From a virus: DNA of 26,029 nt. The notes beneath the pieces were generated by a model. It ran no database searches and was not told where the DNA came from. It saw nothing but the letters and a program-made list of their open reading frames with translations. Made by a program: the position numbers and the translations under genes. Below, one piece after another: positions 1 through 26,029 of this stretch. The first letter of the stretch is position 1, and the number at the start of each line of letters is the position of its first letter. The DNA is taken from positions 1 to 26,029 of IMG/VR virus record IMGVR_UViG_3300023215_000715. One strand, written 5' to 3'.

Positions 1-2
1 GC

Positions 3-296
3 CACAGCGAACAGTCCGAAGCCGACATCCTGTCCAGCCTGATCGAACCTTCGCTGCTGGTGCTGGACGAGGTCGGGGTCAGCAAGGAGCAGCCGAGCGA
101 ATTCGAGCTGACCACCCTGTTTTCGATCATCAACGGGCGCTACGAGCAGATGCGCCCCACGGTGGTGATTTCCAACCTGGAGCCAGCCCAGCTGCGGCAC
201 GCCATGGGCGAGCGGTGTTACGACCGCCTGCGCGAGGGCGGCGGTGTGGTGGTGCCCTTCGAGTGGGAGTCTCACCGTGGCAAGGAGGAGTTCTGA
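3..296 (+). CDS. DnaC-like helicase loader / phage replication ATPase, 3' part only
   Basis: The frame is open from the left edge, so only the last 97 residues are visible; the true start lies upstream. Seen: a Walker B strand (LLVLDEVG, about residues 19-26 of the fragment), a sensor-1-like strand (TVVISNLEP) and a GERCYDRLRE segment, where AAA+ loaders of the DnaC/IstB/lambda P-replacing type carry the arginine finger. The N-terminal helicase-binding part and Walker A are off the window. Known for the family: these ATPases load the replicative helicase DnaB onto the phage origin. The gene is followed after 2 bases by the YbcO-type nuclease, so it belongs to the early replication operon. An IstB-type transposition helper is less likely because no transposase is nearby. 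Confidence 0.85.
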   Translation, partial: HSEQSEADILSSLIEPSLLVLDEVGVSKEQPSEFELTTLFSIINGRYEQMRPTVVISNLEPAQLRHAMGERCYDRLREGGGVVVPFEWESHRGKEEF

Positions 297-298
297 CC

Positions 299-595
299 AT
301 GCGGCAAACCAAGCTGACCAAGGCCGCACGAGGCCGGGAGTGCCAGGTGCGTATCCCGGGCGTGTGCAATGGCAACCCCGAGACCACCGTCCTTGCGCAC
401 TACCGCCTGGCCGGCACCTGTGGCGTGGGCAAGAAGCCGCACGACATGCAAGGCGCCTGGTCCTGCAGCGCCTGCCACGACGCTTGTGACGGGCGCAGCC
501 GGGTCGTGGATCGCGACACCGCCCGCCATTACCACGCCGAGGGCGTGATGCGCACCCAGGCGCTGCTGATCAACGAGGGGGTGCTGCTCGCATGA
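299..595 (+). CDS. YbcO/DUF1364 family metal-binding nuclease
   Basis: A 98-residue protein starting at an ATG two bases after the previous stop; an upstream in-frame start at 215 would overlap the loader gene and is rejected. The N-terminal block KAARGRECQVRIPGVCNGNP closely matches what I recall of E. coli YbcO from the DLP12 prophage, a DUF1364 protein. Putative metal ligands are C15, C23, H34 and the CSACH cluster (C56, C59, H60). The family is regarded as an HNH-like nuclease found in the nin-type region of lambdoid phages, where genes process recombination or replication intermediates. It overlaps the next gene by ATGA, indicating translational coupling. The family call is firm; the substrate is unknown. 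Confidence 0.87.
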   Translation: MRQTKLTKAARGRECQVRIPGVCNGNPETTVLAHYRLAGTCGVGKKPHDMQGAWSCSACHDACDGRSRVVDRDTARHYHAEGVMRTQALLINEGVLLA

Positions 596-1020
596 ATGCT
601 CCCGCCCTTCGCCCGTTCAAGGCCAAGCCGGCCCGCGCCAAGCCCGTCGACCGGGAAGGGCAGGAGCAGGCCGCGCTGATGCAGGAGCTGCAACTGCGCT
701 ACCCGCAAGCCTACAAGCTGATCTACCACGTCCCGAACGGCGGCCACCGGGTCAAGGCCGTGGCCGCCAAGCTGAAGGGGCAGGGCGTGAAGGCTGGAGT
801 GCCCGACCTGGTGCTGCCGATGGCGCGCGGCGGCTACTTCGGCCTGTACATCGAGTTCAAGGCCATGCCGCCGTTCGACGCGCCAGTGTCGCCCAGCCAG
901 GACGCCTACCTGCAGGCGCTGGCCGACCAGGGCTACCTGGCCATCGTGTGCCGGGGAAACATCGACGCGGTCGAGGCCATCCGCGCCTACCTGCTGCTGC
1001 CTGCCACGGTGGCCGCATGA
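592..1020 (+). CDS. VRR-NUC domain nuclease
   Basis: A 142-residue protein with a short basic N-terminal tail (about 1-20) and a PD-(D/E)xK-type VRR-NUC core. Visible motif residues are E25, the HVPNGG turn (46-51), GVPDL (69-73), IEFK (87-90) and Q103 in PSQDAYLQAL. This family includes Holliday-junction and flap nucleases (Fan1 type), and phages use stand-alone versions where other lambdoids carry RusA or NinG. Its likely role is processing branched DNA during phage replication and recombination; that is inference. It starts within the stop codon of the YbcO gene and its own stop overlaps the integrase start (ATGA at 1017), so the three genes are probably translated together. Confidence 0.88.
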   Translation: MNAPALRPFKAKPARAKPVDREGQEQAALMQELQLRYPQAYKLIYHVPNGGHRVKAVAAKLKGQGVKAGVPDLVLPMARGGYFGLYIEFKAMPPFDAPVSPSQDAYLQALADQGYLAIVCRGNIDAVEAIRAYLLLPATVAA

Positions 1021-2315
1021 GCGCTACCCGGGAAGTGAAGCTGAGCGAAGCCGAAGTCCGCCGGCAGGCCGCCGACAAGTCGGTGCGCGACCTGCGCGAC
1101 CCGCGTCACCCGGGCCTGTACCTGCGCTTCTGGAGCAACCGCGATCGCGGCACCTGGCACCTGGTACGCGGCAAGAAGTGGGTGCCGATTGCCCGCTGGC
1201 CCGATTTGACCGTGGCGGCGGTGCTGGCCGAGCTGCCCGCGCTGCGTCAGCGCCTGATGCGCAACCCGGCCACTGCACCGGTGGTTTCGGGCATGGCTAC
1301 CGTGGGGCAACTGCTCGACTGGTACGCCGGCCGGATGGGGCTCGACCGCTCGCTGTCTGCAAAGCGCAAAGCCGCCGCCCGCTCCGCCATCGGGCAGCAT
1401 CTGCGCCCATGTCTGGGCGATTTACCAATCAAGTACGTCACTGCCGAGCTGATCGACAAGCACCTGATCTGGCCGGCTCAGACCAAGCTCTCGCTGTCCT
1501 ATCTGCGACAGATGTTCGGCATGCTCCTGACCGCGTTCCGCCAAGCCCTGAAGCTGGAGATGATCGATAGCAATCCCTTGGCCGGGGTGCGCTTCAGTGA
1601 CTTCACCAAGGCACGAATCGCCCCCAAGGCTGCCCGCCTGCGTGGTGTGCACTTGCCCGGGCTGATGCAGCAATTGGCCCAGGCATTCGAGGCGACCCCA
1701 CACGACGCCATGCTGGCCCTGATGATGCTGGCCCATGGCACGCGGATCGGCGAGACCCGCATGGCGCGCTGGAGCGATATCTCGTTGGCCGCCGCCGAGT
1801 GGTTCATCCCCGCGGCGAACACCAAGACCCGCGCCGAGCACCGCCTGCCATTGACCGCCCAGGCCGGGGCGTTGCTGGTTCGGTACCGGGCCATTCAGCA
1901 GGGCCAGGGTTACGAGGGCGCCTACCTATTCCCGAACCGTCGCGGCCACTGCCTGAGCGAAACCCAGGCCAGCATGGTGTTCACCCGGCTGGGGAAGGGC
2001 GAGTGGACCAGCCATGACCTGCGCAAGGTGTCGCGCACCACCTGGACCGACCTCGGCATAGACGGGCACATCGGCGAGATGCTGCTGAACCACACGCTGG
2101 GCAAGATCGCCAGTACCTACATCCACACGCAGGCCATGGAGCAGCGCAAGCTGGCTCTGGAGAAGTGGCATGCGTGGCTTGATCGGATCGGTTTCACCGC
2201 CATCCACGGCCTTAAAGAGGCCTTATTTGAAATCCCGCAGAATTCGCCACAAGCCAATGGGGGCGAGGCCTCGGGCGACCTTGGCGAATTAGTGATTAGC
2301 GAGGATTCGAAATGA
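1017..2315 (+). CDS. int: Tyrosine-type site-specific integrase
   Basis: 432 residues from the ATG at 1017, which overlaps the VRR-NUC stop; a longer frame opening at 948 is rejected because it would run far into that gene. N-terminal arm-binding and SAM-like core-binding regions span about 1-195. The catalytic domain has the full set: R243 (HGTRIGE), K270 (NTKTR), H333 and R336 (SHDLRK), H359 (LLNHT) and nucleophile Y368 (STYIHT). The extra C-terminal tail (about 385-432) is acidic. It would carry out attP/attB recombination. Its position is odd: most lambdoid int genes sit next to attP at the left end under separate control, but here int is embedded and translationally coupled in the replication operon. 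No directly adjacent excisionase gene or attachment site was recognised. Confidence 0.93.
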   Translation: MSATREVKLSEAEVRRQAADKSVRDLRDPRHPGLYLRFWSNRDRGTWHLVRGKKWVPIARWPDLTVAAVLAELPALRQRLMRNPATAPVVSGMATVGQLLDWYAGRMGLDRSLSAKRKAAARSAIGQHLRPCLGDLPIKYVTAELIDKHLIWPAQTKLSLSYLRQMFGMLLTAFRQALKLEMIDSNPLAGVRFSDFTKARIAPKAARLRGVHLPGLMQQLAQAFEATPHDAMLALMMLAHGTRIGETRMARWSDISLAAAEWFIPAANTKTRAEHRLPLTAQAGALLVRYRAIQQGQGYEGAYLFPNRRGHCLSETQASMVFTRLGKGEWTSHDLRKVSRTTWTDLGIDGHIGEMLLNHTLGKIASTYIHTQAMEQRKLALEKWHAWLDRIGFTAIHGLKEALFEIPQNSPQANGGEASGDLGELVISEDSK

Positions 2316-2581
2316 AGAACAGCGACAAGGCGCGCACCGACCTTCCTTCGGTCCTCAAGCAGTCGATCACCTCCCATCCTGACTATCCGGACTTCGCTGC
2401 GTGGTGCGAGAGCCAGCTGATCCACCCTTACCCGATCTATTTCCTGATCTGGCAGGCCTCTCGTGAATCGCTGCGCATCAGGAACCCTTTCGAATTGATC
2501 ATGGGTGACCCTGATGGGCAGTGGGCTCACGAGGTGGCTGAGAAGTCGCTGCGCGCTCAAGGGCTGAAGGTGGTCCGCTGA
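2312..2581 (+). CDS. Hypothetical protein, 89 aa
   Basis: An unrecognised 89-residue protein. It starts at the ATG overlapping the integrase stop and its stop overlaps the next start (TGATG at 2579-2583), so it is a genuine member of the operon. It is mixed helical, rich in aromatic residues and prolines in the middle (IHPYPIYFLIWQAS), with no signal peptide and no known motif. The position directly after int is where a recombination directionality factor could be expected. However, the protein has no obvious winged-helix or MerR-like signature, so no function is assigned. Confidence 0.75.
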   Translation: MKNSDKARTDLPSVLKQSITSHPDYPDFAAWCESQLIHPYPIYFLIWQASRESLRIRNPFELIMGDPDGQWAHEVAEKSLRAQGLKVVR

Positions 2582-2895
2582 TGAAGAAGCACGGCCCAGC
2601 CTTCAAGAAGGCCGTGATCGAGTTGGACAAGTGCCCTTTGTGCCGTGGGAGAGCGGTCACTCAGGGTGTGTTTCACGAGCTGCCATGCGACCACTGCAAC
2701 GCCTCGGGCTGGGTAGCGGCTGCAACTGGCGAGGCCTTGGCCCTGGATGAACTGGTGACCCAGCTCAGCATGAGGCTTCGGGCAGCGCTCCGGCAGATCG
2801 AGCAGTTGAAGAATCCTCAGGCGTCCGGGCCTGAGGCTACATATCAGGGAAGCAACCGGCGCGGCGCCGGCGGCACCAACTACACCGGGGATTGA
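2581..2895 (+). CDS. Small zinc-ribbon-type protein
   Basis: 104 residues. Seen: two CxxC pairs, C18-C21 (CPLC) and C36-C39 (CDHC), each followed by glycine-containing turns (CRGR, CNASGW), like one arm of a DnaJ-type or rubredoxin-like zinc ribbon. A helical, coiled-coil-prone stretch (about 55-80) follows, then a Gly/Arg/Asn-rich tail. It is coupled to the gene before by TGATG, and its stop (2893-2895) lies 11 bases before the Q-like start. Small zinc proteins next to the late antiterminator are common in lambdoid phages, and some Q proteins themselves carry a zinc-binding insert. A helper role in regulation is therefore possible but unproven. Confidence 0.75.
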   Translation: MKKHGPAFKKAVIELDKCPLCRGRAVTQGVFHELPCDHCNASGWVAAATGEALALDELVTQLSMRLRAALRQIEQLKNPQASGPEATYQGSNRRGAGGTNYTGD

Positions 2896-2906
2896 GGGGG
2901 AAGGAC

Positions 2907-3593
2907 ATGATCTACAGCAGCGCATCAGGTGCAGTGGTTGCCGCTCTTGCGGCGGGCGAGAAGGGATCAGCGAAGGCCCAGGCCTGGCAGAAGCTGTACA
3001 ACGCGGCAGAGGAAGAAGGTGGATGCTTGGCATCGCTGGCGGGGGCGTCGGGAGGCGTAGACCAGGCCCAGATCGACTTCTGGGTGTCTGCGCGATTGCA
3101 CCACATGCTCAAGCCGCAGCACTGGGATGCATTGGTGGCGAAGTACAGCACGAACAAAGCGAAGAAGGTCCAGGCCATCGCCTTGGTGCGGCCGCGCATT
3201 GCCAGCCCGGCCTCGCAGCTGTTCATCTACAAGGCGGTCACGGCCTGGGCAATTCCGAAGCCCAAGGGGGCTCGACGTAAACCGCCACGCTCCGTATCGG
3301 TTGAGATCCCGCTGGATGCCTCGGCCTGGAGGCGTGACGCCACGGTGAATGCTGCCGTGGCAGCCGGCCAGGCTGAAAAGAAACGCATCGAGGCACTGCA
3401 GGAGGGGGTGATTATCCTGCCGGACAGTTTTTACGACATGAATACTTGGGATCTCGACGGAACGCCGGAGTCGACGCGCCGCCGCTGGAGGGCTGAAATC
3501 AACGAAAAGCTCGACGGCCTGGTGGATGACGCGTTGGCTGACGTGAAGGTGATTCTGGAGGCTGAAGGGTTACTGATGAAAGAAGCCGCGTGA
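2907..3593 (+). CDS. Putative Q-like late-gene antiterminator
   Basis: 228 residues from the ATG at 2907, preceded by a purine-rich GAGGGGGAAGG site; a TTG at 2892 would extend it by five residues but lacks such a site. Seen: a predicted helical core with LHHMLKPQHWDALVAKYS and a later LFIYKAVTAWAIPKPKG segment followed by a basic patch (GARRKPPR). The pattern resembles, from memory, proteins annotated as antitermination Q-like in Pseudomonas prophages. Context supports this: it is the last gene of the early operon and is followed immediately by a TTGACA hexamer and a terminator, the arrangement of lambda Q-pR'-tR'. Family recall is moderate, so the function is an inference. Confidence 0.6.
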   Translation: MIYSSASGAVVAALAAGEKGSAKAQAWQKLYNAAEEEGGCLASLAGASGGVDQAQIDFWVSARLHHMLKPQHWDALVAKYSTNKAKKVQAIALVRPRIASPASQLFIYKAVTAWAIPKPKGARRKPPRSVSVEIPLDASAWRRDATVNAAVAAGQAEKKRIEALQEGVIILPDSFYDMNTWDLDGTPESTRRRWRAEINEKLDGLVDDALADVKVILEAEGLLMKEAA

Positions 3594-3600
3594 TTGCCTG

Positions 3601-3629
3601 TTGACATCAGTGAGCGACTGAGCGAAATT
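3601..3629 (+). promoter_or_regulatory. Candidate late promoter (pR'-like)
   Basis: A perfect -35 hexamer TTGACA (3601-3606) is followed after 17 bases by a weak -10 (GAAATT, 3624-3629; three of six consensus matches). It sits 8 bases after the stop of the Q-like gene and about 45 bases before a strong terminator, as in lambda pR'-tR'. The -10 is poor, so this is a positional inference. Confidence 0.4.
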
Positions 3630-3672
3630 ATCTCCATCCTGTCATTCCTGCGCGTTGCTGAGGAGTGGCACG

Positions 3673-3702
3673 AAAAGCCCGCCCATTGTGACGGGCTTTT
3701 TT
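3673..3702 (+). terminator. Rho-independent terminator (tR'-like)
   Basis: A 9-bp stem AAAAGCCCG (3673-3681) / CGGGCTTTT (3692-3700) closes a 10-base loop and runs into six T residues. It ends transcription from the early operon and from any start near 3630. If the gene at 2907 is Q, this is the terminator it would override. Confidence 0.85.
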
Positions 3703-3740
3703 GTGCCATCATGCTTCTTCCAGATCAAGAGGGATAAAGC

Positions 3741-3971
3741 ATGGCAAGGTCCGTAGAGATTGATCGCTTTCAGGTGAGGACAGAGGACGGAAGGCTGCAC
3801 ACCGTTGTTCACTATCAGGAGTATGTTGGTCCTAGAGGCGATGAGCTCAAAGGCCTGCAGCGTTTCGAGACCCAGACTGGTAAAGGGGTGAACCGAGATG
3901 AGGCTGATGGCGACCTGTTCTATCTTCCAATTGGATTCACGGAACCCTGGGTAGCAGCAAGGCGCGTGTAA
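3741..3971 (+). CDS. Hypothetical small protein (moron-like), 76 aa
   Basis: 76 residues, starting at an ATG with a GAGGGATAAAGC leader that contains an adequate ribosome-binding site. The protein is soluble and mixed-charge (RFQVRTEDGRLHTVVHYQEY), with beta-strand-like alternation in the first half and no cysteine clusters or membrane span. It stands alone between two terminators (3673 and 3991), which is typical of a phage moron, but I see no convincing promoter of its own in the 38 bases before it. It may be expressed only by read-through. Not recognised; no function assigned. Confidence 0.65.
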   Translation: MARSVEIDRFQVRTEDGRLHTVVHYQEYVGPRGDELKGLQRFETQTGKGVNRDEADGDLFYLPIGFTEPWVAARRV

Positions 3972-3990
3972 TCAATGGTTACCCCTCAAG

Positions 3991-4018
3991 GCCTCAGCAT
4001 TTGCCGGGGCTTTTGTTT
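3991..4018 (+). terminator. Probable terminator after the 3741 gene
   Basis: A 5-bp stem GCCTC (3991-3995) / GGGGC (4006-4010) with one G-U pair and a 10-base loop is followed by TTTTGTTT. The stem is short, so it may be weak. Confidence 0.5.
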
Positions 4019-4100
4019 ATGCAGATGAATGCCATGGCTGAATGGCAGATTGCGGCGCTCGCTCCCACTAGGCCCGCTGAAATAGAACGAGAGGGAGTCA

Positions 4101-4164
4101 GCCGGGTACGCACCGGCCATCTGCACCAACTACAAGGCTCACCGATCTGGTGGGCCTTGTTCGT
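4101..4164 (+). repeat. Two-hairpin terminator element, copy A
   Basis: Hairpin 1 is GCCGG (4101-4105) / CCGGC (4113-4117) with a 7-base loop. Hairpin 2 is GGCTCACC (4136-4143) / GGTGGGCC (4149-4156) with a 5-base loop and one G-U pair, followed by TTGTTCGTTTT. The same layout and much of the same sequence recur at 5177-5238 (copy C). Hairpin 2 alone recurs at 4225 (copy B). Confidence 0.7.
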
Positions 4165-4224
4165 TTTCGGCTCCACCACGCCCATCGCCCCAAGCTGGGA
4201 GTGCTGTTGGGGCCGATCTACTTA

Positions 4225-4249
4225 GGCTCGCCATGACGGCGGGCCTTTT
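4225..4249 (+). terminator. Terminator, copy B of the repeated hairpin
   Basis: Stem GGCTCGCC (4225-4232) / GGCGGGCC (4238-4245), loop ATGAC, then TTTT. Its stem arms are identical to those of copy C at 5212. It is followed by CTGGAGC and, after five bases, by the ATG of the holin remnant. Confidence 0.75.
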
Positions 4250-4265
4250 CCGTTCTGGAGCGTCA

Positions 4266-4336
4266 ATGGGGCCGACCGACCCCGGCTCAGGACAGCCACC
4301 TGGCTGGGCAGATCGGGTGCCCCGCTGCCCGGCTTG
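4266..4336 (+). pseudogene. Remnant of the start of a holin-like gene (paralogue of 5934)
   Basis: From the ATG at 4266 the DNA aligns almost base for base with the first 50 or so bases of the gene at 5934: shared blocks include CCGACCGACC, ACAGCCACCTGGCTGGGC and CGGG. A one-base deletion after CAGG shifts the frame, and the frame then closes at 4336. A ribosome-binding GGAG at 4257 is still in place. This is a decayed 5' copy of that gene, left between terminator copy B and hicB. It is best explained by recombination that brought in or duplicated the region around hicAB. Confidence 0.65.
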
Positions 4337-4355
4337 AGCGTTGCGATGGTGTGAT

Positions 4356-4757
4356 TCAGCGGCCCAGCTTTTCCATGGCAGCATCAGCCAGGAAAGATGA
4401 CCGGCTCTTGACGTTGTGATCTCGCACGTACCGGTCAATTTGCTGGATCACAAAGCCCGGCAGGGTAACGTTGACCTTCTCGGTTTTCCCCAGGTACGGG
4501 GTGATGTCGATTTCCAGCATTCCCCAGCCCATATCAGCGAAGTCAGGATTACCTCGGTGCGCTGCTGCGCTGGTTGGCATTGGGATGGCCTGGCCGTTGC
4601 TTGCGATCTCTTCCAGCATGATATGAGCGACCTCGACAGCGGAGGAATATGCCTCCTCGAAGGTGTCGCCCGCAGTTACAGCGCCTGGAATATCAGGGAT
4701 CTGGATGCCGGTGGCGGTGTTCTCGTCGCCCCATTCGATGCAGATTGGGTATTGCAT
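4356..4757 (-). CDS. hicB: HicB-type antitoxin
   Basis: 133 residues on the minus strand. Its ATG is preceded by GGAGAG and lies 37 bases after the hicA stop. The N-terminal HicB-like partial RNase H fold (about 1-60) is seen in MQYPICIEWGDENTATGIQIPDIPG followed by DTFEEAYSSAVEVAHIMLEE. A linker follows, then a C-terminal ribbon-helix-helix DNA-binding domain (VNVTLPGFVIQQIDRYV, about 95-111, and SSFLADAAMEKL). Known for the family: HicB binds and neutralises HicA and represses its own operon through the C-terminal domain. The inverted repeat at 5016-5053 is the likely operator. The pair is complete and opposite to the phage late operon, as expected of a self-contained moron. Confidence 0.93.
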   Translation of the reverse strand: MQYPICIEWGDENTATGIQIPDIPGAVTAGDTFEEAYSSAVEVAHIMLEEIASNGQAIPMPTSAAAHRGNPDFADMGWGMLEIDITPYLGKTEKVNVTLPGFVIQQIDRYVRDHNVKSRSSFLADAAMEKLGR

Positions 4758-4794
4758 AGTTCTCTCCTGCAGAGGTGCAAAGGGTGAAGCCGGG

Positions 4795-4977
4795 TTATTT
4801 CAACCCGGCTCGTTCCTTGATGCTCTTTACCGTGCCGATTGGTAGATCCTTTTTGGGGTGTGGCACTGGTATCGAGTTTGGGTTGTTGGGGTGCTTGAAG
4901 ATGTGGTGGCTTCCGGTGACACGTTTCAGAACCCATCCAGCTGCTTCAAGCTCCTTGATCAACTGCCTGCTTTGCAC
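4795..4977 (-). CDS. hicA: HicA-type mRNA interferase toxin
   Basis: 60 residues, the usual length for HicA, starting at a GTG (4975-4977) with GGAG nine to ten bases upstream. It has the complete double-stranded RNA-binding-like fold signature: LIKELEAAGWVLKRVTGSHH, the catalytic histidine in GSHHIFKHP (H24), and the family C-terminus VPHPKKDLPIGTVKSI. The toxin cleaves mRNA and stops translation when not held by HicB. It is first in a hicA-hicB operon read leftward from the promoter at 5007-5035. There is no sign of inactivation. In a prophage such a pair may stabilise the element or affect infection by other phages. Confidence 0.95.
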   Translation of the reverse strand: MQSRQLIKELEAAGWVLKRVTGSHHIFKHPNNPNSIPVPHPKKDLPIGTVKSIKERAGLK

Positions 4978-5006
4978 CTCCGTCTCCTTGTGTGGTTGAT
5001 GTGAAA

Positions 5007-5035
5007 ATTATACCTCTAGGCGCATGTCTAGTAAA
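5007..5035 (-). promoter_or_regulatory. hicAB promoter
   Basis: Read on the minus strand: -35 TTTACT (5030-5035), exactly 17 bases of spacer, then a perfect -10 TATAAT (5007-5012). It lies 30 bases upstream of the hicA GTG. This is the best sigma-70 promoter seen in the window. Confidence 0.85.
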
Positions 5036-5053
5036 GAGAAAAGATGCGCCTAG
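5016..5053. promoter_or_regulatory. Probable HicB operator (perfect 10-bp inverted repeat)
   Basis: CTAGGCGCAT (5016-5025) and ATGCGCCTAG (5044-5053) form a perfect inverted repeat separated by 18 bases. One arm lies in the promoter spacer and the other upstream of the -35, so the repeat brackets the -35 box. The spacing suits two ribbon-helix-helix dimers, and the C-terminal domain of HicB is the natural ligand. Confidence 0.75.
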
Positions 5054-5107
5054 GGTTATCTTTGTGCGGGTGCGTTCGCAGCGTTATGCGACAGCGAGGC
5101 GGGAGAT

Positions 5108-5128
5108 GCTGGGGCGTAACTCCCCAGC
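5108..5128. other. Intergenic stem-loop
   Basis: GCTGGGG (5108-5114) and CCCCAGC (5122-5128) form a 7-bp stem with a 7-base loop. No T-run follows, so it is not a standard terminator. It lies between the hicAB promoter and the 5177 element; its role is unknown. Confidence 0.4.
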
Positions 5129-5176
5129 TAAGTCTGGCCAGTGGATTGACTGATAGTCCGCCCGTGAAATTGGCAA

Positions 5177-5238
5177 GCCGGATAAGAACCGGCCACCTGC
5201 ACCCTTTCAAAGGCTCGCCATTTCGGCGGGCCTTTTTC
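5177..5238 (+). repeat. Two-hairpin terminator element, copy C
   Basis: Hairpin 1 is GCCGG (5177-5181) / CCGGC (5189-5193) with a 7-base loop. Hairpin 2 is GGCTCGCC (5212-5219) / GGCGGGCC (5225-5232) with loop ATTTC and five T residues: a good terminator. Between the hairpins, CACCTGCACC matches CATCTGCACC in copy A. The GGAGC just after it serves as ribosome-binding site for the gene at 5255. Confidence 0.75.
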
Positions 5239-5254
5239 GTATCTGGAGCACGAT

Positions 5255-5719
5255 ATGCCCGAGCAGATTCTCGCCAAGCTGGACGCCATTCAGACCACCA
5301 TCGCCAGTCTCCGCGCCGAGTTAGGCGGATTGCATGCACAGGTATCGACAAAAGCGGACGGCACCGCTGTCTCTTCGCTGACGAACACAGTTACCGCCCA
5401 AGGCAGCTCAATCACCACCCTGTCGAGCAGGATCGCTTCGTCATGTGATTGCAGCAAGGCTGCCGCCACGGCAGAGAGTGCTCTCGATACGACTCGTATC
5501 CAAACTCACAGTGCCTTCATCATTGTCGGTGGCCGGGTGTACATCAACGAAGCTGCCCTCGAGTCAGCATTCATTCGGACTGAAGTGTCTGCGCGGGCGA
5601 AGGCTGATGCCGCGATAGCCAGCGCTGAGCGCTTCAGCATCGACGATGGCGTGGCCAACACCATCCGCCAAGTAATCCGCGACGAGCTGAAGCCCGGCGG
5701 AATGCTGCATCGCGGCTGA
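5255..5719 (+). CDS. Small protein resembling the C-terminal part of J-type tail-tip proteins
   Basis: 154 residues, ATG with GGAG eight bases upstream. The N-terminal third is a coiled coil (ILAKLDAIQTTIASLRAEL). The stretch KADGTAVSSLTNTVTAQGSS followed by ITTLSSRI, and the later IIVGGRVYINEAAL-ESAFI, look like the DUF1983-type linker and beta segments at the C-terminal end of lambda J-like proteins. A charged helical tail follows (SARAKADAAIASAERF...IRDELKPGG). No signal peptide or membrane span is seen. It sits between the terminator of copy C and the holin-like genes, far from the tail operon. It could be an excised J tail reused as an accessory protein, or a fibre-like moron. The J resemblance is from memory of the family; the function is unknown. 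Confidence 0.6.
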   Translation: MPEQILAKLDAIQTTIASLRAELGGLHAQVSTKADGTAVSSLTNTVTAQGSSITTLSSRIASSCDCSKAAATAESALDTTRIQTHSAFIIVGGRVYINEAALESAFIRTEVSARAKADAAIASAERFSIDDGVANTIRQVIRDELKPGGMLHRG

Positions 5720-5733
5720 GGGAGACAGGCGAA

Positions 5734-5934
5734 GTGACCACCTACCGCGAATATCGACGCCGCAACAAGTACCGTTTGTGCATGAACGACGAAATCCATG
5801 ATCAGCTGGGCCGGGCAACTCCATTTGAGGGCGCCAAAATCCGAGCCTCCCGCAAGAAGTACTTGCTCAAGTTGTTCAAGTACAAGCGGCGAGCCAAGGG
5901 CATTAAGAATTCACCAGTGAATCGGAGCAACTGA
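5734..5934 (+). CDS. Small basic hypothetical protein, 66 aa
   Basis: 66 residues from a GTG with a GAGGGAGAC ribosome-binding region; the stop overlaps the ATG of the next gene (TGATG). It is very basic (YREYRRRNKYR, RASRKKYLLKLFKYKRRAKG) with no membrane span, which suggests nucleic-acid or membrane-surface binding. The tight coupling to the holin-like gene argues that it is real. Not recognised. Confidence 0.6.
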   Translation: MTTYREYRRRNKYRLCMNDEIHDQLGRATPFEGAKIRASRKKYLLKLFKYKRRAKGIKNSPVNRSN

Positions 5935-6305
5935 TGGACCCGACCGACCTCGGCCCAGGCACAGCCACCTGGCTGGGCGGAACGGGCACTGTATTGCTGG
6001 GCGGCTTTTTGTGGCTGCGTAAGTTCCTCTCGAAGGATGCCGCTGACCGTGCCATGGACAATGCCGACATAGGCACCGTCCGCCGGCTGAACGAACTGCT
6101 CGACTCCGAGCGCGATGCTCGTAAGCAGGCCGAAGCCCGTGCCGATCAGTTCGCTAAGGAGCGAAACGACCTCATGGCCACCGTTGGCCGCCTTGAGGGC
6201 AAGATCGAAGCCCTGACGGGGCAGGTCGGCCAGCTCTCCAAGCAGGTCACCGCCCAGAGCGAGGAGATCGCCCGCCTGCGCGGAAAGCTGGGAGGTAATT
6301 CCTGA
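5934..6305 (+). CDS. Holin-like membrane protein with coiled-coil tail
   Basis: 123 residues from an ATG with GGAG six bases upstream. A short polar N-terminus is followed by one membrane segment (about 12-28, ATWLGGTGTVLLGGFLWL) and then a long charged coiled coil (about 40-118; ERDARKQAEARADQFAKERND, LEGKIEALTGQVGQLSKQV). Proteins of this shape in Pseudomonas prophages sit beside packaging genes and are annotated variously as holin-like or chemotaxis-like; the holin role is inferred from position and topology only. Its first 50 or so bases are echoed by the remnant at 4266. The stop overlaps the next start. Confidence 0.6.
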   Translation: MDPTDLGPGTATWLGGTGTVLLGGFLWLRKFLSKDAADRAMDNADIGTVRRLNELLDSERDARKQAEARADQFAKERNDLMATVGRLEGKIEALTGQVGQLSKQVTAQSEEIARLRGKLGGNS

Positions 6306-6634
6306 TGGACAGATGTGCACTTGAGTTCATCGCTCGTCGCTGGTGGCGCCGGGCTGAGATATGGGTCATAGCCTTGGTGTTGATCGCCGGCGGCGCGGTG
6401 CTGGGGTGGCAGTCGGCCTATTGGGCTATGTCCACCACCCAGGCCAACCAGGTGAAGCAGATCCGCGAAGCCTACGACGCCGCCATGACCGAGCGAGACA
6501 AGCGCCTAGATGAGCTGACCAGTAAGGCCGAGAGTGCCGCGACCAAGGCCTCGAAGGCCGCAACCACTGCAACCCAGGCAGCAGACAAGGCTGATGAAGC
6601 ACTCAACCGTGTACAGAGCGAGGAGCGACCGTGA
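6305..6634 (+). CDS. Single-span membrane protein, possible lysis-region partner
   Basis: 109 residues from an ATG with GGAGG nine bases upstream. The N-terminus is positively charged (ARRWWRRAE), followed by one membrane helix (about 19-38, IWVIALVLIAGGAVLGW), giving a probable N-in orientation. A long Ala/Lys/Thr/Asp helix (about 45-100, with SKAESAATKASKAATTATQA) follows, as in an Rz-like spanin or a membrane-anchored coiled coil. No lipobox partner is seen. It may act with the 5934 product, which has a similar layout. Exact role unknown. Confidence 0.6.
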   Translation: MDRCALEFIARRWWRRAEIWVIALVLIAGGAVLGWQSAYWAMSTTQANQVKQIREAYDAAMTERDKRLDELTSKAESAATKASKAATTATQAADKADEALNRVQSEERP

Positions 6635-6807
6635 GCAAATCCAGCGCTGAGTATTACCAGATCAAGGGCATGGTCAGTGATCTGTCTGCCGAAGAGCAGG
6701 CCGAAGTGAAACGAGTTGAAGATCTCGTTACCGAGTTGGGTAAGTCCTCCCAAGCCGCCGGGCTTGGAGTGATCCTGGCGACGATCAAGCTGTCTCTCGA
6801 TGACTGA
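6631..6807 (+). CDS. Small hypothetical protein, 58 aa
   Basis: A 58-residue frame from a GTG at 6631 with AGGAG five bases upstream. The start overlaps the previous stop (GTGA) and the stop overlaps the next ATG (TGATG), so it fits the coupled operon. The sequence is acidic and helical (LSAEEQAEVKRVEDLVTELG), ending in AGLGVILATIKLSLDD, which could be amphipathic. Not recognised. Confidence 0.6.
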   Translation: MSKSSAEYYQIKGMVSDLSAEEQAEVKRVEDLVTELGKSSQAAGLGVILATIKLSLDD

Positions 6808-7031
6808 TGCCCAAGAGCCCCTACACACCGTGCAAGCTGTACGTGGACGGAGCCGATGGGATCGCCGTCGGCGACTTCATCACCACCGCCGCCGGCTCTG
6901 CCTATCTGGTGCAGACGCTTCGGGTCAGCAGCACGAGGCCTGAGCGCAAGCATATGGACTGCCTGCGTTGGCCGATCGCTGAGGTACCGCCTGATGCGCG
7001 GTGCTACCAGCTGACTTGGTACAAGAGATGA
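6807..7031 (+). CDS. Small hypothetical protein, 74 aa
   Basis: 74 residues, start overlapping the previous stop. It is beta-rich in appearance (CKLYVDGADGIAVGDFITTAAGSAYLV, then SSTRPERKHMDCLRWP) with a small-barrel feel and no membrane span. Two-gene-wide overlaps on both sides suggest translation by coupling, because no independent ribosome-binding site is visible. Proteins of this size just upstream of the HNH gene are common in Pseudomonas-type prophages, but I cannot name the family. Confidence 0.65.
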   Translation: MPKSPYTPCKLYVDGADGIAVGDFITTAAGSAYLVQTLRVSSTRPERKHMDCLRWPIAEVPPDARCYQLTWYKR

Positions 7032-7043
7032 GGAGCACTGGCC

Positions 7044-7202
7044 TTGGCGAAGGTGCATGCAACGATCGTCTGCCGCCAGACCTGGTGGCTGAAGTACTAC
7101 CTTGCCGGCGTCCTCGTCGTGTCCCACATAACCGGGCGCGAGCCGGACATGGGGCGCGTCTTTCGATGGATAGAGCGCGGCATTAAGGTCGAGGTGCACT
7201 GA
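7044..7202 (+). CDS. Small hypothetical protein, 52 aa, TTG start
   Basis: A 52-residue frame from a TTG at 7044, with AGGAG (7031-7035) eight bases upstream; its stop overlaps the HNH ATG. It carries a short hydrophobic stretch (TWWLKYYLAGVLVVSHITG, about 13-31) that may be one membrane segment, then a basic amphipathic tail (MGRVFRWIERGIKVEVH). I recall similar short proteins with the WWLK...EPDM pattern in this position of Pseudomonas prophages. The non-ATG start and the size mean it is easily missed. Confidence 0.6.
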   Translation: MAKVHATIVCRQTWWLKYYLAGVLVVSHITGREPDMGRVFRWIERGIKVEVH

Positions 7203-7540
7203 TGGCAAGGCTCAAGACTCTTGGACCGCGCATCAAGGAGAGCGCAAGTTCGCGGGTCAAGGTCGTCACGCCTGGCAGCTGGCGTAGCGGGCTGACCAGC
7301 TCCCAGCGTGGGTACGACTACCGATGGCAGAAAGCGCGAGAGCATTATCTCAATGAGCACCCACTCTGCGTCTTCTGCGAGCGAAACGGCCGAACTGCTG
7401 CCGCAAAGGTGGTCGACCACATCGTTGCGCACCGCGGTGACATGGTTCTCTTCTGGGATCAGACCAACTGGCAGAGTCTCTGCAAAGCCTGCCACGACTC
7501 TGTCAAGCAGGCCGAGGAGGCGGCTGGGCTGGGTGGCTGA
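7202..7540 (+). CDS. HNH endonuclease (packaging-associated)
   Basis: 112 residues with a compact HNH fold: zinc ligands C56 and C59 (CVFC), the DHI motif (D72, H73), H77, the asparagine in QTNWQSLC (N89), and C94, C97, H98 (CKACH). The HRGDMVLFWDQTNWQSLC block is typical of HNH proteins placed next to the terminase in cos phages. Known for HK97 gp74-type proteins: they work with the terminase to cut cos DNA during packaging. The position just before the putative cos gap and TerS matches. The start overlaps the previous stop. Confidence 0.93.
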   Translation: MARLKTLGPRIKESASSRVKVVTPGSWRSGLTSSQRGYDYRWQKAREHYLNEHPLCVFCERNGRTAAAKVVDHIVAHRGDMVLFWDQTNWQSLCKACHDSVKQAEEAAGLGG

Positions 7541-7700
7541 GGCGTCAGCGGATCGTCGAAAGCCCAACGCCTCGCCGTAGAGGCACGCCAGTGACGTGCC
7601 TCGAAAGGAGTAGGGGGGGTCAAAAGCTAGGGATTCTCATCTAGCTAGACCGCCTCCGACCCCACGTACAGATTTTTTTCCCCCACAGGATTTTTGTTAA
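7541..7700. other. Putative cos region
   Basis: A 160-base gap between the HNH gene and TerS, the usual place of cos in HK97-like phages. It holds an 8-bp stem GAGGCACG (7580-7587) / CGTGCCTC (7595-7602), then GGAG, a run of seven G (7613-7619), a CTAG-rich patch (CTAGGG...ATCTAGCTAGAC), and a TTTTTTTCCCCC run before the terS ATG. No gene is evident. The exact nick site cannot be read from the sequence. Confidence 0.5.
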
Positions 7701-8246
7701 ATGGCTTTAACATCCCGCAAGCGCGCATTCATCGCCGCGCTGAGGGAAGGTGCGTCCAATCGGGACGCAGCTGTGGCGGCTGGCTATTCCGAGAAGACAG
7801 CGTCTGCGGCGGGCTCTCGGCTGGTGAAGGACAAGGATGTGGCGGCTGAACTGCTCAAGCTCCGCGCCCTGGGTTTGATGCCTCAAGATGTTAAAGGTGA
7901 TGTTAAAGCGCATGTTAAAGCCAAGCCTGCCGAGAAGACCTCGGCCACGGATGAGCAGGCGGCAGAATCGGACCCTGTAGCCGATGAACAGACGGAACCC
8001 GAGCCTGCTGGTTTCGACCTGACCCAGGCACTCCTGCATCGTGACCCCAAAGACTTCTTGCTGTCGGTGATGAACGACTTGGGGAGCGAACCGAAACTGC
8101 GTGTTGACGCAGCGAAAGCCCTGATGCCGTTCGTTCACCCGCGCAAGGGTGAGAGCGGTAAGAAGGACCAGGCTCAGGCCAATGCCGATAAAGCGGCCAC
8201 CGGCAAGTTCGGCACGCGCCGCGGCCCGCTGCAGTCGGTGAAATGA
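7701..8246 (+). CDS. terS: Terminase small subunit
   Basis: 181 residues. The N-terminal helix-turn-helix DNA-binding region (about 3-55) has the TerS-family look: SRKRAFIAALREGASNRDAA followed by VAAGYSEKTASAAGSRLVKD. A long acidic, probably unstructured middle (about 70-112), an oligomerisation helix region (LLSVMNDLGSEPKLRVDAAKALMPF) and a basic tail follow. It recognises cos DNA and recruits the large subunit. The start is the ATG after the C-rich run; ribosome binding looks weak (AGGA about 10 bases upstream). It overlaps terL by ATGA. The middle is longer and more acidic than in many relatives. Confidence 0.88.
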   Translation: MALTSRKRAFIAALREGASNRDAAVAAGYSEKTASAAGSRLVKDKDVAAELLKLRALGLMPQDVKGDVKAHVKAKPAEKTSATDEQAAESDPVADEQTEPEPAGFDLTQALLHRDPKDFLLSVMNDLGSEPKLRVDAAKALMPFVHPRKGESGKKDQAQANADKAATGKFGTRRGPLQSVK

Positions 8247-9931
8247 TGGAGTGGTCAACCGCCTGCCCAGACTGGGAGCAGCGCATCGTTGCCCGCCAGA
8301 GCCTGATTCCGTTCGAACCGCTGTTCCCGGCTGAGGCTGAGGAAGCTTTGGACGTGTTCGGCGCGTTGCGCATGGTGGACGCCACGGGCAGTCCTTTGAT
8401 GTGCGAGACCGTGCGCGACTGGGTGAACCAGTTCGTGGCCGCAATATTCGGGGCCTACGATCCAGACTCAGGCCGGCGCCTGATCAGCGAGTTCATGCTG
8501 CTAATCAGCAAGAAGAACGGCAAGTCGACCATCGCCGCTGGCATCATGTTGAGCGCGCTGATCCTCAACTGGCGGGCTTCGGGTGAGTTCATCATCCTCG
8601 CACCTACCAAGGAGATCGCGGACAACTCCTACCTGCCGATCAGGGATATGGTGGCGGCTGACGACGAGCTCAAAGCCTTGCTCAAGGTGCAGGACCACCT
8701 GCGCACCGTGACCCATCGTCAGACTAACGCCACGCTGAAGGTGGTTGCGGCGGACAGCGAGACGGTCTCGGGCAAGAAGGCCATCGGCGTCTTCGTCGAC
8801 GAGCTCTGGGTGTTCGGCAAGCGTGCCAACGCCGAGGCCATGCTGCGCGAGGCCACCGGTGGCCTGGCTTCCCGGCCGGAGGGATTCATCATCTGGGCAA
8901 CCACCCAGTCCGATGCTCCGCCTGCTGGCGTGTTTCGACAGAAGTTGATGTACGCCCGCAAAGTGCGCGACGGCGAGATTGTGGACCGGTCGTTCCTGCC
9001 AGTGCTTTACGAATTTCCCAAGGCCATGCTGGATGCTGGCGCGCACCGGGACGCCTCGAACGCCTACATCACTAACCCGAACCTCGGCCTGTCGGTCGAT
9101 GAGCCATTCATTGAGCGCGGGTATGCCCAGGCGCAGCTGGACGGCGAAGAGTCATTCCGTGGCTTCCTGGCCAAGCACCTCAACGTCGAGATCGGTCTGG
9201 CGCTCCTTTCGGATCGCTGGGCGGGTGCTGATTTCTGGGAGGCGCAGACCTCCGAGCTATGCCGCACGTTGGAAGACCTGATTGAGCGCTGCGAGGTGAT
9301 CGATATCGGCGTCGATGGCGGAGGGCTGGATGACTTGCTTGGCCTGGCGGCAGTCGGACGTGAGCAAGGTACACGGCGCTGGCTGGCCTGGACTCATGCC
9401 TGGGCCCATCCATCAGTACTGGATCGGCGAAAAGCCGAAGCGCCGCGCATCCGCGACTTCGCCAAGGATGGGCATCTGACCTTGGTTGAACGCATCGGCG
9501 ATGACATCGAGGCGGTGGCGCACCTGGTGGCGCAGGTCGAGCAGGCCGGCCTGCTGGACAAGGTCGGGTTGGACCCGGCCGGCGTCGGCGCGATTCTCGA
9601 TGCGCTGGAGGCTGTTGGGATTCCGCGCGAAAAGATCGACGGCATTTCACAAGGCTGGCGCCTGGGCGGAGCCATCAAGACTGCCGAGCGCAAGCTGGCC
9701 GAGGGCGCGCTGCTACACGGCGGCCAGCCGATGATGGCCTGGTGCTGCGGTAACGCCAAGGTCGAGCCGCGTGGCAACTCGATCCTCATCACCAAGCAGG
9801 CCAGCGGCTCGGCCAAGATCGACCCGCTGATGGCGCTCTTCAACGCTGTGACGCTGATGGCCCTCAATCCAGAGGGGCAGGGCGGCATGGAAAACTTCAT
9901 GGCCGGCATTCGGGATCCACTGATCGCATGA
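8243..9931 (+). CDS. terL: Terminase large subunit
   Basis: 562 residues, a full-length Terminase_1-type motor. A Walker A-like loop ISKKNGKSTI lies at about 88-97 and Walker B VFVDE at about 183-187. An ATPase coupling motif region (ATTQSD) follows. The C-terminal RNase H-like nuclease domain has an acidic strand IDIGVDGGGLDD (about 350-361) and a second acidic site near VGLDPAGVGAI. It packages DNA into the prohead and cuts cos ends together with TerS and the HNH protein. The start overlaps terS; a second ATG follows immediately (8246), so the start is uncertain by one codon. It overlaps the next small gene by ATGA. Confidence 0.95.
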   Translation: MMEWSTACPDWEQRIVARQSLIPFEPLFPAEAEEALDVFGALRMVDATGSPLMCETVRDWVNQFVAAIFGAYDPDSGRRLISEFMLLISKKNGKSTIAAGIMLSALILNWRASGEFIILAPTKEIADNSYLPIRDMVAADDELKALLKVQDHLRTVTHRQTNATLKVVAADSETVSGKKAIGVFVDELWVFGKRANAEAMLREATGGLASRPEGFIIWATTQSDAPPAGVFRQKLMYARKVRDGEIVDRSFLPVLYEFPKAMLDAGAHRDASNAYITNPNLGLSVDEPFIERGYAQAQLDGEESFRGFLAKHLNVEIGLALLSDRWAGADFWEAQTSELCRTLEDLIERCEVIDIGVDGGGLDDLLGLAAVGREQGTRRWLAWTHAWAHPSVLDRRKAEAPRIRDFAKDGHLTLVERIGDDIEAVAHLVAQVEQAGLLDKVGLDPAGVGAILDALEAVGIPREKIDGISQGWRLGGAIKTAERKLAEGALLHGGQPMMAWCCGNAKVEPRGNSILITKQASGSAKIDPLMALFNAVTLMALNPEGQGGMENFMAGIRDPLIA

Positions 9932-10089
9932 ACGCATTTCATATTTTCATCGCCTGCGCAGTGGTCGCTTTCTGCTTGGCATGCAGCGGGGTCTGGATGC
10001 TGGCTGGTACCGGCTGGGCTTTGCTGGCCGGATCGCTGAGCTTCTTCTGCATCGCAGGCTTCATCCGCAGAGGGCTTGTCGGTGATTAA
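9928..10089 (+). CDS. Small two-span membrane protein, 53 aa
   Basis: A 53-residue frame whose ATG overlaps the terL stop (ATGA). It is almost entirely hydrophobic: segment 1 IFIACAVVAFCLACSGVWML (about 6-25) and segment 2 WALLAGSLSFFCIAGFI (about 30-46), ending in RRGLVGD. It is probably a two-helix hairpin protein. A short membrane protein between terL and portal is a recurrent feature of HK97-like prophages; its role is unknown. Its last bases overlap the portal start region. Confidence 0.65.
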   Translation: MNAFHIFIACAVVAFCLACSGVWMLAGTGWALLAGSLSFFCIAGFIRRGLVGD

Positions 10090-11380
10090 AACCCTATCCC
10101 AGGCATTGGGCGCTGCTGCCACCAAGCCTTCAGCCAGCATGAGTGAGTGGCTAGGGAAGACTATCAAACTGTCGGATGGCGGTTTCTGGAGTGCCTTTAA
10201 CGGTGCCCAGTCCAGTAGTGGTAAGTCAGTCAGCGTCGATAAGGCCATGCGTCTGTCCACCGTGTGGGCATGCGTCCGTATCATCTCGACCTCGGTGGCC
10301 GGCCTGCCGTTGAGCATCTACCGGCGAATGCCCGATGGTAGTCGAGAGAGCGCCCGCGATTTCCCGCTGTACGACGTTGTGCACAACAGCCCCAACGAAG
10401 ACATGGCTGCCTTCCATTTCTGGCAGGCAGTCGTCGCCTCGATGCTGTTGTGGGGCAACGCCTACTGCGAGATCCATCGCTCTGCTGGGCGCGTCATCGC
10501 CTTGGACTTCCTGATGCCGTCGAGAGTCGATCTTGAGTTCGACGACGATGGGCGGCTCAGGTATTTCTTCAGGCCCCGAAAGGGCGCGCGCCGGGAGATC
10601 CAGCGTCAGGACATGCTGCACATCCCGGCGTTTACCCTGGATGGCCGAGTTGGACTTTCCGCCATTCGGTACGGCGCGGATGTATTCGGTTCTGCGATGT
10701 CTGCTGACGACGCCGCCAACAGCACCTTCCGGAACGGCATGATGCCGACGGTCGCGTTTTCGGTGGACAAGACGCTGAATCCTGCCCAGCGCGTCGAGTT
10801 TCGTGAGTACGTGAAGACGATCTCCGGGGCGTTGAATGCCGGCAAGAGCCCTGTGCTCGAGCAAGGTGTGAAGCCAGAAATGATCGGCATCAACCCTGCT
10901 GATGCGCAGCTGCTGGAGTCGAGAGGACACAGTATCGAGGAAATCTGCCGTTGGTTCGGCGTTCCTCCTTGGATGGTGATGAAGACCGACAAGGGCAGCA
11001 ACTGGGGCACGGGCCTGGAACAGCAGCAGATCGCGTTTCTCACCTACTGCATCATGTCCTTTACGGCGCCTATCGAGCAGTGCGTGAACAAGTGGTGCAT
11101 GACGGCTGTTGACCGGATCAAGTTCTACGCAGAGTACTCACTCGAAGCGTTCCTGCGCGCGGACAGCGCCGGTCGCGCTGCCTATCTCAGCACCATGGGG
11201 CAGAACGGCTACATGACCCGAAACGAGGGGCGTCGCAAAGAAAACCTTCCGAGCATGCCGGGTGGCGATGTACTGACCGTGCAATCCAACCTGATGCCAC
11301 TTGACCAGTTGGGCAAGCAAAACGATAGCCAGGCCGCAAGGGCCGCACTGATGAGCTGGCTCCAGCAGCCGGAAAAGTAA
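10082..11380 (+). CDS. Portal protein (HK97 family)
   Basis: 432 residues from the GTG at 10082, chosen because AGAGGG (10069-10074) lies seven bases upstream; a TTG at 10076 adds two residues but leaves almost no spacing. Family signatures: RLSTVWACVRIISTSVAGLPLSIYR (about 58-82), LWGNAYCEI, and the stem region GHSIEEICRWFGVPPWMVMK with TGLEQQQIAFLTY. The C-terminus is polar and probably flexible. Twelve copies form the ring through which DNA enters the head. It overlaps the upstream membrane-protein gene by 8 bases and is followed after 16 bases by the protease. Confidence 0.95.
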   Translation: MIKTLSQALGAAATKPSASMSEWLGKTIKLSDGGFWSAFNGAQSSSGKSVSVDKAMRLSTVWACVRIISTSVAGLPLSIYRRMPDGSRESARDFPLYDVVHNSPNEDMAAFHFWQAVVASMLLWGNAYCEIHRSAGRVIALDFLMPSRVDLEFDDDGRLRYFFRPRKGARREIQRQDMLHIPAFTLDGRVGLSAIRYGADVFGSAMSADDAANSTFRNGMMPTVAFSVDKTLNPAQRVEFREYVKTISGALNAGKSPVLEQGVKPEMIGINPADAQLLESRGHSIEEICRWFGVPPWMVMKTDKGSNWGTGLEQQQIAFLTYCIMSFTAPIEQCVNKWCMTAVDRIKFYAEYSLEAFLRADSAGRAAYLSTMGQNGYMTRNEGRRKENLPSMPGGDVLTVQSNLMPLDQLGKQNDSQAARAALMSWLQQPEK

Positions 11381-11396
11381 ATCACGGGAGCAATCC

Positions 11397-12254
11397 ATGA
11401 AGCACAAGATCCAGTCTCGCGGCCTGCGCAGCGAGATGAGCCCGCGCGCGCTCGAAAAATGGAATCCCGCGATCCAGGCGGCCGTCGAGAACACCTCGGA
11501 CACCATCACTGTTTACGGAGTGATCGGCGAGGACTGGTATGGAGAAGGCGTCACGCTGAAACGAATCGATGCCGCTCTGCGGGCCATCGGCGAGCGAGAT
11601 GTCACCGTCTACATCAACTCGCCAGGCGGCGACATGTTCGAAGGCATTGCTATCTACAACCGCCTGCAGGAGCACAGCCACCAGGTCACCACCAAGGTGC
11701 TCGGCATGGCGGCTAGCGCTGCTTCGATTGTCTTCCTGGCCGGGAAAAAGCGTGAAGTCGCCAGCAGCGCCTTCCTCATGATCCACAACTGCTGGACCTG
11801 GCTCGCCGGCAATCGCAACTACCTGCGGGATATCGCTGACGACATGGAGGAGTTCGACGCCGCGATGGCAGACCTCTATGCCGAAACCAGCGGCCAGTCG
11901 ACAGAAGACATGGCCGAGTTAATGGACGACGAAACCTACATCCGTGGCAAGCGTGCCGTGGAGCTCGGCCTGGCCACCGGGCTGTTGTCGTCCACTGAAG
12001 TCACCGAGCGCGAAACCGAAGACGCCGCGCAGGCCAATGCGCTCAAGGCCATGGATGTAGCCCTGGCCAAGGGCGGCATGCCTCGCTCCGAGCGCCGCGA
12101 ACTGTTCGCCAGTTTCAAGTCCGGTATGCCTCGCGCTGCCGGCGGGGGCACGCATAACGCTGCCTCGACCGATAAGCCTAGCGCTGTCGCGCCAGACCTC
12201 TCCGCCTCTCTGAGCGCGGCAACCGATCTCCTCAATTCTCTGAAAGGAAAGTGA
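11397..12254 (+). CDS. ClpP-like prohead maturation protease
   Basis: 285 residues. The serine-protease core resembles ClpP: YINSPGGDMFEGIAIYNRL (about 72-90), the nucleophile S107 in GMAASAAS, H130 in LMIHNCWT, and a probable third residue in the DDETYIRGKRAVELGLATG segment (about 177-195). The C-terminal about 70 residues are low-complexity and probably unstructured. The protease cleaves the scaffold (delta) part of the capsid protein inside the prohead and then itself. It is preceded by a GGGAG ribosome-binding site. Confidence 0.94.
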   Translation: MKHKIQSRGLRSEMSPRALEKWNPAIQAAVENTSDTITVYGVIGEDWYGEGVTLKRIDAALRAIGERDVTVYINSPGGDMFEGIAIYNRLQEHSHQVTTKVLGMAASAASIVFLAGKKREVASSAFLMIHNCWTWLAGNRNYLRDIADDMEEFDAAMADLYAETSGQSTEDMAELMDDETYIRGKRAVELGLATGLLSSTEVTERETEDAAQANALKAMDVALAKGGMPRSERRELFASFKSGMPRAAGGGTHNAASTDKPSAVAPDLSASLSAATDLLNSLKGK

Positions 12255-12256
12255 CC

Positions 12257-13438
12257 ATGGACTTTGAAGCCCAAGTCAAAGAACTCAACGCCAGCCTCAA
12301 GGGCATTGGCGATCAGATCAAAAGCCAGGCCGAGGCGACCGAGAAGCAAATCAAGGCTTCCGGTGAAATGAATGCCGAAACCCGCGCCAAGGTTGATGAA
12401 CTGCTGACCAAGCAGGGCGAGCTTCAGGCGCGACTGGGCGAGGCCGAGCAGAAGCTCGTGAACGCAAGCCGGGATCGCAACCATCAGGAGGAGCCGCAGA
12501 AATCGGTAGGCGCCCTCGTGATCGAAAGCGAAGAAATGAAGGACATGACCTCGTCCTTCCGCGGCTCTCGTCGTGTCTCCGTTCCGCGTGCGGCCATCAC
12601 CACCGCAACCGGCGGTGACCTGGTGCAGACTCAGCGCCTGCCGGGGATCATTGCCCCGGCTCAACGCCGACTGACCGTTCGCGACCTGGTCGCACCGGGT
12701 ACCACCGAATCGAACTCCATCGAGTACGTCCGTGAGACTGGCTTCACGAACAACGCCCGCACCGTGGCGGAAACCACTGCCAAGCCGTACTCCGATCTGA
12801 CCTTCGGCCTGACCACTGCGAACGTGCGGACCATCGCCCATTTGTTCAAAGCCAGTCGGCAGATGCTGGACGATGCCAAGGCCCTGCAGAGCTACATCGA
12901 CGGTCGTGCACGCTACGGCCTCAACATGGCTGAAGAGGCTCAGTTGCTTTACGGCAACGGCATCGGTGTGAACCTGCAGGGCCTCATGACCGTTGCTCAA
13001 CTGTACGCCGCCCCGGCTGGCGTTGCTGTGGTGGGCGAGCAGCGCATTGACCGCCTGCGCCTGGCGCTTCTGCAGGCCGAACTGGCCGAGTTTCCATCGG
13101 ACGGAATCGTGCTCAACCCGATCGACTGGGCGGCCATTGAGCTGACCAAGGACGGGGAAGGCCGCTACATCATCGGTCAACCGCAAGAAGGAACCAACGC
13201 GAAGCTGTGGAATCGTCCGGTGGTTTCCACCCAGGCCATGACCCAGAACGACTTCCTGGTTGGTGCCTTCAAGCTCGGCGCTCAGATCTTCGACCGCATG
13301 GAAATCGAAGTACTGATCTCGACCGAGAACAGTGATGACTTCGAGAAAAACATGGCAACGATTCGTGCTGAAGAGCGCCTGGCCTTTGCCATCTATCGCG
13401 ACGAAGCGTTCGTTACTGGTCCGCTGGTCACGCCTTAA
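12257..13438 (+). CDS. Major capsid protein (HK97 fold)
   Basis: 393 residues from the ATG at 12257, preceded by AAGGAAAG with good spacing; the GTG at 12251 is too close to that site. Residues about 1-85 form a charged coiled coil (VKELNASLKGIGDQIKSQAE), the delta scaffold domain. The mature capsid part probably starts near 90-115 (SFRGSRRVSVPRAAITTATG). Typical segments follow: TNNARTVAETTAKP, the E-loop and P-domain helix region (AHLFKASRQMLDDA), and the C-terminal IRAEERLAFAIYRDEAFVTG. Roughly 415 copies would form a T=7 shell if it follows HK97. Confidence 0.95.
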   Translation: MDFEAQVKELNASLKGIGDQIKSQAEATEKQIKASGEMNAETRAKVDELLTKQGELQARLGEAEQKLVNASRDRNHQEEPQKSVGALVIESEEMKDMTSSFRGSRRVSVPRAAITTATGGDLVQTQRLPGIIAPAQRRLTVRDLVAPGTTESNSIEYVRETGFTNNARTVAETTAKPYSDLTFGLTTANVRTIAHLFKASRQMLDDAKALQSYIDGRARYGLNMAEEAQLLYGNGIGVNLQGLMTVAQLYAAPAGVAVVGEQRIDRLRLALLQAELAEFPSDGIVLNPIDWAAIELTKDGEGRYIIGQPQEGTNAKLWNRPVVSTQAMTQNDFLVGAFKLGAQIFDRMEIEVLISTENSDDFEKNMATIRAEERLAFAIYRDEAFVTGPLVTP

Positions 13439-13451
13439 CCATCCCGCAAAT

Positions 13452-13471
13452 CGGCGCCAGAAATGGCGCCG
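13452..13471 (+). other. Stem-loop after the capsid gene
   Basis: CGGCGCC (13452-13458) and GGCGCCG (13465-13471) form a perfect 7-bp stem with loop AGAAAT, 14 bases after the capsid stop and 16 before the next start. No T-run follows, so it is more likely an mRNA 3'-end stabiliser or partial attenuator than a full terminator. Confidence 0.55.
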
Positions 13472-13486
13472 CAATGGAGTAATCCA

Positions 13487-14023
13487 ATGGCACGTAAACA
13501 GGAAACACCAGCCTCCACGGCTGATGCGAAGGATTCGGTATCGACCGTTGATTCCAGCAGCGGACCGGCTGATGCTGCCGGGATGCCTCTTTCGCCTGGC
13601 CAAGCGATCGTTCCAGACTCTAGCGACTCCGCTGATTCGGGCGTCCCTGCAACTGCTCCAGGCTCGGCGGAGGGCTCGGGTCTGTTGACGGCAGAAGGAC
13701 AGGCAGCCGCTGGCACTGGGCCGGATGGCGTCACAGGCGAGCAGGGTGCCGGTATCTCTATGACGGACGCTGCCGATGCCGCATCCGAAGCCGGCGCTCA
13801 AACTGCCTCAGTCTTGGCAGATAGCGGCGCCGGCGCTGATGAGTTGGTACTAGATGATCGGGCCAACCCCAACCCTGCGACTCTTCAGATCTATCCGCTG
13901 CGTTCGTACATGGACGAGGGTGAGCTTCGTCGTCGAAGCGGTCCAGCATACACGGTGCCCCGCCGGCATGCGGAGGAACTGGTGCAGCGGAATCTGGCAT
14001 CACTCGAACCGCTGAAGGAGTAG
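13487..14023 (+). CDS. Low-complexity head-region protein with conserved C-terminal block
   Basis: 178 residues from the ATG at 13487, with GGAG seven bases upstream; the earlier in-frame ATG at 13463 lies inside the stem-loop. About 1-115 are rich in Ala, Ser, Asp, Gly and Thr with almost no hydrophobic core, so they are predicted disordered and acidic. The last about 60 residues look folded: LQIYPLRSYMDEGELRRRSG then YTVPRRHAEELVQRNLAS. The place between capsid and connector suits a head-associated or head-completion protein, but I do not recognise the family. Confidence 0.75.
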   Translation: MARKQETPASTADAKDSVSTVDSSSGPADAAGMPLSPGQAIVPDSSDSADSGVPATAPGSAEGSGLLTAEGQAAAGTGPDGVTGEQGAGISMTDAADAASEAGAQTASVLADSGAGADELVLDDRANPNPATLQIYPLRSYMDEGELRRRSGPAYTVPRRHAEELVQRNLASLEPLKE

Positions 14024-14026
14024 ATG

Positions 14027-14368
14027 ATGCCGGTTATCAGTATGTCCATTGCCCGGCATCACCTTCGAGATCCCGATGATGATGACGAGTACCTGGAGCT
14101 GCTGGTCGAGGCGGCGGAGGGGCAGGCGATGGACTATCTGAACCGCCGTTTTTACGCCAACCAGCAGGCGCTTGATGAGGCTGTCGCCGCCGGGGATGCC
14201 GGTGACTCGCCCATGGTCAGCAACAAGCAGATCCAGGCGGCTTGCTTGCTGATCCTCGGCCATCTTTACGCCAACCGCGAGGACGTTGTGATCGGGACCA
14301 TCGCCACCGAACTGCCGCAAGGTTCGAAGGCGCTCCTGACTCCGCATCGCATCGGGTGGGGCATATGA
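14027..14368 (+). CDS. Head-tail connector protein (gp6-like)
   Basis: 113 residues. Two tandem ATGs (14024, 14027) follow the previous stop; AAGGAG at 14015-14020 favours the second. The protein is helical with the connector signature: ARHHLRDPDDDDEYLELLVE then AAEGQAMDYLNRRFYA, and later IQAACLLILGHLYANREDVV. This is the Phage_connect_1/HK97 gp6 type, which forms a ring beneath the portal. An insertion-like acidic loop (LDEAVAAGDAGDSPMV) occurs in the middle. The stop overlaps the next start. Confidence 0.87.
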   Translation: MPVISMSIARHHLRDPDDDDEYLELLVEAAEGQAMDYLNRRFYANQQALDEAVAAGDAGDSPMVSNKQIQAACLLILGHLYANREDVVIGTIATELPQGSKALLTPHRIGWGI

Positions 14369-14691
14369 GGGCCGGGCCGCTGCGCCACCGGCTGCAGGTG
14401 GCTCATCGACACGAGGAGAGGAATAAATCCGGGGGCGCCATAGTGACGTGGCTGCCAGCTGCTCGCCCTGAAATGTGGGGTGAGGTTCGGACCCCAAGCG
14501 GTCGGGTCATTGCGGTTGCTGAAAAACTGAGTGCTGTTGTAACTGCCGAAATCATCGGCAGGCCGCGCCCAGATATCGTCGCAGGATCGCGCCTGACACG
14601 TCGAGGGATCACCTATCAGGTTGAGGCCGTGTTGCCGGACAACGAAAACTCCTTGATGAGGCTTCTCTGCTCATCGGTACCTAACCCATGA
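14365..14691 (+). CDS. Head-tail adaptor / head closure protein
   Basis: 108 residues from the ATG at 14365 overlapping the previous stop; an open frame reaching back to 14242 lies inside the connector gene and is rejected. It matches the Phage_H_T_join/SPP1 gp16 layout: MRAGPLRHRLQVAHRHEERN at the start, EMWGEVRTPSGRVIAVAEKL in the middle, and the small beta-barrel strands RLTRRGITYQVEAVLPDNEN near the end. It seals the portal-connector channel and joins the tail. Confidence 0.85.
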   Translation: MRAGPLRHRLQVAHRHEERNKSGGAIVTWLPAARPEMWGEVRTPSGRVIAVAEKLSAVVTAEIIGRPRPDIVAGSRLTRRGITYQVEAVLPDNENSLMRLLCSSVPNP

Positions 14692-14699
14692 GGTGAATG

Positions 14700-14870
14700 A
14701 TGAAAATTCGAGCACTAGGCCCGCTGACGGGCGCATCTGGTGAGCGTGAAAAGGGCGAAGAGTTCGAGGTCGACAAGGCCTATGGCGAAGGCCTGATTGC
14801 CCGGGGGTATGCCGAAGCGGTCACCGACAAGGCCGCGAAGCCCGCAAAGGCTGATCCGGCCAAGGAGTAG
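14700..14870 (+). CDS. Small hypothetical protein, 56 aa
   Basis: 56 residues from the second of two tandem ATGs (14697, 14700), which has GAGG six bases upstream. It begins KIRALGPLTGASGEREKGEEFEVDKAYGEGLIARGYAEAV, which reads like a tiny beta-hairpin plus helix domain. It ends in a Lys/Ala/Pro-rich tail (TDKAAKPAKADPAKE). Proteins of this size between the adaptor and the gp10-like gene are common in such phages. The role is unknown. Confidence 0.65.
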   Translation: MKIRALGPLTGASGEREKGEEFEVDKAYGEGLIARGYAEAVTDKAAKPAKADPAKE

Positions 14871-14873
14871 GGT

Positions 14874-15374
14874 ATGGCGCGCCGGTCGAGCCTTCGCGGT
14901 GACATCCGGCTACGCCGGACGCTGCGCAACATCCACAAGACGATGGACAACGAGTTGCAGCCCGCGATGCTAGAGGCGGCGAACCGCATCCTGGAGACCC
15001 AGCGAGAGTTGATGCCCAAGGACACCGGAGCGGCCGCTGCCGCGCTCAGGGTTTACGTTTCGCCCAGCGGTTTAGATGCCCAGATCGGCATTCGTGGCAA
15101 GCGCGACAACCGACGGTTCTTCTACCTGCGCTTCATTGAGTACGGCACCAAGGGCTATACCGGCGGCAAGCGAGCTGGTGATCGTAACCGGCGTGTCACC
15201 AACAAAAGCGACGGCACCCACTTCTTTGGCAAGTACCCGGATATCCCGGCCAGGCCGGCTCACCCGTGGCTGCGCCCATCTATCCAGGTCAACCGGGAGT
15301 TTGTCATGGCTGACATCAGGGCCGCCGTGAGCCGCACGTTGCGCAAGGCAAGTCAGGGGGTAGGTAATGGCTGA
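14874..15374 (+). CDS. HK97 gp10-like tail/neck protein
   Basis: 166 residues, ATG four bases after the previous stop with AAGGAG upstream. HK97-gp10 features: a basic N-terminus (MARRSSLRGDIRLRRTLRNI), helix LEAANRILETQRELMPKDTG, strands around LDAQIGIRGKRDNRRFFYLRFIEYGTKG, and PARPAHPWLRPSI. The family acts as tail-completion/tail terminator-associated protein at the head-tail junction. It overlaps the next gene by 8 bases. Confidence 0.88.
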   Translation: MARRSSLRGDIRLRRTLRNIHKTMDNELQPAMLEAANRILETQRELMPKDTGAAAAALRVYVSPSGLDAQIGIRGKRDNRRFFYLRFIEYGTKGYTGGKRAGDRNRRVTNKSDGTHFFGKYPDIPARPAHPWLRPSIQVNREFVMADIRAAVSRTLRKASQGVGNG

Positions 15375-15753
15375 TCCATCACTGGCCCTGCAGGAGGCGA
15401 TCTTCGCCAGACTTCAGGCCGAAGTCAGCTGTCCGATCTACGACGGCGCGCCGCTGAACGCCGACATGCCGTATGTCTCAATCGATCGGGAGGTATCAGT
15501 CAACAGCAGCCCGATCTCGGGCCGCAAGCGCGAAACTCGCCTGCTCTACCTGTCGGTCTGGTCGGACGCTGTGGGCCAGGCCGAGGTAAAGCGCATCAAC
15601 GGCGAAGTCATTGCTGCGCTGGACGAGCGCCGCCTGCCGCTAGAAGTGGGGCGTGCCGTTTCCGTGCGAGTCGAGCAGGCCGACGCCCAGCGTGATGCCG
15701 ATGGCATCACTTACCAGGGTTCTATCACCGTCCGCGTGATCACCACCCACTGA
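15367..15753 (+). CDS. DUF3168 family tail completion protein
   Basis: 128 residues. Segments LALQEAIFARLQAEVSCPIYDG, PYVSIDREVSVNSSPISGRK, YLSVWSDAVGQAEVKRINGE and the closing GSITVRVITTH match the DUF3168 layout. This family corresponds to tail terminator-type proteins that cap the tail tube next to the head. GGGGG lies just upstream of the ATG. It is followed by a 55-base gap with a small stem-loop before the major tail gene. Confidence 0.88.
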   Translation: MADPSLALQEAIFARLQAEVSCPIYDGAPLNADMPYVSIDREVSVNSSPISGRKRETRLLYLSVWSDAVGQAEVKRINGEVIAALDERRLPLEVGRAVSVRVEQADAQRDADGITYQGSITVRVITTH

Positions 15754-15764
15754 ACCACATACCG

Positions 15765-15781
15765 GCCGCGCCGCGGCTTTT
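15765..15781 (+). other. Short stem-loop upstream of the major tail gene
   Basis: GCCGC (15765-15769) / GCGGC (15773-15777) with a 3-base loop, followed by TTTTAT. It may be a weak terminator or an mRNA 5'-end structure ahead of the highly expressed tail tube gene. Confidence 0.35.
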
Positions 15782-15808
15782 ATCCAATGTGCCTTTGGAG
15801 GAACACCC

Positions 15809-16309
15809 ATGGCCGACGACAACCTCAATACAGCCGCCGGCTGCCGCTTCTTCATCGGCGGCAAGACCGGCGCAGACACCGAAACCGAGTACAAGGCCGA
15901 CACATACGTCGAAGTGGGCGAGATCGAGGACTTGGGCGAGTTCGGCGACACCTTCAGCAGCGTGAACTTCACCTCGCTGAAAGACGGCCGCGTGCGGAAG
16001 TACAAGGGCACTGCCGACGCTGGTGACCTGACGCTGACCGTAGGCCTGGACAATGGCGATGCTGGCCAGAAGGCCGTCAAGACTGCGCACAAGGATCGCA
16101 GCAAAGGCGATTACAACATCAAGATCACCCTCAACGACGGTGATCCGACTGCTACCCCTGTTATCAATCCGACCACTTTCTACTTCCGTGGCAAGGTGAT
16201 GAACAACACGGTTGCGCCGGGTGCGGCCGACAACGTGGTTCGCCGCAACATCACCATCGGCATCAACTCCGACATCCTCGAGTTGCTGCCTGCACCGGTC
16301 ACCCCATAA
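15809..16309 (+). CDS. Major tail tube protein
   Basis: 166 residues with a TTGGAGGAA ribosome-binding region eight bases upstream, the strongest in the tail operon. The sequence is Asp/Gly/Thr-rich and beta-dominated: GCRFFIGGKTGADTETEYKA, YVEVGEIEDLGEFGDTFSSV, FTSLKDGRVRKYKGTADAGD, NGDAGQKAVKTAHKDRSKGD. It closely follows the Phage_tail_2/TIGR02126-like tail tube pattern of HK97-type phages. Hexamers stack to form the tail tube. It lies directly before the G/GT chaperone pair, as expected. Confidence 0.92.
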   Translation: MADDNLNTAAGCRFFIGGKTGADTETEYKADTYVEVGEIEDLGEFGDTFSSVNFTSLKDGRVRKYKGTADAGDLTLTVGLDNGDAGQKAVKTAHKDRSKGDYNIKITLNDGDPTATPVINPTTFYFRGKVMNNTVAPGAADNVVRRNITIGINSDILELLPAPVTP

Positions 16310-16313
16310 CCGA

Positions 16314-16333
16314 GCCGGGGCTCCGGCCCCGGC
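16314..16333 (+). other. Strong stem-loop after the major tail gene (UNCG tetraloop)
   Basis: GCCGGGGC (16314-16321) and GCCCCGGC (16326-16333) form a perfect 8-bp stem closed by a TCCG (UNCG-class) tetraloop, five bases after the stop. No T-run follows. It probably protects the 3' end of the tail-tube message or lowers transcription of the following chaperone genes. Confidence 0.6.
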
Positions 16334-16349
16334 CTCACTGGACTGAGCT

Positions 16350-16679
16350 ATGAACAACACTCTGCACGGCACCATGACTCTGAAATTGGGCGATGAAGAA
16401 TTCACCCTGAAGCCCACCCTCAAGGCGGTTCGTGCAATCGAGAGCCGATTCGGCGGCCTGCGCGGAGCATCGCAGACGATCAATGCCCTGAGCGTGGAGG
16501 GCTGCGCGATTATCCTCGCCGCTGGTGCCGGCCTGGAGGGGAAGTCGGCTGAGGCTTTGACCGAGAAGGTTTGGCAGGCCGGGGTGCTGGAGGTTTCGAC
16601 GCAGCTAAACGCGTACATCGTGGCGCTCTATAACCCTCGCGGCGTCGAAAAGGGAAAGGATCAAGCCGGGACGGCGTGA
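16350..16679 (+). CDS. Tail assembly chaperone (lambda G-like)
   Basis: 109 residues: MTLKLGDEEFTLKPTLKAVRAIESRFGG..., then LSVEGCAIILAAGAGLEG and KVWQAGVLEVSTQLNAYIVAL. This is the GTA gp11/DUF3356-like chaperone pattern. It keeps the tape measure protein soluble while the tube proteins assemble; it is absent from the finished tail. Codons 101-103 contain the slippery G-GGA-AAG, so part of the ribosomes should shift by -1 and continue into the next frame, giving a G-GT style fusion of about 193 residues. The stop overlaps the next GTG. Confidence 0.87.
   Translation: MNNTLHGTMTLKLGDEEFTLKPTLKAVRAIESRFGGLRGASQTINALSVEGCAIILAAGAGLEGKSAEALTEKVWQAGVLEVSTQLNAYIVALYNPRGVEKGKDQAGTA
16652..16658 (+). 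promoter_or_regulatory. Programmed -1 ribosomal frameshift site (GGGAAAG)
   Basis: The heptamer GGGAAAG is read in the zero frame as xxG GGA AAG, the same sequence and phase as in lambda G-T. After a -1 slip the next codon starts at 16658 and the frame runs without a stop into the reading frame of the 16676 gene, ending at 16930. A conserved -1 shift at this place is established for siphophage tail genes. Confidence 0.85.
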
Positions 16680-16930
16680 GCGCCGTTGAGGACGGAAGTT
16701 ACGTCGACCGGCTGTTCTCGATCGCGACAGGCTGGCTTGGATGGTCACCCGACACTGCGTGGCGCACTCCATTGCCTGAGCTGTTCATGGCGATGGATGC
16801 CAGGGTTGAGTGGGCGCAAATGACGAACCCCTTTGGCTCTGGCAAGTCGGTCGGGCAGCCGGAGAAGCCTAAACCTACTACTGTGGCAGATAAGCTGCGG
16901 CAGGTATTAACGGGCAGAAAGGCTGCTTGA
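16676..16930 (+). CDS. Tail assembly chaperone second part (lambda T-like)
   Basis: An 84-residue frame, with GTG at 16676 overlapping the previous stop. It is probably expressed mainly as the C-terminal part of the frameshift fusion from 16350. Sequence: YVDRLFSIATGWLGWSPDTA, WRTPLPELFMAMDARVEWAQ, NPFGSG, then a Pro/Lys-rich linker and a short basic helix. The T part of such fusions binds the tail tube protein while the G part coats the tape measure. No strong ribosome-binding site precedes the GTG, which favours synthesis by frameshifting over independent initiation. Confidence 0.85.
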   Translation: MSAVEDGSYVDRLFSIATGWLGWSPDTAWRTPLPELFMAMDARVEWAQMTNPFGSGKSVGQPEKPKPTTVADKLRQVLTGRKAA

Positions 16931-16956
16931 GTTGGTAGCGGGAGTTATCCTATACC
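16927..16956 (+). promoter_or_regulatory. Candidate moron promoter
   Basis: TTGAGT (16927-16932), an 18-base spacer and TATACC (16951-16956): four of six matches in each box. It overlaps the stop of the chaperone frame and lies 25 bases before the next ATG. Confidence 0.35.
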
Positions 16957-16980
16957 CCGATTTGAATTGGGGATGGATCC

Positions 16981-17238
16981 ATGCAGCTACTTATCCTACT
17001 AGCGCTTCTAGTAATCATCGTCCTGATCGCTCCCTGGATGTTGGGGGTAATCGCGACTGTCGTGGTAGCCGGAGGGGCGGCTTTTTTTGTCTTCTGTCTC
17101 GGAGCTGCCATCGTTCTCGTTATTGCAGCTCTTATGCTGCGATACCTGAATGACCCGGTAAAGCAACAAGAGCGCCTCGAAAAGAGAGCCAGAAAAGTTG
17201 CCGATGCCGCGAACCGAGCCAATAGAAGGCCCGATTGA
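16981..17238 (+). CDS. Small two-span membrane protein (moron)
   Basis: 85 residues. Two long hydrophobic segments (LLILLALLVIIVLIAPWMLG, about 3-22, and VIATVVVAGGAAFFVFCLGA extending to about residue 54) are followed by a basic, helical cytoplasmic-type tail (KQQERLEKRARKVADAANRA). Codon use differs from its neighbours, with several CTA, TTA-like and AGA codons that are rare in GC-rich Pseudomonas genes. It sits between the chaperone and tape measure genes, which are normally adjacent, and has a candidate promoter before it and a strong terminator after it. This is the classic layout of a moron expressed from the prophage. A superinfection-exclusion role is possible but not shown. Confidence 0.7.
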   Translation: MQLLILLALLVIIVLIAPWMLGVIATVVVAGGAAFFVFCLGAAIVLVIAALMLRYLNDPVKQQERLEKRARKVADAANRANRRPD

Positions 17239-17261
17239 TATGCGAATTCAATGTTCTTGAG

Positions 17262-17282
17262 CCCGGCGATGCCGGGTTTTTT
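17262..17282 (+). terminator. Rho-independent terminator after the membrane moron
   Basis: CCCGGC (17262-17267) / GCCGGG (17271-17276) with a GAT loop, followed by six T residues. It lies inside the late tail operon, so late transcription must read through it. Confidence 0.85.
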
Positions 17283-17299
17283 ATTGCCTGGAGATCGGC

Positions 17300-20200
17300 A
17301 TGGCAGATTCAGACATCCAGGGGATGCTGGTCCGTATTGAAGCGACCACTGCTCAGCTTCGCTCTGAAATCGCTAGAGCTGAGTCCACTGTTGCCCAAGG
17401 TGCCACGGCGATAGACCGCGGCCTTGCTCGAATTGACGAGAGCTTTGATCGGGCGGGGGAGAGCGCCCAGAGTGCAGGCGCACTGATCAAGAATGCTCTT
17501 GCCGTGGCGGTGGGCGCTGCCTCAGTTCGTTCCATTATCGATGTCGCCGACTCCTACTCACAGATGTCGGATCGAATGGGGCTCGCGACCTCCAGCGTTA
17601 ACGAATACAACCTGGTGCAGGACAGGTTGCTAGATACGGCCAAGCGCACTTATCGCCCCCTGAATGAAGCCCAAGAGCTGTACATCCGGACGGCAGACAG
17701 CCTCAAGTCCATGGGGTACAACACCAGCGAAGCGCTGGATGTGATGGACAGTTTCAGCTTCCTGCTTGTGACCAACTCGGCCAGCACTGACAAAGCAGCC
17801 TCTGCGATCGATGCATATTCCAAAGCGCTGCAGACCGGTAAGGTCGAGGCAGATGGTTGGCAGTCGATCCTAGCGGCGATGCCGACCATCGTAGACACCC
17901 TAGCCAAAGCGACCGGCAAGAGTGCTGAGGAGATCCGCTCTCTGGGTGCAGTAGGCCAGCTCAGTCTGGATGTCCTCACCGAGGGCTTGCAGAAGTCGGC
18001 ACAGGCAAACGGTGAACTGGCCGACAGCATGGGCGTAGCGGTTCGTGATGCACTGCAGAATTTAAGCAATGCTTTCTCCGTCTACATTGGTCGCCTGAAT
18101 GAGACCACTGACGGAACGGGGGTTCTGGCCCAGGGCATCAGTGTCATCGGAGATAACTTCGAATCGCTTGCCAACGTCGCTGGTGTTGTAGCTGTGGGGG
18201 CGCTTGCGGGGTACGCCCGAAGTCTGGCGGGCAGTGCCGCAGCGTCACTTGCGGCGACTAGGAGCGCTATCTCGGACGCCATCGCACGGAAGGCCCAGGC
18301 GACCGCTGTGTTTCTTGCTGCGCAGGCTGAGCAGCAGAAGGCTCAGACAGCTGTGTTTCTGGCCGAAAAAGAGGCTATTGCTGCTCGCGGCACTGCTGTG
18401 CAAACCCAGATGTCGCTGCAACTCGCTGAGGCGCGGATGCTCGAAACCCGAGCAACGAACGCTGTCGCTGCTGCGCAAGCGACGGTTAGCCGGGCCTCTC
18501 TTGGAGTCATGGGCGTGCTCGGTGGCCCTGCGGGTATCGCCGCCCTGGCCATTGGTGCGGCAACAGCTTTCCTCACGCTGCGGGACAATACGAGTGTCCT
18601 TGAGCAGAAGCTTGGCGATCTCAACGATCCAATAGATAAGCTGGTTGAGCGCTTCAACAAGCTGAACCGGGCCACCCAATCAGTCACACTTCGCGAGCTC
18701 AAGGCCTCGATTGAGGACGCCGAAAGCGAGCTGACGACTGCCGCCGGGTCCATTGCGTTCGAGTTCCAGAGCAGCCTAACTAATGCCGGGCTGGCTGGCG
18801 CTGCTGGATTCATGGGAGGAATCGCGCCTCTTCCTGCCGAGTTCCAAGCAGCAATGGAAATCGTGAAGAAGGCATCAGCTGATCAGGCTGATGGTATGGC
18901 TGTTGACTGGAAGGAGGTAGCTGATCGAATCAGGGAGGTGCCAGGTGTCACCTCTGAAATGGCTGATGCGCTTGAGGAAAGTGGTGGGGCAGCAACTGAG
19001 AAGGCTGAGGTAATCAACCGGCTCAAGGAGGCCATGGCTGAGCTGACGGGTGAAACTGACGCCAATACGAAAGCAGAAAGGCAGAACGCGGCGGCCAGGG
19101 CGACCGCCGCCCAAGAAACCCAGAAGTACCTTGATCAACAGCTTAAACAGCTAGCCTCAGCACAGGACAAGACCAACACCGATGCTGCCAAGCGCTACAT
19201 CGCTGAAAGAACCGACCTTACGGAAGGTGAAAAGGCTGCGATCCTTTCAGTTGCGGCGGCACGAGATGCCCAGAAGAGAGCCGACGACGACGCCACCAAC
19301 GCGCGCCGAAAGGGATCGTCTGAGGCAGAGCAGTCCGCCAAGAAACGGCTGAAGGAATTCGAGTCCGCCGAGGAAGGCTACAAGCGGCAAATTCAGCTGA
19401 TCAACACCACCGGCGACAAGCAGAAAGACGCCACAGAGGTAGCGAAGCTGTCCTTCGAGCTGCAGGAAGGCAAACTGGGCAACCTGTCTCAGGCCCAGCA
19501 GAAGCACTTGCTCGGTTTGGCCGCCGAGCTGGACTCCCTGAACAAAATCAAGAAGGCCAATGAGGACGCCCTGAAGCTCAGCGCGTTCAAGGCGGCCCAG
19601 GCCACGGGCACTCAAACCGCGATCAATGGCTACGACCAAGAGCTCGCTGGCATTGGTCGAGGAGACAAGGCCCGCGATCGAATGCGGGCTGACCTCGCGT
19701 TGCGTCAGAAGTACGTTGAAGATCTCAATGAGCTGAACGAGCAGCGCAACACCGGGCAGATCAGCCCGGAGCTGTACCAGCAGGAAACGCAGGTGCTCAC
19801 CGACGAACTCAACAAGCGTCTGGCGGCCCAGCAGAACTACTTCCAGCGGGTCGATGAAGCTCAGTCGAGCTGGTCGAATGGTGCTACGGCAGCTCTGGAA
19901 AACTACCTCGACAGTGCCGCCGATGTCGCTGGCCAGACGCAGGATCTATTCACAAATGCTTTCAACAACTTGGAAGACGGAGTTGTCCAGTTCATCAAGA
20001 CCGGGAAGGCGTCATTCAAGGATTTTGCAGACGCGATCATCGAGGACCTGATCCGCATCCAGGTGCGCCAAGCCGCTGCAGGGTTCTTAGGTACCGCCTT
20101 CAGCTTCCTCAGTGGGGGCAGTGCGGCACTTGGCCAAGGTACCATGACCGGATTCAGTGAGGTCATTCCCAATGCCAAGGGTGGCGTGTACGACTCGCCG

Positions 20201-20548
20201 AGCCTCTCTGCCTTCTCCGGTGGCGTATACGACAGCCCACAGATGTTCGCCTTCGCCAAGGGGGCGGGTATTTTTGCCGAGGCCGGGCCTGAAGCAATTC
20301 TGCCGCTTCATCGGGGGCCGGATGGTTCGCTTGGGGTCATGGCCGCCGGGGCTGGAGGTGGTGGCGGGGAGTCGTCGATCACCTTCGGCGGAGTCACCCA
20401 ACACATCCAGGTTGGCGGGCAAGCCAATGCCGCCACCATCGCCGATGTTCGGCGAGCTGCTGAGCAGGGCGCGCGGGATGGCTACGAGCTGATGCTGCGA
20501 GACTTCAAGACCAACGGCGCCGGGCGGCAGATGCTGCAGCGGCGGTAA
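17300..20548 (+). CDS. Tape measure protein
   Basis: 1082 residues. After an N-terminal coiled coil (MLVRIEATTAQLRSEIARAE) comes the conserved tape-measure N-terminal domain (about 70-265): VADSYSQMSDRMGLATSS, LYIRTADSLKSMGYNTSEAL, KALQTGKVEADGWQSILAAM and LGAVGQLSLDVLTEGL. A hydrophobic Ala/Gly stretch (about 285-425) probably forms the membrane-interacting part. Long Lys/Glu/Ala helices follow (about 590-870). A lambda H-type C-terminal domain is seen at FTNAFNNLEDGVVQFIKTGK and DAIIEDLIRIQVRQAA. It sets tail length (about 160 nm if 1.5 angstrom per residue holds) and enters the host envelope on infection. A glycine-rich C-terminal segment follows. Confidence 0.95.
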   Translation: MADSDIQGMLVRIEATTAQLRSEIARAESTVAQGATAIDRGLARIDESFDRAGESAQSAGALIKNALAVAVGAASVRSIIDVADSYSQMSDRMGLATSSVNEYNLVQDRLLDTAKRTYRPLNEAQELYIRTADSLKSMGYNTSEALDVMDSFSFLLVTNSASTDKAASAIDAYSKALQTGKVEADGWQSILAAMPTIVDTLAKATGKSAEEIRSLGAVGQLSLDVLTEGLQKSAQANGELADSMGVAVRDALQNLSNAFSVYIGRLNETTDGTGVLAQGISVIGDNFESLANVAGVVAVGALAGYARSLAGSAAASLAATRSAISDAIARKAQATAVFLAAQAEQQKAQTAVFLAEKEAIAARGTAVQTQMSLQLAEARMLETRATNAVAAAQATVSRASLGVMGVLGGPAGIAALAIGAATAFLTLRDNTSVLEQKLGDLNDPIDKLVERFNKLNRATQSVTLRELKASIEDAESELTTAAGSIAFEFQSSLTNAGLAGAAGFMGGIAPLPAEFQAAMEIVKKASADQADGMAVDWKEVADRIREVPGVTSEMADALEESGGAATEKAEVINRLKEAMAELTGETDANTKAERQNAAARATAAQETQKYLDQQLKQLASAQDKTNTDAAKRYIAERTDLTEGEKAAILSVAAARDAQKRADDDATNARRKGSSEAEQSAKKRLKEFESAEEGYKRQIQLINTTGDKQKDATEVAKLSFELQEGKLGNLSQAQQKHLLGLAAELDSLNKIKKANEDALKLSAFKAAQATGTQTAINGYDQELAGIGRGDKARDRMRADLALRQKYVEDLNELNEQRNTGQISPELYQQETQVLTDELNKRLAAQQNYFQRVDEAQSSWSNGATAALENYLDSAADVAGQTQDLFTNAFNNLEDGVVQFIKTGKASFKDFADAIIEDLIRIQVRQAAAGFLGTAFSFLSGGSAALGQGTMTGFSEVIPNAKGGVYDSPSLSAFSGGVYDSPQMFAFAKGAGIFAEAGPEAILPLHRGPDGSLGVMAAGAGGGGGESSITFGGVTQHIQVGGQANAATIADVRRAAEQGARDGYELMLRDFKTNGAGRQMLQRR

Positions 20549-20675
20549 CTATGCTTGGCCCAAGGCTGAAGCATCAGGAATCATTATGTTCGGCGGGCCT
20601 TGGCTCGATCGGGCGCGCATTGTGTTGCGTCATCGGGACGCGAAGTGAAGCGGCAAGGCCGCGGGAGAGTGCGTA

Positions 20676-20849
20676 GTGAGTGAAGCAAAACGAATTGAGG
20701 AGCTGGAAAAAGGCCTGGACCAGGCGCTCACAGCATTGGTAAGTTTTGAGGCTCGCCTCTGTAGCGAAGCGAGCCAACGGATTGCTGCCGATGCCTCGCT
20801 GGCAGCGCGAGTCGACAGCATGCAGGCATTGATTAAACGTTCTGGGTGA
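20676..20849 (+). CDS. Small coiled-coil protein, 57 aa
   Basis: A 57-residue frame from a GTG at 20676 with GGGAGAG eight bases upstream. It is highly helical and heptad-like: AKRIEELEKGLDQALTALVS, FEARLCSEASQRIAADASLA, ARVDSMQALIKRSG. It lies just after the tape measure gene and its end overlaps by 17 bases the end of an antisense gene (20833-21030). It could be a small tail accessory protein; not recognised. Confidence 0.6.
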   Translation: MSEAKRIEELEKGLDQALTALVSFEARLCSEASQRIAADASLAARVDSMQALIKRSG

Positions 20850-21030
20850 GATGCTTCGCCGCTACCAGAGCCAGGCTGGTCAGCTCTTGAAGGGAAAACT
20901 GCTCTACAGGCTTGCCTTCGAGTTTTACTTGCACAATCACAGCACAGTTATCCTCGTCAGATAGGTGAATCTGAGCTGTGATCGGCGTGAGGTGACGGTT
21001 GATTTGCAGGTTGTTGATTTTCAGTGCCAT
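20833..21030 (-). CDS. Antisense small gene in the tail operon, 65 aa
   Basis: 65 residues on the minus strand. The ATG (21028-21030) is preceded by AGGTAGGAAC, a good ribosome-binding site, which supports a real gene. The sequence looks folded, not random: KINNLQINRHLTPITAQIHL, SDEDNCAVIVQVKLEGKPVE, FSLQELTSLALVAAKHLTQ, so strands followed by a C-terminal helix. It opposes the late operon and overlaps the converging 20676 gene by 17 bases. It must be expressed when late transcription is off, as in the lysogen. Unrecognised; no clear promoter was found in the 81-base divergent gap. Confidence 0.65.
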   Translation of the reverse strand: MALKINNLQINRHLTPITAQIHLSDEDNCAVIVQVKLEGKPVEQFSLQELTSLALVAAKHLTQNV

Positions 21031-21111
21031 GTTCCTACCTTTTTACAATGCCCCAGTCCATGGGCTTTCCGGCAACGGACCAGGGCGGTTCATTGGAGGT
21101 GCAAAGCTACT

Positions 21112-21258
21112 ATGGCGAAATACTGGCGCGGTACTGGTGTTCCATCCACGCTGGATGGGTGGACAGGTCGCATGTCATGGCAAAGCAAAAATAAGCGAGA
21201 AAAATTCCACTTCAACCAAGCTGCTCTAGTGCGATTCAAGGCCATATTGAGCCCCTAA
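21112..21258 (+). CDS. Small hypothetical protein, 48 aa
   Basis: A 48-residue frame from the ATG at 21112; GGAGG lies 12 bases upstream, which is slightly far. A longer frame back to 20965 would run antisense through the neighbouring gene and is not favoured. The product is basic and rich in aromatics (MAKYWRGTGVPSTLDGWTGR, MSWQSKNKREKFHFNQAALV), with no membrane span. It ends just before a strong terminator, so it forms the right end of the small-gene island between tape measure and minor tail genes. Confidence 0.5.
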   Translation: MAKYWRGTGVPSTLDGWTGRMSWQSKNKREKFHFNQAALVRFKAILSP

Positions 21259-21311
21259 TCTCGGCCTGGATCGGAGTGTTATCCGGCAGCGTTCGGTCAC
21301 CTCGAAATCAA

Positions 21312-21345
21312 GGCGCTTCACTTTTCAGGTGAAGCGCCTTTTTTT
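21312..21345 (+). terminator. Strong rho-independent terminator
   Basis: A 10-bp perfect stem GGCGCTTCAC (21312-21321) / GTGAAGCGCC (21329-21338) with a 7-base loop and seven T residues. It closes the small-gene island; late transcription must pass it to reach the minor tail genes. Confidence 0.92.
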
Positions 21346-21389
21346 CGGCCGGAGAATGGGTGGGCGGTGATTTTTCATGGAGTTAACCA

Positions 21390-21974
21390 ATGGCAGAAGA
21401 ATGGCCCGAGGACTTGGAGCCCACTGAGGTCACCTGGGGCGTCGTCTATAACAATCGGGGGTTCACTTCCTCGCTGTCGAATGCCCAGCAGATCGCGGCT
21501 CAGCCAGGCGCCTACTGGAAATGCACCATGACCTTTGGTGTTCTGTACGACGAAGACGAGCGCGAACTGACATCGCTGCTGGGTCGACTGCAGGGCATGT
21601 TCGGCACGGTGAACATTCCATATCTGACCCGGGTGCGTACAGACAACATCGGCGCACCGACCGTGGCTGTTGCCAACGCTCAGTCAAGCGTCATGCAGTT
21701 GCAGGGCATGCTGGCCAGTCGACCGGTGTTCAGCCGGGGCGATCTCATCACCATCAAGGGTGAAATGTTCGAAGTCGTCGAGCGGGCCACGTCTGACGCC
21801 ACCGGCAAGGCCCTAGTCTCGGTGAACAAGCGCATCCGCAAGGTGATCCCGGCCGGCAGTGTGGTCGAGTACAGAAACCCCTATTGCGAGATGCGGCGCA
21901 TGGACGACAGCAATGAATGGACCACCCAGCCGGTGGTCTCGAACTCGACCCTGCAATTTCGAGAGGCATTCTGA
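21390..21974 (+). CDS. Minor tail protein
   Basis: 194 residues, ATG preceded by GGAG. Mainly beta: WGVVYNNRGFTSSLSNAQQI, AYWKCTMTFGVLYDEDEREL, GDLITIKGEMFEVVERATSD, and a closing RMDDSNEWTTQPVVSNSTLQ. By place (after tape measure, before the NlpC-like and J-like genes) it fills the position of lambda M / distal-tail proteins. Sequence similarity to lambda M itself is not obvious to me, so only the general role at the tail tip is claimed. The stop overlaps the next start (TGATG). Confidence 0.78.
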   Translation: MAEEWPEDLEPTEVTWGVVYNNRGFTSSLSNAQQIAAQPGAYWKCTMTFGVLYDEDERELTSLLGRLQGMFGTVNIPYLTRVRTDNIGAPTVAVANAQSSVMQLQGMLASRPVFSRGDLITIKGEMFEVVERATSDATGKALVSVNKRIRKVIPAGSVVEYRNPYCEMRRMDDSNEWTTQPVVSNSTLQFREAF

Positions 21975-22576
21975 TGGCTGGCGTTTTTCCATTTAGCCAG
22001 ACAGTCGTCGACATCATCGCCCAGGGCAACTTCATGGCGGTCTACGCCTGCCAGCTGGATTTTCCCGACGGCATGGTCTTTGCGCACACCGGGACCGGTG
22101 ACCTGGTGATCGACGGCATCACTTACCAAGGTGTTGGCAGCTTCGGGTCGGTTGGCCAGTCGCAGGAGAGCAGCAACTCGGGCTCGCCTATGTCCGTGGA
22201 GCTGACCCTCAACGGCCTGGACACCCATATCATCACCGAGACCTCGCTCAAGGGCTGCCGGGGGCGCAACGGCAAGCTCATGTTCGTGGTGTTCGACCAG
22301 GCCGGTACCTATGCCGCCGACATCCTGTTCAGCGGGCGCATGGATGCCGCCAAGTTCTCCTACGCGGGCAACGGCGAGGAGGGCAACAGCATCACTGTCC
22401 CGCTCATCGATCGTATGGCCGAGTGGAACAGGACCGGTACCGAGCGCTGGACCGATGAGAACCACCGGGCGCGCCGACAGGACGACCGCTTCTTCTTCGC
22501 CATCGCGCAGATCGCCGACTGGCCTATCTACTGGGGCGCCTCCAAGGATGCTCCGAAGTTCACCTACGAGACATAG
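21974..22576 (+). CDS. Minor tail protein (lambda L / DUF2163-like position)
   Basis: 200 residues from the ATG at 21974, coupled to the previous stop; an in-frame upstream start at 21917 lies inside that gene and is rejected. Beta-rich pattern: NFMAVYACQLDFPDGMVFAH, TGTGDLVIDGITYQGVGSFG, SPMSVELTLNGLDTHIITET, GRMDAAKFSYAGNGEEGNSI. The layout (polypeptide describing an axis plus VDGITY-like turn) resembles baseplate hub-type proteins of the DUF2163/lambda L class. It ends with NHRARRQDDRFFFAIAQIAD, a common C-terminal motif of such proteins next to NlpC-type genes. Confidence 0.75.
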   Translation: MAGVFPFSQTVVDIIAQGNFMAVYACQLDFPDGMVFAHTGTGDLVIDGITYQGVGSFGSVGQSQESSNSGSPMSVELTLNGLDTHIITETSLKGCRGRNGKLMFVVFDQAGTYAADILFSGRMDAAKFSYAGNGEEGNSITVPLIDRMAEWNRTGTERWTDENHRARRQDDRFFFAIAQIADWPIYWGASKDAPKFTYET

Positions 22577-22578
22577 CC

Positions 22579-22977
22579 ATGCGAAAGCGCGATTGGACGA
22601 CACAGCTTGCCAACACGATCAAGGCCGCCACCGAGCGGCCTTTTTCATGGGGCGAATTTGACTGCTGCCTGTTCGCCGCCGACTGCGCCCTGGCGGTGTG
22701 CGATGTCGATCCTGCCGAGGCCTACCGAGGCGGCTACACGTCCGAGGCTGGCGCCAAACGCCTGCTGAAGAAGCTGCACGGCTCGTTGGAGGGGGCTTGG
22801 GATGCCTGCTTTGCCCGGATTCAGCCGGGCCTGATTCAGCGGGGTGACATTGCCCTGTACGACGGCCCCAATGGGCGTGGCGTGGCGGTGTTCTGGGCGG
22901 ATGAGTTCTGGTCAGTGTCCCCGGACGGTGTCGGGAGGATCGAGTGTGAGCCGTTGACGGTGTGGAGAGTTGAATGA
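22579..22977 (+). CDS. DUF6950 / NlpC-P60-like tail protein
   Basis: 132 residues. The segment PFSWGEFDCCLFAADCALAV carries the cysteine (C29) where NlpC/P60 peptidases have their nucleophile. GDIALYDGPNGRGVAVFWAD corresponds to the strand where the catalytic histidine would sit, but no histidine is present there. It is therefore likely a non-peptidase or altered member, as is usual for DUF6950. In GTA and HK97-like tails this gene occupies the position of lambda K. It overlaps the J-like gene by ATGA. Confidence 0.82.
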   Translation: MRKRDWTTQLANTIKAATERPFSWGEFDCCLFAADCALAVCDVDPAEAYRGGYTSEAGAKRLLKKLHGSLEGAWDACFARIQPGLIQRGDIALYDGPNGRGVAVFWADEFWSVSPDGVGRIECEPLTVWRVE

Positions 22978-25925
22978 GTTCAGCAGTCAAAAAGGTTGCC
23001 CAGGTCGCCATCGGCGCAGCCATCGGCTTTATCCAGGGCGGCCCATGGGGGGCGGTCGCTGGCGCGGCGATGGCGTTCTATGTCGCCTCCCAGCAGGACA
23101 AGCTCGACACCGGTTCGCTGCGTTCGGGTGAACCCTCCAGCCAGACCCTGCGCTCGTCCAAGGCCGCTGCCCGGTACGTGCTGGGCCGTGTCAGCACCGG
23201 CGGTGTTCTGGCCTGGGGGCAGGAGCAGGCGGGCGACCAAACCGACGGCGAATGGCTGCACATGGTCTATGTGTTGTCGGAGGGGGAGATCGATGCTCTG
23301 GAGCAGATCTTCCTGGGCGAGGAAGTCGTCCAGGCCTATGGCGAGCACGCCAGCTACGAGCTGGTCACCAATCCGACCCAGGTGAATGCCTTCCTCAAGG
23401 CCAATAGCCCGGATTGGCGCGACACCCAGATCGGCTGTGGGCTGTCCTTCGTGCGGCTCTCGTTCAGGTACAGTGCCGAGAAGTACCCCTCCGGTATCCC
23501 GGATGTGCGCTTCGTGCTGCGCGGGCGCCGTGACATCTACGACCCACGGACCCGCACTACCGGTTACAGCGAAAACACCGCGCTGCATATCCTCTGGTTC
23601 CTGCGCAATCGTTGCGGTGTGCCAGATGATGAAATCGTATTTTCCAGTTTCGCCAACAGCGCGAGCGTGTGCGACGAGATGCTGGCCAACGCCGACGGCA
23701 GCACCTCGGCGCGGTACCGTTCGGGCTGCGTCATCGGCGCCGACGAGTCGCGCACCCAGGTGATGCAGAAGCTCGAGGCAGCGTGTGGCGGCAAGCTGAT
23801 CCGCGTTGGCGGCCGTTGGATGCTGCAGGTGGGCGCCTACTACGGCCCATATGACTTCGAGATCACTGAAGACATGGTGGTCGGCACCGTCACCGGGAGC
23901 ACCGAGCCGACCAACGACTCAGCGATCAACACCGTGCGCGGTACCTTTGTGGACCCTTCGCAGGCCTGGGCCGAGACGGACTATCCCGAGGTCTCGGTCA
24001 GCCAGTGGGTGGTGGCCGACGGCGGCGAGGCGGCAGAGACCCTGTCCTTCTCCTACGTCAGCAACCCCTACCAAGCCCAGCGCCTGGCCAACATCGAACT
24101 GCGCCGGCGCCGTGCAGGCGGCACTTTGTCGATCCCCATGAACTTCATGGGCTACAACTGCCGACCAGGCCGCTCGGTGAAGGTCAACTTGCCGTCGCTG
24201 AACATCGTCGGCGAATTCGTCGTCACCGATTGGTCGATGAGCCCCGACAGCGGCTGCAACGTGTCGGTGGCGCAGAACGAGCCGGCGATCTTCGATGACG
24301 CCGTGGGTCAGCCGTACAACCCGATTGGCTTTATCAGCATGCCCACTGGCGGCCTGGGCAGCCCTACCGGGCTAACCTGGTCGACCGAAGACAATGCTGA
24401 GGTGGTCCAGGGTACGTTGGCGTGGGTCGCCCCCAATGGCGTTGTTACAGGTTACGCCATCACGGTGCGTCAGGGCACAGCCGCTGTGCAGGCGCAGCAG
24501 GTACCGGCCACTACGCTCAAACTGCCGCTGTCTGGTCTGCCGTCCGGCAACTACACCATGAGCGTGGCTGCGCTTGGGCCGCTGACCCGCTCGGGAGAAG
24601 CCAGCATCACGGTGAACATCGATGGCCCACCTGTGCCCGAGGCGTGCGTGGTTCAGGCCACCATCGACACCATCACGCTGTACCCGAGCAACACGCTGCA
24701 CGGCCTGAACGGTGGTACTTACGAGTACTTCTATTCGACCGACCCGCAGGCCACCCAAGGCGAGTACCTGGGTCAAGGCCTGACGCTGAACCACACTGGC
24801 CTGGCGTTTGCGACCAACTACGCCTACTTCATCCGCTCCAAGAATGCCTACGGCGTCAGCGCCTTCCTGAAGGTGGTGGCCTCCACGTCCACCGACGTGA
24901 AGACCATGCTTGATGCGCTCAAGGACAAGGTCGAGGGCGGCCAGTTGGCCCCGGTGCTGCGCCAGGAAATTTCGCTGATCTCCGGTCCACCGACTCAGGT
25001 TGGCTCGGTCGCCCAGCGGATCGCCGCTGAAGCAACAGCGCGCGGCCAGCAGATTGCTGCCGAGGCCACGGCCCGCGGCCAGGCCATCGCCGCTGAAACG
25101 ACGGCCCGGAACCAGGCCATTGCCACAGAGGTGGTTGACCGCAACAAGGCGATCGCCGTCGAAACCCAGGCGCGCACCAAGGCGATCAGCGATGAATCTG
25201 CTGCCCGTGCCCAAGGCCTGCTGTCCGAGGCCCAGGCGCGCGGGGCGGCGATCACCAGCGAGGCGCAGGCCCGCCAGTCGGCGGACGAGTCGCTTAGCCA
25301 GAAAATCGACACCGTCACGGCTTCGGCTGGCAACAACGCGGCTGCGATCCAGGCCGAGGCCACTACCCGGGCCAATGCCGACTCGGCGCTGGGTCAGCGT
25401 ATCGATACCGTGGCGGCCAACACCGCCTCGAACGCTGCGGCGATCAGCAACGAGACCACGGCGCGAACCACTGCCGATGCGGCGATGGCCTCCCAGATCG
25501 CGACTCTACGCGCCGAGTCTGGCGGGTACGATCCGGCACTGAACTACGGCTTCGCTTCGACCGTCGAGGGCTGGAGTGGCACGCGCTGCACGCTGGCTGT
25601 CGAGAACGGCAGGCTGATCGTGACCACCGACGGTACTGGTGCTGCATACCTCAACTCACCGGTTGTTTCGCTCAAAGGCCGTGACCATGACCGCATTCGC
25701 TGCCGCATCACCCGGCGCGCGGGTTCGGGCTGGAATGGCCAGGTCACCTACGTTACGGCCAACCACGCTTCGTCTTCGTCGTACCGCAAGTTGATCGCCG
25801 ACCCGGGGCTGGCGGTCGGCCAGACCCTGGTGCTCGAGTGGGACATGTCGCAGTTGACCAACGGTGGCAGCGACTGGTCGGACAGCACAATCACCAGGTT
25901 CTACCTGTGGCTTAGTTCGCAATAA
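22974..25925 (+). CDS. J-like tail tip / host-specificity protein
   Basis: 983 residues. A hydrophobic Gly/Ala segment (about 7-36) may be an I-like membrane-active part. The conserved tip hub domains span about 60-455 (LGRVSTGGVLAWGQEQAGD, WLHMVYVLSEGEIDALEQIF, NTALHILWFLRNRCGVPDDE). Fibronectin III-like domains follow (about 460-640). The coiled-coil shaft (683-770) has eight 11-residue repeats, then 32-residue repeats to about 845. The last domain (about 850-983) is a beta-sandwich of carbohydrate-binding type (YGFASTVEGWSG...LEWDMSQLTNGGSDW). It binds the host receptor. The protein stops right after this domain, where I recall relatives continuing with DUF1983 repeats, and the final bases overlap a converging gene. 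Confidence 0.92.
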   Translation: MSSAVKKVAQVAIGAAIGFIQGGPWGAVAGAAMAFYVASQQDKLDTGSLRSGEPSSQTLRSSKAAARYVLGRVSTGGVLAWGQEQAGDQTDGEWLHMVYVLSEGEIDALEQIFLGEEVVQAYGEHASYELVTNPTQVNAFLKANSPDWRDTQIGCGLSFVRLSFRYSAEKYPSGIPDVRFVLRGRRDIYDPRTRTTGYSENTALHILWFLRNRCGVPDDEIVFSSFANSASVCDEMLANADGSTSARYRSGCVIGADESRTQVMQKLEAACGGKLIRVGGRWMLQVGAYYGPYDFEITEDMVVGTVTGSTEPTNDSAINTVRGTFVDPSQAWAETDYPEVSVSQWVVADGGEAAETLSFSYVSNPYQAQRLANIELRRRRAGGTLSIPMNFMGYNCRPGRSVKVNLPSLNIVGEFVVTDWSMSPDSGCNVSVAQNEPAIFDDAVGQPYNPIGFISMPTGGLGSPTGLTWSTEDNAEVVQGTLAWVAPNGVVTGYAITVRQGTAAVQAQQVPATTLKLPLSGLPSGNYTMSVAALGPLTRSGEASITVNIDGPPVPEACVVQATIDTITLYPSNTLHGLNGGTYEYFYSTDPQATQGEYLGQGLTLNHTGLAFATNYAYFIRSKNAYGVSAFLKVVASTSTDVKTMLDALKDKVEGGQLAPVLRQEISLISGPPTQVGSVAQRIAAEATARGQQIAAEATARGQAIAAETTARNQAIATEVVDRNKAIAVETQARTKAISDESAARAQGLLSEAQARGAAITSEAQARQSADESLSQKIDTVTASAGNNAAAIQAEATTRANADSALGQRIDTVAANTASNAAAISNETTARTTADAAMASQIATLRAESGGYDPALNYGFASTVEGWSGTRCTLAVENGRLIVTTDGTGAAYLNSPVVSLKGRDHDRIRCRITRRAGSGWNGQVTYVTANHASSSSYRKLIADPGLAVGQTLVLEWDMSQLTNGGSDWSDSTITRFYLWLSSQ
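25020..25283 (+). repeat. Eight tandem 33-bp units encoding 11-residue coiled-coil repeats
   Basis: Units read IAAEATARGQQ, IAAEATARGQA, IAAETTARNQA, IATEVVDRNKA, IAVETQARTKA, ISDESAARAQG, LLSEAQARGAA, ITSEAQARQSA. The DNA units differ at many third positions, so they are old protein repeats. An 11-residue period is typical of right-handed coiled-coil fibres. Confidence 0.85.
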
Positions 25926-26028
25926 TCATTTGTTTTATTTTTATCGCTTTTTCAAAGTGATCTAACTTGTGGGTGTGTATCCACCACGTAGCGGCTTGCA
26001 TCATCAGCTCTGGATTGTCGTTTTTATT
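25912..26028 (-). CDS. C-terminal end of an unknown AT-rich minus-strand gene (partial)
   Basis: The minus-strand frame is open from the right edge to the stop at 25912-25914, giving the last 38 residues: PELMMQAATWWIHTHKLDHF, then EKAIKIKQMIIAN. The base composition turns sharply AT-rich just after the J stop, and codons such as AAA, AAT, ATA and TTA dominate, unlike the phage genes to the left. The frame reads as a plausible folded helix-rich protein. Its stop lies 12 bases inside the 3' end of J, so the two genes converge and overlap by 14 bases. It is probably a recently acquired moron. The rest of the gene, and its function, are outside the window. Confidence 0.6.
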   Translation of the reverse strand, partial: NKNDNPELMMQAATWWIHTHKLDHFEKAIKIKQMIIAN

Positions 26029-26029
26029 T

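Follow-up and report, generated by a model that had tools for sequence, protein, structure and literature searches.

A divergent late stand-alone protein from a Pseudomonas-phage family with reversed J tail-tip modules and a tape-measure-like C-terminal tail

The late locus and its first gene

The window—by which we mean the whole 26,029-nucleotide stretch of viral DNA that was analyzed (IMG/VR record IMGVR_UViG_3300023215_000715)—encodes at its late locus a protein of 154 residues, P0001, whose translation contains the stretches ITTLSSRI and GGRVYINEAAL-ESAFI that an earlier note had associated with the end of the tail-tip protein J. The features of this locus are as follows:

5085 to 5250, plus strand: structured late leader (RNA fold z-score of -3.7 versus shuffles)
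5210 to 5237, plus strand: terminator-like hairpin AAGGCTCGCC-ATTTC-GGCGGGCCTT with a T run (RNA fold), its end located about 17 bases 5' of the ATG
5255 to 5719, plus strand: stand-alone protein P0001, 154 aa (ORF call; relatives at the same locus; dN/dS of 0.23–0.48 between relatives)
5258 to 5464, plus strand: predicted N-terminal long helix or coiled coil, residues 2–70 (AlphaFold2, mean pLDDT 66; PHROG 2589 match)
5516 to 5575, plus strand: module B of the J DUF1983 end, residues 88–107 (FIIVGGRVYINEAALESAFI; module-B model, 7.6 bits; within PF09327 residues 78–130; beta hairpin 88–97 in the model)
5645 to 5716, plus strand: constant C-terminal tail T, residues 131–154, ending IRQVIRDELKPGGMLHRG, tape-measure-C-terminus-like (tail-profile matches)
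5734 to 5934, plus strand: 66-aa ORF with no assigned function, conserved in L082, the nearest relative (71 aa there)
5934 to 6305, plus strand: hol-like gene (PHROG 2658, E 1.8e-47)
6305 to 6634, plus strand: small membrane protein of Rz-like type (PHROG 6065; weak matches to Rz-like spanin families)

The gene for P0001, which begins with an ATG and has a Shine-Dalgarno-like GGAG, lies 5' of the hol-like gene with the single 66-aa ORF between the two, and the lysis-type neighbors that had been ascribed to it—a hol-like as well as an Rz-like gene—were indeed found; this position agrees with that expected of the family, namely in the late operon before a holin or hol-like gene, or else inside the tail operon. 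Directly upstream of the late leader, genes for a HicB-like antitoxin and a HicA toxin occupy the minus strand (4356–4757 and 4795–4977). An integrase-family protein (PF00589, E 4.6e-20) is encoded at 948–2315, immediately following a VRR-NUC gene and a short distance ahead of the lysis region, which site is unusual.

The hairpin proper spans 5210–5234 and is followed by the T run. In line with the proposal that the gene stands behind its own terminator, the RNA fold shows a terminator-like hairpin just upstream, one that went uncalled in a simple terminator scan. We take the leader to be that of the late operon, with read-through of the putative terminator. When the window was compared with L082, the DNA at 5064–5665 proved to be replaced, save for a 36-base stretch over the hairpin that was 94% conserved; homology returned inside the tail T, and T and the downstream DNA were 84% identical, which pattern indicates that body and leader were swapped while T and the hairpin were kept. 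No Rfam match was obtained in the window leader, even at an E of 1; the family RF03044 (Proteo-phage-1) was located upstream in the same leader in 12 relatives (L038–L041, L049, L050, L052–L056, and L058, with L087 being a larger stretch of the L038 locus). Proteo-phage-1 is an orphan Rfam RNA family, on which we found nothing in the open literature searched.

Residues 78–130 of P0001 matched the Pfam model PF09327 (Phage_Tail_Tip, DUF1983) with 17.9 bits and an E of 0.0027, a score below the curated cut-off of 22 bits, which threshold the relatives pass with 28–49 bits. The likeness to the DUF1983 end of J proposed earlier is thus real, and clear in the better-preserved relatives, but weak in P0001 itself. 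A module-B model derived from J proteins gave its 7.6 bits on residues 88–107 against a maximum of 3.8 among 1,080 shuffled decoys. In addition, residues 8–62 matched PHROG 2589 (a tail protein; E 3.4e-6), the C-terminal end matched PHROG 18217 and PHROG 13555 (both annotated as of unknown function), and the tail-T model scored 51 bits at residues 131–154. P0001 is composed of a predicted coiled coil, one weak J module (B), and the constant tail; being 154 residues long, with module B alone and without a match to the J hub, the protein is not itself a J, which assignment would call for hub, Ig, or Fn3 domains plus an A-B-C end within one long protein. AlphaFold2 returned helix 2–70, hairpin 88–97, and helices 99–125 and 131–145, at a mean pLDDT too low for further structural reading; the two structure models that we obtained (pLDDT 66 and 46) were both of low confidence. 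No phage record covering 80% of P0001 was present in a collection of 50,697 records, and IMG/VR contained one identical 5.4-kb contig plus ten more loci with relatives. That P0001 belongs, as a divergent copy, to a family of late proteins encoded as separate genes by Pseudomonas phages is well supported.

The J gene and the end of the contig

The idea that P0001 might be the missing C-terminal tail of J had arisen from the J gene of the window, which appeared to end without any DUF1983 region. The features in question are:

22974 to 25919, plus strand: tail-tip protein J, 3' part missing (PHROG 31; continues in L139 and L140)
25920 to 26029, no strand: contig tip of foreign DNA (37% GC) with the terminal part of a minus-strand ORF, 70% identical to an Acinetobacter phage assembly

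The J reading frame as called in the window, 22974–25925, is incomplete. Up to base 25919 the window is 99.6% identical to L139 and 96% identical to L140, in both of which contigs J goes on past that point; the last 110 bases of the window are unrelated DNA, with 37% GC versus a window mean of 61%. The L139 tip (4608–4727, about 120 bases) in turn no longer matches L140. These unrelated ends of 110–120 bases are probably chimeric assembly tips, whose length would correspond to roughly one k-mer, so that genes read at such contig ends mislead. The closest complete J genes, those of L141, L144, and L145 (87–89% identical over the compared stretch), encode proteins that are 729 residues longer than the window J and whose end scores for the DUF1983 modules A-B-C; the related phages Cruim01, phiPSA1, and MR15 also have a J with the full DUF1983 end. 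The J of G009 is 91% identical to that of the window, but is cut by that genome's own contig end. The absence of a DUF1983 region was therefore only apparent, the J being truncated at a chimeric contig end beyond which L139 continues as J; and P0001 is not the lost J tail, since J merely looks tail-less owing to the faulty contig end and is complete in near relatives.

The stand-alone family, its modules, and its tail

Because a strict pattern (A1) found only two loci when scanned over the genome contigs, we used whole-genome profile searches instead. A profile built from nine relatives and run on 398 Pseudomonas-genus genomes matched in 37, in about 25 of them as a stand-alone ORF of roughly 150–430 aa and in the remainder as J itself; that same profile had no match in 273 further genomes of the same class. 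The family already exists as an unnamed cluster, PHROG 18217 (216 aa, annotated as of unknown function), to which Medea1 gp20 (E 9e-73) and Cruim01 gp12 (E 1.2e-68) belong. P0001 shares with that cluster its last 23 residues (E 2.6e-6), and differs in having another body—the coiled coil plus one weak module—without the module C start. Medea1 gp20 (L010 19458–20072) is annotated as 'host specificity protein J' and yet is a stand-alone member, the true J being gp05. Nothing relevant for the stand-alone proteins was found in NCBIfam, and no description of their make-up—reversed J modules plus a tape-measure-type C-terminus—turned up in the libraries and literature searched.

In the 20-kb regions inspected, most members are the first in the late operon, directly 5' of a holin or hol-like gene (the holins being of the Pfam PF05106 and PF16931 families), after which an HNH endonuclease plus the terminase usually follow; the copies of Medea1, Cruim01, G389, and G099 stand between the tail-terminator and tail-tube genes. 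Decayed copies occur in G228 and G318 close to a GH19-type endolysin and mutS- or cinA-like genes, the identities of which genes come from sequence reading. L066 and L104 hold a decayed stand-alone gene with hol-like remnants near such genes, which locus may be that of a tailocin. A PF09327 search over whole genomes revealed, for about 30 stand-alone copies, a full-length J (977–2,548 aa, mostly covering model positions 1–137) 11–30 kb downstream on the same strand; homologs at this locus are thus routine, in about 30 prophages whose full-length J retains its DUF1983 end, which is the outcome that the earlier note had itself named as refuting its idea. The dN/dS between relatives corresponds to purifying selection, and the gene is dispensable, since phiPSA1 and MR15 do without a copy.

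To describe the bodies, we used modules cut from 24 J proteins: A (VKMQ...AAGIGLGIE...SADRFAI), B (PFxVQGGQVFINxAFI), and C (QSxNYVPGxxGWxxxxGxFEIN), for which the top shuffled-decoy scores were 11.4, 3.8, and 7.8 bits, respectively. With the module HMMs, the order was A-B-C in all six J proteins tested; whereas in the stand-alone proteins with two or more modules that order was always C, then B, then A, and never A-B-C. Pfam alone gives the same result—e.g., in G311, model positions 94–126, then 68–100, then 10–70—and the arrangement is a reversal and not a circular permutation. The modules of the PF09327 J end are thus recognizable above the cut-off in the stand-alone relatives (the window copy remaining below), but in reversed order, in a separate gene, and without hub or Fn3 domains. 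A further common insert, VSVEVASWSKYDLPKNAANLLQFM...RLFLSYSRLETEEEL, lies between modules C and B in L097, L099, L101, L065, and others. At the DNA level, some J genes are up to 80% identical to stand-alone genes over 90 bp, and the longest exact match of a stand-alone gene to the J of its own phage is 10–17 bases, an identity too low for a recent split from that J. A simple J fragment was ruled out for P0001 by the reversed module order of the family, the tape-measure-like tail, and this low DNA identity.

The constant part of the family is a 25-residue C-terminal tail, close to [VI]R.V[IL]R.EL.[PQ]GG[LM]L[HWY]R in 28 of the 36 members and lacking in some. When 4,609 distinct ORF ends, drawn from every region retrieved, were searched with the tail-T model, the best match after the family members was the C-terminus of the G001 tape-measure protein (30.0 bits, E 5.7e-8), followed by more tape-measure ends. 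Conversely, a model built from six tape-measure tails only retrieved 25 stand-alone proteins ahead of any other protein, with the window copy at an E of 7e-4, which value became 1.1e-5 with eight such tails. The tape-measure C-termini (PHROG 21688, PHROG 2854) resemble T over the last 20–25 residues—an amphipathic helix, GG, a hydrophobic residue, an aromatic residue or His, and Arg—but the stand-alone proteins have no tape-measure body, and the tape measure of the window itself ends otherwise:

17300 to 20548, plus strand: tape-measure protein, C-terminus FKTNGAGRQMLQRR, of another type than tail T

PHROG 21688 ('function unknown', 127 aa) seems to be a tape-measure C-terminal piece, because its match (E 1.7e-48) falls on the C-terminal end of the tape-measure protein of G001 (L121 6957–10070). 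A pairing of the T type with the type of the phage's own tape measure was looked for and not found, nor was a co-variation of the body with its own J (p 0.08).

Possible roles of the stand-alone protein

That P0001 were the C-terminal J tail, split off and acting in trans—the main idea of the earlier note, in keeping with the weak DUF1983 match and with a window J that stops before that domain—is now hardly credible: the window J breaks off at a chimeric contig end, about 30 prophages have the stand-alone gene plus a complete J, and the module order is reversed, with the window copy retaining a single module; the continuation of J in the sister contigs and its completeness in close relatives refute the split. 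From the choice offered there between a detached part and an accessory or decoy, the lost tail is thus discarded and the relationship to J retained. The mosaic and variable bodies, the decayed copies in G228 and G318, and the stretches of up to 80% identity to some J genes would suit a nonfunctional relic or a reservoir of modules with which J could recombine, but purifying selection, the 10–17-base limit on exact matches to the own J, and the reversed order render that interpretation very improbable; as a DNA-level reservoir it was rejected upon the comparison of stand-alone with J genes. A lysis or late-gene control factor built from tail pieces, whose site before the holin genes behind a structured leader would denote a role in lysis timing, is distinctly unlikely: the position directly 5' of several unrelated holin or hol-like genes, the Proteo-phage-1 RNA in the leader, and the decayed copies beside a GH19-type endolysin near mutS- and cinA-like genes are all consistent with such a factor, but the copies of four phages are located between tail genes, and the sequence content is that of the tail tip.

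Two tail blockers bear on a further alternative. Tai, a prophage accessory gene situated mostly upstream of the packaging genes, blocks tails through the J C-terminal region (PMC11364771), and Tab does so through the tape-measure C-terminus (PMC10884400), which targets are the two places that the stand-alone proteins resemble. The family might then be a tail-assembly decoy that either poisons the tail assembly of competing phages or soaks up such blockers to protect the phage's own tails; J-end modules joined to a tape-measure-like tail, a site upstream of the packaging genes, and a gene that is dispensable, swappable, and unmatched to its own J would all agree with that role. The stand-alone proteins nevertheless carry target-like sequences and are read with the late genes, whereas Tab and Tai are constitutive, each from its own prophage promoter; no PADLOC model, the scope within which a sequence relation to Tai and Tab was compared, was related to the stand-alone proteins; and the copies that Medea1 and Cruim01 have within the tail operon appear to be structural. 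We regard the decoy as unlikely, though it is the chief rival of the explanation that follows.

The explanation that we prefer, at a probability of roughly 0.4, is that of a swappable accessory tail-tip protein that would dock, through T, where the tape-measure C-terminus docks. Readable from the sequences themselves are the family, the module order, the likeness of T, the late-operon position, the full J elsewhere in the same phage, and purifying selection; and the sequence content, the late-operon position, and the tail-operon copies together point to the tail tip. In lambda, the C-terminal helices of the tape measure come together as a trimer within the tail-tip lumen, on gpI and inside gpJ (PMC10721106), and the corresponding helix of Sf11 also lies embedded in its tip (PMC12724387). 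The stand-alone protein would be read as the first late gene, past the leader terminator, and would form a short and probably trimeric rod, whose variable body—a coiled coil plus between one and three beta modules from the DUF1983 end of J, ordered C-B-A—would be joined to the constant T; T might then dock in the tail-tip lumen or hub of the virion, at the site of the tape-measure C-terminus, where the J-like modules would add to or modify the tip. Docking in the phage's own tip is weakened by the other type of its own tape-measure tail along with the lack of pairing with its own J. Also against the accessory tail-tip protein are the dispensability of the gene, the location of most copies beside lysis genes, the members without T, and the low-confidence structure models; no virion proteomics of Medea1 was found in PMC10175458.

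A broader proposal, which we deem unlikely, is that of a widespread class of decoys or tail-tip accessories in which scrambled J receptor-end modules and a tape-measure docking tail are combined in one small late protein under Proteo-phage-1 leader control, which double mimicry would capture or occupy the tip hub, or else the host and prophage defenses acting on that hub. With two recently described blockers that act on the J C-terminal region and on the tape-measure C-terminus, a late protein carrying both kinds of sequence would allow tip docking or decoy action to be tested directly; and the orphan RNA Proteo-phage-1 gains a steady genomic neighbor.
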